64,000 nt of DNA from Candidatus Vondammii sp. HM_W22 (GTDB taxonomy: Bacteria; Pseudomonadota; Gammaproteobacteria; Chromatiales; Chromatiaceae). The stretch is from contig NZ_CP099567.1 of NCBI RefSeq assembly GCF_022530855.2, positions 1,426,001-1,490,000 of the forward strand, given 5' to 3'. Position 1 is the first letter of the stretch, and each line of letters starts with the position of its first letter. Both the position numbers and the translations under genes were made by a program. Below, one piece after another: positions 1-64,000 of this stretch. The notes under the pieces are model-generated. The model was given only the letters and a program-made list of their open reading frames with translations. It made no database searches and was not told the origin of the DNA.

Positions 1-985
1 GTGGAATCTCTTCCAGGACTGCATCGAACTTGTCCGTGGCACCCTGCTCGCGAAGCTGATTTTCCATATTGGTCAGCATGCCGCCGGGTACCTGGGCTAC
101 CAGTATCCTGGAGTCCACACCCCGCAGAGAACCCTCGAATTTGGCATATTTTTTACGCACTTCCCGGAAATAGGCCGATATCTCCTCAAGCGCATTAAGA
201 TTCAAACCCGTGTCGCGTTCAGTGTCTTCAAAAATGGACACCAGTGATTCAGTGGCAGAATGGCCATAAGTCATACTCATGGAGGAAATCGATGAGTCCA
301 CCATGTCGATTCCAGCCTCTGCCGCTTTCGCGATAGTAGTGGTACTCGTACCCGTAGTGGCATGACAGTGCAAGGCAATAGGAATGGAGATGGAGGCCTT
401 CAGCTTGCTGATCAGTTCGTTGGCCACATAAGGTTTAAGCAATCCCGCCATATCTTTGATGCAGATGGAAGAGCACCCCATATCTTCCAGGCTCTTGGCC
501 ATGTTCAGCCAGTAATCCAGATCATGCACCGGGCTGACTGTGTATGACATGGCACCCTGAGCATGTTTTCCAACTTGCAGAGTAGCTTTGACCGCCGTCT
601 CAAAGTTACGCAGGTCATTCATCGCATCAAAAATGCGGAACACATCCATGCCATTTACAGCAGCCCGCTCCACAAACTTTTCCACTACATCATCAGCATA
701 ATGACGGTAGCCGAGAATATTCTGGGCTCGAAACAGCATCTGCATCGGCGTATTTGGCATTGCGGCCTTCAACCGACGTAACCGTTCCCAGGGGTCTTCA
801 CCCAAATAGCGAATGCAGGAATCAAAAGTAGCACCGCCCCAGGTCTCCAACGACCAATAGCCCATCTGATCAAGTTTGGAGGCAATGGGCAACATATCAT
901 CAATCCGCAGACGTGTTGCAAACAGGGATTGATGAGCGTCACGCAGGACAAGCTCTGTAATGCCGAGTGGTTTTTGATCGCTCAT
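1..985 (-). CDS. oadA: Oxaloacetate decarboxylase alpha subunit (partial, 3' end beyond window)
   Basis: The open frame reads to the window edge, so the C-terminal biotin-carrier part is not visible. The N-terminus [20 protein letters not shown] and the later stretches [11 protein letters not shown] and [10 protein letters not shown] are typical of the carboxyltransferase (HMGL-like) domain of OadA/PycB; the RDAHQS aspartate and the HxH pair are metal ligands in the family. The enzyme moves the carboxyl group of oxaloacetate to biotin, and with OadB and OadG this drives Na+ export. The ATG at 985 is the only good start, because the upstream ATG in another frame stops within five codons. oadG lies just upstream on the same strand, giving the usual G-A order; oadB should follow outside the window. 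A pyruvate carboxylase B subunit is a close alternative, but the OadG neighbour favours the Na+ pump. Confidence 0.9.
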
Positions 986-1064
986 GGGTTCGTTTTCATT
1001 TGTTTTAAGTTACACGTTGAACACGTGATAAGCCGACAGTTTGATGTTACCAAATTGCTCGGGT

Positions 1065-1310
1065 TTATTGTGATCGATAACGGCTCATGGCCGCTACAAT
1101 CACTGCTGTTAGTTCATCTCCACCGGTTACAGCTTCGGGTACCGCCGCTACCTGGGCAGCGGTTTCCTGACCATCATTACCGGAGATTGCTTGTGTCAGA
1201 CGGAATACGCCGGACATGGTAAGAACCAATACAGAGAGAAAAATGAAAACGCTCCCCATGCCAAGCAGCATGAGATTAACGCCTTCCATCAACAAACCGG
1301 TTACAGGCAT
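1065..1310 (-). CDS. oadG: Oxaloacetate decarboxylase gamma chain
   Basis: Small single-span membrane protein of about 81 residues. It has one hydrophobic segment near the N-terminus (GVNLMLLGMGSVFIFLSVLV) followed by a polar Ala/Glu-rich tail, the architecture of OadG, which anchors OadA to the membrane OadB subunit. The frame is open to 1334, but a GGGAGAAGG sequence lies six bases before the ATG at 1310, so the protein probably begins MPVTGLLMEG. It precedes oadA by about 80 bp on the same strand. The family is poorly conserved in sequence, so the call rests on size, topology and position. The stretch from 1335 to about 1449 upstream holds no gene I can support. Confidence 0.8.
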   Translation of the reverse strand: MPVTGLLMEGVNLMLLGMGSVFIFLSVLVLTMSGVFRLTQAISGNDGQETAAQVAAVPEAVTGGDELTAVIVAAMSRYRSQ

Positions 1311-1449
1311 GTTCATCCTTCTCCCGATCCACAAATCATTTTAAACCAATAATATACCATCGTGCCTCTATACAATGAAGTGTACTACTGCTGGCTATAT
1401 TTTTTATGAGATAGGCTCTCTACTGTCAAGCCATTCGTTTCAAGTTTAT

Positions 1450-2169
1450 TTAATAACCCATTGTTTTACATATAAATAGACAGATGTATTGTATTCTTTG
1501 ATCCTTATTATTAAGTATAACAATAATTAAAGGAGCCTCCTCACGGTAGCCATCCGTAAGCCCAATGACTTCCTTACGACCTGTGCTGTCGGAATCCATG
1601 ATCACCAGCAAGCAAAGCTTGTCGTCTTGCCTTACGTTGCAATAAACACCGTCGGCCCAAATGTACACATAGCGCCGCTTTGATAAATCGCGCTTACGCC
1701 ACTGACCATATTCGCCTTCCCAAGTTTGCTTGAGGCGGCTTATGGTATTGGAGGACAAACCTTTGGCATCAGCGCCAAGCAAACCTGCCAGTGCGTCCTT
1801 GAAGTCGCCTGTAGAGATGCCTTTCAAGTACAACCAGGGCAGCAGCTCTTCAATGGTCTTCGCTCGCTTCAAGTACGGTGGCACCAAACCGCTGTTGAAC
1901 TTGATGCCTTGCCCGGTACGATCTCTTACTTTGGGAACCTTGACCCCAATATCACCAAGCCCTGTTTGGATCATACGTTCCGGCAGGTGCCCATTGCGTA
2001 CAACACCTTGTAAGCCTGATTCTCTCAGCAACCCTTGGTATTGTGCTAACAGGGTGGCGACTTCCGCCTCTATGGCTTGGGCTAATAGTTGCTGGGATCC
2101 GGTATGTAAAAGCTCAGAAAGGACATCTCGCGCGGGCCTATTCAGCCCGACAATATTATCATTCTTCAT
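1450..2169 (-). pseudogene. IS256-family transposase, C-terminus lost
   Basis: The first 215 or so residues read as a mutator-type (IS256) transposase: an N-terminal helical region, VRNGHLPERMIQTGLGDIGV, then the start of the DDE domain with the first catalytic Asp in YIWADGVY and the next Asp region in LLVIMDSD. After GLTDGYREEA the sequence leaves the family at about position 1530 and runs into unrelated residues (PLIIVILNNKDQ) before the stop, so roughly the last 190 residues, including the catalytic Glu, are missing. An imperfect end sequence of IS256 type lies upstream at about 2250-2275. It cannot be an active transposase. It sits in the gap behind oadG. Confidence 0.85.
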
Positions 2170-2399
2170 GTAGCGTACTCTTGTTGGTTGGTGATCGGCT
2201 AGGATCTTTTCCTTCCAACAGGATATACTGCTTTAATTCCTCATACACCAGAAATGACTATACCTCTTGCTCATACAGTAAACATGAGGTTCATGTAGGC
2301 TGTACAACTTGTTTTTATCAGCACGCTTCCGGAACTTCTTTTCCTTCCAGTATCTTTTGAACCGTGTCCCATGTGTTTACAGCTGTCTTTCCAGCACCT

Positions 2400-3536
2400 C
2401 CAGAGGCGGGATCAATACGATAGCCCAGGCGGCCGCTAACAACATCAAAACTGAAGAAGATCTCAACGATTTTCGGCAAATACTGACCAAAATCACGGTC
2501 GCTGCAGCACTCAACGTTGAACCAGATGATCATCTTGGCTTTGCCAAACATGAACAGTCCGAAGCGAGTAATAGCCGCAACGCTACTACTGGCAAGACCT
2601 TGCAAACGGAAGATGGCCAGTTTGAACTAGATACTCCACGAGAAAGAGCGGGCAGCTTTAAACCCCGACTGGTTAAAAAGCACCAGCGTCGATTTACCTC
2701 AATGCATGACAAGATCCTCTTCCTGTATACTCAGGGTATGACGACCCGCGAAATCGTCACGACATTCAAGGAAATGTACGGAGCCGATGTCTCCGCCACA
2801 CTCATATCCAAAGTTACTGATGCAGTTATCGAACAGGTTGTCGAATGGCAATCTTGCCCCCTGGATGGAATTCAGCCTATTTGTTTATCTGGACAGCATT
2901 GTCGTTAAAATCCGGCAAGAGCAAGAAAGTGATAAATAAAGCGATTTATCTCGCTCTGGGCGTCAACCTGGAAGGCCACAAGGAATTATCGGGGGAGAAT
3001 GAGGGTGCCAAGTTCTGGCTGAACGTGCTGACAGAGCTTCAGAATTGCGGTGTGGAGGATATTTTGATTGCCTGTGTCGATGGCTTAAAGGGCTTTCCTG
3101 ATGCAATCAAAACGGCTTTTCCGAATATCCAGCTGTGTATTGTGCATACGCTACGGAACTCGATGAAGTAGGTGCTCTGGAAAGACTACAAGAAAGAGTT
3201 ACCAGTCCATCACCGGGGAAGAAGCCTTACCGGGGCAGGATAAATTCTCTGACCGATGGGACAACAAATACCCCCGGATCAGCCGCTCCTGGAGTGCCCA
3301 TTGGCAGAATCTCAACACGCGGTTCAACTACCCGGAAGACAGACGAGCGGAAGTTGTTTCCAACCGATGACTCGGCAAAGAAGGTCATCCACTTGGCAAT
3401 CCAGGCCGCATCGAAAAAGTGGACAATGCCGACCCGTCATTGGAAACCAGCACTGGATAGATTTATGATTGAGTTTGTAGAACGCTTAGCGGTGTATATT
3501 TAACCTTGGCTGTCACACAGAAAACTTTACAGGCTC
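2400..3536 (+). pseudogene. IS256-family element, degenerate transposase
   Basis: Closely resembles the IS256-type gene at 41250-42120. Readable pieces lie in three frames: about 2427-2905 (TIAQAAANNIKTEEDLNDFR, later MTTREIVTTFKEMYGADVS), 2905-3171 (NKAIYLALGVNLEGHKE, then FWLNVLTEL and ACVDGLKGFPDA with the catalytic region) and 3135-3503 (C-terminal WKPALDRFMIEF). Small indels separate them. The first codons and the left end are deleted. The right end survives: the reverse complement of 3512-3536 begins GAGCCTGTAAAG, matching IS256-type termini. That end is inserted in the IS5-type transposase gene on the other strand. Confidence 0.8.
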
Positions 3537-4269
3537 TACCGATCTTCACGCCGGCCCTGACTTGCCCGATGCTACGCACCAGTCGATTGGCCTGCTGGGC
3601 AAGCACGTACTCAACTCGAGCCCGAACTCTTGATCGTTTTCGGCTTGCCTCTTGCTCCCGTTTATTCAAGAGGCGTTTGTGTGTCGACTTGCGGTGAATG
3701 TGACTGCGATAAGCAGAACCGGCCCAGATACTGCCATTACTGTTGTTCTCATCCAGCAGTTCCTCGAAGACTGGGCTATTATGAGCTTCAGCTAATGTGA
3801 TGACGTACTTGCGAATGACCTTGTGCTTCCGGTCTACGCTGATGTGGCTTTTGTACCCATAGTGGGTTTTGCCATGCTTCTTAGTCCAGTGGGCTTCAAC
3901 ATCCTTCTGGCGGCGTTTGTTATCACCCCATGCCTCAGGGCTATCTCCGGCTTTGATCTGCCTATTTTCCTCTCGCGTATTACGTTGCCTGGGTACTGGG
4001 ACGATAGCGGCATCTACAATCTGTCCTTTGCGAGCACTGAAGCCTGCTGCATCAATCTGGATCAACAGCGCTGAAAAGAGTTTATCAACAAGGCCTCGTT
4101 CTTTCAGGCGCTCACGATATACCCAAACCGTTTTAGCATCGGGCTCCTTACCTTCCAGGCTCAACCCAAGAAAATGACAAAAGCTATAGGGATCCCGTAT
4201 TTGGAACTCTGCTTGATCACCGGATAGATTGGACAAATGCTGTAGGACCAACACCTTTACTGGGGTCAC
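3463..4269 (-). pseudogene. IS5-family transposase, damaged at both ends
   Basis: The body is an IS5-type DDE transposase: FQIRDPYSFCHFLGLS, VDAAIVPVPRQRN (first catalytic Asp), HYGYKSHISVD, and RARVEYVLAQ (catalytic Glu). The motif that normally reads WADSAYRS here reads WAGSAYRS, so the second catalytic Asp is replaced by Gly. The start is damaged: compared with the fragment at 47353-47480, 38 bp are missing between two AAGGTG repeats, which shifts the frame and leaves only a GTG restart (MTPVKVLVL). The last 25 or so residues come from an IS256 end that interrupts the gene at about 3536. The gene therefore carries three independent inactivating lesions. Confidence 0.85.
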
Positions 4270-4457
4270 TGTTTTTATAAACTGAGCCCAGCAATACCCG
4301 AAAAACCTCCTAGTCTACGGTCCTTTCCAGCTTTGGCAGCGAGTCTCCCAGCTGCTCAAGGACATCAAGTCTGTCTTGATGGTCAAAAAATTCGGTTGCA
4401 CGACTTTTACCAATGGTTGTTTGAGTTGGTTACTGTTATCGCTGATTTTGAAAGGTT
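3537..4457 (-). mobile_element. IS5-family element remnant
   Basis: Extent of the IS5 copy. Its left terminus in transcription sense, starting near 4457 with GAGCCTCTAAAAACC, abuts the end of darP. The other end is lost where the IS256 copy is inserted at 3536/3537. The 4270-4457 leader holds no gene and resembles 47222-47340, which belongs to a second, shorter IS5 fragment. Confidence 0.65.
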
Positions 4458-4458
4458 T

Positions 4459-4965
4459 TTAGAGGCTCTTTAAATATGTGAATAATTTTCTTTGTGCGGC
4501 CGGAATCCTCTCTTCTGCTAGCTCTTTTTTTCCGGCCCGGATCAGTTGTCGCATGTGTTGCCTGTCGGCATCCGGGCAGAGACTGAGTAACTCATTCAAA
4601 ACTTCATCATCTCCCTGGAGCAGTCGTTCGCGCCAGCGCTCAAGACGGTGAAAATGGTGGGTATCCTGAAGATGATCATCATCCATACGGGAAAACAGTT
4701 GCTCTACCTGCTCGGCATCTTCATTTTTCAACAATTTTGCCAGCCGACGGATATGCCTGCGCATGGCATTGTGACTCTTAATTCTTCGAGACTCCTCCAG
4801 CGCATCAATCATGGTGCGGCTAAAGTTAAGCTGCTCCCACTGCTGAGTCTTCAAACCGATCAGTCGTTCGCCCAATTTCTCCAGGGCATGCATCTCGCGC
4901 TTAAGCTGGCTTTTGCTGACCAGCTCTTCTTCGAACTCATCTTCTGAATCAAAATCTTCAGACAT
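4459..4965 (-). CDS. darP: Ribosome biogenesis protein DarP/YjgA (DUF615)
   Basis: 168 residues, acidic at the N-terminus (MSEDFDSEDEFEEE) and then highly charged and helical, with the family-like stretches SKSQLKREMHALEKLGERL and RREIRRLAKLLKNEDAE-type sequence (here HIRRLAKLLKNEDAE). DarP/YjgA proteins associate with late 50S ribosomal precursors and help maturation of the peptidyl-transferase centre. Length matches the family (about 170-185). The stop codon lies beside the IS5 terminus at 4457; the C-terminus LFTYLKSL looks nearly complete, so the insertion probably only replaced the downstream region. recJ follows upstream on the same strand, about 50 bp away. Confidence 0.88.
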   Translation of the reverse strand: MSEDFDSEDEFEEELVSKSQLKREMHALEKLGERLIGLKTQQWEQLNFSRTMIDALEESRRIKSHNAMRRHIRRLAKLLKNEDAEQVEQLFSRMDDDHLQDTHHFHRLERWRERLLQGDDEVLNELLSLCPDADRQHMRQLIRAGKKELAEERIPAAQRKLFTYLKSL

Positions 4966-5016
4966 ATTATTTCCTATATTTTAACAGGGGTATTTTGCTG
5001 GTTTCTCAACCAACAC

Positions 5017-6756
5017 TCACTCTAATACCTTCTCAAAATGTTCAACGATAAGTTGTAATTTCCGTGTACCTCTGAATTCATTGATATCCAGGCGGTAGGC
5101 GATATGCAGCTTTTCATTGCCATTTCCCGACTGGTTTTCTACCTGATTAAACGCGATCGCATCCACTCGCTGCCCCCCATCTTCCGGTTCCAGCACCATT
5201 TTAAGATGCCTCTCGCCGACGACTCGCAGGCTGACGATGCGAAACACACCATCAAACAGCGGTTCAGGAAAGCCTTGTCCCCAAGGACCGGAACTGCGTA
5301 AAAGTTCAGCCAGTTGAAACGATAAATCCCGGCAATCCAACGCACCATCAGACAGGATAACGCCATTCAACCCTTCAGCATCAATGCTTTCTCTGACCTG
5401 TGCATCAAACTGATCCTTGAAAGCATCGAAATCCGTCCTTCGAAGGCTCAACCCCGCTGCCATGGCATGCCCCCCGAATTTTTCCAGTAACTCAGGATAG
5501 CGGGTCGCGATTGCATCCAGGGCGTCCCGTATATGCAATCCCGGTATTGAGCGCGCAGACCCTTTGATCATACCCTCTTCAGCCGGTGCAAAGGCAATCA
5601 CCGGGCGATGAAACCGCTCACGGATTCGAGCCGCCAGAATCCCGATGACGCCCTGATGCCAATCTTCCCTGAAAATGGCGAGTCCAAAAGGCAGGTCTCC
5701 ATCAGGAATAAGCGTCTCTATATCTCCAACGGCCTGTTGTCGCATTTCATTTTCGATCTGACGACGCTCCCGGTTCAGTTCATCAAGTGACCTGGCCAGC
5801 TCAAACGCCACCGTTGCATCTTCTGTCAACAGACACTCGATGCCGATAGACATATCATCCAATCTACCGGCCGCATTGAGTCTTGGGCCTATGGCAAAGC
5901 CCAGATCGGATGCGACCACCCGTTGCAGATTTCGCCCTGAGCGCTCAAATAGAGCCTTGATACCTTCACAACAGTGGCCTGAACGAATTCGCTGCAACCC
6001 CTGATAGACCAGAATCCGGTTGTTGTGGTCCAAAGGAACCACATCGGCCACAGTGCCCAGTGCCACCAAATCCAGAAGTGCTGCCAGATTGGGTTCCTGA
6101 ATCCCTTTTTGTTTAAACCACGCTTCACTGCGCAACAGCTTCCTCAATGCGACCATCAGGTAAAAAATCACACCGACACCGGCCAGATTCTTACTACTGA
6201 AGGATTCACCGGGATTATTTGGATTAACAATGACATCGGCATCCGGCAGAGTGCGGCCCGGTAAATGGTGATCGGTAATCAGCACCTGCATGCCCGCTGC
6301 CTTGGCTCTTTTCACACCCTGAATGCTTGAAATACCGTTATCCACCGTCACCAAAAGATCAGGCTTTCGCTTCAGCGCCTCCTCTACAATCTCCGGTGTC
6401 AGTCCATAGCCATACTCAAAGCGGTTGGGTACGAGATAATCAACCTGTTGAGCACCCATAGCTCTCAATGCCTTGATTGCGAGAGCACAGCTGGTCGCAC
6501 CATCGGCATCGAAATCAGCAACGATGATGATTTTTTTGCCCTCTTTAATGGCACTAAAGAGCAGAATGGCTGCTTCTTTTGTCCCACCCAAGTTATCGGG
6601 TGTGAGCATCTGTTCCAAACCCATATCCAGCTCTTTGGATGAGGTCAGACCGCGCAGTGCATAAATCCGCCGCAACACCGGGTGCAACTGATCGGAGAGA
6701 TCGTTGGTTACATCCGGCAGAGAGGAGCGGAGGATCTTCTTTTCAACTCTAATCAT
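5017..6756 (-). CDS. recJ: Single-stranded-DNA-specific exonuclease RecJ
   Basis: 579 residues, the usual length. The DHH phosphoesterase motifs are all present: ADFDADGATSC (about residues 80-90), VDNGISS (about 138), ITDHHLPG (about 160), then a DHHA1 half with GGHAMAAGLSL (about 425) and a C-terminal OB-like domain. RecJ is a 5'-3' exonuclease on single-stranded DNA, working in RecF-pathway recombination, mismatch repair and base-excision repair. The reading frame is intact with no sign of decay. It lies between darP on the same strand and a divergent phosphopantetheinyl transferase gene, so the 110 bp between them must hold both promoters. Confidence 0.95.
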   Translation of the reverse strand: MIRVEKKILRSSLPDVTNDLSDQLHPVLRRIYALRGLTSSKELDMGLEQMLTPDNLGGTKEAAILLFSAIKEGKKIIIVADFDADGATSCALAIKALRAMGAQQVDYLVPNRFEYGYGLTPEIVEEALKRKPDLLVTVDNGISSIQGVKRAKAAGMQVLITDHHLPGRTLPDADVIVNPNNPGESFSSKNLAGVGVIFYLMVALRKLLRSEAWFKQKGIQEPNLAALLDLVALGTVADVVPLDHNNRILVYQGLQRIRSGHCCEGIKALFERSGRNLQRVVASDLGFAIGPRLNAAGRLDDMSIGIECLLTEDATVAFELARSLDELNRERRQIENEMRQQAVGDIETLIPDGDLPFGLAIFREDWHQGVIGILAARIRERFHRPVIAFAPAEEGMIKGSARSIPGLHIRDALDAIATRYPELLEKFGGHAMAAGLSLRRTDFDAFKDQFDAQVRESIDAEGLNGVILSDGALDCRDLSFQLAELLRSSGPWGQGFPEPLFDGVFRIVSLRVVGERHLKMVLEPEDGGQRVDAIAFNQVENQSGNGNEKLHIAYRLDINEFRGTRKLQLIVEHFEKVLE

Positions 6757-6870
6757 GGGTAAAAATGGCTCATTCAGACGAATTTCTTAAAATAGTATCT
6801 GCCCGGAAGCGATTAAAAAGAGGCATAATGGCAGCAGGATATCAGAAGCTATCCCACAGGACAGCCACTA

Positions 6871-7605
6871 TTGAAACCATTAATCAATCCGGCGTGGCGT
6901 GCATCCCATGCCCACCCGGCCCTGCCCAAAAAAGGCGAACTCCACCTCTGGCTCATCTCACTTGAATTGGCAGAAGATGACTACTTGCCCCTTCTCTCTC
7001 CGGATGAGCTGGGGAGGCGTGTATGCCTGCTGTCACAGCAGGAAAAGAGGCGTTTCACGCTGGCCCGCGGATCCATGCGCGCTATCCTCTCAACCTATCT
7101 TGGGATAAAACCGCAGCAGCTGATTTTCAGCTATGGAGAGAAAGGAAAACCCTCTCTCAAGATCAATTCAGGTGATCTGCGGTTCAATCTCTCTCATGCT
7201 GGCAACCTTGCCCTGTTGGCCGTTACCCAGGGATTATCTGTCGGTGTCGACCTGGAGCCGATCACTGAGCGTGCGCAAGCACGCAGGATTGCCCAACGCA
7301 TTTTTGAACCTGCAATAGTCAGCAGCCTCTCACAGCTTGATAATGATGAGTACCCGCTCCATTTCTTAGCGGAATGGACCGGTCTGGAGTCACGTGTAAA
7401 GGCCATCGGTAAGGGAGTGTTCTCGTCTGCAGACGAAGTCTCTGGCGTTGAGAGCAGAAATTTTCAGCCAGAAGAGGGATGGATAGCATCTGTGGCAATG
7501 GAGCAGGCCCTGCCGGCAGCCAAAAACTGGTTAAGTTTTCGTTTTCCGCACAGGAAAAGCGATCATGCAACTGCACTCCCAAAAGCTGAAACATTACGAA
7601 TTTAG
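6871..7605 (+). CDS. 4'-phosphopantetheinyl transferase superfamily protein
   Basis: 244 residues with the Sfp/AcpT-type signature: FNLSHAGNLALLAV (about residues 107-120), the metal-binding VGVDLEP motif (about 123-129), and the second motif, here WTGLESRVKAIGKG, in which the usual WTxxEAxxKA keeps the Glu and Lys. The enzyme moves the 4'-phosphopantetheine arm of coenzyme A to a serine of carrier proteins. The start is a TTG, the only in-frame candidate after an upstream stop at 6826, with AGGA nine bases before it. It is divergent from recJ. No polyketide or peptide synthase gene is in the window, so the target carrier (fatty-acid ACP or another) is unknown. Confidence 0.85.
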   Translation: MKPLINPAWRASHAHPALPKKGELHLWLISLELAEDDYLPLLSPDELGRRVCLLSQQEKRRFTLARGSMRAILSTYLGIKPQQLIFSYGEKGKPSLKINSGDLRFNLSHAGNLALLAVTQGLSVGVDLEPITERAQARRIAQRIFEPAIVSSLSQLDNDEYPLHFLAEWTGLESRVKAIGKGVFSSADEVSGVESRNFQPEEGWIASVAMEQALPAAKNWLSFRFPHRKSDHATALPKAETLRI

Positions 7606-7688
7606 GATTCAGTTACTGTGCTTATTTGCCTAAACTCCCACACTTGTCGTCACATCGGAAGTAATTTCTCAAAGGCTTGTCAATCCCA

Positions 7689-8432
7689 ATGAACAACAAC
7701 CCATTACTCGGTTTCAACTATTTGCTTAAAGGCTTCCGCATGCTACAGCAGCCGGGGCTTAAACGTCACATCCTGGTTCCCCTGTTGATCAATATCATCG
7801 TTTTTTCCCTGGTTGGCTGGGCAGGTTACAGCTACTTTGACGCTTTTCTGAACAGTCTATTGCCGGAGTCGAGTATGTTCAGTTTTCTCCGCTGGATACT
7901 CTGGCCGCTGTTTGCATTAGCGGGAGTGCTCATCACCTTTTATACCTTTACGGCCATAGCCAACCTGATTGCAGCTCCATTCAACAGCCTGCTATCAGCA
8001 AAAGTCGAGCAGATGGTCACGGGGAAAATGCCACCGGAGAACCAGCAGGGTCTTAGCAAAATTATCCTGCCAACTATCCTTTCAGAGTTAAGAAAACTGA
8101 GCTATTTTCTAATCCGCGCATTGCCACTACTGCTGCTCTTTATCATTCCTGTCGTCAATATTGCAGCCCCTTTCTTATGGCTGTTATTCAGTGCCTGGTT
8201 CCTGGCACTGGAGTATGGCGATTACCCCATGGGAAACCATGGACTGAGATTTTCAGAACAGCATAACCGCATGAAACAGGTACGTTTTACTGCGATGGGG
8301 TTCGGTGGAGGAGTCACACTGCTGCTGCTGATTCCACTGCTCAACTTCGCCGCCATGCCTGCTGCGGTGGTGGGTGCCACGCTCTTCTGGTGTGAGAAAC
8401 GTGAGAGTCTGGAGGCTCCTGAATTCAGTTAA
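7689..8432 (+). CDS. cysZ: CysZ-like membrane protein (EI24 family)
   Basis: About 247 residues with hydrophobic segments at roughly residues 22-42, 60-85, 135-165 and 200-225. The start NNPLLGFNYLLKGFRMLQQP and the loop AAPFNSLLSAKVEQ match CysZ, an inner-membrane protein associated with sulfate uptake for cysteine synthesis; the wider EI24 family includes members of unknown function. I chose the ATG at 7689; a TTG at 7677 would add four residues. It follows the phosphopantetheinyl transferase by about 80 bp on the same strand. No cys genes are adjacent, so the sulfate role comes from the family only. Confidence 0.8.
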   Translation: MNNNPLLGFNYLLKGFRMLQQPGLKRHILVPLLINIIVFSLVGWAGYSYFDAFLNSLLPESSMFSFLRWILWPLFALAGVLITFYTFTAIANLIAAPFNSLLSAKVEQMVTGKMPPENQQGLSKIILPTILSELRKLSYFLIRALPLLLLFIIPVVNIAAPFLWLLFSAWFLALEYGDYPMGNHGLRFSEQHNRMKQVRFTAMGFGGGVTLLLLIPLLNFAAMPAAVVGATLFWCEKRESLEAPEFS

Positions 8433-8469
8433 TCGGCCTAATCTAATGAAAAACAGGAGCACAGAGGTC

Positions 8470-9570
8470 GCAGAGGGTTATTGTTTTCAGATATTCCAGG
8501 AGCCCGTCGGATATAACGTTGTTCGGTGGTTTCGTTCGGGACACGCAGGAGCAGTCATGTTGGTGAGATGGTATCCGCCTATAACGCAGGTGTAAAGGGA
8601 GGTGGAAATCACAAATAAAGATGCAACCGGAATGGCAAAGCCAAGATCCGCAACGCTGGCAGCAAATAATCCCTCCGTTGCTGAAACGCCGCTTTACGCT
8701 GTTCCACAATCGCCTGAGTCTCTTCGGTAAATGCAGCCAGTGCAGCATACTGTGCAGGCGTGGGTGCCGAGAGAAAAATATTCTGCGCCAGCCGCTCCAC
8801 CGCCGCCATGTAATGGACAGGGGCAACCAGCCAGCCAAGACGCCAACCGGTCATACCGTAGTATTTAGAGAAACTGTTAATGATGAACAGGTCATCCGCA
8901 ACAGACAGTGCCGTACTTTCGTCCGAGCCGTAGACCAGGCCATGATAGATTTCATCAACAATCAATGTGCCTCCGCGGGCACTCACCACCTGATAAATAG
9001 CGTTAAGTTCTTCCCGGTCAATCAGAGTGCCTGTAGGGTTGACGGTGAGGCAATCATCACTGCGCGCGTGTTCTCACTCCACGCCTCTGCGACAAGGTTT
9101 GCAGTCAGTTGATAATCGGTTTCCGGCCCTACCGCAAGGGTGATAGGTTCACCTGATACCAGTTGTACAAAATGCCGGTTGCAGGGATAACCCGGATCAG
9201 CCATTAATACAGCCTCTCCAGGGTTTATCAATACACTCATCACCAACTGCAGAGCACCTGAGGCACCGGGGGTAACCAGCACTCTCGCAGCATCCACTGC
9301 AACGCCATAACGATGCTGGTAATCATTGACTATCGCCTTGCGAAGCTCAGGTATGCCGGTAGCCGGTGTGTAGTGTACCTGACCATCATCCAGGGCCTGC
9401 TTGCCGGCTTGAATAATGGAACTTGGTGTATTGAAGTCAGGTTCTCCAATTTCCATGTGGATAATTGATCGCCCTTGTGCCTCCAGCTCCTTGGCGCGAG
9501 CCAGTAGTTCCATCACATAAAAAGGCCGAATTTTATCCATCTGGGTTGCAGCTGCCCGAGTTTTGCTCAT
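8470..9570 (-). pseudogene. Class I/II aminotransferase, frameshifted
   Basis: PLP-dependent aminotransferase of the fold-type I aspartate-aminotransferase group. The N-terminal half (9022-9570) reads MSKTRAAATQMDKIRPFYVM, then EIGEPDFNTP and ADPGYPCNRHF. A one-base deletion in a run of A at about 9039-9041 (SPSNPTG region) shifts the frame. The second half (8609-9035) has VDEIYHGLVYG and the Lys-containing SFSKYYGMTGWRLGW. At least one more shift follows near 8650, after which only scraps (RYIR-like) of the C-terminus remain. It lies just downstream of cbbY. The active-site Lys codon survives, but no continuous protein can be made; a sequencing error cannot explain all the breaks. Confidence 0.85.
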
Positions 9571-9575
9571 TGTTT

Positions 9576-10349
9576 TTATTCCCAAACGGCACCATGGAGC
9601 TTTTTCAGTAGATCCAGATCTATAATTGATACTGGTGCAAAATCTCCTGCCAGTTTGCTGCACTCTCCCGGTTGCTCACCCAGTTGATCAACAACCAGAC
9701 TAGCATTGTCAAATGACTCACCCTGGGTATAGCCATTGACAGTAACGACGACCGACCGAACACCGGAAGAGAGCGCCGAGCGTAGACCATTATCGGAGTC
9801 TTCCACAGCCAGACACTGTTCCGGTTTGAGATTAAGCTGCTCCATCGCCCAGGTATAAATATCCGGCGCCGGTTTTTTTGCCGGAACAACATCGCCGGCA
9901 GCAATCACTTCAAACGGTGCTTCACTTCCGTGACCGAGACTGTTTTCCAGTAATGCGGCCACATTCTCTGGCGTTGTGGTTGTAACCACGGCCATTCGCA
10001 TTCCCGCGTTCTCTGCCTCTTTCAGCAAACGGCGAACACCATTACGCAGGGGAATAGCCCCCTTCTCCAGCAGTTCCACGTAGCAGCGGGTTTTGGACTG
10101 GTGCAGAGAGGCAATAAACTGATCCAAATTATCCGGCTTCTCAAATTCCCGGTTAAATTTTTCCAGGTAGTGACGTACGCGTTCTTTACCACCAGTCACT
10201 TTCAGGAGTGCGCCATAGAGCGGTTCATCCCAGTGCCAATCCAACCCGGCTTCCTTGAAAGCCGTATTGAACGCAACACGATGACCATCACGCTCAGTAT
10301 TAGCAAGGGTGCCATCAACATCAAATAACAGGGCCTTTAAATTAGCCAC
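9576..10349 (-). CDS. cbbY: CbbY-type HAD phosphatase
   Basis: 257 residues. HAD motif I is LFDVDGTLANTERDGHRVAF, whose TERDGHRVAFN extension is characteristic of CbbY, the phosphatase that removes the Rubisco inhibitor xylulose-1,5-bisphosphate in autotrophs. Motif II (VVTTTTPEN), the Lys of motif III (PAKKPAPDIY) and motif IV (VEDSDNGLRSA) are all present, and the cap domain lies between residues 20 and 90. The frame is intact. It ends six bases before the start of the decayed aminotransferase on the same strand. No Rubisco or other Calvin-cycle gene is in the window, so the autotrophy link comes from the family. Confidence 0.85.
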   Translation of the reverse strand: MANLKALLFDVDGTLANTERDGHRVAFNTAFKEAGLDWHWDEPLYGALLKVTGGKERVRHYLEKFNREFEKPDNLDQFIASLHQSKTRCYVELLEKGAIPLRNGVRRLLKEAENAGMRMAVVTTTTPENVAALLENSLGHGSEAPFEVIAAGDVVPAKKPAPDIYTWAMEQLNLKPEQCLAVEDSDNGLRSALSSGVRSVVVTVNGYTQGESFDNASLVVDQLGEQPGECSKLAGDFAPVSIIDLDLLKKLHGAVWE

Positions 10350-10514
10350 ATTTTCTTCCTTTTTAGTAGATTCTGAATTCTGCAGGGATTTTACCCAATG
10401 ATGCCGGCAGATACATCAGGAAGAAGAGGTAGAGAGAGACTGCCCTTGCCCAAAAGAGGATTTTCTGGTTATCATAGTGGACTTCACTATGTGAGGTTTC
10501 AGGAGTTTCATTGA

Positions 10515-10958
10515 ATGGCTGCAAAGAAGAAAACCGACCGCGACCGGATAGGCCCGTTCGGCTTCGAGCCCTATAAAGAGGCCAGGGGCGAAGAGTATAT
10601 GAACGAAAAGCAGGAAGAGCATTTTCGTGGGATCCTCTCCGCTTGGAAGCAGGAGTTGATGGAAGAAGTTGACCGGACCGTCGGCCATATGAAGGATGAT
10701 GCGGCAAATTTTCCTGACCCCAACGACCGGGCTACACAGGAATCCGAGTTCAGCCTTGAGCTGCGTACCCGGGACAGAGAACGCAAATTAATTAAAAAAA
10801 TTGATGATACCCATGATTTAATTGATGAGCATGAGTATGGCTATTGTGAAGCCTGTGGCGTTGAAATCGGCATCCGTCGCCTCGAGGCCAGGCCTACCGC
10901 CACTCTCTGTATCGACTGCAAAACCCTGGATGAAATCAGGGAAAAGCAGAGGAAATAA
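10515..10958 (+). CDS. dksA: RNA polymerase-binding transcription factor DksA
   Basis: 147 residues. The coiled-coil region spans roughly residues 35-105 and carries the acidic tip ([16 protein letters not shown]). The four-cysteine zinc finger is CEACGVEIG then [11 protein letters not shown]. DksA enters the RNA polymerase secondary channel and acts with ppGpp to reset transcription during starvation. An AGGAG sits about nine bases before the ATG. gluQ follows after a hairpin terminator, the order known from enterobacteria. Confidence 0.95.
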
Positions 10959-10997
10959 GCTCCCTGTTGACTCATTGTAAACGAAAGTTTGAAACAA

Positions 10998-11018
10998 GCC
11001 GGCAACTGCCGGCTTTTT
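10998..11018 (+). terminator. Intrinsic terminator between dksA and gluQ
   Basis: Stem GCCGGCA / TGCCGGC with a two-base loop region, followed by five T. It ends only five bases before the gluQ ATG. A similar dksA-gluQ terminator is known in enteric bacteria and limits gluQ expression to read-through, so gluQ translation here may depend on read-through or a promoter inside dksA. Confidence 0.85.
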
Positions 11019-11022
11019 CATT

Positions 11023-11913
11023 ATGACCCGCAAAAAACAAAACTACCGGGGAAGATTTGCCCCGTCACCCACCGGCCCTCTCCACTTCGGCTCGCTGGTT
11101 GCAGCCATGGGCAGTTATCTGGATGCCCGTAGCCGTGGAGGAGCTTGGCTGGTCCGTATGGAAGACCTCGATACTCCCAGAGAGATACCGGGTGCTGCCA
11201 GCGATATTCTGCAAACCCTGGAACGCTTCGGTTTTGAATGGGATGGCGAAGTGCTTTACCAAAGCAGCCGTCAGGAGGCCTACCGGGAGGCATTGGCCAC
11301 CCTGATAAGCGATAATGCCGTTTTCCCCTGCAGTTGTAGTCGCCGTGAAGTTGCTGAAGCGGGCCTGCAGGGCATGGAGGGACCCAGATATTCGGGGAAA
11401 TGCCGCCAACAACGAATGACTAAAACGCATTCCGGTGCTGTGCGTGTACGTACCCATCAGGAACAGATTCAATTCAAAGATAGAATCTGCAAGCAGATTT
11501 CACAGAATCTTGAGCTGGACATCGGTGACTTTATCGTACGCCGTGCCGATGGCCTTTTTGCTTATCAGTTGGCGGTGGTGGTAGATGATGCTTTTCAGCA
11601 GGTCAACCAGATCGTTCGCGGTGCCGATCTTCTCTGCTCCACACCACGCCAGATCCATCTTCAGCAGTTACTTGGATTAACCACCCCGGAATATGCTCAT
11701 CTCCCTCTGGTGCTGAATGATAGTGGCCAGAAACTGAGCAAGAAGACCGGCGCTTTTCCTGTCGATAAAGAGTCGCCTCTGCCCAGCCTTATCGCTGCCC
11801 TTGAATTTCTCAACCAACCCTTGCCAAATGAAACGCCCGGGTCATTATCCAGCTTTTGGGAATGGGCCATAGCCCACTGGAGCCTCTCCCCTCTTGTTAC
11901 TCAGGAAAAATGA
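11023..11913 (+). CDS. gluQ: Glutamyl-Q tRNA(Asp) synthetase
   Basis: 296 residues. The sequence GRFAPSPTGPLHFGSL is the class I synthetase start, with HFGS in place of HIGH. Zinc ligands CSCSR and the Tyr/Cys of YSGKC follow (about residues 102-125), and QKLSKKTGA is the KMSKS-like loop (about 234). The protein lacks the anticodon-binding half of GluRS, as expected. It attaches glutamate to queuosine at position 34 of tRNA-Asp. The last 17 bases overlap a convergent pseudogene frame. Confidence 0.93.
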   Translation: MTRKKQNYRGRFAPSPTGPLHFGSLVAAMGSYLDARSRGGAWLVRMEDLDTPREIPGAASDILQTLERFGFEWDGEVLYQSSRQEAYREALATLISDNAVFPCSCSRREVAEAGLQGMEGPRYSGKCRQQRMTKTHSGAVRVRTHQEQIQFKDRICKQISQNLELDIGDFIVRRADGLFAYQLAVVVDDAFQQVNQIVRGADLLCSTPRQIHLQQLLGLTTPEYAHLPLVLNDSGQKLSKKTGAFPVDKESPLPSLIAALEFLNQPLPNETPGSLSSFWEWAIAHWSLSPLVTQEK

Positions 11914-12145
11914 CCGGATTCTGAATATCGGTCCCCACCTTCACCTGCTCACCCACAATAAACTCATGGTGGCTGGGCATCAGACACTGCAGCATAGTGC
12001 CATCATGTAACTTCAGGGTATAGAAATATTCAGCCCCTCTGAACACCCTGACTACCACCTTAGAACAGCTCATCGAGCAGCAAAATATCCGGCCTGAGGG
12101 CCATTGCCCTGGCCAGTGCGATACACTGTTGCTGCCCAAATGACG
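11897..12145 (-). pseudogene. ABC transporter ATPase remnant
   Basis: Two pieces of an ABC ATPase of the PotA/FbpC type. Positions about 12055-12140 translate as GQQQCIALARAMALRPDI followed by LLLDEL, which is the region after the ABC signature plus Walker B. About 11897-12060 is a TOBE-like C-terminal domain (VVVRVFRGAEYFYTLKLHDG). The two are in different frames and the segment between Walker B and TOBE is deleted. The N-terminal half, including Walker A, was replaced by an IS30 remnant. The substrate cannot be told. Confidence 0.75.
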
Positions 12146-12740
12146 TAGTAATCCATTAGTATTCTCATTGGTGCCCTGCTGCCAGAGGGGAATAAAGATC
12201 AGCAAAGTAAACATTCATGCCTGTGGCCTCTTCAATTTTCTTGAACCGAGCACATTCTTTACCGTTATCAACCATCAGGATTTTACGCCATTTCTCTGGT
12301 ATGATCTTGAAGGCAGAATTATGTCTGCCAGATAATTCAAGTATCTGCCGATTTGTCGCTCACTTTAGCGACAACCTGTAGGCGGCTCTTTCTTTCCACA
12401 TGGTTGGCAATACCACCTGTGAGCCCTTAGCCCCTTAACACTGTCACCTCTCCAGTGGCTAAAGCGACGGTCACAGGACAATCATGGATGCTGGCACGAT
12501 AGGGTATCAAACCACGTCTAGTCCCGTATTTCTGCTGTCTTAAACGCTTTTTGTACTGCCTTAGCAGGTGCTAGTAAAGGGAACCGCCTTGTGCAACATC
12601 CTCGTATATCCATCGATAGATACCTTCTTGGCTAATTCTCAGGCGGGCACTTCGAAGGTGATCCAGCTTCAATTGTTTCCGGTGACCAATGGGGTTCTGG
12701 GGACATTCCGTCCTAAAGTGACACTTATCGCTACAGCCCA
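12146..12740 (-). pseudogene. IS30-family transposase remnant
   Basis: The reverse strand holds scattered but ordered IS30 pieces: ISQEGIYRWIYEDVAQGGSL (about 12570-12640), TRRGLIPYRASIHDCPVTVA (about 12465-12525), ANHVERKSRLQVVAKVSDKS (about 12345-12405), VDNGKECARFKKIEEATGMN (about 12215-12275, with the second catalytic Asp) and QQGTNENTNGLLR (about 12145-12185, with the catalytic Glu). Several stops and shifts interrupt it. It is an old, dead copy, cut on the left by the ABC remnant and ending before the Tn3-family element. Confidence 0.75.
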
Positions 12741-12799
12741 CGCCTCATAAGGCTTCAGAGGTGCCTTAATTTTCGAAATCACTGCAATATCCCAATTAT

Positions 12800-12848
12800 G
12801 GGGTCCTAGGGATTTTCCCTCGTAAACGGACATAAACGGCTAGATCCC
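12800..12848. repeat. Left terminal inverted repeat, Tn3 copy A
   Basis: 49 bp, exact inverted match to 15989-16037 and the same sequence as the ends of copy B at 18055-18103 and 21245-21293. Confidence 0.93.
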
Positions 12849-12940
12849 TTTCCCCGCCTACGTTTCCCGAGAGGGGTACTTTTCGATTTCCGAACATTTT
12901 AGGGTAATTTGGCTAGAATCGTGGCCTTTAGGTAACGATT

Positions 12941-15900
12941 ATGACCACAGAGAAACGACTCAAGATCCTCACCGAAGCGGAAATTGTTGACTTGTTCGGC
13001 CCGCCAGCACTCAATCAAAACGATCAACGATTCTTCTTCACACTCAATGATATCGAATTGGCCCAGTGCCAGAAGATTCGCAGGCGTGATCAACGCTGCA
13101 TGTTCGTTGTGTTGCTCGGCTACTTTAAAGTGAAGCCCATTTCTTTGAGTCCCGGCTACCACCAGATCAAGCATGATATTAAATATGTCTGCTCAGAAGT
13201 GTTTCCCGGTTCCGGTCTGAGTCCCTTCAATCTAACTCAAAAAACTCGTGTGCGTATCTATCATCGCATATACGAATTAACAAACCATCAACGCTGGGAG
13301 AACGAACGGCACAGCGCCGCGCTGACAATAGACCTTCGCGAACACGCACAAGCATGGGCTCAACCGCGAGCGTTGTTTGACAGGGCTATTGAATACTTAG
13401 CGGCACAAAAAATTAGCATTCCTGGGTACTCAGTTTTGCAAGACTTGATCAGTGATGTCGTCAGTGCTACCAACGATCAACTCATTCGCCAACTCGAAGA
13501 CCTCATCTCTGTTGACTTGACTTCTATGTTGTCTGACTTTGTCGAAGGCAATGACCCACTGACTCTACGGCGGTTAAGAATGGCGGCTAAGAACATTACA
13601 AGGAGTGAGTTGCAAAAAGAACTCGCCGTACATCAGCACATTCAATCTTGGATGCTAGAAGTCGATGAGGTTTTAAGTCAGCTATCAATATCGTTGAAGA
13701 ATCAGCAGTACTTTGCTGAAAGAGTGACTTACTATGGTGCCAAACTAAAACGCCAACCTGTTGGTTATCAACGCCTCTACTTGTTGTGCTATTTGCAATC
13801 GCGTTGGCAACAGGCACTGGAACGAATAGCCGATGGCTTTGTTCATCATCTTTTTCAAAGAAAACAGAAAGCCAAAATATACGCGAGAGAATCTGTTTAT
13901 CAAGACTGGCAACGAGCTGCGAGTAACGTCAGTAAAGCGGCGCAAGTGTTGCGTCTTTTTATCGACGACAGAGTAGATCAACAACAACCGTTTGGGGCGT
14001 TACGGCAGCATGCTTTTAAACTTCTAGCGGCGAAAGATCTGGAATCCGTTTGCCTGTTTTTGAATGATCAAAAGCGATCGGTTGAAGAGGCCACGTGGCA
14101 GTACTTCGATCACCGGGTGAGCTTACGAGAAGGCTTACTTCGTGATCTATTCCTGTGCTTGCACTTTGAAGGCGGTGAAAAAACACAGCGCCTGGCAGCT
14201 ACACTGCATCGTGCGCAGCGTGATCTTATCGCCGATGGTGAAATCTCAATCGGCGCAATGGATAGCCGCTTGCCTACCAAGAAGCAATTGTCGTTCATGC
14301 AAGACTCGAGCGGCGTGATGAATAAAGGTCGGTACGAATGGTTCCTTTACTTGCAAATCCCCAATCGGTTGAATGGCCAGCTCACACTGCCAAATGTGTT
14401 TAAATACAGGGCTTTGGAGGCTGATCTAGTCAATCGTGAGCGATGGACAGAAGAAAAAGACGCGCTATTAGAGCGCACCCAGTTGCCTAAATTAGCCGCC
14501 AATCCCAACAAACTCATTGACCAAATGGCCAAAAACCTGGGTGTTAGATTACAAGAAGTGAGTCACTATCTAGAACACGATGACAACCGAAATATTATCC
14601 TGAGAAACCCCAAAGGAAAGCGCCATTGGCGCTTACCCACGGCCAACAAAAAGTACTTGGTCAATAATCCGTTCTTCCAGCAACTACCCACGACTGGCGT
14701 TGCCGATGTGTTGCGAATGGTCGATCGCGACACAGGCTTCCTTGATGACTTTAAGCATGTACTGGGTGCACAGTCGAAGAGCCGAGCACACGAGTATGAC
14801 CTGTTGGCTATCTTGGTGGGCAACGCGACCAACCAAGGCATTTATGGTATCGCTCAAATATCCGATCGCACTTACGATCAGCTCAGCACCATTCAGGCGA
14901 ACTATCTGAGGTTAGAAACACTGAACGCAGCCAACGATCGCATCAACAACGCAACGGCTAAGCTTCCGATCTTCAAGCACTACAATATCCAAGAAGATGT
15001 TATCCACGCCAGTGCTGATGGTCAGAAGTTCGAATCCCGGCGTGAGACATTTAAAACACGTTACTCGTCAAAATACTTTGGCACGCAAAAAGGCGTGTCG
15101 GCCATGAGCTTGATCGCCAATCATGCGGCCATCAATGCTCGTGTGATCGGTGCTAACGAGCACGAGTCCCACTACATCTTCGATCTACTGATGAACAATA
15201 GTTCCGAGATCGTGCCAGACGTACTGTCTACCGATACGCACGGAGTCAATCACATCAACTTCGCATTGCTAGATCTCTTTGGGTACAGCTTTGCTCCACG
15301 CTATGCTCAGGTGGGTCGTGTCATCAATGAGATGTTCGATGTCAAAGAAGACAAGGATAAGAAAATCCAATTGAGTCTGAAAAAGCCCATCAACACCAAG
15401 CTCATCGCGGCTCACTGGGATACTATACAACGGATCATGATCTCACTTTATGAACGCAAAACAACGCAAGCGACATTGGTTAGAAAGCTCTCAGGTTACA
15501 AAAGCAGCCACCCGTTACTCGGGGCACTAACGGAATACAATCGTATGGTGAAAGCGAATTATTTACTCAACTACATCGATGACGTCAGTCTGCGCGACTA
15601 CGTTCAGCGAGCACTCAATCGAGGCGAGGCTTACCACCAACTGCGTCGTGCAATCAGCAACGTCAATGGTGATCAGTTCCGCGGCAGCTCGGATGAGGAG
15701 ATCCAACTGTGGAACGAATGTGCTCGCCTGGTTACCAACGCTATAATCTACTTTAACTCGGCCATACTCAGTCAGTTGCTGACTAGCTTTGAATATCAGA
15801 AGGATGATGAAAAAATCCAGATCGTCAAACAAGCCTCCCCAGTTGCCTGGTACAACATCAACCTGAAAGGCACCTACAACTTCCAAATGAGTGGGAAATT

Positions 15901-15979
15901 GCCGGATCTGGACGAATTAATGAGCTCAATCGACGGTTATAAGCCTGTTCAGGAAAAGTACCCACATCCGGAAACGTAA
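12941..15979 (+). CDS. tnpA: Tn3-family transposase TnpA, intact copy
   Basis: 1012 residues, full length for the family. It begins with the DUF4158-type N-terminal domain (MTTEKRLKILTEAEIVDLFG) and continues into the DDE_Tnp_Tn3 domain from about residue 590. Catalytic candidates are Asp in HASADGQKFESR (about 691), Asp in STDTHGVNHINFALLDLFG (about 765) and Glu in the region RGEAYHQLRRAISNVNGDQF (about 895). The ATG at 12941 lies 90 bp inside the terminal repeat. The C-terminal codons enter the inner part of the right end. This is the only transposase in the window besides the IS3 orfA whose frame looks uninterrupted, so this copy could still move and could mobilise copy B. Confidence 0.93.
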   Translation: MTTEKRLKILTEAEIVDLFGPPALNQNDQRFFFTLNDIELAQCQKIRRRDQRCMFVVLLGYFKVKPISLSPGYHQIKHDIKYVCSEVFPGSGLSPFNLTQKTRVRIYHRIYELTNHQRWENERHSAALTIDLREHAQAWAQPRALFDRAIEYLAAQKISIPGYSVLQDLISDVVSATNDQLIRQLEDLISVDLTSMLSDFVEGNDPLTLRRLRMAAKNITRSELQKELAVHQHIQSWMLEVDEVLSQLSISLKNQQYFAERVTYYGAKLKRQPVGYQRLYLLCYLQSRWQQALERIADGFVHHLFQRKQKAKIYARESVYQDWQRAASNVSKAAQVLRLFIDDRVDQQQPFGALRQHAFKLLAAKDLESVCLFLNDQKRSVEEATWQYFDHRVSLREGLLRDLFLCLHFEGGEKTQRLAATLHRAQRDLIADGEISIGAMDSRLPTKKQLSFMQDSSGVMNKGRYEWFLYLQIPNRLNGQLTLPNVFKYRALEADLVNRERWTEEKDALLERTQLPKLAANPNKLIDQMAKNLGVRLQEVSHYLEHDDNRNIILRNPKGKRHWRLPTANKKYLVNNPFFQQLPTTGVADVLRMVDRDTGFLDDFKHVLGAQSKSRAHEYDLLAILVGNATNQGIYGIAQISDRTYDQLSTIQANYLRLETLNAANDRINNATAKLPIFKHYNIQEDVIHASADGQKFESRRETFKTRYSSKYFGTQKGVSAMSLIANHAAINARVIGANEHESHYIFDLLMNNSSEIVPDVLSTDTHGVNHINFALLDLFGYSFAPRYAQVGRVINEMFDVKEDKDKKIQLSLKKPINTKLIAAHWDTIQRIMISLYERKTTQATLVRKLSGYKSSHPLLGALTEYNRMVKANYLLNYIDDVSLRDYVQRALNRGEAYHQLRRAISNVNGDQFRGSSDEEIQLWNECARLVTNAIIYFNSAILSQLLTSFEYQKDDEKIQIVKQASPVAWYNINLKGTYNFQMSGKLPDLDELMSSIDGYKPVQEKYPHPET

Positions 15980-15988
15980 GCAGGGCAT

Positions 15989-16037
15989 GGGATCTAGCCG
16001 TTTATGTCCGTTTACGAGGGAAAATCCCTAGGACCCC
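15989..16037. repeat. Right terminal inverted repeat, Tn3 copy A
   Basis: Inverted partner of 12800-12848. It abuts the topoisomerase fragment; ten bases after its end is the first in-frame ATG of that fragment. Confidence 0.93.
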
Positions 16038-18090
16038 TAATCGAAAAATGGGCGTAGAAGCGCCTGACTTTAAACCGGAGTATCAGCCGACTGATCGAGG
16101 CGCTGAAGTTATACGGCGGTTACGTGGTTTGGTTGCTAGTGCGAGTGAAGTTTATTTAGCTACTGACCCAGATAGAGAAGGAGAGGCCATCGCTTGGCAT
16201 CTAGAAGATGCTTTGAAACTCACTAATCCTCGGCGGGTTACATTTGGTGAAATCACCAAGACTGAAGTTAGAGCGGCGATAGCAGCACCTCGCGAAATTG
16301 ATATGCAACAGGTGGCAGCTCAAGAGGGGAGGCGTGTTTTAGATCGGTTGGTAGGTTATACGGTTTCTCCGATAGTCTCAAATCACACCGGGACTACTGG
16401 CCTTTCAGCAGGTCGAGTGCAAACGCCTGCTGTCCGGTTAGTACTGGATAGGGAGCGCGAAATAAAGAGCTTCAGTTCCACTCAACACTATGGGGCCGAA
16501 CTGACTTTTTCAAATACATGGACGGCTCAGTGGCTCACAAAAACTCATTTGGAAGAGGGCGGTGAGTATTTCCAGAATGAAGCCTTCGCTAAACAAATTG
16601 CTGAAATCCGATCTGTAAATGTCGTCTCTTGCGAAGAGAAAACGGCCAAACAATCACCACCGCCGCCGTTTATCACTTCGACGCTGCAGCAGGCGGCAAG
16701 TCACGTCTTAAAAATGAATCCTAAGCAAGCGATGCAGGTAGCGCAAAAGCTCTACGAGCAAGGCGCTATTACCTATATGCGTACCGATAGTCCAAATCTG
16801 TCGGAAGAGGCCATAACAGCGATTTATGGTATAGCAGAAACCAAAGGACTACCGGCGGCTGAGAAGCCCCGTAAATGGAAAGCAAAAGCAGATGCCCAAG
16901 AAGCGCATGAGGCCATCAGACCTAGTAATTTTAGTGCTGAAAGAGCAGGGGAGACCGTAGAAGAGCAAGCCCTATATCGCCTCATTTGGAATAGAGCCGT
17001 GGCCTGTCAATTAGCAGAAGCCGAGTACGCGGTGCGAACCGCTCTTTTGCAGGCTCAAGAACCCATAGATGGGCGAGTTATACAGTTTGAGGCGAAAGGG
17101 CGAAAACTAACCAGCCCTGGTTGGAAGGCTTTGGTAGAGCAAGATCAATCCGAAGAGAAAGAGAAAGAGAAAACCCCTAACCCGGTACCTAAGCTAGAGG
17201 CTGGGAATGGTTTAACCGCCAACGCAGGGCGCTTGCTCACCAAGAAAACCAAGGCACCAAAACGCTTTACAGAGGCGTCTTTGATCAAAGAACTAGAGAA
17301 ACGTGGTATTGGTCGCCCGTCAACCTATGCGGCGATTATGGAGAACATCATCCATTCTAAAAACTATATCACTGTAGATAAATCTCGCTTCTTAGTCCCA
17401 ACTGACAAAGCCGCACTTGTTATCGATTCGCTCAGAGGCCATTTCGGTTTTTTGGATTATGAATTCACACGGTCGATGGAAGCCGATCTAGACCAAGTAG
17501 CCATTGGTCAGGCGAGCTATAAAAAAGTGGTATCAGAGTGTCATAGCCAATTGGTGGGTGAAGTAGAGGAATTTACTTGCTCGGTAGCACCCAAGTACCC
17601 CTGTTTAGAATGCGGTAAGCCGATGCTAAAACGGAAAGGTAAACCAGATAAAGCCACAAAGAAAAAAACATATTTCTGGGGCTGTTCAGCGTATCCAGAA
17701 TGTAATCACTCCTTACCCGATGATAACGGACAGCCTGGGATAAGGGCACTGAAGAAGCCACCAGTTCTAAGCGACCATAAATGTCCTGATTGCTCCGGGC
17801 CACTAGTAAAGAGGAATGGTCAGAAAGGTGTTTTTTGGGGGTGTTCAGCGTTCCCAAAATGCGATCTCACTTTGCCGGATGACAACGGAGTTCCAGGTAA
17901 AAGAGTGGCGAAGGCGGTTCCTGTTCTAAGCGAGCATAAATGTCCTGATTGCTCCAAACCGCTAGTACATCGAGTAAAGAAAGGAGCCGGTGCCTTTGAT
18001 TTCTGGGGGTGTTCTGGGTACCCCGTTTGTGAAACGACGATGAACAATAAAGATGGGGTCCTAGGGATTTTCCCTCGTAAACGGACATAA
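16038..18090 (+). pseudogene. Type IA DNA topoisomerase fragment, both ends replaced by Tn3 ends
   Basis: The frame from the ATG at 16048 gives 680 residues. It starts in the middle of the TOPRIM domain: LATDPDREGEAIAWHLED with the DxDxE acidic cluster is there, but the N-terminal segment with the conserved Glu (VESPAKA in the family) is absent. The catalytic Tyr lies in AITYMRTDSPNLS (about residue 245), and AGRVQTPAVRLV and GIGRPSTYA follow. Three tandem four-cysteine zinc ribbons end the protein (about 515-665). The last 11 residues (GVLGIFPRKRT) and the stop codon are encoded by the terminal repeat of copy B. The N-terminal loss should abolish cleavage chemistry. Such zinc-ribbon topoisomerases occur both as chromosomal topA and on conjugative elements; which this was is not decided. 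Confidence 0.85.
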
Positions 18091-18103
18091 ACGGCTAGAT
18101 CCC
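18055..18103. repeat. Terminal inverted repeat, Tn3 copy B (topoisomerase side)
   Basis: Same 49-bp sequence as the left end of copy A. Read in the frame of the topoisomerase fragment it provides codons for GVLGIFPRKRT and then TAA at 18088-18090. Confidence 0.92.
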
Positions 18104-18149
18104 ATGCCCTGCTTACGTTTCCGGATGTGGGTACTTTTCCTGAACAGGC

Positions 18150-21100
18150 TTATAACCGTCGATTGAGCTCATTAATTCGTCCAGATCCGGCAATTTCCCA
18201 CTCATTTGGAAGTTGTAGGTGCCTTTCAGGTTGATGTTGTACCAGGCAACTGGGGAGGCTTGATTTGACGATCTGGATTTTTTCATCATCCTTCTGATAT
18301 TCAAAGCTAGTCAGCAACTGACTGAGTATGGCCGAGTTAAAGTAGATTATAGCGTTGGTAACCAGGCGAGCACATTCGTTCCACAGTTGGATCTCCTCAT
18401 CCGAGCTGCCGCGGAACTGATCACCATTGACGTTGCTGATTGCACGACGCAGTTGGTGGTAAGCCTCGCCTCGATTGAGTGCTCGCTGAACGTAGTCGCG
18501 CAGACTGACGTCATCGATGTAGTTGAGTAAATAATTCGCTTTCACCATACGATTGTATTCCGTTAGTGCCCCGAGTAACGGGTGGCTGCTTTTGTAACCT
18601 GAGAGCTTTCTAACCAATGTCGCTTGCGTTGTTTTGCGTTCATAAAGTGAGATCATGATCCGTTGTATAGTATCCCAGTGAGCCGCGATGAGCTTGGTGT
18701 TGATGGGCTTTTTCAGACTCAATTGGATTTTCTTATCCTTGTCTTCTTTGACATCGAACATCTCATTGATGACACGACCCACCTGAGCATAGCGTGGAGC
18801 AAAGCTGTACCCAAAGAGATCTAGCAATGCGAAGTTGATGTGATTGACTCCGTGCGTATCGGTAGACAGTACGTCTGGCACGATCTCGGAACTATTGTTC
18901 ATCAGTAGATCGAAGATGTAGTGGGACTCGTGCTCGTTAGCACCGATCACACGAGCATTGATGGCCGCATGATTGGCGATCAAGCTCATGGCCGACACGC
19001 CTTTTTGCGTGCCAAAGTATTTTGACGAGTAACGTGTTTTAAATGTCTCACGCCGGGATTCGAACTTCTGACCATCAGCACTGGCGTGGATAACATCTTC
19101 TTGGATATTGTAGTGCTTGAAGATCGGAAGCTTAGCCGTTGCGTTGTTGATGCGATCGTTGGCTGCGTTCAGTGTTTCTAACCTCAGATAGTTCGCCTGA
19201 ATGGTGCTGAGCTGATCGTAAGTGCGATCGGATATTTGAGCGATACCATAAATGCCTTGGTTGGTCGCGTTGCCCACCAAGATAGCCAACAGGTCATACT
19301 CGTGTGCTCGGCTCTTCGACTGTGCACCCAGTACATGCTTAAAGTCATCAAGGAAGCCTGTGTCGCGATCGACCATTCGCAACACATCGGCAACGCCAGT
19401 CGTGGGTAGTTGCTGGAAGAACGGATTATTGACCAAGTACTTTTTGTTGGCCGTGGGTAAGCGCCAATGGCGCTTTCCTTTGGGGTTTCTCAGGATAATA
19501 TTTCGGTTGTCATCGTGTTCTAGATAGTGACTCACTTCTTGTAATCTAACACCCAGGTTTTTGGCCATTTGGTCAATGAGTTTGTTGGGATTGGCGGCTA
19601 ATTTAGGCAACTGGGTGCGCTCTAATAGCGCGTCTTTTTCTTCTGTCCATCGCTCACGATTGACTAGATCAGCCTCCAAAGCCCTGTATTTAAACACATT
19701 TGGCAGTGTGAGCTGGCCATTCAACCGATTGGGGATTTGCAAGTAAAGGAACCATTCGTACCGACCTTTATTCATCACGCCGCTCGAGTCTTGCATGAAC
19801 GACAATTGCTTCTTGGTAGGCAAGCGGCTATCCATTGCGCCGATTGAGATTTCACCATCGGCGATAAGATCACGCTGCGCACGATGCAGTGTAGCTGCCA
19901 GGCGCTGTGTTTTTTCACCGCCTTCAAAGTGCAAGCACAGGAATAGATCACGAAGTAAGCCTTCTCGTAAGCTCACCCGGTGATCGAAGTACTGCCACGT
20001 GGCCTCTTCAACCGATCGCTTTTGATCATTCAAAAACAGGCAAACGGATTCCAGATCTTTCGCCGCTAGAAGTTTAAAAGCATGCTGCCGTAACGCCCCA
20101 AACGGTTGTTGTTGATCTACTCTGTCGTCGATAAAAAGACGCAACACTTGCGCCGCTTTACTGACGTTACTCGCAGCTCGTTGCCAGTCTTGATAAACAG
20201 ATTCTCTCGCGTATATTTTGGCTTTCTGTTTTCTTTGAAAAAGATGATGAACAAAGCCATCGGCTATTCGTTCCAGTGCCTGTTGCCAACGCGATTGCAA
20301 ATAGCACAACAAGTAGAGGCGTTGATAACCAACAGGTTGGCGTTTTAGTTTGGCACCATAGTAAGTCACTCTTTCAGCAAAGTACTGCTGATTCTTCAAC
20401 GATATTGATAGCTGACTTAAAACCTCATCGACTTCTAGCATCCAAGATTGAATGTGCTGATGTACGGCGAGTTCTTTTTGCAACTCACTCCTTGTAATGT
20501 TCTTAGCCGCCATTCTTAACCGCCGTAGAGTCAGTGGGTCATTGCCTTCGACAAAGTCAGACAACATAGAAGTCAAGTCAACAGAGATGAGGTCTTCGAG
20601 TTGGCGAATGAGTTGATCGTTGGTAGCACTGACGACATCACTGATCAAGTCTTGCAAAACTGAGTACCCAGGAATGCTAATTTTTTGTGCCGCTAAGTAT
20701 TCAATAGCCCTGTCAAACAACGCTCGCGGTTGAGCCCATGCTTGTGCGTGTTCGCGAAGGTCTATTGTCAGCGCGGCGCTGTGCCGTTCGTTCTCCCAGC
20801 GTTGATGGTTTGTTAATTCGTATATGCGATGATAGATACGCACACGAGTTTTTTGAGTTAGATTGAAGGGACTCAGACCGGAACCGGGAAACACTTCTGA
20901 GCAGACATATTTAATATCATGCTTGATCTGGTGGTAGCCGGGACTCAAAGAAATGGGCTTCACTTTAAAGTAGCCGAGCAACACAACGAACATGCAGCGT
21001 TGATCACGCCTGCGAATCTTCTGGCACTGGGCCAATTCGATATCATTGAGTGTGAAGAAGAATCGTTGATCGTTTTGATTGAGTGCTGGCGGGCCGAACA

Positions 21101-21152
21101 AGTCAACAATTTCCGCTTCGGTGAGGATCTTGAGTCGTTTCTCTGTGGTCAT
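18150..21152 (-). pseudogene. tnpA: Tn3-family TnpA, C-terminal frameshift
   Basis: The translation is the same as that of copy A for about 965 residues, up to QIVK. One extra T (AAATCAAGC here, AAACAAGC in copy A) at about 18259 then shifts the frame. The normal tail (QASPVAWYNINLKGTYNFQM and about 30 more residues) is replaced by SSLPSCLVQHQPERHLQLPN and a short extension. The DDE residues lie before the break, so residual activity is possible, but the C-terminal helices conserved in the family are lost. The untranslated original tail can still be read at 18113-18255 in another frame. Confidence 0.9.
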
Positions 21153-21244
21153 AATCGTTACCTAAAGGCCACGATTCTAGCCAAATTACCCTAAAATGTT
21201 CGGAAATCGAAAAGTACCCCTCTCGGGAAACGTAGGCGGGGAAA

Positions 21245-21293
21245 GGGATCTAGCCGTTTATGTCCGTTTACGAGGGAAAATCCCTAGGACCCC
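21245..21293. repeat. Terminal inverted repeat, Tn3 copy B (outer side)
   Basis: Inverted partner of 18055-18103. It is followed by IS256 fragments rather than by the rest of the topoisomerase gene. Confidence 0.92.
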
Positions 21294-21316
21294 AATTTGG
21301 GCGGGTTTAGTCCGCG

Positions 21317-21565
21317 TCACTTCAGTTTTAACAGCACCTCCCGCCAGCTCTGTGTGGACTCCCGTACACCATCCTCAATTGCCAGAAAATGCTTCTCACC
21401 ACGCTCATTCACGCCGATCACCACCAGGGCACACAGCTTCGTCTGCTCTGCTCTCAATCCGCTGTAGACACCGTCTGCCCACACATACACCCAATGGCGC
21501 TTATCCAGACGCTCTTCGCACCAGCCCCGATATTCTTCTGCCCAGACCTGCTTCAGACGCGACAC
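21317..21565 (-). pseudogene. IS256-family transposase middle fragment
   Basis: About 82 residues: SRLKQVWAEEYRGWCEERLD, then WVYVWADGVYSGLRAEQTKL and ESTQSWREVLLKLK. It corresponds to the middle of an IS256 transposase around the first two catalytic Asp residues. The N-terminal and C-terminal parts are absent on this strand. The subtype resembles the fragment at 39440-40021 rather than the one at 2400-3536. Confidence 0.8.
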
Positions 21566-21661
21566 CCTAATCGTATCTCGAACTGCCAGCTTAATTCTTA
21601 CTTATGGTGGCGTATCTCCAATGGTTGTTTTGATGTCTCGCAACAACAAATCAACCAGATA

Positions 21662-21947
21662 CCCCGCTCTTTTTCAATTTCCTGCGCAGCACTGGCAGAG
21701 CATTCTGACCAGCAATCCGATTGAATCCACCTTCGGGACAATCCGCCATCGAACTAGGCGTTCCAAGGGCTGCCTATCGCGTGACGGCATGCTACACATG
21801 ATGTTCAAACTCGGCCGGTGTGCCGAGAAGACGTGGAGACGATTACGGGGTTTCGATTATCTGGCGAAGGTGATAACCGGAATCAAATTTAAAGAGGGTG
21901 TTGAGGTAGCAGGAGTGATCAGGTCGCCGCTTGATTCAGCTGGCTAA
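21662..21947 (+). pseudogene. IS256-family transposase C-terminal fragment
   Basis: Reads YPALFQFPAQHWQSILTSNP, then IESTFGTIRHRTRRSKGCLS (with the family's catalytic Glu region) and the C-terminal DGMLHMMFKLGRCAEKTWRR. It lies on the opposite strand to the neighbouring middle fragment, so the two cannot come from one undisturbed insertion. A possible right end follows at about 21955-21980. Confidence 0.8.
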
Positions 21948-22170
21948 ACACCAGATTTGACCACAACTCTACCTCTCCCTCTGACAGAGCCAACTCTTAC
22001 GTCATTACTTTTCTAAAGGGATCGATTGGCGAAAAGATCACCGATCTATGGTGGAAAAGCTCAACAATAGACCTTGAAATGCCTCAATTGTCAAACGCTT
22101 AACGAAGTTTTTCTGAAGAATACAGGTGATGCACTTGCAACTGATTTTTCTAACCTCCCCACCACCTTTT

Positions 22171-22464
22171 TTAAGGTGTTTCCCTTCGGGCTGCTCGCTT
22201 TTTCCGGGCTTCTTTGGGGTCTGCGATCAGTGGTCGATAGATTTCAACACGGTCTCCCGGTTGCAGTTCTGCATCTTTTTTCGCTGCTTTCCCGAAAATG
22301 CCTGTTTTTACCTTTATTGGATCAATCTCAGGAAAATATTCCATTATTCGGGAGCGCTCTATCGCTTCCTGCAGTGTAATCGGCCTCTTAGCCTCAATTT
22401 TAAGGATCATCTGCTCATCTTCCCAAGCATAGGCCACTTCCACTTCAATAGTCTCACTTACCAC
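22171..22464 (-). CDS. rnfH: RnfH-family ubiquitin-like protein
   Basis: About 97 residues with a beta-grasp fold pattern: VEVAYAWEDEQ at the start, TGIFGKAAK in the middle and the family hallmark GDRVEIYRPLIADPKEARKK at the end. The role of RnfH is unclear; it is named for its occurrence with Rnf genes. The frame is open to 22476, but the GTG at 22464, preceded by GAGGTG, gives the length seen in relatives (MVSETIEVEVAYA). The gene overlaps the end of ratA by a few bases, so the two are probably translationally coupled, as in other gammaproteobacteria. Confidence 0.85.
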   Translation of the reverse strand: MVSETIEVEVAYAWEDEQMILKIEAKRPITLQEAIERSRIMEYFPEIDPIKVKTGIFGKAAKKDAELQPGDRVEIYRPLIADPKEARKKRAARRETP

Positions 22465-22891
22465 CGTACACCTCATCTGCTCTTTTACAGAATGAATCTA
22501 CCAATGTATTAGCGATCTGGCTGAATACCGCACTAAATGCCTTATCGATCAACTTTCCGGAAAACGAAAAATCCAGCTCCAGCTCAATTTTAGAAGCTGT
22601 TTCACTCAGCGCCTGCAGCCGCCACTCTCCTCGAAATTGCTTGAAAGGGCCTTCCCTGAGTTCTATTTCAATTTTTTCATGGGGAAATAACCGATTGCAG
22701 GTAGAGAACTTCTGCTTAATACCAACCCTGGCCACCTCTAATTCACCACACAGCAGATCGTCCGTCTGGGAAAGCAGCCTAGTGGAGTGGCACCAGGGAA
22801 GAAACTGCGGATAGGACTCCACGTCATTAATAAGGTCAAACATCTGTTCGGTGGAATGGGCTACCAAAGCGCTTTTATGTACAACTGGCAC
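22454..22891 (-). CDS. ratA: RatA / Coq10-like START-domain protein
   Basis: 145 residues. VVHKSALVAHSTEQMFDLIN and DVESYPQFLPWCHSTRLL at the start are typical of the Coq10/RatA family; the C-terminus ANTLVDSFCKRADEVYG matches as well. Relatives bind ubiquinone or related lipids and aid respiration; the Escherichia coli protein has been described as a toxin that blocks 70S assembly, though the two views are not reconciled. It is usually divergent from smpB; here a transporter gene and a mini-element separate them. The frame is intact. Confidence 0.88.
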   Translation of the reverse strand: MPVVHKSALVAHSTEQMFDLINDVESYPQFLPWCHSTRLLSQTDDLLCGELEVARVGIKQKFSTCNRLFPHEKIEIELREGPFKQFRGEWRLQALSETASKIELELDFSFSGKLIDKAFSAVFSQIANTLVDSFCKRADEVYGGK

Positions 22892-23031
22892 AGTGCTCTA
22901 TCCAGGTTAGGCTAATTGAGGTCTGCATTTTATCTCACCTAGGAACTAGCAGAGGCGATATTCTACCTGATGAAGCAGAAACACAGTAGGCCGTTTTTTC
23001 ACTCCCCTAAATAATTCCCATTGCATTTATA

Positions 23032-23195
23032 GGCTCTTCCCCTGATCAAGAGGATAAGTATCACCCAACCACTCCCTCAGGATAAAGATTCAGCCCTCCA
23101 AGGTGGAAGTAGATTGCATTGGGTATCTAGGCGTATAGATCTTTCTCTCTCATAAAGGGGTGCGTTAATCTATCCACTCAATTAGGGGAAGAGCC
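23032..23195. mobile_element. 164-bp mini-element derived from an ISL3-family IS
   Basis: The ends form imperfect 19-bp inverted repeats starting GGCTCTTCCCCT (16 of 19 match). The left inner sequence (AACCACTCCCTCAGGATAAA) is the reverse complement of the 3' end of the ISL3-type copy at 57950-57990, and the right inner part matches its 5' leader (57138-57200). Everything between has been deleted, leaving a MITE-like non-autonomous unit. It overlaps the end of the symporter gene and supplies its stop codon. Confidence 0.8.
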
Positions 23196-24534
23196 GGTTT
23201 ATGAATATTGCCACAAACGCAGCAGGTGTTATGTATCTGATAACAAAATACCATAGCTTGAAGCTAAAACCATCTTTGCCCCCAAGTTCATCCACGACGG
23301 AAGATCGGGACATTACCCTGCCGGCAAAAAGCGCTATGGCAAGCCCTCCCAGGGGCAGAAGAAAAGTGGATGTCATGATATCCATCACATCGAACAGACC
23401 GTTGTTTTTAGTCTCACCGCCAAAACTGAATTGAAACGACCAGGAGCTGAATGACATGATTGTCACAATGCCCAACAACCAGGTACACACCCCTACCCGG
23501 GTTGCCGCCCGGCTCCTTTCAAATCCTTTGTTCTCCACCAGCCATGCAACTAGGGGCTCAACCAGCGATATGGAAGATGTCCAGGCGGCAAAAACCAGTA
23601 AGACAAAGAACAATGTACCGAAAAAGTCACCCCCGGGGATCTGGCCAAAGGCGATGGGGAGCGTTTGAAAAATCAGCCCAGGCCCGACATCGGCAGTCAT
23701 GCCCGTGGCAAATACAATGGGAAAAATAGCGAGCCCGGATAGCAATGCTACAAGGGTATCCACCAACGCGATCGCTATGCTCACCTTGGCAATGGAGATA
23801 CCATCGGGCAAATAGGAGCCATACATCATGATTGCCCCCACACCCAGACTAAGGGTGAAAAAAGAGTGTCCCATGGCGATCAAAATACCACCGACTGAAA
23901 TCGCACCAAAATCAGGATTAAAGAGAAATCTCACACCCTCTTCGAACTTGCCAGTGGTGCCGGCAAAAACGAGAAGAATGAGCAGCAGAACGAATAGAGC
24001 AGGCATCAAAACTTTAATTGCCTGCTCCAGCCCCGGACGTACACCACGGGCAACCAGGACCGTTGTCATCACCATGAAAATGGTATGCCAGGCCAGCAAC
24101 CGTTCTGGATCTGCTACTAGCCCCCTAAAGATGCTCGCCGCGCCCTCGGCCGTCACACCGGTAAAGATACCTGATGCCATGCGGACAATATAAGCCAGTG
24201 CCCAACCCGCAATGACGCCATAATAGGAGACAATAATAAAAGCGGCGAGAATGCCTAATGCTCCAACCACTCTCCAGGAAGAGGCCTTACCCGATTCCCT
24301 AGCCAATGTACACAGCGTGTTAATGGGGCTTTGGCGCCCTCGGCGGCCAATAAGTACTTCCGACATCATGATGGGAATGCCAATGAGTGCAATACAGAGA
24401 AGATAGATGAGAACAAAAGCCCCTCCCCCGTTTTCACCGGCAATATAGGGGAACTTCCAAATATTACCCAGGCCAACGGCCGAGCCGGTTGCCGCCAGAA
24501 TAAACATCAGCCGCGAAGACCACTGACCATGCAT
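23182..24534 (-). CDS. Sodium-dependent transporter of the neurotransmitter:sodium symporter family
   Basis: About 450 residues with roughly eleven or twelve membrane segments. The start MHGQWSSRLMFILAATGSAV then GLGNIWKFPYIAGENGGGAF is the TM1 Na+/substrate site of the LeuT/SNF family. A longer frame to 24663 exists, but relatives start at the ATG at 24534. These transporters take up amino acids or related amines with Na+; the substrate here is unknown. The final residues (RLFP) and the TAA lie in the terminal repeat of the mini-element, so the natural C-terminus has been trimmed or replaced. As the last segment appears complete, the protein may still work. It separates ratA from smpB, which are often neighbours. 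Confidence 0.88.
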   Translation of the reverse strand: MHGQWSSRLMFILAATGSAVGLGNIWKFPYIAGENGGGAFVLIYLLCIALIGIPIMMSEVLIGRRGRQSPINTLCTLARESGKASSWRVVGALGILAAFIIVSYYGVIAGWALAYIVRMASGIFTGVTAEGAASIFRGLVADPERLLAWHTIFMVMTTVLVARGVRPGLEQAIKVLMPALFVLLLILLVFAGTTGKFEEGVRFLFNPDFGAISVGGILIAMGHSFFTLSLGVGAIMMYGSYLPDGISIAKVSIAIALVDTLVALLSGLAIFPIVFATGMTADVGPGLIFQTLPIAFGQIPGGDFFGTLFFVLLVFAAWTSSISLVEPLVAWLVENKGFERSRAATRVGVCTWLLGIVTIMSFSSWSFQFSFGGETKNNGLFDVMDIMTSTFLLPLGGLAIALFAGRVMSRSSVVDELGGKDGFSFKLWYFVIRYITPAAFVAIFINRLFP

Positions 24535-24761
24535 TGAAATGCGCTCAGACAACCCTTGAATCCCCCTAGAAAATTCTATTTTTGTTTCGGTGTTCTGCCG
24601 TCCCACGAGAATGGATTCAGGGTAGCAGCGCTGCATTTTCAATGAAATCCTGTGACAAAACAAGGCAACCGTCCAAGTCGCCTGGACATCACACCAAAAC
24701 CCGGATCGTTATTTACAGATCAAAGTGGCACACAACCACCTCTGTCACATACAATTAGCCC

Positions 24762-25244
24762 ATGGCAAAAAAATCGAAGAAAAAGGCCCGTGACAGTGGT
24801 TCTACCATTGCCCTGAACAAAAAGGCCAAACACGAATATTTTATCCAGGAGCGCTACGAAGCGGGCATTGCCCTGGAAGGCTGGGAGGTCAAAAGCCTCA
24901 GAAACAAGAGTGTCCAGTTGAGTGAAAGCTATGTCACCATCAAGAGGAATGAAGCATTTCTCTTTGGCTGTCTGATGACGCCACTGGCTACCGCATCGAC
25001 ACACATACATCCCGATCCCACCAGGACCCGTAAACTCCTGCTTCATCGCCAGGAGTTGGATAAGCTGATCGGCCTGGTGGAGCGAAAGGGCTTCACCTTG
25101 GTCCCAACGGCCATGTATTGGAAAAAGGGGCTCGCAAAAGTCGAGATAGGTTTGGCCAAAGGCAAACAGTTACACGACAAACGGGCTACCGACAAAGATC
25201 GCGACTGGCAGAGAGACAAACAGCGTATTCTCAAGGCCCACTGA
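24762..25244 (+). CDS. smpB: SsrA-binding protein SmpB
   Basis: 160 residues. [20 protein letters not shown] then [17 protein letters not shown] are the OB-fold signature; the C-terminal tail [20 protein letters not shown] is the segment that enters the mRNA channel of the ribosome. SmpB binds tmRNA and is needed for rescue of stalled ribosomes. The tmRNA gene follows 90 bp downstream on the same strand. Confidence 0.95.
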
Positions 25245-25282
25245 TCCCAGGGTAATCTAAATCCCTATCCGACATTCAGTGT

Positions 25283-25311
25283 ATGACAAGGAACTTTTTA
25301 TACTCTATAAT
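25283..25311 (+). promoter_or_regulatory. Sigma70-type promoter of ssrA
   Basis: ATGACA at 25283-25288 and a perfect TATAAT at 25306-25311 with 17-bp spacing. Transcription would start near 25318, about 17 bases before the mature tmRNA 5' end. Confidence 0.75.
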
Positions 25312-25334
25312 GTCTCCTGCATCTTTACGCACAT

Positions 25335-25710
25335 GGGGGCGACATGGTTTCGACGTGGGTGATGAAACCTGAGGTGCATGCCGAGGATACAGATTCCCTC
25401 GTAAATAATTCTGTAACACTATAGTTGCCAACGACGACAACTACGCTCTCGCCGCTTAATAACCGGTAGAAGCCGTCTGACTGGAGCCGTTCTTGTGCGT
25501 CCAGAGTCCTTCGGGGCGTTCAGGCGTCACAGCTCACAAGATCGCGAAGAAACATGTCCGGGGTGGATTCGCTAAAACTTAACCGGGACCGCCGTATGCA
25601 CGCCCTGTCTGTCGGGCAGTAGCCGGTTAAACACAATCGACAGCTCTAAGCATGTAGAGCCAAAGGCAGAGTACTTGCGGACGCGGGTTCGATTCCCGCC
25701 GCCTCCACCA
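25335..25710 (+). ncRNA. ssrA: tmRNA
   Basis: The 5' end GGGGGCGACATGG pairs with CGCCTCC before the encoded ACCA at the 3' end, giving a seven-pair acceptor stem with one G-U. The T arm GGGTTCGATTCCC is present. The tag frame is GCC at 25427 followed by codons for ANDDNYALAA in total, then TAA at 25457-25459. The YALAA ending is the usual protease-recognition tail. The size, 376 nt, and the one-piece layout are normal for gammaproteobacteria. The 3' end of tmRNA is a common integration site for elements, and a prophage remnant lies just downstream. Confidence 0.96.
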
Positions 25711-25737
25711 ATAATATCAATTTAGTTGCAAGCTGTT

Positions 25738-25771
25738 ATGTTCCTCTGAAAGCCAAAAAGAGGAACATTTT
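25738..25771 (+). terminator. Terminator downstream of ssrA
   Basis: Ten-base stem ATGTTCCTCT / AGAGGAACAT with a loop of about eleven bases, followed by TTTTC. Confidence 0.75.
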
Positions 25772-26216
25772 CAGCCACTATCTTGTAGCCGTTCAGTGAT
25801 GCCATTTTTTATTTTGGGAAGAAATTAAGTAGGTATTAACGAGTCAGCGCAGGATAACTAAGCGCTTAGGTTAGTCATTTACTTCCCCCAGTGCTATAAT
25901 AACCCCGGCACCGCGCCAGGATGGCAAAACCAGAATGGAAGCTCGCCCCGCACCACCGACCTGCAACCCCAAAGCCATGACGTAACCCATTCCCAGTTGC
26001 CTGCTTGCCGACGATGCCGTCATGATGTGAGACGACATATAGATAGCGAAAACCGGGATATGATCCAATACGATTGGATTAGGTGGGATGATAAGGAAAA
26101 TCAGAGGGTTAGAGGGCATTTAATCGTTAGGTAAAAAATGAGAAAATGCGACTCATCAAGCCCCAAAGGCTTTAATAAAGTAAAACCGTCAAGATAAACG
26201 CGACGAGAACAGCTTA
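25772..26216. other. Non-coding stretch between ssrA terminator and prophage remnant
   Basis: No gene supported. A short reverse-strand frame at 25871-26119 has no recognisable domain or ribosome-binding site. Confidence 0.5.
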
Positions 26217-26744
26217 CTATTTTGCTTCTTCGCGGTCCTGTAGTGAGCGAAGTGTTTCATATAGACGCTCAACTCCAGATTGTTCAAGCCCATGGAGTGT
26301 CACTAGTTCGATGATCAGTGCAGCCCATATAGCTGCTGGGTTTGAGCTGGGATCATCTTTTGTCATATCGAAAGCAACCTGGGAGGCTGTCCTGAACTTC
26401 TCTGCTTGGCGCTCCCACTCCTTTTGCTCGCCAGATGAGCGTTCCGTGGGAGGTTCAGGTTCTGGTGTGGGCTGTTGAGCCATAATCATGGCGCCACTCC
26501 CTGTTAGTAACCAGTTGGCATTGCAATCGAGGCGTGCGAGCGCTGCAATAACCTGGCTTCCAGGGGTATGTCCACCTGATTCATAACGCTGCCAGGACTT
26601 CTTCCCAATACCCAGCAAACCATCCATCTCTGCTTGAGATACCCCAAAATGCTCCCGAAGCTTCTTTAATCGGTCAAAAAACCTATTATTTAGGGTATTA
26701 CTTTCTTCGTCCAAAGCGTTACCCTTTTTAATTTTCTTATTCAT
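26217..26744 (-). CDS. Phage-type HTH repressor (XRE/CI-like)
   Basis: About 175 residues from the ATG at 26744, with GGAAG eight bases upstream. The helix-turn-helix lies at about residues 20-75 (FFDRLKKLREHFGVSQAEMD, then GIGKKSWQRYESGGHTPGSQ and NWLLTGSGAM), a pattern typical of phage repressors with a variable C-terminal part; no LexA-type protease motif is seen. It is divergent from a Ner-like gene, and five copies of a 13-base motif sit over its start and the facing promoter. It probably kept the Mu-like prophage silent. The frame is intact although the phage genes downstream of ner are broken, so it could still confer immunity. Confidence 0.8.
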   Translation of the reverse strand: MNKKIKKGNALDEESNTLNNRFFDRLKKLREHFGVSQAEMDGLLGIGKKSWQRYESGGHTPGSQVIAALARLDCNANWLLTGSGAMIMAQQPTPEPEPPTERSSGEQKEWERQAEKFRTASQVAFDMTKDDPSSNPAAIWAALIIELVTLHGLEQSGVERLYETLRSLQDREEAK

Positions 26745-26842
26745 AGGGTAACACTTCCCGTTATTATCTCTATAAAACAAATAGTTATATTCATCTTTAA
26801 CAATATGCTGCGTAATTAGGGTAATACTTAAAGCGATACCCT
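26692..26842. promoter_or_regulatory. Operator array for the prophage repressor: five AGGGTAnnnCTTT sites
   Basis: Sites: AGGGTATTACTTT (26692-26704, plus), AGGGTAACGCTTT (26713-26725, minus), AGGGTAACACTTC (26745-26757, plus), AGGGTAATACTTA (26818-26830, plus), AGGGTATCGCTTT (26830-26842, minus). The first two and the last two form inverted pairs. The middle site lies at the repressor ribosome-binding site, and the last pair overlaps the upstream part of a probable ner promoter with TATACT just after it. Binding by the repressor or Ner is inferred. Confidence 0.7.
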
Positions 26843-26888
26843 ATATACTGGTTGACACGCCTCATTTTTCATGGCTATCATGCACCGC

Positions 26889-27188
26889 ATGAAGAATAAA
26901 ATTCCTACAAAAAAATACCCCCGGGAGGATTGGCATCCAGCAGATATCAAAGCCGCCCTGGAAAAAGCCGGTTGGTCACTATCTCGGCTCTCTATCCATC
27001 ACGGCTACGCCAGCCGCAACACACTAAAGCATGCGCTACAGCGTAGTTGGCCCAAGGGTCAACGGCTGATTGCCCAGGCAATCGGTGTTCCACCCGAAAA
27101 AATCTGGCCTTCCCGATATAGAAAACATTCACCTGATGCCTCCAAAAAGTCTAACCCAAAACAGAGAAGAAGGCGCGTTGAAGGATAA
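26889..27188 (+). CDS. ner: Ner-like DNA-binding protein of a Mu-like prophage
   Basis: About 99 residues. PREDWHPADIKAALEKAGWS, HHGYASRNTLKHALQRSWPK and PPEKIWPSRYRKH match the Ner/Nlp family closely in order and spacing (WH.AD, G...NTL..AL...WPKG, IWPSRY). Ner represses early and repressor promoters of Mu-like phages. ATGs also occur at 26871 and 26880; 26889 gives the family's usual short N-terminus. It is divergent from the repressor with the operator array in between. Confidence 0.85.
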   Translation: MKNKIPTKKYPREDWHPADIKAALEKAGWSLSRLSIHHGYASRNTLKHALQRSWPKGQRLIAQAIGVPPEKIWPSRYRKHSPDASKKSNPKQRRRRVEG

Positions 27189-27278
27189 CAATTCCTACCT
27201 TCTTTCTATCTCGATTCGATTTCAACCTATACCTCGGCTGAAAATCTCGCCAGTACTCGTTTTGGAAGGAGATAACTT

Positions 27279-27767
27279 ATGAGCTTTCCAAGAAAACGGC
27301 GTAACTGGAAGCGAGTGCGTCCGAGCAATCTTCGGGATGCCTTTCGTCTCTGCAAAGAGTATGCAAGAGAGAAGAAAAACCTAAGCGTTGAACGGATCGC
27401 CGATCTGATGGGTGTGTCGGTAGACAGCCTCTATAAGTGGTTATCCAACGGCAAAATGCCTGCCTCGATGATCCAGGGCTACGAACATTTCTGCGGTATT
27501 CATCTTGTCAGCGATTACCTGGCCTCCAGCGCAAACAGACTGGTGATTGATATCCCTACTGGTCGAGCCGTTTCGGCGATGGAAACCAATGAGCTGCAGG
27601 CCGTTTTTTCAGATGCCTTCGGCATGCTGATCCGTTACTACAACGGTGAAGCCGATCAGCAGGTGACAGAGGATAACCTGACCTGCATTTTAGCCGGCTT
27701 GGTCTGGCACCGTGAGAATGTACGAAAGACGGAACAACCAGAACTCGAATTCGGAGTTAAGGAGTGA
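27279..27767 (+). CDS. Uncharacterised prophage protein with N-terminal HTH
   Basis: 162 residues. RNWKRVRPSNLRDAFRLCKE leads into a helix-turn-helix (LSVERIADLMGVSVDSLYKW, about residues 36-60). The rest is helical with no motif I recognise. Small early DNA-binding proteins of this layout are common between ner and the A gene in Mu-like phages. A GGAGAT lies about seven bases before the ATG. Its stop overlaps the GTG of the next gene by four bases, so the two are probably co-translated. Confidence 0.65.
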   Translation: MSFPRKRRNWKRVRPSNLRDAFRLCKEYAREKKNLSVERIADLMGVSVDSLYKWLSNGKMPASMIQGYEHFCGIHLVSDYLASSANRLVIDIPTGRAVSAMETNELQAVFSDAFGMLIRYYNGEADQQVTEDNLTCILAGLVWHRENVRKTEQPELEFGVKE

Positions 27768-28345
27768 ACAAGAGATCTCCTGTTCACTCCTTGAGTAATC
27801 CAGATACCACGCTAGTTGAGATTGCCGAGGCGCTTGGTCTTAGTAAAAAAAGCGTATCAACTCGCGCCAAACGCGCAAGCTGGCCATACCGGGAAAAGGC
27901 GGCCCTGGGAGGTCAAAGACGTCTCTACTCTCTAACATCACTCCCCGATGAGATGGCAGTCAGCCTGGTGATGCTACGCATTAAGCATCATGAGCCAAGC
28001 CCGGCAGAGATCCAGAAGGCGGCGAAACGCCTGTCGAACAATGCAAAGAACCGCATTCTACGCCAAGCCGCTTCAGAGATTGCCACTAAACCTCTCGCAG
28101 AGCTGCCTGAACCCGTAGAAACCCCTCTGGGCACAGCGTTTTCTGGAAGAGATCCCTGCCGAATTTAAAAACTACGGTCGCATGGGCAAGAACGCGATCC
28201 GAGCAATCAAGCCTTTCGTGCGCCGTACCATGGATGGCCTCTGGCCGATGGATGTTGTGACTGTCGATGGACACATTTTTAAAGCCTATGTCCGTCATCC
28301 GGCTACCGGTGCCCGTTTCCGACCGGAGGTCACTACTGAGTTTTT
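27764..28345 (+). pseudogene. MuA-type transposase, N-terminal half only, frameshifted
   Basis: The first frame (27764-28168) starts with an HTH of the Mu A N-terminal type (TLVEIAEALGLSKKSVSTRA, WPYREKAALGGQRRLYSLTS, PDEMAVSLVML). A large deletion then joins it, out of frame, to sequence from the core domain: FLEEIPAEFKNYGRMGKNAI, MDGLWPMDVVTVDGHIFKAY (first catalytic Asp) and ATGARFRPEVTT. The family match ends at about 28345. The second Asp, the Glu and the C-terminal domain are absent, so the phage cannot transpose. Confidence 0.8.
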
Positions 28346-28346
28346 C

Positions 28347-28470
28347 CTGAGCGATTACGCAATACCACATTTCGATTATCGTCCTCATCAATGCGCTGGC
28401 CAACCCGTTGCAGCTTATCGTTCATCTTTTTCTCCATCGATTTAACCCGCTGGGCAGGCTCTGTATTCAT
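28347..28470 (-). pseudogene. Possible Tn3-type transposase scrap
   Basis: Reverse-strand frame of about 40 residues ending IDEDDNRNVVLRNRSGKTQ. It resembles the segment YLEHDDNRNIILRNPKGKRH of the Tn3 transposases at 12.9 and 18.1 kb. The match is short and could be chance, but it falls exactly where the MuA sequence breaks off and the IS1595 copy begins. Confidence 0.35.
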
Positions 28471-28475
28471 GCTAT

Positions 28476-29147
28476 CTAGCATGGAACCTTTGTAACTGCT
28501 CTGAGGCAGTAGAGCCCATCAGAAAGAACTGTGCTGCCAGCACACAGACTGGATCTGGCATATCGAACGATCTCCGCACTCTGAAAACCGCGGAGCCGAC
28601 GCAGTTGGATCTTCATTGGCCTGCCGTCCTGCGTCGTCTCAACAGCTGCCACGAAAGGAATTTTATTACGAGACCCTCGCCCACGCTTTCCCGGTTTCTC
28701 ACCACCAATACAGGCATCATCCATCTCGATGCGACCAGCCAGTTTTTTTTGACTCTGACGTTCCATTATCACCTGCATCAGTTTGTGCTTGAGCTTCCAG
28801 GCTGTATTGTAGTTCACACCAATTTCACGGGACAGTTGCAAGGCAGAAGTACTTTTTTTACGCTGAGTCAACAAATAGATGGCCAGAAACCACTTCTTCA
28901 ACGGCAGCTTGGTGCCGTGAAAGATGGTGCCAGCAATCAGGGAGCTTTGGTGGTGGCATTTATGGCACTGATATATCTTACGGCTTTTGAGTTCACAACC
29001 TGTTGTGTTGCCACACTCAGGACATATATATCCGGTAGGCCAACGCAGTCGGTACAATGCTTGTTGACATTGCTCTTCAGAACCATACTTTTCAATAAAT
29101 TCGTGCAAACTAGGACCTTTTTGAAACTGCACTGTATTTTTTGTCAT
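28476..29147 (-). pseudogene. IS1595-family transposase, C-terminus truncated
   Basis: 223 residues. The N-terminal zinc ribbon is CPECGNTTGCELKSRKIYQC with CHKCHHQ (C-x2-C pairs), followed by the ISXO2-like DDE domain: LTQRKKSTSALQLSREIGVN, RIEMDDACIGGEKPGKRGRG (first catalytic Asp) and VLSDGLYCLRAV (second Asp). Relatives are about 300 residues and end with a further Asn/Glu region; here the frame stops soon after the second Asp, in VTKVPC. Probably inactive. It sits inside the prophage remnant. Confidence 0.8.
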
Positions 29148-29224
29148 GATAGAAAACCCTCTGTATTCAGTAGCTTATATTATGCAATGACCACCGGCTC
29201 AATAGCTGAGCCTGTTAGGTAATC

Positions 29225-29395
29225 AGGAAAACAATTAATAGAAACAATCGCCCTACTCAGCCAGATCTTCAATCTCTATCAGAAACGCAATCCAGACGCG
29301 CAAGCACCACAATGCTACACAAACACTATTCAAAATGGATCAAAACCGACGCCTACGACATGGTCGCCAGAGCCAACAAACGCTTGAAGTTGTAA
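29225..29395 (+). pseudogene. Tyrosine recombinase C-terminal tail
   Basis: The last 31 or so codons read SRRASTTMLHKHYSKWIKTD and then AYDMVARANKRLKL before TAA. STTMLHKHYSKWI resembles the region around the catalytic Tyr (usually MLxxYSxW) of phage integrases. Everything upstream is lost. It lies 130 bp from the 3' end of tRNA-Ser, the expected place for an integrase of an element that used that tRNA. The assignment rests on a short motif. Confidence 0.5.
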
Positions 29396-29526
29396 ATCAG
29401 AAAAATAAAGGAAGAAAAGCGGGGATTGAGGCATCTTTCGGAAGCTGCCTAGTCCCCAAAAGGTCCAAAAACAGCTAAAAAGCAGTCCAAAAAATAACTA
29501 ACTACTTAATTATTAAGGGAATAAAA

Positions 29527-29616
29527 TGGCGGAGAGGCAGGGATTCGAACCCTGGGAGGGGATAAACCCTCGCTGGTTTTCAAGACCAGTGCATTCAACC
29601 GCTCTGCCACCTCTCC
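29527..29616 (-). tRNA. tRNA-Ser (anticodon UGA)
   Basis: Acceptor stem GGAGAGG / CCTCTCC with encoded CCA, long variable arm (GAGGGTTTATCCCCTC), anticodon loop CTTGAAA giving TGA, and T arm GGGTTCGAATCCC. 90 nt with the CCA. Its 3' end faces the prophage and integrase remnants. serS lies 1.1 kb away. Confidence 0.95.
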
Positions 29617-29812
29617 AATTTCGACGCGAAGGATACATGATTACCCCTCGGTTATGCTAGCCCCCACGTAATAAAAAATGGCTGGTATCTTGAAATATTG
29701 CACTTTCCACCCAATTTAGTATGCTGCGAACTAAATATATGTGCCGGGGTCTCAATTACACAGATTTCCGAAAACCTTCAACAGAGCTATAGTAAAGAGA
29801 GAAAAACCAATT

Positions 29813-30484
29813 ATGAATCGTCTTGACTATTCCGTCGCCCGCCCGGCTGCCGATGCCCTTTCGGTCAACAAGGTCGTCAAAAACACGTACATACTGCTGT
29901 CTGTAACCCTGTTCTTCAGCGCAATAATGGCTGCTGTATCGGTAGTGACACAGATGCCACCGATGACTTATCTCTTGAGCATCGGCGGTGCTTTCCTGCT
30001 GATGTGGCTGGTTTTGCCAAAAACTGCAGACTCATCAGCCGGTCTGGTAACAGTTTTCGCCATAACCGGCCTAATGGGATTTGGTCTTGGTCCGATACTC
30101 AGTCACTACCTGAGCCTGCCTAATGGCCCACAGATTGTCGCCACTGCTTTTGGTGGTACCGGCGTGATCTTCCTCGGTCTGTCTGGCTATGCTCTGACTT
30201 CCCGTCAAAACTTCAACTTTATGGGTGGCTTCCTGGTTGCCGGCCTGTTGATGGTATTTGTAGTCGCCCTGGCGAATATCTTCCTTAATATGCCTGCTCT
30301 TTCACTGGCACTCTCAGCCGTTGTTATCATGCTGATGAGCGGATTCATTCTGTATGACACCAGCCGTATGGTACATGGTGGTGAAAACAACTACATCCTG
30401 ATGACGGTCAGCCTCTATGTGAGCATTTTCAACATCTTTGTTCACCTGCTCCACCTCCTGGGTTTCATGTCCGGTGATGACTGA
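29813..30484 (+). CDS. Bax inhibitor-1/YccA family membrane protein
   Basis: 223 residues with seven hydrophobic segments. The C-terminal motif SGFILYDTSRMVHGGENNYI then SLYVSIFNIFVHLLHLLG is the BI-1/YccA signature, with the conserved Asp of YDTSR. E. coli YccA interacts with and inhibits the FtsH protease; BI-1 proteins can act as Ca2+ leak channels. The ATG at 29813 gives the family N-terminus (MNRLDYSVARPAA); a longer frame from 29741 is unlikely. A strong terminator follows. Confidence 0.85.
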   Translation: MNRLDYSVARPAADALSVNKVVKNTYILLSVTLFFSAIMAAVSVVTQMPPMTYLLSIGGAFLLMWLVLPKTADSSAGLVTVFAITGLMGFGLGPILSHYLSLPNGPQIVATAFGGTGVIFLGLSGYALTSRQNFNFMGGFLVAGLLMVFVVALANIFLNMPALSLALSAVVIMLMSGFILYDTSRMVHGGENNYILMTVSLYVSIFNIFVHLLHLLGFMSGDD

Positions 30485-30505
30485 GGCTAAACGCTGACTT
30501 TTTGG

Positions 30506-30531
30506 AAAGCCCCTGTCTCCGGGGCTTTTTT
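30506..30531 (+). terminator. Terminator after the YccA-family gene
   Basis: Stem AGCCCC / GGGGCT with a short loop and a run of seven T. Confidence 0.9.
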
Positions 30532-30551
30532 ATTACTGGAGAGAGAATAGT

Positions 30552-30731
30552 ATGGACTGGATGAAGGTTGGCTCTGCTTTGCTTCTGGTGATGATGATTG
30601 TGCTGTTGTATCCCAGGGCAAAACGGATGATGAGCGAAGCACCCAAAGCAGAAGCCGGTGACTGGCGCTCCGCCATCCTGCCGATACTGGGTGTCATCGG
30701 TTTCGTGATCTTTTTGATGATGACAGTTTGA
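30552..30731 (+). CDS. Small two-span membrane protein, unknown function
   Basis: 59 residues: a hydrophobic segment (VGSALLLVMMIVLLYP), a short charged loop (RAKRMMSEAPKAEAGDWRSA) and a second hydrophobic segment (ILPILGVIGFVIFLMMTV). GGAGAGAGAA lies about seven bases before the ATG. It is placed right after the YccA terminator and is convergent with serS, 26 bp away. I do not recognise the family. The clear ribosome-binding site and topology make it likely real. Confidence 0.7.
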   Translation: MDWMKVGSALLLVMMIVLLYPRAKRMMSEAPKAEAGDWRSAILPILGVIGFVIFLMMTV

Positions 30732-30757
30732 GATTTTAAACCCTCGCCGACCATCAA

Positions 30758-32035
<1,278 letters not shown>

Positions 32036-32347
32036 CTATTCACCACTATTAACGACAGCGGGCCAGCTTACTATCTGGCCCGGTTTAACCAAAGTATTCA
32101 GATGCTCAAGAACCTTCGCCACTTTTTCCGGCTCGTCGAAAAACTCAAGCACCAGCGGCAGATTGAGCGACATATCCAATAGAGTTGAGGAGTGCATCTC
32201 TCCCGACTGCCCAAAACCGGCAATCCCGCGAAAAGTGGTCACGCCGCGCACTTTCTCCTCATCGTGCAGCAACTCCATCAGACGCTGAAACTGGTGCTCA
32301 CCCTCTGTGAGGTAGATTCGGACCATAGTGACATTGTTTATCGTCAT
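32036..32347 (-). CDS. DUF190 family protein
   Basis: 103 residues with a ferredoxin-like, PII-like pattern: VRIYLTEGEHQFQRLMELLH, GVTTFRGIAGFGQSGEMHSS and LPLVLEFFDEPEKVAKVLEH. DUF190 genes are often next to or fused with crcB, and a link to fluoride export is suspected but not shown here. The start ATG overlaps the crcB stop by four bases, indicating translational coupling. Confidence 0.88.
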   Translation of the reverse strand: MTINNVTMVRIYLTEGEHQFQRLMELLHDEEKVRGVTTFRGIAGFGQSGEMHSSTLLDMSLNLPLVLEFFDEPEKVAKVLEHLNTLVKPGQIVSWPAVVNSGE

Positions 32348-32718
32348 ATCTGTCTCCCGATGATCAACCCTATCCAGCAGGCGAAAACGCAGGCTGAAAC
32401 AGAGATCATCATATTCAGGCCAGCTTTGAGGTAGTCTGCCTGCTCTATCAGATTAATGGTCTCAATAGAGAAAGTAGAGAAGGTGGTAAAAGCGCCGAGA
32501 AAGCCGATCAGCAGCGCACCTCTCAGTTCGGGGCTCACACTCATTCGTTCCAGGAAAAACACATACAAGAAACCCATAACCAGGGAACCCAGCAGATTCA
32601 CCACCAGTGTTCCATAGGGGAACTCCCGCCCTACAACTGCATAGATACCATTAGAGACCCAGAAACGCATCAAGGCTCCGGCAGCACCGCCTGCAGCTAT
32701 GGTCAGAACCTGGGACAA
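32344..32718 (-). CDS. crcB: Fluoride channel CrcB/Fluc
   Basis: 124 residues, four hydrophobic segments. FPYGTLVVNLLGSLVMGFLY (with the conserved Asn) and LLIGFLGAFTTFSTFSIET (the GFxGxxTTFSTF signature with the pore Phe residues) are diagnostic. Works as a dual-topology dimer exporting F-. I find no fluoride riboswitch in the 60 bp before it, which also hold the end of rarA. Confidence 0.93.
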   Translation of the reverse strand: MSQVLTIAAGGAAGALMRFWVSNGIYAVVGREFPYGTLVVNLLGSLVMGFLYVFFLERMSVSPELRGALLIGFLGAFTTFSTFSIETINLIEQADYLKAGLNMMISVSACVFACWIGLIIGRQI

Positions 32719-32777
32719 ATGATTTCTCCTGATGGGGCCAAACGGGGTATTTTACACTTACTGAGAGAGAGGGATAA

Positions 32778-34127
32778 TTATTCCGTTTTTTTCACTGCGT
32801 CTATCTCTGCTTTTCTATCCAATTCTTCAAGGCGCTGTAGCTTTTCGCCGATTTTTATCTCCAGACCACGATCAACAGGTTGATAGTAACGACGTTCTCC
32901 CATCTCTTCCGGAAAATAGCGCTCCCCTGCTGCATAACCATCAGGCTCATCATGGGCATACCGATAAGCCTTGCCGTATCCAAGCTCTTTCATCAGCCGG
33001 GTCGGGGCATTTCTCAAGTGAATAGGGATCTCATGGCTACCGGATTCGCGGATCTCTTTCATCGCAGCGTTATAGGCCATATAGACTGCATTGCTTTTCG
33101 GGGCACAGGCGAGATAGATAACCGCTTGGGCAATGGCCAATTCTCCCTCGGGGCTGCCAAGACGCTCCTGAGTCTCCCAGGCACTCAGCGCAATGGTCAG
33201 ACCGCGGGGGTCTGCGTTGCCGATGTCTTCCGATGCCATGCGAACAACCCGCCGTGCAATATAGAGGGAATCGCAGCCGCCATCCACCATTCGGCAGAAC
33301 CAATAGAGTGCAGCATCAGGGGCAGAACCTCGCACAGATTTATGCAGGGCTGATATCTGATCGTAAAATGCCTCCCCGCCTTTATCAAACCGGCGGTGAC
33401 CGCCAACGGCAACCTCCTCTACCGTTTTCCTGGAAATAACTCCGTCATCGGATAGGTCAGAGGCAATCTCCAGTAAATTAAGCGCCCTTCTAGCATCACC
33501 GTCTGCTGCTTCTGCAAGTAATCGACCTAACTCTGGAGCCAACTCTATGCCACTGTCGCCCAGCCCTCTTTCAGAATCCGCCAGCGTCTGAACAATGACC
33601 TGTTCCAACTCATCACTGCTCAGACTTTTGAGCACATAGATCCGGGCTCGGGAGAGCAGTGCATTATTCAGTTCAAAGGATGGGTTTTCTGTGGTGGCAC
33701 CGATAAAGACCACGGTTCCATTTTCCACATGGGGAAGAAAGGCATCCTGCTGGGCCTTATTAAAGCGATGTACCTCGTCGATAAAAAGTAGTGTCGCACG
33801 CCCTGCTGCCTGAGTTCTGCGTGCTTGTTCGACGGCATTCCGAATATCTTTTACACCGGACAATACAGCCGACAGACTGATGAATTCTGCCCCTGAATGT
33901 CGGGCAATAAGGCTGGCCAGGGTGGTTTTTCCTGTTCCCGGAGGCCCCCAAAAGATCATCGAGTGGAGGCGGTCGGACTCGATTGCCATACGCAGCGGTT
34001 TTCCCTCACCCACGATATGGGACTGCCCGAGAAATTCAGAGAGTTTTCGTGGCCGCATGCGGTCAGCCAGCGGACGTATCCCTTCTATATCCGAGGCTGA
34101 AAAGAGGTCGCTGTCGATCACGGGCAA
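32778..34127 (-). CDS. rarA: Replication-associated recombination protein RarA (MgsA)
   Basis: 449 residues. AAA+ motifs: [17 protein letters not shown] (Walker A, about residue 55), [16 protein letters not shown] (Walker B, about 112), [17 protein letters not shown] (sensor 1), then the C-terminal tetramerisation domain with [20 protein letters not shown] and [19 protein letters not shown]. Acts at stalled replication forks and binds SSB. Lies between lolA and crcB, as in the gammaproteobacterial ftsK-lolA-rarA-serS cluster. Confidence 0.96.
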
Positions 34128-34133
34128 GTTATA

Positions 34134-34772
34134 TTAAGGCCGGTAGATATCAAATTCGCCAGGGGCATTGAAGACAAAAAAGCTATCACTGAATTCAGGA
34201 TTCTGCTTGATATCATAAAACTGGAAACGGGTAAGCTGGCCAAATTTGTCAGCCATCTCCATGCGTCTCAATTGATTTTCGGTAAAAGCCAGAAGAATTC
34301 GGATAAACTGGCTCTCTTCGTCCCGGGGAATCAATTCCACCCAGGTGAATCCACGGCTGTTACCAATATCGATCACCTCAAAGTGATTTTCTACCGGGTC
34401 ACCACCGACCAGTAGCATGGCGGGAGTACCCCGCAGTGCTCTGCTCTGGGATTGAACACTCACCTGTTCGAGTTCGGGGTCGTACAGCCACACCTGCCGA
34501 CCATCGGCAATGATCTGCTGCTTGTCCGGTTCAGAATAGTCCCAGCGGAATTTACCGGGGCGCTGGAGATAAAATATCCCTTGTGAGCGAATTGCCTGCT
34601 GTTGATTCTGATCGAGCACCGATTGTTCGAAACCGGCTTCCATACTCTGCAGTTGATCAAGAAAGCGTGTCATCTGCTCAACCCCTGTTGCCGCCATCGC
34701 CGTGACAGGGAAGAACAGGAACCATACTACCGGCATCAACCGGCTTAAAATAATACGATTTATCACCTTCAT
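34134..34772 (-). CDS. lolA: Outer-membrane lipoprotein carrier protein LolA
   Basis: 212 residues with a Sec signal peptide ([20 protein letters not shown] then FPVTAMAA). The mature part has [40 protein letters not shown] and [12 protein letters not shown], typical of LolA, the periplasmic chaperone that carries lipoproteins from LolCDE to LolB. The start overlaps the end of ftsK by four bases, so it is coupled to ftsK. Confidence 0.95.
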
Positions 34773-37081
34773 CTCGCTGGTGGTGGAGGCGCCAACACCT
34801 CTCTGTTTCCGTTGCTCTGTGCCGGCGTCACTATACCGGTTCGCTCCATCTCTTCGACCAATCTGGCCGCGCGGTTATAACCAATCTTCAGGCGCCGCTG
34901 CACACCTGAGATGGAGGCACGCCGTGTTTCGGTAACGATCTGCACGGCCTCATCGTAGAGGGGATCGACATCTTCAACATCACCGCTCTCTCCAGAGAGA
35001 CCAGGGATTGCCTCTGTTGGTTCCAGAAGAATGGTATCAATGTAGTCAGGTTTGCCGGTTTTCTTTAAATGCGCCACCACCCGGTGGACTTCATTATCAT
35101 CGACAAATGCCCCATGAATGCGTTGCGGGATATTACCTCCTGGTGGCATGTAGAGCATATCGCCATTACCCAACAGATGTTCGGCACCCATCTGGTCGAG
35201 AATGGTGCGGGAATCGATTCGGGATGAGACCTGAAAAGCGATGCGCGTGGGAATGTTAGCTTTAATCAATCCGGTGATGACATCCACCGATGGACGCTGG
35301 GTCGCCAGCAGCAGATGAATACCTGAAGCCCGAGCTTTCTGCGCCAGTCGTGCAATCAGCTCTTCAACCTTCTTGCCCACCACCATCATCATATCGGCCA
35401 ACTCATCGATGACGACCACGATATAGGGCAAGGTGGTCAAATTGGGTATCTGTTCCGCCTCAATCAGGGGGTCCGGCTGAAACAGCGGATCAGCGATCGA
35501 TTCACCCCGCTTCTCTGCATCGACGACTTTTTTGTTGTATCCAGCAATATTCCGCACACCAAGGGATGCCATCAGGCGATAACGGCGTTCCATCTCACCC
35601 ACACACCAGCGTAGAGCGTTGGCGGCCTCCTTCATATCGGTCACAACCGGTGTCAACAGATGAGGAATTCCTTCATAAACCGATAACTCCAGCATCTTCG
35701 GGTCAACCATGATCAGCCGCACTTCCTGTGGCGACGATTTATACAGCAGGCTCAATATCATGGCATTAACGGCAACGGATTTGCCTGAACCGGTGGTACC
35801 GGCAATCAATGCGTGAGGCATTTTACCAAGATCGGCCACCGATGGATTGCCAGAGATATCCTTGCCCAGGGCCAGTGTCAGTGGTGATTTTGCTTCATCG
35901 TATGCCTCGGACTTAAGCACCTCACTCAGGTAGACCATCTCGCGGTGTTCATTGGGAATTTCGATACCGATTACCGATTTCCCTGGGATCACCTCCACCA
36001 CCCGGACACTGATGGTGGAAAGCGCGCGGGCCAGATCTTTGGCCAGATTAGTGATTTTGCTGGCCTTGGTACCGGGTGCCAGATGCAGCTCAAACAGGGT
36101 AATTACCGGGCCTGGCAATACAGCAACTACCTCGGCCTCTACACCAAAATCCTTCAGTTTCAGCTCTACCTGTCTTGAGAGTGCCTCAAGGGCCTCATTT
36201 GAATAGCCCATACCGCTCGGCTTGGCATCATCCAAAAGAGCCAATGGCGGCAGACTACCTTCCGTAGTTGGCTCAAATAGCGGCACCTGGCGCTCTTTTT
36301 CAATCCGTTCGCTCGGCTTGACTGCGCGAATGATCGGTTCATTTTTTGGCGGCTTGCGCTTTTCGATCTTCCTCTTTTCCACTTTGAACACTTCACTGCG
36401 CTGTTTTTTCACATCCCTTGCCCTGCGGGCTTCGATAATTTTCATCCAGGCGGACGAGAGCTTGCGAAACAGCCACAACACCATTTCTCCAATACGATCC
36501 ATGACCGTGAACCAGGAGATGCCGGTAAACAGGGTAAAACCCGAAAGCACCAATGCCAGCGCCAGCAGTGTTCCACCGGCAAAGCTGAAAACATTGACCA
36601 AACCACTCTGGAGAAAACTGCCCAGTATTCCACCAACGCCGCCGGGCAGTTCAAGGCTGATGTGGGAAAGATGCATGGCGGTCAGACTGCAACCCGCACC
36701 CAGCGTTAGAATAAAACCGATCCAACGCAGTGCAATAAGATGGATGTTGACGCTGTTATCCAGATTACGCTCTTTAATAATCAGCCAGCCACCCCAGCCG
36801 ATCATTAACGGGAAAAGAAAACCGAAAAGGCCAAATAGATAGAGAAACACATCGGCGAACCAGGCACCGACAGGCCCTCCGCCATTGAGCACCTGGTTAC
36901 GCGGACCGGTATAAGACCAGCCAGGATCATTGGATGAATAGGTCACCAGTGAAAGCATTAGATAGGCAACCACAGCGATAAGCAGCAATAGCGCACCCTC
37001 ACGCAACCTCTGCCCTGCATGTGAGCTTTGAGCATCGAGTGTCTGATCTGTGCGACTAGCTTGTGCCACCTTATTCCCCAT
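34769..37081 (-). CDS. ftsK: DNA translocase FtsK
   Basis: 770 residues. Four or five membrane segments at about 30-185, a charged linker rich in Lys/Arg/Pro (220-265), then the motor: [20 protein letters not shown], Walker [17 protein letters not shown] (about residue 430) and Walker [17 protein letters not shown]. The gamma DNA-reading domain is at the end ([20 protein letters not shown]). It pumps DNA at the septum toward KOPS sites and activates XerCD at dif. Transcribed divergently from trxB; the 200-bp gap carries an 18-bp palindrome (37171-37188). Confidence 0.97.
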
Positions 37082-37170
37082 AAAATATAGATTTTAATTA
37101 TACACTTAGAAGACTAATCTAGTCTAATTTCGCAAAATTATGAAACAGCAAAAAAACAGAGCAGTTCTAT

Positions 37171-37188
37171 GGCTTAATAAACTAAGCC
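37171..37188. promoter_or_regulatory. Palindrome in the ftsK-trxB divergent promoter region
   Basis: GGCTTA-ATAAAC-TAAGCC, two six-base arms with a six-base spacer, centrally placed in the intergenic region. It could be an operator; there is no evidence of which protein would bind. Confidence 0.35.
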
Positions 37189-37284
37189 AGCTTTACCCTC
37201 TGCATTACATTACGTAAAATTCACCACAATTGAAGCTTGGCTGTTGCTGGAACCGGACAGTCTGCACCGTTTAACCTGGAGTGA

Positions 37285-38265
<981 letters not shown>

Positions 38266-38325
38266 TGACCTATTTGAACATAAGTAACTGGGGCTCAGAG
38301 ATTACTGTTTTCCAATAGAGACCTG

Positions 38326-38351
38326 GGGTGCAACCTGCACAGGCTGCACCC
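38326..38351 (+). terminator. Hairpin downstream of trxB
   Basis: GGGTGCA / TGCACCC enclosing CCTG / CAGG, an almost continuous stem. There is no clear T run after it, so termination is uncertain. The rest of 38266-38514 holds nothing I can name. Confidence 0.4.
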
Positions 38352-38514
38352 TACAATCTTCGCACCTTGTTTAAAGGTCTGGCGCTATCGTGCCAGATTT
38401 CCCCACGCAATCAGCTCCAATACATGACAACCGACTATAATCTCCTGCATTCGATTGACCTGCAGAAATGAGAGGCAGGTAGAGTGCCTGGGATCATCGT
38501 CATCACTTTAGGAG

Positions 38515-39060
38515 CCCTTCAGGTTGCGGTTACGTATTTTTCCAAGCAAGCTTAGTCGCTTTTCCCCACCGCATACCTTCAACTGAAAACTTAGCTGCGG
38601 CACCTCACCCTTCCAGCCCAATAGCTCGAGACTCTCTAATCGCATACCGGTGAGACTGAGACCCTTGATCAATATCGGGTGTCAATATTCATCGCTGTTG
38701 GGATCATGAGTATTGTGGGCCAGCCCCGGCATATTGACATCCACCCTCTCAGCATTGCGTACAGCAATGCTCTCGATCTCTTCAAAGTAGCTTATTATGC
38801 AGATGGAGGTAAGGCTTCGATAATATATAGAGAACCGTGGCGACAAACCCTTGCACATCACTACCATAAAGCATGCGCACCGCATAATGCTGTCCCTCTG
38901 CCAACAACTGAACTTTGCCATTTGCCGTGTGAGTGGTGACCACCAGGAAGGTACCCGATCAGCTTCACGCTGTAACACTCTTCATGTTCGGGGGATATAC
39001 GCTGGAGTTGCAGCACCGATTCAATACGCAGATTATTAACCCGGCGGACATTTACATATT
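38515..39060 (-). pseudogene. PilZ-domain (YcgR-like) protein, frameshifted
   Basis: Pieces in three frames line up as a YcgR-like flagellar brake or other PilZ protein. N-terminal domain: NNLRIESVLQLQRISPEHEE and VKLIGYLPGG (about 38950-39050), then VTTHTANGKVQLLAEGQHYA and VRMLYGSDVQGFVATVLYI (about 38830-38945), then EEIESIAVRNAERVDVNMPG (about 38710-38800). The C-terminal part is PilZ-like: IKGLSLTGMRLESLELLGWK and LSLLGKIRNRNL (about 38515-38690). In the intact family the RxxxR motif precedes the beta-barrel and binds cyclic di-GMP; here VRNAER may be part of it. At least three small indels break it. It was probably a motility or surface regulator that is no longer kept. Confidence 0.65.
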
Positions 39061-39074
39061 GATATAATGCCTGT

Positions 39075-39352
39075 ATGAGAATAGGTGCACGCAAACTCGG
39101 CACTGAGCAACAAGAACTCCTGAGACAGCAAGCCGTTCAGCTCCGCCTGCAAGGAAAGAGCTTTAAGGAAATAGGCGGCTTATTGAATGTTCATCCAAAT
39201 ACGGCTGGACTTGCATAAGCGCTATCGTGTTAGTGATGAAGAAGCCCTGGCCATCGCGAAGCGAGGACCAAAAAGTGCGGCACCGTCGCCTGACTGAAGT
39301 TCAGGGGCAAAAAGTCATTGAAGCGATTCGGGATCATATGCGAGGTATAACT
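39075..39352 (+). pseudogene. IS630-type transposase N-terminal fragment
   Basis: MRIGARKLGTEQQELLRQQA then LRLQGKSFKEIGGLLNVHPN is the helix-turn-helix of IS630-like transposases. A shift follows, and in other frames RYRVSDEEALAIAKRGPKSG and LTEVQGQKVIEAIRDHM continue the winged-helix region. The DDE domain is absent. Confidence 0.6.
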
Positions 39353-39439
39353 GAAAGTGGCGTTTGACAGGCACCGAAAAAAACAGCGTACCTAGTTGAT
39401 TTGAAACTGCAAAGTAATCAAACAACTAACTGAGGTACG

Positions 39440-40021
39440 CCACCACGGATAAGAATACAGTTGTTTCGATCGAAGATCGAGAGCAGATCGCTGATCCACT
39501 GACAGAGTTGCACAGAATGGGAGCCCGAAAGCTGATTGAACAAGCGATAGAAACGGAGTTGCAAGCCTTGTTACCCCAGTTGCCGAACAACAAACCGAGC
39601 ATGGTCATGCTGCTGTCGTACGCAATGGTTACCTGCCGGAACGAGTCATCCAAACAGACATAGGTCCAGTGACCGTGAAGGTACTCAAGGTACGATCTAG
39701 ATCTAGAGACCCGATCACTTTCCACGCTGCGTCGCCCCCCTCTATATTCGCAAAACCCGTTCGCTGGAAGCCGCGATTTCCTGGCTGTATCTCAAGGGTG
39801 TAAGCTGCGGTGAAATGGGGGAAGCACTCAAGGTGCGGGCCGGCCCGGAAGCAAAAGGGTTATCTGCCAGTGCGGTTTCCTGACTGAAGCAGGTATGGGC
39901 ACAGGAGTGTCTGGATTGGTGTGCCACCAGATTGGACAAAGCTCGCTGGATATACATCTGGGTAGACAGCATCTACAGTGGCTTGAGAGCTGAACAGGCA
40001 AAACTCTGCGCATTGGTTATT
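39440..40021 (+). pseudogene. IS256-family transposase fragment
   Basis: Decayed N-terminal to middle part of an IS256 transposase: TELHRMGARKLIEQAIETEL, VRNGYLPERVIQTDIGPVTV, AISWLYLKGVSCGEMGEALK and WIYIWVDSIYSGLRAEQAKL (first catalytic Asp), spread over several frames with at least four indels and one in-frame stop. It is cut by an ISL3 end at 40022. Confidence 0.75.
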
Positions 40022-40096
40022 AGGCTCTTTCCCTAAGAGTGGTTAGGTTAACGTACCCCTATGAGAGACAAATATCTATATGCCCAGGTCCTGTGA
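40022..40096 (+). mobile_element. ISL3-family left end fragment
   Basis: GGCTCTTTCCCT followed by sequence like 46614-46690, including the start codon context TATGAGAGACAAATATC. Only about 75 bp remain before the IS3 copy begins. Confidence 0.7.
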
Positions 40097-40126
40097 AATG
40101 CCCCCATTCTATGGCCACTTGGCGTG

Positions 40127-40964
40127 TTAGGTTCTCCGCATTTCACGTAATCCAAAATACGCCATCTCTGGCGTGACGTAGTGTTGTGAACTGTGGGGTC
40201 GCCGCTCATTATATCGGCAACGCCACTGTTCAATAACAACTCTGGCTTCGGTCAGGCTACCAAATATCTCTGCATTTAAACACTCCTTAGCGGAAAATGC
40301 CGTTGAAGCTTTCATTGCTGCCATTTTGCCAGGGTTTTCCCGGTTCAATATTGGCTAGCTTAATATCATGCTTTTCCAGTTCCTCGCGCAGTACGAGGGC
40401 CAACAGCTCAGCTCCGTTGTCGCTGCGAATGGCTCGGGGAATTCCGTAGCGAATGATTAATTCACGTAGCACCGCTTTCACGTGTTGCCTCTGTAGGTAT
40501 CGACCAGTTTTGATTGCCAGACAATAACCGGTTGCTTCGTCCTTGACCGTCAAGCACCGCAGAGGCTCTGCGTCATGATAGCGGTCATGTACGAAATCCC
40601 ATGCCCACACATCATTCCGTCGTAGCGCCAATCCCTCCAGTTTTACCCCAGTGCGAATCTTCCGTCGAGGGCGATAAGGCGGCAAACACAGGCCATTAAG
40701 CCGCCAGAGTCGATATACGCGTTTGTTGTTTACCTGCCAACCTCTGAGCCGCAGATAGGCGCCTGATAAACGATAGCCCCAACTGGGATCCTCCCGCACC
40801 ACTACACGCAACGCGGCCGACAGATGCCGGTCACGACGTTCTCGTTTTGAACTATAATGAAGCCCCGATCGCGGTGTCGTACAAAGCCAGCTTGCTCGCC
40901 TTTGGCTAAGGCCCCGTTCAATAGCAAACAATGCCATGGCGCGCTTCGCGCGGGGGCTCACCAC
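40127..40964 (-). pseudogene. IS3-family OrfB transposase (one frameshift)
   Basis: Main frame 40287-40964: HTH_21-type region (WGYRLSGAYLRLRGWQVNNK) and integrase core with VWAWDFVHDRYHDAEPLRCL (first Asp) and AIRSDNGAELLALVLREELE (second Asp), then PWQNGSNESFNGIFR with the catalytic Glu and an immediate TAA. A shift there leads to the rest (AKECLNAEIFGSLTEARVVI, 40127-40348). The same break occurs in the copy at 63.3-63.8 kb. Confidence 0.8.
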
Positions 40965-41200
40965 TTTTTTGCTTGTATCTCCTTCATGACCTCTACTTCC
41001 AGGTCACGTTCTGCTAGCAGCTTTTTGAGCCGCATGTTCTCATCCTTGACTCGCTTTAGCTCCCGCACATCTGAAACTTCCATCCCGGCATACTTGTTGC
41101 GCCAACGGTAGATCGACTGCTCCGATACGCCGTGTTTGCGTGCTGCCGCCACGGCCGTTTTGCCTCTGCATCGCGCAGTACAGCCACGATCTGCTCATCT
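40958..41200 (-). pseudogene. IS3-family OrfA, truncated
   Basis: Reads HGVSEQSIYRWRNKYAGMEV and a leucine-zipper-like end (MRLKKLLAERDLEVEVMKEI), as in the intact copy at 62613-62876. The N-terminal codons are out of frame and cut at the IS256 junction. Confidence 0.75.
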
Positions 41201-41215
41201 GAAATTTGAAGACAG

Positions 41216-42125
41216 TCCTAAATTCTGAGTAACTACCCAGGATAGGCAGATGATCGACAAGAAAGAGCTCCAGACGATAGCCCAGGCGGCCGCTAATGAC
41301 ATCAAAACTGAAGAAGATCTCAACGAGTTTCGGCAAATGCTGCCAAAAATCACGGTCGATGCAGCACTCAACGTTGAACCGGCTGATCATCCTGGCTTTG
41401 CCAAACATGAACAGTCCGAAGCGAGTAATAGCCGCAACGGCACTACTGGCAAGACCTTGCAAACGGAGGATGGCCAGTTTGAACAGGATACTCCACGAGA
41501 TAGAGCGGGCAGCTTTAAACCCCGACTGGTTAAAAAGCACCAGCGTCGATTTACCTCAATGGATGACAAGATCCTCTTCTTGTATGCTCAGGGTATGACG
41601 ACCCGCGAAATCGTCACGACATTCAAGGAAATGTACGGAGCCGATGTCTCCGCCACGCTCATATCCAAAGTTACTGATGCGGTTATCGAGCAGGTTGTCG
41701 AATGGCAATCTCGCCCCCTGGATGCGATTCAGCCTGTTGTTTATCTGAACAGCATTGTCATTAAAATCCGGCAATACAAGAAAATGATCAACAAAGCAAT
41801 TTACCCCGCTTTGGGCGTCAACCTGGAAGGCCACAAGGAATCATCGAGGATGTGGCTGTCGGAGAATGAGGGTGCCAAGTTCTGGCTGAACGTGCTGACA
41901 GAGCTTCAGAATCGCGGTGTGGAGGATATTTTGATTGCCTGTGCCGATGGCTTAAAGGGCTTTCCTGATGCAATCAACACGGCTTTTCCGAATATCCAGC
42001 TGTGTATTTGTGCATATGCTACGGAACTCGATGAAGTAGGTGCCCTGGAAAGACTACAAGCCTGTGGCGGCTGATTTGAAAAAGAGTTACCAGTCCATCA
42101 CCGAGGAAGAAGCCTTACCAGCGTA
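41216..42125 (+). pseudogene. IS256-family transposase, internally deleted
   Basis: ORF 41250-42074 starts MIDKKELQTIAQAAANDIKT and reads as an IS256-type transposase: MTTREIVTTFKEMYGADVSA, then NKAIYPALGVNLEGHKESSR and FWLNVLTELQNRGVEDILIA with the second Asp region in ACADGLKGFPDAI. The first catalytic Asp of the usual YLDxI motif is replaced (VVYLNSIVIKIR has Asn). After QLCI the frame shifts and the C-terminal 150 residues are missing; an istB fragment follows. The left terminus (AGTCCTAAATTCTGAGTAA, 41215-41233) is still visible. Confidence 0.8.
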
Positions 42126-42144
42126 GGATAAATTCTCTGACCGA

Positions 42145-42668
42145 GTGAGCTGGCAGGCTTTGATTTTATCCAAAGTCAGGTAAACGAAGAACTGATTACT
42201 GCACTGCATCACTGTGAATTTATGGAAGAGGCCCAGAGCATCGTTTTTGTGGGCCTGGTACCGGTGAAACCCTCCTGATGACTACAGTCGCGGTGCAGGC
42301 CTTCAGCACCATCATAAACCTATTCGCTTTTTATCAACTATTGAGCTGGTTAACCTGCTGGAGCAGGAGAAACAACCCGGTAAACAGGGGGCAATGGCTA
42401 ACAGGTTGATGCATGCGGATCTCGTGACTCCTGGTGAACCGGGTTATCTTCCCTTTAGCCAAGCAGGTGGTGCTTTGTTATTCCATCTTCTCAGCAAGCT
42501 GTATGGGACGCACCCGCGTCATTATTACCACCAATGTCAGCTTCATTAAATGGTCGAATCTCTTTGGTGATGAAAAGATGACTGCACTGCTTGATCGGCT
42601 GACCCATCACTGCCATATCATCGAAACCCGCAATACGGAGAGAGAAACCAAACGGAAACCCAAGAAAT
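42145..42668 (+). pseudogene. IS21-family helper ATPase IstB, degenerate
   Basis: Ordered IstB pieces in shifting frames: ELAGFDFIQSQVNEELITAL, an altered Walker A (IVFVG..GTGETL), PIRFLSTIELVNLLEQEKQP, a Walker B remnant ([20 protein letters not shown]), [20 protein letters not shown] and [20 protein letters not shown] at the end. The partner transposase istA is absent. The element is dead. Confidence 0.75.
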
Positions 42669-42869
42669 GAGCCATAATCCGGCTTGATTAGGTGGGCCAC
42701 TTTTCAGTGCAAATGGTGAGGTACTTTCTGGCGGGGTACTTTTGGATGTAATTTAACATGGAGGATATAAAAAAGCCCCGAGACACCTTCAGGCATCCCG
42801 TGGCTTTATTGATTGTTGAATTTAACCAGCCACTCTTAAATTTAAGTGGCTATCCGAAAACAGTGCTAT

Positions 42870-43327
42870 TTACAGAGTACCGCTATGGATATTCTCTTGG
42901 AATACCGCCTTATGCACATCACCCAGGCTGAGCACGCCAACAAGCTTGCCGGCTTCGGCTATTGGTATGCGACGGAATTTGTGACGCACCATACGTAGTG
43001 GCTGCCTTAAGAATGTGGTCATCAGGTGAAACGGTAACAACATTGTTTATCATCAGGTCTTTAACCTTGAGATTCACCACATCCTTATATTTGCCCATCA
43101 TTTCATCGAAGTCGATGCCGCCAAGTCCTTCTGACATCATATCTTCCAGGGTGGGGAAAAGCCGGTGCAGCACATCTTTTTCTGCAATAAAGCCGACCAT
43201 CTTGTCCCCCCTCATAACGGGTAGACCGCTATAGCGATAGAGACACATCAATGACACCACCTCCAGCAATATGGTTTACCGGTGTGACTGTCTTTGGAGA
43301 CCCGCTCATTACTTCTCTAACCTGCAT
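42870..43327 (-). pseudogene. CBS-domain protein, two frameshifts
   Basis: Frames joined in order: MQVREVMSGSPKTVTPVNHI, a shift near 43260, then RYSGLPVMRGDKMVGFIAEK and LKVKDLMINNVVTVSPDDHI, a shift near 43000, then MVRHKFRRIPIAEAGKLVGV and LGDVHKAVFQENIHSGTL before the stop at 42870-42872. These are two CBS repeats, normally a small adenosyl-ligand sensor protein of about 150 residues. Both breaks are single small indels, so the loss is recent. It is downstream of nirBD on the same strand. Confidence 0.85.
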
Positions 43328-43411
43328 GAATTTTTCCTCTGTTGATTTATTACCACCCCGGTTCTTATCAATGGCCGGTTTAACTTTCTGTAATGGGTGT
43401 AAAAAAAACCT

Positions 43412-43738
43412 TCAGATGGACAGATATACTACATCTCTGTCCAGACGAACAGGGTAAGTTGGCACGCAACCAACATCCGGAGCCATAACTTCACCGTTTT
43501 CCAGCTCTAAAACCCAGTTATGAAGTGGGCAGGTGACCCGGTGACCGTGAACGATCCCATCGGATAGCGGACCCTTTTTGTGAGGACAACTGTTGGCGAT
43601 AGCAAATACTCGATCATCAGCGGTGCGAAAAATGGCGATCTCCCCGTTTTTTCCGGTTTTAATCACCCTCGATCCCAAAACGGGAATATCATCCAGCTTT
43701 CCTATCTCAATCCAGTTTTCACTCATTGCGGAAGACAT
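43412..43738 (-). CDS. nirD: Nitrite reductase [NAD(P)H] small subunit
   Basis: 108 residues with a Rieske-like fold. CPHKKGPLSDG and CPLHNWVLELENGEV hold the Cys-His pairs (C-x-H, C-x2-H), so unlike E. coli NirD, which lacks them, this one could bind a [2Fe-2S] cluster. With NirB it reduces nitrite to ammonium in the cytoplasm. It starts two bases after the nirB stop. Confidence 0.93.
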   Translation of the reverse strand: MSSAMSENWIEIGKLDDIPVLGSRVIKTGKNGEIAIFRTADDRVFAIANSCPHKKGPLSDGIVHGHRVTCPLHNWVLELENGEVMAPDVGCVPTYPVRLDRDVVYLSI

Positions 43739-43740
43739 AA

Positions 43741-46176
43741 TCAGGCTCCAATCTCTTTCATCGGGGTAAATTCATGGGCTTCAGCCCCTTCGGCGCGTGC
43801 TGTCCAGGGATCATCCTGGGCTTTCTTCTGGGATAACAGGAAGCGGTCATAGAGTGCTTTCCGACTCATCTCATCATCCAGCAGGTACGCTTTGATGTGG
43901 CCTAGGCTGACTCGTTCCACCCATGGAGCGGTTCTCTCAAGGTAGTGTGCCTCTTCGCGATAGAGCTGGCAGAAGGCACCAGCTATCTCCAGCACCTCAT
44001 CCTCGGTTTTCACCCGGCAGAGAACATCCGTGGCACGCAGCTTCACACCGCCGTTACCGCCCACATGCAATTCATAACCCGAATCGATGGCGACGACACC
44101 AAAATCCTTGATGGTCGCTTCAGCACAGTTTCGGGGGCATCCGGAGACGGCCATCTTGAATTTATGGGGCATCCAGGAGCCCCATGAGAGCTGTTCCAGC
44201 TTGATACCCAGCCCAGTGGAGTCCTGGGTTCCGAAACGGCACCACTCTGAGCCTACGCAGGTTTTAACTGTTCGCAATGCCTTGCCATAGGCGTGACCGG
44301 AAACCATACCGCGGTCAGCCAAAAAAGACCACATCGCCGGAAGATCACTCTTCTTCACCCCAAGCATATTGATCCGCTGGCCGCCGGTGAGGTGTATCTC
44401 ACCCACATTAAATTTTTCCGCTGCATCGGCAATGGCACGCAACTCATCCGGCGTAGTGCGACCACCCCACATCCTGGGAATGACCGAAAATGAACCATCT
44501 TTCTGGATATTGCCGTGAGCCCTTTCATTAATAAACCGGGACTGGGCATCATCTTCACTCTGTTCCGGCCAAGTGGAGATAATGTAGTAGTTAACTGCCG
44601 GCCGACAGATATGACAACCATCAGGATTGCGCCACTCAAGGTGATCGAACAGATCATGAACCCATGTCAGGCTATGCTCTTTGATCGCATCCTTCACCTG
44701 ATCGTGGGTGAAATCGGTACAGCCACAGATCGACTTTGACTCAGGCACGGTGTAATCATCATCCAGAGTGCTCTCTAGAATCTGTTCAACTAGGCCGGTA
44801 CAGGAACCACAGGAGGCACCTGCCTTGGTGTGCGCCTTCACTTCATCAACGGTAAACAGCCCTTCAGCGGCAATGGCTTTGACGATATCCCCCTTGCAGA
44901 CACCATTGCAGTCACACACTTGGGTATCGTCACTCATGGCCGAGGCCTGAGACTGGCCTCCGTGATCGGAATCATCCAAATGCACCTGACCAAACAGCAG
45001 CTTATCACGCATATCCGAGATATCGGTTCCGGCCCGCATCAGCTGGAAGTACCATGCGCCATCGATCGTGTCACCATAGAGCACGGCACCTTCGATCTTG
45101 TTGTCCTTGACCACCAGCCGCTTATAGATGCCACCTGCAGGATCCTGGAACAGAATGTCTTCCGTGGAGTCATCACCTTGAAAATTACCTGCCGAGAAGA
45201 GATCGATACCGGTAACTTTCAACTTGGTTGAAGTCACAGACCCTTCATAACGGTCATAACCCATTTCAGCCAGATGGTTGGCACAGACCTTGGCCTGCTC
45301 AAACAGTGGTGCCACCAGCCCATAACACTCATTTCTGTGCTGCACACACTCACCAACAGCATAAATCTGAGGGTCAAAAGTCTGCATGGTATCGCTGACC
45401 AGTACACCGCGTTCACTGTAGAGACCCGCATTTTTTGCCAGCTCAATATTGGGGCGAATACCCACCGCCATCACCACCAGATCGGTAGCCAACTCGGAAT
45501 CGTCGGCAAAACGGATGGCTTCCACCCGCTTGTCTCCAATAATAGCCGCCGTCTGAGCCTCCATCAAAAACTTCATGCCATCCCGCTCAAGGGATGCTTT
45601 GAGCATGGCTGATGCGGCTTTATCCAGCTGGCGCTCCATCAGAGCATCCATCAGATGAGCCACAGTCACATCCATACCCTGTTTCTTCAGGCCGTTGGCG
45701 GCTTCCAGGCCCAACAGACCGCCACCAATCACCACCGCCTTATTATGATTTTGTGCTGCAGAGAGCATGGTCTCTACATCCTTGATATCACGAAACCCTG
45801 TGACCCCGTTCAGTTCAGCACCGGGCACGGGAATGATAAAGGGGTTGGAACCGGTGGCGAGCAATAGACGATCATATCCGGCCTCGACTCCATCGGCAGT
45901 GACAACCTTACAGGCAACCCGATCGATCTCTACCACCGGAGAACCGGTGTGCAGAATGATGCCATTCTCTTTATACCATTCGCAGCTATTAAGAATGATC
46001 TCGTCAAACGCCTTCTCACCTGCCAGCACCGGCGATAGCAGAATACGGTTGTAATTGGGGTGCGGCTCTGAGCCGAACACCATGATGTCATATTTTTCCG
46101 GTGCCAGCTTGATCAGCTCTTCCAGGGTACGAATGCCTGCCATGCCATTACCGATAAGTACCAAACGCTCTTTCAT
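43741..46176 (-). CDS. nirB: Nitrite reductase [NAD(P)H] large subunit
   Basis: 811 residues. FAD/NAD-binding half: LVLIGNGMAGIRTLEELIKL and AVVIGGGLLGLEAANGLKKQ. Then a BFD-like [2Fe-2S] domain (CDCNGVCKGDIVKAI and CGSCTGLVEQ, about 420-465). The sulfite/nitrite-reductase half carries the siroheme-[4Fe-4S] cysteines: TVKTCVGSEWCRFGTQDST and VSGCPRNCAEATIKDFG (about 635-690). Forms NirBD, using NADH for six-electron reduction of nitrite. No nitrite transporter gene is adjacent. A GGGCC / GGCCC hairpin lies about 20 bases before the start (46196-46211). Confidence 0.96.
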   Translation of the reverse strand: MKERLVLIGNGMAGIRTLEELIKLAPEKYDIMVFGSEPHPNYNRILLSPVLAGEKAFDEIILNSCEWYKENGIILHTGSPVVEIDRVACKVVTADGVEAGYDRLLLATGSNPFIIPVPGAELNGVTGFRDIKDVETMLSAAQNHNKAVVIGGGLLGLEAANGLKKQGMDVTVAHLMDALMERQLDKAASAMLKASLERDGMKFLMEAQTAAIIGDKRVEAIRFADDSELATDLVVMAVGIRPNIELAKNAGLYSERGVLVSDTMQTFDPQIYAVGECVQHRNECYGLVAPLFEQAKVCANHLAEMGYDRYEGSVTSTKLKVTGIDLFSAGNFQGDDSTEDILFQDPAGGIYKRLVVKDNKIEGAVLYGDTIDGAWYFQLMRAGTDISDMRDKLLFGQVHLDDSDHGGQSQASAMSDDTQVCDCNGVCKGDIVKAIAAEGLFTVDEVKAHTKAGASCGSCTGLVEQILESTLDDDYTVPESKSICGCTDFTHDQVKDAIKEHSLTWVHDLFDHLEWRNPDGCHICRPAVNYYIISTWPEQSEDDAQSRFINERAHGNIQKDGSFSVIPRMWGGRTTPDELRAIADAAEKFNVGEIHLTGGQRINMLGVKKSDLPAMWSFLADRGMVSGHAYGKALRTVKTCVGSEWCRFGTQDSTGLGIKLEQLSWGSWMPHKFKMAVSGCPRNCAEATIKDFGVVAIDSGYELHVGGNGGVKLRATDVLCRVKTEDEVLEIAGAFCQLYREEAHYLERTAPWVERVSLGHIKAYLLDDEMSRKALYDRFLLSQKKAQDDPWTARAEGAEAHEFTPMKEIGA

Positions 46177-46195
46177 GCTCTACCTCATGCATGTT

Positions 46196-46211
46196 GGGCC
46201 GGGAGAGGCCC
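46196..46211 (-). promoter_or_regulatory. Small hairpin in the nirB leader
   Basis: GGGCC-GGGAGA-GGCCC, 20-35 bases upstream of the nirB ATG. Its role is unknown; it could affect translation or mRNA stability. The remaining leader to 46613 holds no gene; a 24-bp imperfect palindrome sits at about 46441-46464. Confidence 0.35.
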
Positions 46212-46613
46212 GTCATTTCAATTGAGATAGCCTACTGCAACCGTTGTGCCAATTTCGTTAATCGGGCGGTATCAGTCTGTACATAAAGGAGTTGTAATAT
46301 TCATCCAGCGCTACCAGGGAACCACTCCGGCCCACCATGATTCAGATTGGTGCTCGGCAAACGGTCTATGCACCGCAATAAGGCAATTCACTGTTTAGTT
46401 ACTCTGGATAAGCTATTTCAAAAGAGGTGTCTCCTATCCGTGCATAGGCATATACCTACGCACCTTCTAGATGCAACACACACAAAATGCTGGCTGCTCA
46501 CAAAATGATACAGACACAGCGTATCAGCTGTGCGGGAGGAAACAAAAAAAGGGCACAGCGAACGCAAAGAAATGGCGTAGAAATATTCATATTTTTCAAT
46601 AGGTAATATTTTA

Positions 46614-47218
46614 GGCTCTTTCCCTGATTAAGTGAGTAGATTAACGTACCCTCCTATGAGAGATAAAGATCTATACGCCCAGATCCTAGGTATCAAGAGC
46701 CCTTGGCAGGTCAGCAGTATGGAGTTGGCTCTATCAGAGGGAGAGGTAACGGTACAGGTTAAGCAGGAGGCAGGTGCCAAGCAGTGTTGTTTAACCTCTG
46801 GGCAGATCTCACCGGGCTGTGACTCACGCAAGCGCCGCTGGCAGCACCTGGACACCTGCCAGTACAAAACTATTTTGGTAGCAGATGCGCCCAGAGTGAA
46901 GTGTGAAGAACATGGGATGGTCACCGTGCCAGTTTCCTGGGCGGAACCGGGCTCTGGATTTACTGCAATGTTTGAGGCACTGGTGATCGACTGGTTGAAA
47001 GAGGCGTCCATCTCGGCAGTCTCCCGATTGATGGGACTGAGTTGGAATGCCATTGATAGAATTATGCAGCGAGCGGTTAAGCGAGGACTGGCACGTAGAA
47101 TAGAGATCAGCCCAACACGTATCGGTGTTGATGAGACGGTCTTCAAGAAAAGCCATGATTATGTAACAGTCCTATGGAAGCCTCTAAAAACCATCATAAA
47201 ATTAGTGGCAATAGTAAC
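46614..47218 (+). pseudogene. ISL3-family transposase, N-terminal half
   Basis: ORF from 46632: LYAQILGIKSPWQVSSMELA, a Cys-rich zinc-binding N-terminus (QCCLTSGQISPGC, CQYKTILVADAPRVKCEEHG), the HTH (LMGLSWNAIDRIMQRAVKRG) and the start of the DDE domain (ISPTRIGVDETVFKKSHDYV with the first catalytic Asp). It is cut after VAIVTNSTNR by an IS5 fragment. The terminal GGCTCTTTCCCT lies at 46614. This and the copy at 57.1 kb cover different parts of the same gene. Confidence 0.8.
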
Positions 47219-47221
47219 TAA

Positions 47222-47480
47222 CTCAACCAACCGCTGATAAAAACCATGCAGCTGAGTTTTTTGATCATCAAGACCGGCTTGAATTCCTTGAGCAACTGGG
47301 AGACCCGCTGCCAAGGCTGGAAAGGACCGTATACTAGAAGGCTTTTCGGGTATTGTTGGGCTCAATTTATAAAAACAGTGGTCCCAGTAAAGGTGGGCGT
47401 CCGCCTTGCGATGCGGTACTGATGTTCAAGGTGTTGGTCCTACAGCATCTGTTCAACCTGAACGGGGATATCGACAGGCG
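47222..47480 (+). pseudogene. IS5-family 5' fragment
   Basis: Leader similar to 4270-4457 on the other strand, then the IS5 start: KNSGPSKGGRPPCDAVLMFK and VLVLQHLFNLNG. It keeps the 38 bp lost from the copy at 3.5-4.4 kb. The sequence leaves IS5 at about 47463. Confidence 0.75.
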
Positions 47481-47698
47481 ACCAGCAGATCAACCAGTTT
47501 GGTCTGGACCTCAGGCCACCCTGGATGATTGGCTATGGAAATCCGAAACCATCTAGCGTGATGGCGACAGTGGTACCTACTGGGCTGCACAGGGCGACTT
47601 CGAATACACCTTGGTTGGCATAAATGAGACCGCAATGGACCAGGGAACGCTGATGGAGTACGGCTGGGATCAGCGAGGTAAATATGCGAGACTATCCT
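47481..47698 (+). pseudogene. Gene remnant, possibly an outer-membrane protein
   Basis: One frame reads DGDSGTYWAAQGDFEYTLVG then INETAMDQGTLMEYGWDQRG KYA after an in-frame stop. The alternating polar/aromatic pattern resembles beta-barrel strands, but I cannot name the family. It is cut by IS5 on one side and IS256 on the other and cannot make a protein. Confidence 0.3.
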
Positions 47699-47885
47699 GA
47701 ATTCTGTGTAATTGCCTATCATTAAACCCAAACAAGGGAGAGGATAGGCAGCTGATCGACAAGAAAGAGCTCCAGGCGATAGCCCAAGCGGCCGCTAAAA
47801 ACATCAAAACTGAAGAAGATCTCAACGAGTTTCGGCAAATGCTGACCAAGATCACGGTCAGCATTTGCCGAAACTCGTTGAGATC
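47699..47885 (+). mobile_element. IS256-family left-end fragment
   Basis: Left terminus (ATCCTGAATTCTGTGTAA) and the first codons (KKELQAIAQAAAKNIKTEED then LNEFRQMLTKIT) of the same IS256 type as at 41250. It ends in a perfect snap-back repeat. Confidence 0.75.
47818..47885. repeat. Perfect 30-bp inverted repeat with 8-base loop
   Basis: Left arm 47818-47847 begins GATCTCAACGAG; right arm 47856-47885 is its exact reverse complement; loop AAGATCAC. The left arm is normal IS256 coding sequence, the right arm replaces what should follow in the gene. Confidence 0.95.
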
Positions 47886-47938
47886 AGGAATGGCCCCACA
47901 ATTTGGACAGTCGCTTAAGTGACTTTCATCCTCATTAC

Positions 47939-48658
47939 TTACGCCGCTTCCTGCCACGTGATTTCACCAAAATACGCCTGATCTGGCGTCTTGCCAAGCC
48001 CCTGATGTTTTCGCTCAGTATTGTAGAATTTCAAATATTTACCAATGCCTGAACGTGCTTCGACAACCGAATCATAAGCTTTGAGATAAACTTCCTCATA
48101 CTTGACGCTGCGCCACAGGCGTTCAACAAAAATATTATCCACCCAGCGCCCCTTACCGTCCATGCTGATTTTTATATTGGCTGCTTTCAATGTTCCAGTA
48201 AAAGCTTCACTGGTAAATTGTGCGCCCTGGTCTGTATTAAAGATTTCGGGGGCACCATAACGTTCTATCGCTTCTTCCAGTGCATCAACACAAAAGTCGC
48301 TGTCCATGGTGTTGGATATTCGACAGGACAGCACTTTGCGACTATACCAGTCCATAATGACCGTCAGGTAAACAAATCCTTTGGCCATTGGGATATACGT
48401 GATATCCGAACAGAAAACCTGGTTGGGCCGATTAATTTCCAGGACCTTCAGCAAGTAAGGATAAATTTTGTGCCCTTTACCGGGCTTACTGGTATTTTTC
48501 TTTGGATACAGTGCTGCAATACCCATCTGGCGCATTAATCGCTGCACACGCTTGCGATTGATCTCATGCCCTTCTTCATACAACCAGTCACGAATTCTGC
48601 GACTGCCATAGAACGGCCGTTTCATGTCCATTTCATCAATATGCCGCATCAGTTTCAA
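47939..48658 (-). pseudogene. IS3-family OrfB transposase with an internal stop
   Basis: 239 residues from an internal ATG. Integrase core: QVFCSDITYIPMAKGFVYLT (first Asp), APEIFNTDQGAQFTSEAFTG (second Asp) and GRWVDNIFVERLWRSVKYEE (Glu), so the catalytic domain is whole. Upstream, the frame continues to about 48770 (RQYELPITRQCQLLSLNRWT) but is interrupted by TAG at 48674-48676. The N-terminal HTH part is therefore separated, and the full transposase cannot be made without read-through. Confidence 0.8.
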
Positions 48659-48814
48659 GTCCTCTTCAGAGGCCTATGCTCTTGACTGGTAATACACAGT
48701 CCAGCGGTTCAGCGACAGCAACTGACACTGGCGCGTAATCGGAAGTTCATACTGACGATCAATCATCCTTTTCCTTTCGGACCGTGAATCCTTTCCAGTC
48801 CTTGTTATAAAAAA

Positions 48815-49069
48815 TCATTCTCCATAGTCAGTCGACCTATTCTTGGCATGCAACTCTTTGATCTTTACTTCTGAATTTTCAGTGGGTTTTTGATCCCCTC
48901 CAAAAGCACGATCTGCATTTTCCAGTAACAGCTTTTTCCATTCTGTGATCTGATTGAGGTGAACATCAAATTTCTCTGATTGTTCCGCCATAGTCAGATC
49001 TCCTTTCAAGCCAGCAATAGCTACCTTGGCTTTAAAACTGGGTTTATGGTTTCTACGTTTTCTTCTCAT
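48815..49069 (-). CDS. IS3-family OrfA
   Basis: 84 residues: KPSFKAKVAIAGLKGDLTMA EQ.. then FDVHLNQITEWKKLLLENAD, the HTH of IS3 OrfA proteins, ending in a short helical tail. Overlaps or abuts the beginning of the orfB region, where a programmed shift would normally make the fusion transposase. Frame intact. Confidence 0.75.
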   Translation of the reverse strand: MRRKRRNHKPSFKAKVAIAGLKGDLTMAEQSEKFDVHLNQITEWKKLLLENADRAFGGDQKPTENSEVKIKELHAKNRSTDYGE

Positions 49070-49264
49070 CTTCTGCTCCTGTCTTTCAACATTGTTGCAG
49101 AAGTCACTTAAACTGTCCGTATGCCTGTCCGACTAATGGGATACACCTCTATCCTTGTTATTCGTAATTTTTCGTCAGATTCTATCGTGAGTCGCAGAAA
49201 CCTGACGAAACAATAAAAAACTCTGCTGTTTTCCGTTATCTCTATGTTCCGCTTTTTAAAAGAA

Positions 49265-50245
49265 TCAGCCACCCGTCACAGACATAACCCTCCCCACCTG
49301 ATCCGGATTATCGTTGAACTCATGCTTTTCTGGTTTTCGCTGAATGGCTTCCGATATCGCAGCCTTCAGCTCCTCGTCGGTCAACCCCTGGCGCAAAAGC
49401 GGGCGGAACTCGAGCTTATCCTGCTGACCTAGGCAGAGGTAAAGAGTCCCTTCAGACGAGAGACGCACCCTATTGCAGTCTTCGCAGAAGTGCTGGGATA
49501 TGGGGGTGATAAAACCGATTTTCAGTCGCTTGCCCACCAACTTCAGATATTTGGCAGGCCCTGCCCCGGTCATTCTTGCAGGTTCCATCTCAAAACGCTG
49601 CTCCAGGTCTTTCCAAATCGCATCCAGACTGACATAGCGGTCAACGGCATCCTGGCCAGCCGTACCCACCGGCATGGTTTCAATGAACCTGAGAGTAAAG
49701 CCATGTTCCAGACAGAAATCGACCATATTGCCGATCTCATCTACATTGAGGTCCTTCATCACTACCATATTGATCTTGATCGGGTGCAATCCGGCTTTCT
49801 TGGCAGCCATTAGACCATCGAGCACAGGCTGAAGCTCGCTCTGGGTAATCTCCCGGAACACATCGGGCTTTAGTGTATCAAGACTAACATTGATACGGCT
49901 GACACCGGCCTTTTTCAAAACCTCGGCGTGCTCAGCCAAGTGAGATGCATTGGTGCTCATTGAGAGGTCATCAACCCCAGGCAACACCGCTATCTGCTGC
50001 ACCATATCGGCGATATCCTTGCGAACCAGAGGTTCTCCACCTGTCAGGCGAAATTTACTCACACCCAGTTCACTGAAAATCCGTATCAACCGGACAAACT
50101 CTTCCAGGGTAAGGCGATTATCTGATTCGATAAATCCTTTGAAGCCTTTGGGAATACAGTAAAAACAGCGGAAATCGCAGCGGTCAGTCACTGATACCCG
50201 AAGATACTCGATTTTACGCCCGAAACTATCTATCAGTTGAATCAT
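49265..50245 (-). CDS. moaA: GTP 3',8-cyclase MoaA
   Basis: 326 residues. Radical-SAM cysteines in LRVSVTDRCDFRCFYCIPKG (C-x3-C-x2-C) and FRLTGGEPLVRKDIADMVQQ; the second [4Fe-4S] cluster in HFCEDCNRVRLSSEGTLYLC. The C-terminal GG (VTGG) needed for activation is present. MoaA with MoaC makes cyclic pyranopterin phosphate, the first step to molybdopterin, which NapA requires as its bis-MGD cofactor. It lies downstream of napC on the same strand but behind a strong terminator, so it is a separate or weakly linked unit. Confidence 0.95.
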   Translation of the reverse strand: MIQLIDSFGRKIEYLRVSVTDRCDFRCFYCIPKGFKGFIESDNRLTLEEFVRLIRIFSELGVSKFRLTGGEPLVRKDIADMVQQIAVLPGVDDLSMSTNASHLAEHAEVLKKAGVSRINVSLDTLKPDVFREITQSELQPVLDGLMAAKKAGLHPIKINMVVMKDLNVDEIGNMVDFCLEHGFTLRFIETMPVGTAGQDAVDRYVSLDAIWKDLEQRFEMEPARMTGAGPAKYLKLVGKRLKIGFITPISQHFCEDCNRVRLSSEGTLYLCLGQQDKLEFRPLLRQGLTDEELKAAISEAIQRKPEKHEFNDNPDQVGRVMSVTGG

Positions 50246-50301
50246 GGCATGAATTCAAAAGCTTGAAAGATGCAATTGTTTCCGGTTCTCACTAAAAAAA
50301 C

Positions 50302-50335
50302 AATAGCCCAACGGAGATCATTCCGCTGGGCTATT
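50302..50335 (-). terminator. Terminator at the end of the nap operon
   Basis: In the minus sense: AATAGCCCAGCGG / CCGTTGGGCTATT stem with an eight-base loop, followed by GTTTTTTTAG. It lies 120 bp after the napC stop and just before moaA. Confidence 0.9.
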
Positions 50336-50454
50336 TCATTCAGATACAAAGACCCATGGTTCAGGAGTCAGCCATTCACCTGCCCCTGACTCCCTATTTT
50401 TTCCCGATTCTCATACTCTGCACGAATACAAGGAAGAACCATGAAAAGACAGCA

Positions 50455-51021
50455 TTAGCCTTCTTCTGGGATATCTTCTGCCGGATCATAACCTTCTGGC
50501 AGAGAGTGTGCGATACCCTTATGGCAGTCGATACAGGTCCAGTTATTCTCTATCGCTTCGTCATGTGCCTCGGCACTGCGACTCTCCTGGCGGCCAAAGT
50601 CCATGGAGTCGAAGTCATGGCAGTTGCGGCATTCACGGGAATCCGTATCTTTCATCGCCTTCCAGACATTCTGGGCTAGGCGCAATCTCTTCTCTTCAAA
50701 TTTTTCGGTCGTATCCACTTCGCCGGTAATAAAGTGGTGATACAGTTCGTTGGATGCCTGAATCTTTCGTATAATTTTATGGATCCAGGGTCTTGGCACA
50801 TGGCAATCAGGACATGTGGCACGAACACCAGTTCTGTTGGTGAAATGGATAGTATCCTGTAGCTCCTCATAAGGTGTATTTTCCATTTCATGACATGAGA
50901 TGCAGAACTGTTCAGTATTGGTCAGAGCCAGAGTCCAGTTAAAACCACCCCATAGGACGATACCCAAAACGATACCAACGACCAGTACGCCAAAAGTTCC
51001 ATGTTTTGCGCCATTATTCAT
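50455..51021 (-). CDS. napC: Cytochrome c-type quinol dehydrogenase NapC
   Basis: 188 residues. One N-terminal membrane anchor (GVLVVGIVLGIVLWGGFNWT) and four haem c sites: CISCHE, CPDCHV, CRNCHD and CIDCHK. It oxidises membrane quinol and passes electrons to NapAB in the periplasm. Length and haem spacing fit the NapC/NirT family. Last gene of the operon, 158 bp after napB; that gap holds nothing I recognise. Confidence 0.95.
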   Translation of the reverse strand: MNNGAKHGTFGVLVVGIVLGIVLWGGFNWTLALTNTEQFCISCHEMENTPYEELQDTIHFTNRTGVRATCPDCHVPRPWIHKIIRKIQASNELYHHFITGEVDTTEKFEEKRLRLAQNVWKAMKDTDSRECRNCHDFDSMDFGRQESRSAEAHDEAIENNWTCIDCHKGIAHSLPEGYDPAEDIPEEG

Positions 51022-51179
51022 GCTCTTTCCCCATATTCAGCACTTTAAATTACCACTACTGCTTTCATCTGCAGACTAGGCTATAACAATCTTTTTATAA
51101 CCTGATATATACTCCACTATCGAATACGATACGTCCTTAACTGATGCAATAGCCAAGGGGGTGCGTACGCCTCTGCGCT

Positions 51180-51608
51180 CTATTTTACACCCTCGAAAGT
51201 ATTTTCAACCAATGGATCAGCATTGACTTGCGGTGCATGGCACTGGTTGCAGAAATACCGGCGGCTTGAGACTGTCTCCAGTGTTTTGCCATCACGGGTA
51301 ATGTAATGGCTGTCACCTACTTTTGGTGCTTTTTTCTTCTCGTAGGTCTTCTCACTGTGGCACCTCATGCAGGTATTCATCTTCAGATTGATTTTCTCTT
51401 TATCAATTTTATGGGGAATAACCGGCGGTTGTAACTTATAGCTGCGTTCGATACCACCCTCGACTATCATCTGCTTCTTCTTGGAAGCCTTTTTTGCCAT
51501 ATCCTGAATGTCCTGCTCTCCCCGAAGAGAGCTGACCCCGGCAACGGCAGCACCAGTGAATACCAAGACCGCAAGTACGGCCAGAAGGGTTATAAACGTT
51601 TTTTTCAT
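51180..51608 (-). CDS. napB: Periplasmic nitrate reductase, dihaem electron-transfer subunit NapB
   Basis: 142 residues. Sec signal peptide MKKTFITLLAVLAVLVFTGA, then two haem c motifs: CMRCHSEKT and CNQCHAPQ, with PPVIPHKIDKEKINLKMNTC typical of NapB. The frame is open further upstream, but GGAG lies six bases before the ATG at 51608, making this the best start; 51611 is the alternative. Transfers electrons from NapC to NapA. Confidence 0.95.
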   Translation of the reverse strand: MKKTFITLLAVLAVLVFTGAAVAGVSSLRGEQDIQDMAKKASKKKQMIVEGGIERSYKLQPPVIPHKIDKEKINLKMNTCMRCHSEKTYEKKKAPKVGDSHYITRDGKTLETVSSRRYFCNQCHAPQVNADPLVENTFEGVK

Positions 51609-51633
51609 CATAATCTCCATCGATCTCGAAATT

Positions 51634-52572
51634 TTAAGCTGCGTTGGTAAAGTCCTGATCCTGGCTCTCTTGCCTCGATTCAGCACCTTTTACCATTTGA
51701 TTTTCAAATCGGGTTCCAAAGTGAAAAACATCCTCTGCGCAGACATCGATACAGCGTCCGCAATTAGTACAGTTGGCAGAAAGAATCACCGGGCCTATGC
51801 CTTTGTCAGCCCCATACAGAGCCGGTCTGATCACCTGCTGTTCCGGACAGACCTCGAAGCAGTCCATGCAGTCATCGCACTTCTCCCTCTCTTCTGCCAC
51901 CACCCGGATCAGGCTCTTGCTACCCAGCAGGCTGTAGAAAGCACCCACCGGGCAGATGCGTCCGCACCATCCCTCTTTTGAGACGAACACGTCGAACAAG
52001 AAGACGCCCAACAGAATTACCCAGGCAGTGCCTAATCCGAAGATGATGCCGCGAAACGCCATCGACACCGGATTAAACAGTTCCCAAACAATCGAGCCAG
52101 TCACCAGAGGGAGTACCAGTGTGACACCCAGCATCCAGTAACGGGCTGAACGTGACAGTTGGGTACCGGTCCTTATGCCCAGCATCCTTCGGGTACAACA
52201 AGCAGCGTCAGTGATCATATTCACGGGACAGACCCATGAACAGTAGACCCGGCCTCCTACCAACATATAGAAGAGGACTACGATAATCACACCGATAATG
52301 GCATCCTGATGAGGCACGACACCGGCCAGGACCGCCTGGAGCAGGATATGAGGATCGGTCAGGGGCAGAACTTCCAGCGTCATGCTGGCCGCCAGATTCC
52401 CTTTCACAATCGCCAAACCATCCAGATAGTCCACCAGTAATGGGCTAACCAGGAACAGAGCTAAAATCGACAACTGACTGATGCGACGGAAAATCAGCCA
52501 CTTGTGGGCCTTAAACCAACCCTTGGCTTCAATGGCTTCGAGACCAGGTCTCTCTTTATAAGCCATCATCAC
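51634..52572 (-). CDS. napH: Quinol dehydrogenase membrane component NapH
   Basis: 312 residues. Four or five membrane segments; two cytoplasmic CxxxCP motifs (YCSWVCPVNMITDAA and WCGRICPVGAFYSLLG) and two C-terminal [4Fe-4S] ferredoxin sites (CDDCMDCFEVCPEQ and CTNCGRCIDVCAED). NapGH passes electrons, mainly from ubiquinol, to NapC. The start overlaps the napG stop (ATGA type). The reading frame ends shortly before napB. Confidence 0.95.
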   Translation of the reverse strand: MMMAYKERPGLEAIEAKGWFKAHKWLIFRRISQLSILALFLVSPLLVDYLDGLAIVKGNLAASMTLEVLPLTDPHILLQAVLAGVVPHQDAIIGVIIVVLFYMLVGGRVYCSWVCPVNMITDAACCTRRMLGIRTGTQLSRSARYWMLGVTLVLPLVTGSIVWELFNPVSMAFRGIIFGLGTAWVILLGVFLFDVFVSKEGWCGRICPVGAFYSLLGSKSLIRVVAEEREKCDDCMDCFEVCPEQQVIRPALYGADKGIGPVILSANCTNCGRCIDVCAEDVFHFGTRFENQMVKGAESRQESQDQDFTNAA

Positions 52573-53441
52573 TGATTCTCCATACCCCGGTTAAGGGTAT
52601 CCAGCGGATTCGAAGAGATCGGCACATCGTCCGTATTCTGCGAATCAATAATCAACCCCTTACCCTGCAAGTCATAGCGCACACCTTCAGGCAGATTGTA
52701 TTTGTGCTCTATGTCCGGCGTCACCAGCGCCTTTCCAGCTTTCTCCTTCTCTTTCCAGCCGATTCGATAGTGTTTGCCCAATTCGCCCTTCGCCAGATGG
52801 GTCGGTAAAACCCTGATCGCAGCCTCTTCCAGGATGCAGGCCCTCTCGCAGAGACCACAGCCGGTACAAGCATCAGAGTGCACCACCGGTAAAAACAGGG
52901 CGTGCTTTCCTGAGCGTGTATTGTGCTTATAGTCCAGCGTGATGGCATCGCCCCGGATAGGACAGACGTTGAAGCAGATTTCACAGCGCAGGCCGAGAAA
53001 GGCGATACAGGTCTCCTGATCCACCACCACCGCCAACCCCATACGGGAGTTGTTGATGTCAACCAAGGCATGATCCAGGGCATTGGTCGGACAGGCCGGA
53101 ATACACGGGATGTCTTCACACATCTCGCAGGGGCCGGTCCGGGCCGTGAAGTAGGGTGTGCCCGCAGTCACCTCGTCGCCCAACTGCCCCAGCTTGAGGA
53201 TATCGTACGGGCAATCCCGTACGCACAAGCCGCAGCGTATGCAGGCACCGAGGAACTCCTCCTCCGGGAGTGCACCCGGTGGACGAATTACCGTGGCGGG
53301 CAGTGACGAGACCTGTTTGGAATACATGCCAAGTCCCATGCCCATCAGGCCAACACCACAGGCAGTCTTGAGCATACTACCCACGAATTGCCGGCGATTC
53401 ACACCCTTCTTTTTGTCCTGACTTTTACCTGAATCCGTCAT
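52569..53441 (-). CDS. napG: Ferredoxin-type protein NapG
   Basis: 290 residues. Twin-arginine signal (KGVNRRQFVGSMLKTACGVG) and four [4Fe-4S] binding sites: CIRCGLCVRDCPYD, CEMCEDIPCIPACP, CEICFNVCPIRG and CTGCGLCERACILEE. It is exported folded and works with NapH in quinol oxidation. Follows napA with about 85 bp between. Confidence 0.95.
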   Translation of the reverse strand: MTDSGKSQDKKKGVNRRQFVGSMLKTACGVGLMGMGLGMYSKQVSSLPATVIRPPGALPEEEFLGACIRCGLCVRDCPYDILKLGQLGDEVTAGTPYFTARTGPCEMCEDIPCIPACPTNALDHALVDINNSRMGLAVVVDQETCIAFLGLRCEICFNVCPIRGDAITLDYKHNTRSGKHALFLPVVHSDACTGCGLCERACILEEAAIRVLPTHLAKGELGKHYRIGWKEKEKAGKALVTPDIEHKYNLPEGVRYDLQGKGLIIDSQNTDDVPISSNPLDTLNRGMENQ

Positions 53442-53527
53442 CTCAATACTGCTCTACCTATCGATTCGGTTTTCGTACTTTTTCACTTTGAAAAACCGGC
53501 CGGACTCTACCGGGCCGGGTTGTACCC

Positions 53528-56050
53528 TTATGCCTTGCTGATCTTCACTGCACACTTCTTATAATCCGTCTCTTTTGAGAGCGGATCAGTCTGATCGAGT
53601 GTGACCTTGTTGATCAAGCGGCTGGCATCAAACCAAGGGACAAATATCAGACCCTCAGGTACACGGTTGCGGCCACGGGTCTCCACCCTTGCTACAATCT
53701 CGCCCCGGCGGGACTGGATTTTCGCCATCTGGCCATTACGAAGCTTGCGCTTCTTGGCATCTTTCTTGTGCATGAATACCACAGCATCAGGCACCGCACG
53801 ATAGAGCTCAGGCACACGCCGGGTCATTGAACCGGAATGCCAGTGCTCCAACACACGACCGGTGCAGAGCCAAGTATCGTACTCGGCATCTGGTGGCTCA
53901 GCCGCAGGCTCGTAAGGTGCCGTAATGATGTTGGCACGTCCTTCCTGAGCCTTCTTGCCATAGAAGAAGACTTCCCCTTTACCGCCGCCTGGGTTGTACT
54001 TGGCAACATAGGGATCATATCCTTCACGGAAACGCCACAGTGTCTCTTTGCCATCCACCACAGGCCAACGCAGACCGCGAGCCTTGTGATACGTGTCGAA
54101 TGGTGCCAGGTCATGTGCATGACCACGACCGAATGAGGCATACTCTTCGAACAGGCCTTTCTGTACATAGAAGCCGAAATGCTCCATTTCGTCATTCTTG
54201 TAGACGTTGCCGTCAGAGTCAGTCACTTCCTGTTTAGGGAACTCGTTGACCTGGCCATTTTCGTACAGCACTTCGTACATGGTCTTGCCTTTGTACTCAG
54301 GCATCTTGTCCAGCAACTCTGCCGTCCAGACCTCTTCGATCTTGAAGCGTTTGGCGAACTCCATGGTCTGCCACAGATCGGATCTTGACTCACCTGGACC
54401 CTGAACCTGCTGACGCCAGAACTGGGTGCGCCGCTCAGCATTACCATAGGCGCCCTCTTTCTCGATCCACATGGATGTGGGCAGAACCAGATCGGCAGCC
54501 ATGGCAGATACTGTCGGGTAGGGATCGGTTACGGTGACGAAGTTATCCGGGTTACGCCATGCAGGATAGCTTTCGTTGTTGGTATTTGCCGCCGCCTGCA
54601 TGTTGTTGTTGCACTGCTGCCAGTAGCAGTTCATCTTGCCGTCTTTCATCATCCGGTGCATCAGCACGGCATGGAAGCCAGGCTTTGGATTGATGGTGCC
54701 TTCAGGCAATTTCCAGATCTTCTCAGCGATATCGCGGTGCGCTTTCTTTTTCACCACCAGATCTGCAGGCAGACGATGGGAAAAGGTGCCCACTTCGCGA
54801 GCGGTACCGCAGGCAGAAGGCTGACCGGTCAGTGAGAATGGGCTGTTACCAGGCTCGGAGATCTTGCCCATCAGCAGATGAACGTTGTAGCAGAGACCGT
54901 TAACCCAGACACCACGGGTGTGCTGATTGAAGCCCATGGTCCAGTATGAGGAGACCTTCTTTTTGGGATCGGCATAGACTTTGGCAAGTGCCAGCAATTT
55001 CTTTTTCGGCACGCCAGAGAGTTCCGATGCCTTTTCAAGGGTGTAGGGCGCAACGGATTTTGCATACTCTTCGAAGCTGATCTTCGTAAGTTTACCCTTA
55101 CCGCGGTTTTTCGCTTTCTTCTCTCTTGGATCTTCAGGACGCAGACCATAACCGATATCGGTCGGGGTCTTGGTGAATTGAACGTGTTTGTCTACAAACG
55201 CTTTGTTGTAGGACTTGGTCTGAACGATGTAGTTGGCGATATAGTTTAGAATCGCCAGATCGGTCTGTGGTTCGAACACCATGCCGTTATCAGCCAGTTC
55301 GAAGCAACGATGCTCATATGTGGAGAGAACGTGCACTTCGCAACCGGGCTTGGTCAGACGAGTATCCGTCAGTCGTGACCAGAGAATCGGATGCATCTCA
55401 GCCATGTTGGCACCCCAAAGGACGAACACATCGGCATGCTCCAGATCGTCATAGCAGCCCATGGGCTCATCGATACCGAATGCACGCATGAAAGCGCCCA
55501 CGGCAGAAGCCATACAGTGGCGAGCGTTGGGATCCAGATTATTAGAGCGGAAACCGGCTTTCATCAGCTTGGAGGCGGCATAGCCTTCCCATACAGTCCA
55601 CTGACCGGAGCCGAACATACCAACACCGGAAGGCCCTTTGGCTTTCAGAGCTGCTTTCCACTTGTCAGCCATCACATCAAAGGCTTCATCCCAGCTCACA
55701 GGCTCGAATTTACCGTTCTTGTCGAACTGGCCATTTTTCTTGCGTAGCAGTGGCTGAGTGAGACGATCCTTGCCGTACAGAATTTTCGGCAGGAAGTAGC
55801 CTTTAATACAGTTCAATCCCTTGTTTACAGGCGCATCAGGATCACCCTGAGAGGCAACCACTTTGCCATCTTTTACACCCATGAGAATACTACAACCCGT
55901 ACCGCAGTAGCGACAGGCCGCTTTATCCCAGCGGATACCATCTTCGTCAGCTGCCAATGCAGTCTTGGCCACCGGCAGGGTCACACCTGCAACTGTAGCC
56001 GCTGCTGCTATGGCGTTGCTCTTTACAAAGTCTCGTCTAGTTAGTTTCAC
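53528..56050 (-). CDS. napA: Periplasmic nitrate reductase catalytic subunit NapA
   Basis: 840 residues. Tat signal ([20 protein letters not shown]), [4Fe-4S] cysteines in [17 protein letters not shown] with the last one in NCIKGYF, and the Mo ligand Cys in [21 protein letters not shown]-terminal molydopterin dinucleotide-binding domain: [20 protein letters not shown]. Reduces nitrate to nitrite in the periplasm. Its first codons overlap the end of napD. The frame is intact and codon use is uniform with its neighbours. Confidence 0.97.
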
Positions 56051-56300
56051 CGATTACCTCCTCGTCAAGATCATCTCCACCGTAGTGGTATATCAAAGTT
56101 GAACTTATTACACCTTCTATTGAATTTAATGAAAGCATGGTGTCCCCGGCCGTAATATCTTCGCCATCTTCCACCGTCACTATCAATTTCCCTTCCCCTC
56201 CCCCGCCGTGAACTTCCACGCCGGGTAATTCCTCTAACCGGGTTTGAACCACGCTGCAATTTTCCGGTTTTGCATTTACGATAACACTGCACATATTCAT
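56037..56300 (-). CDS. napD: NapA signal-peptide chaperone NapD
   Basis: 87 residues from [20 protein letters not shown]; the middle [20 protein letters not shown] and the ferredoxin-like fold pattern match NapD. It binds the NapA Tat signal and holds back export until the cofactor is loaded. The frame is open to 56348 but that would overlap napF; the ATG at 56300 fits the family start. Overlaps napA by 14 bases, so synthesis of chaperone and client is coupled. Confidence 0.92.
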
Positions 56301-56322
56301 TTGATTTTTAGTACCTCTCCTC

Positions 56323-56835
56323 TCACGCCACCTGTTCGCGTGGTTCAATTGAAGAAATTTCTACTGCTCGAATAGGGCAGACGGCGAAACACTCGCCGCA
56401 GCCTGTACATAGATTCTGGTCCAGAAGCGGTCTGGCAACACCACCCACCTCCAGCTTGAAACGTATCGCTCTCTCATCGCAGGCTTCGCCACAAGAGCGG
56501 CAGATGACAGCGTTCAGAGAAAGGCAGGAAGGGAGTATGGTCGCCTTCAGATCCCATGGAGAAGTGTCAGCCTCTTTGTCATAGTGAAGGGCGCCGGGTT
56601 TGCAGACGAGCATGCACCTCTGGCAGAAGTCACAGCCGCACAGAGAAAAATCCATTTGGGGGAATTTACCGCTGCCCTCTTTGATAATATCGTAAGGACA
56701 AGTTGCAATACACTCTCCACATGCAGTACAGCGCTCGATAAATGCCGCTTCATCAAGTGCCCATGGTGGGCGGATAGGCGCCTTTTCCCCGGTTACTCCG
56801 CTGAAAAACTGTCGTCGGTTGATGGCACGGGTCAT
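56323..56835 (-). CDS. napF: Ferredoxin-type protein NapF
   Basis: 170 residues. NRRQFFSGVTGEKAPIRPPW at the start, which looks Tat-like but NapF is cytoplasmic in E. coli. Iron-sulfur sites: CTACGECIATCPYDII, CGCDFCQRCMLVCKPG, CRSCGEACDE and CTGCGECFAVCPIRAVE. It interacts with NapA in the cytoplasm, possibly during cluster loading. First gene of the napFDAGHBC operon; an FNR-type promoter lies upstream. Confidence 0.94.
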   Translation of the reverse strand: MTRAINRRQFFSGVTGEKAPIRPPWALDEAAFIERCTACGECIATCPYDIIKEGSGKFPQMDFSLCGCDFCQRCMLVCKPGALHYDKEADTSPWDLKATILPSCLSLNAVICRSCGEACDERAIRFKLEVGGVARPLLDQNLCTGCGECFAVCPIRAVEISSIEPREQVA

Positions 56836-56874
56836 ACGCTAGAGTTGTCGCCTTTGAATACACCTACGTAACAC

Positions 56875-56922
56875 ATGTGTACATGATATCAAGTCCCAAA
56901 AAACAGCGTTGATGCATATCAA
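56875..56922 (-). promoter_or_regulatory. FNR-dependent promoter of the nap operon
   Basis: A perfect FNR/Anr box TTGATATGCATCAA at 56909-56922 is followed, 20 bases further in transcription sense, by a TATCAT -10 element (56883-56888). This places the box about 40 bp upstream of a start near 56875, the class II activator position. The start of napF is 40 bp further on. Confidence 0.75.
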
Positions 56923-56948
56923 ACATGAAAGCAGAATTTGCACAATAG

Positions 56949-56962
56949 TTGATCTGTGTCAA
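56949..56962 (-). promoter_or_regulatory. Second FNR-like box upstream of napF
   Basis: TTGACACAGATCAA in the minus sense (one mismatch to TTGAT-N4-ATCAA), with its centre exactly 40 bp upstream of the first box. It could be a second activator site or a repressing upstream site. Confidence 0.55.
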
Positions 56963-56969
56963 TAAAATC

Positions 56970-57137
56970 TATGGGGCTGTCCTAGTATGGTGTCGTCATG
57001 AGTTTAAATAGGTTGTATAACAATCCGGCCTAAAAACCAATAACACAATGACGACATCAGCACATGGAAACTACTATCACCATACCTTACAGGGCAAAAA
57101 GGTATGCGCGGTGGCATGGCTAAAGATAGCCGTTTGA
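56970..57137. other. Short unassigned IS-like stretch
   Basis: GGGCTGTCCTAGTATGGTGTCG at 56971 has the look of an IS end, but no transposase piece is readable and I cannot assign a family. Confidence 0.3.
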
Positions 57138-58016
57138 GCTCTTCCCCTAATTGAGTGGGCAGATTAACGTACCCCCCTATGAGAGATAAAGATCTATACG
57201 CCCAGATCCTGGGTATCAAAAGCCTTTGGTAGATTAGCAGCTCTGTCAGAGGGAGAGGTGGCGGTACACGTTGAGCAGGAGGCAAACGCCAAGTAGTGTT
57301 GTTCAACCTGTGGGCAGTGACCGCAAAAAAGCGATGCTCAAAGCATGGTACGAAGGTCTGACAGAGGAGCAGCGAGAAGCGATAGAGAGTGTCTCCATGG
57401 ACATGTGGCCAGCCTTTATCATGCCACACGGGAAAGCCAGCCTAGGGCTGAAGAGAAGATTGCCTTTGGTAAATTCCATGTCGCCAAGCACCTCGGTGAG
57501 GCAGTGGACAAGGTACGCCGCCAAGAGCACAAAGCGCTGAAGGCTATGAAGACCTTAAAGGCAGCCAGTATGACTAGCTCTACAACCCTAGAGAATATGA
57601 CGCGCAGACAGAAATTGCGATTCAAGGCGCTACGTGACAGCACGCTGAAGACTGCCTATGCCTGGGCGATCAAAAAGTTTGCCATGTCACTCTGGCGCTA
57701 TGCCAGCAAGACATGGACAAGGAAAGGTTGGGAACGGTGGTTGTCATGGGCAGCGCGCAGTGGCCTGGAGCCAATCAAGAAAGTGGCGGGAACAATCAAG
57801 GATCATCTGTGGGGAATATTGAACGCTGTTGTTTTGGAAGTAGATAATGATCTGGCAGAAGGTCTCAACAGCCGTATCAAGATGATCAAGGTGCGTAGCA
57901 AAGGTTTCCGCAACAAAGAGCGGTTTACCAATGCAACCTACTCCCACCTTGGAGGGCTGAATCTTTATCCTGAGGGAGTGGTTGGGTGATACTTACTACC
58001 TATCAATTAATGGAAG
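57138..58016 (+). pseudogene. ISL3-family element, internally deleted transposase
   Basis: The left end at 57138 starts with CTCTTCCCCTAATTGAG and the leader of the ISL3 type also seen at 46.6 kb. Only scraps of the N-terminal part remain. The C-terminal half is well kept (57345-57989): FGKFHVAKHLGEAVDKVRRQ, TAYAWAIKKFAMSLWRYASK, and VVLEVDNDLAEGLNSRIKMI with the catalytic Glu (EGLN), ending LGGLNLYPEGVVG. The DDE middle is deleted. The right end GGAAGAGCC lies at about 58012-58020. Confidence 0.8.
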
Positions 58017-58158
58017 AGCCTATTTTTTAACGAGATAAACGCTAATTCTTCAACTCGACATCACAATCTTCCGCTCCTTACAGTCAAGTAACTGCTTTTA
58101 AGATCATGGCTGGTTGTGCGAGAATGCTTGGTTCGTAATTCCAGAACCAAAATCCGTT

Positions 58159-61100
58159 ATGACCGATGCGCAGCATAAATTTCCGGAAAGCTTTGCAGAT
58201 CCGCTTAACCCACCTATTCCTGGGCGGGCTGATGGGCGGCTGCAGTGGGGGCATCTTTATGGCATGAGTGACACGCTAGCAATCGCCTCTGCAGCCGGCA
58301 AGTTCAATGGACTAGTGCTGGCACTGGCTGATGACGCTCAGACAGCAGTCGAACTGGAGAGTGGGTTGAAGTTTCTGTTGAACAGTGAAGAAGTCGAGAT
58401 ACTCGGATTTCCTGACTGGGAGACCCTGCCATACGATGTCTTCTCTCCACTGCCCGAGCTGATATCCCGACGCCTACTGACACTGCATCGTCTGAGCAGT
58501 ATAAAAAATGCGGTACTGGTAGTTCCTGTCAGCACCCTGCTGCAGCGCCTGCCGCCAAGGGAGTACCTGCAAGCCAACACCTTTATTGTAGAGATCGGCA
58601 ATACTCTCTCTCTGGAGAAGATGCGCCGGCAATTGGAGCGATCGGGCTATCATTGCGTCTCCCAGGTGATGGGACATGGAGAGTTTGCCGTTCGCGGTTC
58701 TCTGTTGGACCTCTATCCCATGGGCAGTCAACTGCCTTATCGTATCGATCTGTTTGATGAAAAGGTGGAGACCATTCGCACCTTCGATTCTGAGACTCAG
58801 CGTACGCTGAAGAAGATCGATTATATCGAGATGCTGCCGGCCAGGGAGTTCCCACTGGATGAAGCGGGCATCTCCCGTTTTCGACAGGCTTTCCGCAACA
58901 CCTTTGAAGGAGACCCACAACGCAGCCTGATCTATAGCGAAGTCTCTGACGGCAACGTACCCGGTGGTCTGGAGTACTATCTCCCGCTCTTTTTTGAACA
59001 GACTTCGACGCTATTCGACTTCCTTCCGGAGCAACTTCTGACTATCTGTTTTGATCAGACCCGGGAACAGGCTGACGATTTTTTGCAGCAGGTTGAAGGT
59101 CGCTATGAGCAGCGTCGGCACGATTTAGAGCGCCCTCTCCTCCCTCCAAAGCAACTGTTTCTCGATAGCGACGAACTAGCCAGTCATTTAAGCAGAGGTC
59201 GTACTATTCAACTCCAGCGGCCGAAGGTAGAGCAGCGGAAAAAGGGCTATGCCGCTTTCCATAATTTCGCCACCCGCCCGCCCCCTCCTCTCAGTTTTCA
59301 GGCCAGAGCCAACCGGCCTGCCGGGGCACTTCAGGATTATATTGCAAGCTCACCCGGCCGGATTCTGTTCACAGCTGAGAGTGCTGGTCGGCGGGAGATG
59401 CTGAAAGAGACCCTCGGCAATTACGGCATCCGGGCAAAACTGGTTGAGAGTTGGCAGGCGTTCAAAGCCTCGACTGAAACTCTTGCCCTGACAGTCGCCC
59501 CTTTGGAACAGGGGCTCTGGCTCGATCAGGATAATCTGATCATTATCACTGAGAGCCAACTGCTTGGTGAAAAAGTCCGCCAGGAGCGGCGGCGAAAAGC
59601 GAAAATGCGCGACGCGGACCAAGTGGTTCGCAACCTCACCGAGCTCCATATCGGCGCCCCGGTGGTCCATGAAGATCACGGCGTCGGTCGTTATCTCGGG
59701 CTGCAGACTTTGGATATCAGCGGTATGGCCACCGAGTTTCTCACCCTGGAGTATGCAAAGGGTGACAAACTCTATGTCCCTGTCTCCTCACTGCATCTGA
59801 TCAGCCGCTATGCCGGAGCATCACCTGAGCATGCACCACTTCACAGGCTGGGTGGAGATCAGTGGGAGCGGGTCAAACGCAAGGCAGCAGAACAGGCCCG
59901 GGATGTCGCGGCCGAACTGTTGGAGATCTACGCCCGCCGGGCGGCAAATCAAGGATACGCTTTCCCCCCCGCAGATGAAGAGTATGCCAATTTTGCCTCC
60001 TCCTTCGAGTTTGAAGAGACCCCCGACCAGGATCAGACAATTCAATCAGTACTGACCGATATGGAATCCCCTTATCCCATGGATCGGGTGGTCTGCGGCG
60101 ATGTCGGCTTCGGCAAGACAGAGGTCGCCATGCGTGCCGCTTTCATGGCGGTTCAGGGGGGTAAGCAGGTGGCTGTCCTGGTTCCAACCACCTTATTGGC
60201 CCAGCAGCACTACGCCAACTTTTCTGACCGCTTCGCAGACTGGCCGGTGAAAGTGGAGAGCCTCTCACGCTTCCGTAGCAGCAAGCAGCAACAGGGCGTC
60301 ATTGATGGCCTGGCAAACGGGACCGTGGATATAGTCATCGGCACCCATAAGCTGCTCCAGGAGAAGATCAAATTCAAAAGTCTGGGGTTGGTGGTGGTCG
60401 ATGAAGAGCACCGTTTCGGGGTGCGCCACAAAGAACGTCTGAAATCACTGCGCAGCGAAGTTGATATGCTGACATTAACTGCCACGCCGATTCCCAGAAC
60501 GTTGAATATGGCCATGTCCGGGATGCGTGATCTCTCTATTATCGCTACACCACCGGTCGGCCGCCACCCGATTAAAACCTTCATCAGCCAATGGAACGAT
60601 ATGCTGATAGAAGAGGCCTGCCAACGTGAAATCAAACGTGGCGGTCAGATCTACTTCCTGCACAACGAGGTCAGCACCATAGAGAATATCGCCGCCCGAC
60701 TGGAGCGGCTGTTGCCAAACGCCAGGATCCAGGTCGCCCATGGACAGATGCGTGAACGCGAACTGGAAGCGATCATGCGGGACTTCTATCACCAACGATT
60801 TAATATTCTGGTCTGCACCACTATTGTGGAGAGCGGCATTGATGTACCAAGCGCCAACACTATCATCATCAACCGGGCGGATAAGCTGGGATTGGCACAG
60901 CTGCATCAACTGCGGGGCCGGGTTGGCAGATCTCACCACCGAGCCTATGCCTACCTGATAGCCCCTACCGATAAAACATTAATGCAGAACGCTAAAAGAC
61001 GACTGGAAGCAATTGAATTATTTGAAGATTTAGGTGCTGGTTTTATCCTGTCAACACATGATCTTGAGATCAGAGGTGCAGGTGAGTTGCTGGGTTCCGG

Positions 61101-61656
61101 TCAAAGCGGTCAGATCCATGAAGTGGGATTCTCTCTCTACACAGAACTGCTTGAACGGGCAGTCAAGGCACTGAGGGCCGGCAAGCATCCCAATCTTGAC
61201 CGCCCCCTTGATCACGGCGCAGAGATTGATTTGCAACTGCCCGCCCTGCTGCCGGATGATTACCTACCTGACGTCCATAGTCGCCTGGTTCTCTATAAAC
61301 GCATTGCCAGCGCAGCAAGCCGGGAAGAGCTGAAAGAGCTTCAGGTGGAGATGATCGATCGGTTTGGCCTGTTACCGGACCCGGCCAAGGCACTGTTTGG
61401 CATCACCGAACTGAAGCTGGAAGCCAACCCTCTCGGAATCCGCAAAATCGATGCCGGTCCCGGGAGCGGACGAATACTGTTTGAGGGCAAGCCCAATATA
61501 GATCCCGGACAGATCATTCGATTAATCCAGACCAAACCCAAAGAGTACAAACTGGATGATGCGGACAAAATTCGTTTTTATAAGGATATGTCAGATCGGA
61601 CTAAACGGATTCATCAGGTTTCACAAGTATTGGATGAAATAAGTGGAAGGGTTTAG
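58159..61656 (+). CDS. mfd: Transcription-repair coupling factor Mfd
   Basis: About 1165 residues from the ATG at 58159 (MTDAQHKFPESFADPLNPPI); the frame is open to 58114. N-terminal UvrB-like domains (WETLPYDVFSPLPELISRRL), the CarD-like RNA polymerase-interacting domain (VHEDHGVGRYLGLQTLDISG), RecG-like helicase motifs: VVCGDVGFGKTEVAMRAAFM (Walker A), VVVDEEHRFGVRHKERL (DEEH), TLTATPIPRTLNMAMSGM and RGRVGRSHHRAYAYL, then the C-terminal TRCF domain. It removes RNA polymerase stalled at lesions and recruits UvrA. Frame intact. csiV follows directly. Confidence 0.97.
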   Translation: MTDAQHKFPESFADPLNPPIPGRADGRLQWGHLYGMSDTLAIASAAGKFNGLVLALADDAQTAVELESGLKFLLNSEEVEILGFPDWETLPYDVFSPLPELISRRLLTLHRLSSIKNAVLVVPVSTLLQRLPPREYLQANTFIVEIGNTLSLEKMRRQLERSGYHCVSQVMGHGEFAVRGSLLDLYPMGSQLPYRIDLFDEKVETIRTFDSETQRTLKKIDYIEMLPAREFPLDEAGISRFRQAFRNTFEGDPQRSLIYSEVSDGNVPGGLEYYLPLFFEQTSTLFDFLPEQLLTICFDQTREQADDFLQQVEGRYEQRRHDLERPLLPPKQLFLDSDELASHLSRGRTIQLQRPKVEQRKKGYAAFHNFATRPPPPLSFQARANRPAGALQDYIASSPGRILFTAESAGRREMLKETLGNYGIRAKLVESWQAFKASTETLALTVAPLEQGLWLDQDNLIIITESQLLGEKVRQERRRKAKMRDADQVVRNLTELHIGAPVVHEDHGVGRYLGLQTLDISGMATEFLTLEYAKGDKLYVPVSSLHLISRYAGASPEHAPLHRLGGDQWERVKRKAAEQARDVAAELLEIYARRAANQGYAFPPADEEYANFASSFEFEETPDQDQTIQSVLTDMESPYPMDRVVCGDVGFGKTEVAMRAAFMAVQGGKQVAVLVPTTLLAQQHYANFSDRFADWPVKVESLSRFRSSKQQQGVIDGLANGTVDIVIGTHKLLQEKIKFKSLGLVVVDEEHRFGVRHKERLKSLRSEVDMLTLTATPIPRTLNMAMSGMRDLSIIATPPVGRHPIKTFISQWNDMLIEEACQREIKRGGQIYFLHNEVSTIENIAARLERLLPNARIQVAHGQMRERELEAIMRDFYHQRFNILVCTTIVESGIDVPSANTIIINRADKLGLAQLHQLRGRVGRSHHRAYAYLIAPTDKTLMQNAKRRLEAIELFEDLGAGFILSTHDLEIRGAGELLGSGQSGQIHEVGFSLYTELLERAVKALRAGKHPNLDRPLDHGAEIDLQLPALLPDDYLPDVHSRLVLYKRIASAASREELKELQVEMIDRFGLLPDPAKALFGITELKLEANPLGIRKIDAGPGSGRILFEGKPNIDPGQIIRLIQTKPKEYKLDDADKIRFYKDMSDRTKRIHQVSQVLDEISGRV

Positions 61657-62433
61657 ATGGTCTCCCACCAGACTCTGGGTATACAATCAGCCGATCGACT
61701 AACGACACCCCAGCATATTAAAAGCACTGTGAGACACATCCGTACATTTACCGCAGCACTAATCAGTCTGGCGCTGTTTCTACCGTCACTCGCTTTCTCC
61801 CAGGAGTCGAAGCCTACCCTCTGGTATGACGTTGAAATCATCGTCTTTGCCCGGAATGGTGCCAATGCCGGTTCTACCGAAAACTGGCCGGACTCACCGG
61901 CAATCGCAAATAGGGAAGAGGCTCTTCTGTTACAAAATACTGGATATACCGTTCTACCCAAATCTGAGTGGAAGCTTGGAGCCGAACTGAAACGGCTAAA
62001 GCGAACCCGGGGGCGGCTGGTTCCCCTTATCCACACAGCATGGTGCCAACCGGTGTTATCACTCAATGCCGCCCAGCCACTCTATATCCGTTCACCTGGT
62101 AACATCTCCGGTCATATACCTCACTTGGACGGCACTATCAAGGTCAGCGTTCAGCGTTACCTTCACGTTGAGGTGGATTTTCTGATCAGAGAACTGCGCA
62201 CCATCGCCTCTGCAGAGAGCGGTTTCTTTGGATCAATATTCAATAGTTATAGATTTGCCGATCACCGGCGGATGCGCAGCAAAAAACTTCACTATATTGA
62301 TCACCCAAAGATGGGAATTTTGATGCTGATCACCCCCTATAAAACACCAATACCGGTGACAACTCCGGAATTAGAGGCTGATGGAAAAGCCGAGCCAACA
62401 GGTAAAAAGGCTGCGGCTACGCCAGCGGAGTAA
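61657..62433 (+). CDS. csiV: CsiV family protein
   Basis: 258 residues from the first ATG, right after the mfd stop. A Sec signal lies at RTFTAALISLALFLPSLAFS, so the true start may be the GTG at 61729 (MRHIRTFTAAL...). The mature part opens with LWYDVEIIVFARNG, the CsiV hallmark, and the end has HYIDHPKMGILMLITPYKTP. CsiV was described in Vibrio as a peptidoglycan-binding periplasmic protein linked to LdcV-type or PG-related processes; in general its role is unsettled. The mfd-csiV order is common in gammaproteobacteria. Confidence 0.8.
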   Translation: MVSHQTLGIQSADRLTTPQHIKSTVRHIRTFTAALISLALFLPSLAFSQESKPTLWYDVEIIVFARNGANAGSTENWPDSPAIANREEALLLQNTGYTVLPKSEWKLGAELKRLKRTRGRLVPLIHTAWCQPVLSLNAAQPLYIRSPGNISGHIPHLDGTIKVSVQRYLHVEVDFLIRELRTIASAESGFFGSIFNSYRFADHRRMRSKKLHYIDHPKMGILMLITPYKTPIPVTTPELEADGKAEPTGKKAAATPAE

Positions 62434-62612
62434 GCTCAGCAAAGAAACACAAAAATAGGATCCGGGCGGCAACCGGATAAGCCTCTCCCTGCATAACACA
62501 TCTGGTTGCCACGCCGAACACAGCCAAGGATACCGGCGTGAAGATACTGGATTGCCCCCCGAACACTAAACCAGTGGCATGTTAAGTTTTCCTCTACCTG
62601 AGGAGAACCAGG

Positions 62613-62876
62613 ATGAAGAAGGGACATTTTTTGGATGAGCAGATCGTGGCTGTACTGCGCGATGTAGAGGCAACAACGGCCGTAGCGGCAGCACGCAAAC
62701 ACGGCGTATCGGAGCAGTCGATCTACCGTTGGCGCAACAAGTATGCCGGGATGGAAGTTTCAGATGTGCGGGAGCTAAAGCGAGTCAAGGATGAGAACAT
62801 GCGGCTCAAAAAGCTGCTAGCAGAACGTGACCTGGAAGTAGAGGTCATGAAGGAGATACAAGCAAAAAAGTGGTGA
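62613..62876 (+). CDS. IS3-family OrfA, complete
   Basis: 87 residues: MKKGHFLDEQIVAVLRDVEA, HGVSEQSIYRWRNKYAGMEV and a C-terminal coiled coil (MRLKKLLAERDLEVEVMKEI). Preceded by AGGAGAACC seven bases upstream. The matching orfB is not downstream on this strand: after 62900 the sequence turns into an IS30 fragment. Without orfB it cannot transpose itself. The gap 62434-62612 after csiV holds only the IS end. Confidence 0.85.
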   Translation: MKKGHFLDEQIVAVLRDVEATTAVAAARKHGVSEQSIYRWRNKYAGMEVSDVRELKRVKDENMRLKKLLAERDLEVEVMKEIQAKKW

Positions 62877-62905
62877 GCCCCCACGCAAAGCGCGCCATTG
62901 TAGAT

Positions 62906-63237
62906 TCAAGGGGTTGATGCAACACCGTCATTTAGTTTATCTGCAGGAGTGGCGAAGTCCAATGTTTTTCTCGGTCGTTGATTGAGTTTTTTCGCCACGC
63001 GATCTAAGTGTGCCTGAGAGTAAATCAGCAAGTCTGTTTTCTTCGGAAAGTACTGCCTCAATAGCCGATTTGTATTTTCATTGGCCCCTCTTTGCCATGG
63101 ATTTTGTGGGTCACAAAAGTAGACTTTTGCATCTGTCGCCATAGTAAATTTCTTGTGACCGGCAAGCTCCATCCCCCTATCCCAAGTTAATGACTGTACC
63201 AGCTTGTCTGGAAGTTTTTTAACCTGTTTCGTGAGTG
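62906..63237 (-). pseudogene. IS30-family transposase C-terminal fragment
   Basis: Reads TKQVKKLPDKLVQSLTWDRG (second catalytic Asp), MELAGHKKFTMATDAKVYFC, NPWQRGANENTNRLLRQYFP (catalytic Glu) and a normal C-terminus. The N-terminal two thirds are missing; the first eight residues of the listed frame come from the IS3 end. A different type from the remnant at 12.1-12.7 kb. Confidence 0.8.
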
Positions 63238-63783
63238 TGAAATGCCCCCATTCTATGGCCACTTGGCTTGTTAGGTTCTCCGCATTTCACGTAATCCAAA
63301 ATACACCATCTCTGGCGTGACGTAGTGTTGTGAACTGTGGGGTCGCCGCTCATTATATCGGCAACGCCACTGTTCAATAACAACTCTGGCTTCGGTCAGG
63401 CTACCAAATATCTCTGCATTTAAACACTCCTTAGCGGAAAATGCCGTTGAAGCTTTCATTGCTGCCATTTTGCCAGGGTTTTCCCGGTTCAATATTGGCT
63501 AGCTTAATATCATGCTTTTCCAGTTCCTCGCGCAGTACGAGGGCCAACAGCTCAGCTCCGTTGTCGCTGCGAATGGCTCGGGGAATTCCGTAGCGAATGA
63601 TTAATTCACGTAGCACCGCTTTCACGTGTTGACTCTGTAGGTATCGACCAGTTTTGATTGCCAGACAATAACCGGTTGCTTCGTCCTTGACCGTCAAGCA
63701 CCGCAGAGGCTCTGCGTCATGATAGCGGTCATGTACGAAATCCCATGCCCACACATCATTCCGTCGTAGCGCCAATCCCTCCA
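63238..63783 (-). pseudogene. IS3-family OrfB, 3' part
   Basis: Near-identical to 40097-40640: LEGLALRRNDVWAWDFVHDR (first Asp), AIRSDNGAELLALVLREELE and NESFNGIFR-stop, then the shifted tail AKECLNAEIFGSLTEARVVI (63271-63492). The N-terminal third is missing; at 63783 it is fused in frame with an IS256 fragment. Confidence 0.8.
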
Positions 63784-64000
63784 GCACGCCGCGATTCTGG
63801 AGCTCTGTGAGTACATTGAGCCAGAACTTGGCACCCTCATTCTCTGACAGCCAGAGCCCCAACAATTCCTTGTGGCCCTCCATGTTCACGCCCAGTGCCA
63901 GATAAATTGCCTTATTGATCACTTTCTTGTCTTGCCGGATTTTTACGACAATACAATCCAGGTAAATAATGGGATAGACCGCATCCAGTGGCCTAGATAG
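63784..64000 (-). pseudogene. IS256-family transposase fragment (continues past window)
   Basis: Reads from the window edge as LSRPLDAVYPIIYLDCIVVK (first catalytic Asp in YLDCI), INKAIYLALGVNMEGHKELL and FWLNVLTELQNRGV, then joins IS3 OrfB in frame. The copy here keeps the Asp that is Asn at 41.7 kb. Confidence 0.8.

Follow-up and report, generated by a model that had tools for sequence, protein, structure and literature searches.

What do five short repeats do where an XRE-type repressor gene and a ner gene diverge, and which protein would bind them? The 12-mer AGGGTAnnnCTT occurs five times in the window (the whole 64-kb stretch of DNA that was analysed), all within 151 bp between these two genes (26692–26842; at 26692+, 26714−, 26745+, 26818+ and 26831−). 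When the window was shuffled, the mean was 0.31 copies per shuffle with a maximum of 3, and five copies were reached in 0 of 100 shuffles. The original prediction had counted five copies of a 13-mer; the five sites are present when the 12-mer is used, but the full 13-mer AGGGTAnnnCTTT has only three matches in the window (26692+, 26713− and 26830−), all inside the same 151 bp, and the two remaining sites deviate from it at the last base (C and A). Its division into two inverted pairs and one single site was correct. In the place names of a spacing template described below, site A (AGGGTATTACTTT, 26692..26704, plus strand) and site B (AGGGTAACGCTTT, 26713..26725, minus strand) fall within the repressor coding region if the start is the ATG at 26744, and site D (AGGGTAACACTTC, 26745..26757, plus strand) abuts this ATG (26744–26742) and overlaps a possible Shine–Dalgarno stretch of the repressor gene, as read from the sequence; the placement of three sites in or at the 5' region of this gene was likewise as predicted. 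Site E (AGGGTAATACTTA, 26818..26830, plus strand) forms a tight inverted pair with an additional site, E2 (AGGGTATCGCTTT, 26830..26842, minus strand).

The surrounding genes are those of a Mu-like switch, as had been proposed, in the order repressor leftwards, ner rightwards, CII-like gene and then a Mu-type transposase in two pieces. The left end of the element (TGTGAGACG, 26026..26034, plus strand) was judged by the start of identity with a second copy in the same genome (L024). The repressor (175 aa, 26217..26744, minus strand) matched HTH_19, HTH_31 and HTH_3 above their cut-offs, and the domain search found no match to the S24 peptidase domain or to the Mu-type HTH_Tnp_Mu_1 (PF02316) in this protein. 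A fold predicted from 15 aligned relatives has a confident five-helix HTH at about residues 17–81, with low confidence for the N-terminal leader and medium confidence for the C-terminal part, which is helical; the fold predicted from the lone sequence was poor (pLDDT 54). The ner gene (26871..27188, plus strand; translation may instead begin later, at the ATG at 26889) matched HTH_35 (9.5e-26) and phrog_769 (1e-31), and is followed by the gene of a CII-like regulator (phrog_101, 27279..27767, plus strand) and by the transposase remains (27764..28336, plus strand), both fragments of which are matched by phrog_310. The predicted break in the transposase is real: 413 bp that the second copy has are missing at 28130/28131, and identity with that copy stops at 28336. 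The switch had also been called intact, which holds as far as the repressor, whose reading frame is open. A tmRNA gene lies at 25335–25710, with the left end of the element about 316 bp beyond it, and a fragment of an IS1595-family transposase, with its zinc ribbon and a portion of its DDE domain, lies at 28476–29147, past the cut end of the remnant.

We further searched the whole 3.35-Mb genome and found 34 matches to AGGGTAnnnCTT, compared with 17 for the same pattern read backwards. They comprise the window array (5), an identical array at 927319–927469 (5), a pair at 744062–744086 (2) and 22 others, none of which stands in an array, and there is no excess of the 12-mer elsewhere in the host genome. 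In other words, the motif is clustered, but it is not restricted to this spot, since a second identical array and a relic pair exist. The second array belongs to remnant L024, which differs from the window copy at 12 of 2105 bases and carries a 697-aa transposase frame with a Mu-transpos_C match, an AAA ATPase (AAA_22), DUF3164 and GemA, and then an IS-type integrase frame; the MuB-type ATPase and GemA downstream are found only there and are missing from the truncated window copy. The pair at 744062–744086 is the E/E2 pair, retained in a relic of 69 bp (L027:8020-8088; G000:C1 744,019-744,087) that is 87% identical to window positions 26775–26843 and has no repressor or ner match in the genome searches. 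A second Mu-like lineage is present in three copies (L028–L030, near 600,020, 1,853,759 and 2,876,646); its CI-like repressor is of a different kind, its Ner is 56–59% identical, and two of its copies showed no array beyond shuffles (13 and 56 of 200). The genome has a single match to the Mu portal (PF06074, 2,889,313), about 13 kb beyond the third copy (2,876,646), which may be the most complete one.

These copies bear on the possibility that the array is decaying and no longer functions in its host, with sites intact only through recent insertion. We regard this as a serious possibility, if somewhat short of an even chance. Both remnants are truncated, a pair of sites persists even in the 69-bp fragment, and the two copies differ so little that intact sites alone are no proof of selection. 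However, the repressor frames are open in both copies and 98% identical, and this view concerns present use in the host, so that it is compatible with an operator explanation of what the sites were. Because both remnants keep the repressor reading frame and an identical array, either could silence the other, or perhaps a superinfecting relative, which would be the immunity that the original prediction had thought possible.

Searches with the single repressor sequence found only its own genome among 55 genomes, and no relative in the viral_contigs or genome_contigs sets; in the phage collection they returned eight records with weak HTH matches covering at most 38% of the query. Repressor-like matches were found in 12 of 398 genomes, and a related repressor in 7 of 369 genomes of the class (own genome included in both counts). 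The best relative (G088, locus L066) has the same gene order of repressor, ner and CII-like gene. The 801 bp that surround its switch contain seven matches to GGGTAnnnCTT with at most two mismatches, and five of these sites (1, 2, 1, 0 and 0 mismatches), an E2 site among them, keep the order and orientations of the window array with spacings of 21-32-71-13, compared with 21-32-73-12 in the window. Judged by eye, the N-terminal leaders of the two repressors share little except the residues encoded by the sites. An HTH alignment of the window repressor and this relative (A3) then retrieved 36 loci in genome_contigs and none in viral_contigs; one of them, L069 (Gammaproteobacteria bacterium isolate BWSM_72), lies on the same contig as L066. 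A convergent motif pair in 27 viral-contig stretches was taken as unrelated: each stretch has just the pair near its match, none has a relative of the repressor, Ner or transposase (tblastn, E 1e-3), and in five the CII-like protein is weakly matched (E about 3e-4 to 4e-4).

To look for arrays de novo, repeated 11-mers upstream of the HTH were scored against 200 shuffles. A ner homolog stands alongside the repressor in 20 of the 36 loci, and arrays that no shuffle equalled were found in 17 of these 20 and in the window but in none of the 16 loci without ner, where 19 to 191 of 200 shuffles did as well. The three ner-linked failures were L075, L086 and L097 (7, 11 and 2 of 200, respectively); the best seed of L069 was a different repeat (ATCAAAATGGG) and that of L084 was T-rich. 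Moreover, 12 of 16 viral contigs picked by Ner alone carried arrays at 0/200 shuffles, the other four being L014 (1), L007 (26), L009 (197) and L011 (45); two of 18 loci (L022 and L023) and L029, a near copy of L028, were excluded from the viral-contig and template tests. The units are lineage-specific sequences of 11 bp that occur at similar places and in similar orientations in related Mu-like prophages, and in most relatives B and C, and likewise A and D, are direct repeats.

From these arrays, a common layout of oriented units, 11–13 bp long, was read. With ner to the right, A(+) is followed by B(−) about 20 bp on, C(−) at about 33, D(+) at 52–53 and E(−) at about 123, with E 102–106 bp from B and C often present. 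A five-site template beat all 100 shuffles in 31 of 48 switches, although its offsets were read by eye and many of the tested loci are the loci of origin. A four-site template (A-B-D-E), picked after the five-site results were known, beat all 200 shuffles in 32 of 48 switches, with the near-identical L024 not counted, and 16 fell short; 3 of 200 control stretches, drawn only from loci of at least 3000 bases, passed it. When the 49 regions were grouped by DNA similarity into 28 clusters, 17 clusters had a passing member. In the 32 passing switches the A–D distance was 52.4 bp (sd 0.7) and the B–E distance 104.1 bp (sd 1.1), within search ranges of 49–55 and 94–112, respectively; these distances correspond to about 5 and 10 helical turns at 10.5 bp per turn. 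In a template-free check with L024, L028, L030 and Mu left out, 42 of 45 loci had four or more de novo sites; among these 42, same-orientation pairs were 51–54 bp apart in 28 and 102–106 bp apart in 30, compared with maxima of 14 and 13, respectively, in 2000 random placements.

Eight named phages were fetched after the offsets had been noted, namely YPCBV-1, B23, ST405-OXA48phi1.1, SuMu, MuM16-2, 1.028.O, JBD30 and D3112. Seven of them reached 0/100 with the five-site template (ST405-OXA48phi1.1, 10/100) and all eight reached 0/200 with the four-site template. Of 500 random geometries, between 1 and 30 equalled their four-site scores, and in weaker loci, too, such geometries score well. Coliphage Mu fails both templates (76/100 and 138/200 shuffles, respectively). 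The window agrees with the layout in its A, B and D sites, lacks C, has E at the right place but flipped, and has E2 in addition. Under the strict four-site template it scored 24 of 33 (2/200 shuffles), a value equalled by 48 of 500 random geometries; with E flipped, a variant picked after seeing the window, it scored 27 of 33 (0/500 shuffles). The corresponding values for L066 were 2/200 and 0/500. The window is thus a divergent member of the layout and not its type case.

We consider that the five sites at this divergent switch are probably operators for the XRE-type repressor that the prophage itself encodes, and give this reading, drawn from sequence comparisons, a probability of roughly 70%. 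A competing view is that Ner binds the sites, shutting the repressor promoter early in the lytic cycle and damping the early promoter, Pe. That arrays appear only beside ner in the 36-locus set is in line with a role for Ner. The two proteins were compared by co-variation over 17 loci. The similarity of the units correlated with the identity of the repressor HTH (r = 0.29, P = 0.005) and with that of Ner (r = 0.22, P = 0.017), P values that are lenient because the loci are related to one another. With Ner fixed, the partial correlation between units and repressor HTH was 0.21 (P = 0.015), whereas with the repressor fixed that between units and Ner was not significant (0.09, P = 0.16). For this comparison L075, L084, L086 and L097 of the 20 ner-linked loci were excluded, orientations were flipped by rule in some loci and by name in L087, and the sites of L069 were entered by hand from the L066 motif comparison because its best de novo seed was the other repeat mentioned above.

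Individual pairs of loci point the same way in part. L088 and L089 have Ner proteins 91% identical and repressor HTHs 50% identical, yet their units are unlike (0.30); judging from the sequences, this pair is a natural module exchange. Similarly, L072/L077 (repressor HTH 75%, units 0.90) and L090/L092 (76%, 0.75) share repressor HTH and units, although their Ner proteins are only 59% and 49% identical. However, counter-pairs exist. L079/L085 share near-identical units (0.93) and a Ner 82% identical with repressors at 54%, and L083/L090 have Ner at 91% with a unit similarity of 0.67, both of which speak for Ner, while L083/L088 (repressor 69%, units 0.36) and L082/L089 (repressor 83%, units just 0.49) have related repressors without like units. 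Overall, the unit sequence appears to track the repressor HTH somewhat better than it tracks Ner, and binding by Ner instead is in our view unlikely.

The units themselves show no dyad symmetry: none of the 17 consensuses beat its shuffles, the best being equalled in 213 of 1000, and the idea that each unit is a full palindromic operator in quasi-dyad form was dropped. This absence would be unusual for lambda-like repressors and counts against the repressor-operator reading, as does the location of E, which lies upstream of the −35 box and not over it. The putative early promoter Pe (TTGACA-18-TATCAT, 26852..26881, plus strand) has 11 of 12 consensus bases and is the best forward promoter of the stretch, which has three promoter-like sites compared with a shuffle mean of 1.7. 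Nine bases separate E2 from its −35 box, and across the switches the distance between the start of E and the best −35 box was 22–24 or 32–35 bp in 24 of 36 rows, a tally in which the own copy counts twice. With the predicted −10 box at 26876–26881, transcription would begin close to the ATG at 26889, and for this reason ner may be leaderless, starting at its seventh codon. The promoter search of the switch stretches gave no convincing candidate for the repressor promoter; for A, B and D to be downstream operators, we infer, it would have to be situated between E and D.

For the repressor-operator reading, a mechanism can be outlined. Repressor bound at E/E2, just upstream of the −35 box of Pe, would turn off ner and the early operon, and repressor bound at A, B and D would limit its own synthesis by occlusion or roadblock, the places of these three sites being consistent with the roadblock autoregulation that the original prediction had suggested. 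The spacing near whole turns (A–D 5, B–E 10) suggests that the bound protomers lie on one face of the DNA, where they might form a single wrapped or looped complex over both promoters.

We also compared the position of the repressor start codon relative to the array. Among seven annotated phages, whose annotation may be wrong, the start is beside or in A in JBD30 and SuMu, in D in YPCBV-1 and ST405-OXA48phi1.1, and upstream of D in D3112, MuM16-2 and 1.028.O; the annotated cI gene of D3112 contains its template sites A, B and D. The frames of L072 and L080 start beside A and are closed immediately before that start, from which it follows that the array is untranslated there, and in L069 the sole ATG/GTG/TTG ahead of the HTH is upstream of three sites. 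These observations suggest that the operators are translated in some lineages only and that the repressor start shifts relative to the array. The constancy of the spacing despite this movement argues more for a role in DNA than for one in translation. It thereby weakens the idea that the sites act in RNA, with A–B and E–E2 hairpins attenuating or blocking repressor translation, for which it can be said that A and B are inverted and within the repressor transcript and that D overlaps a possible ribosome-binding site. However, E and E2 stand across the intergenic stretch and so are probably outside the repressor message, and the direct repeats B/C and A/D of most relatives also argue against hairpins. 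We consider an action in RNA very improbable.

The arrangement may be compared with known switches. In coliphage Mu, as here, a divergent repressor and ner at the left end of a transposable phage have repeated sites between them (in NC_000929, repressor 339-863 on the minus strand and ner 1099-1326 on the plus strand), and O1–O3 of Mu consist of multiple asymmetric repressor units. Unlike in Mu, the window repressor lacks a match to the Mu-type HTH, and Mu misses the shared geometry. D3112 and JBD30 (Casadabanvirus) have a divergent XRE-type repressor and ner-like gene and fit the four-site template (0/200), but their repressors carry an S24 peptidase domain, which that of the window lacks, and their site sequences differ. 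Footprints in the D3112 repressor study of Salmon et al. 2000 (Virology 272:85-97) and in older Mu operator papers may already show part of the layout. In the familiar lambda CI/Cro switch, an autoregulated repressor of XRE fold acts at several operators that lie between divergent promoters. The window likewise has an XRE-type HTH repressor with several sites between divergent genes; it differs in the lack of dyad symmetry, in the number, spacing and place of the sites, in having Ner instead of Cro and in the lack of an S24 domain. Asymmetric sites are also described for mycobacteriophage repressors (PMC9283540). In those phages the sites are spread over the phage genome as stoperators, whereas the window sites cluster at the switch.

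The operator region of Mu doubles as a transpositional enhancer, 'O/E', according to PMC3820752. By analogy, the sites here might be shared with the transposase as an enhancer, with their spacing serving transpososome assembly more than repression. A fixed spacing suits nucleoprotein assembly, and the layout occurs in transposable phages. However, Mu itself does not fit the template, and the window repressor has no HTH_Tnp_Mu_1 match, so that a shared recognition domain is not evident; we consider an enhancer role improbable. In the portions of the literature available, including PMC9936078, PMC3544612, PMC3564109 and PMC3820752, no description of the array or of its spacing was found. As a variation on repressor operators, what appears to be new is the conserved layout under changing unit sequence.

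Returning to the repressor-operator reading, its extension to the whole group stands at about even odds. This extension holds that a single operator scaffold, constant in places and orientations and spaced at nearly whole helical turns, is common to transposable phages whose repressors are of XRE type, and that it outlasts sequence turnover, change of the C-terminal domain and movement of the start codon, with the reading frame sliding over the scaffold and a looped or wrapped complex spanning both promoters. If so, some lineages translate their operators into a variable, disordered N-terminal leader. Operator sequence varies with the repressor, which makes the operators of transposable phages besides Mu difficult to predict; given a fixed geometry, they could be located from sequence alone, also in JBD30 and D3112. 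The system would be a clear example of a repressor and its operators evolving together while the layout stays constant, and it raises the question of why the spacing is kept while the letters change. The shared spacing may be a common layout for the dormancy of Mu-like viruses.
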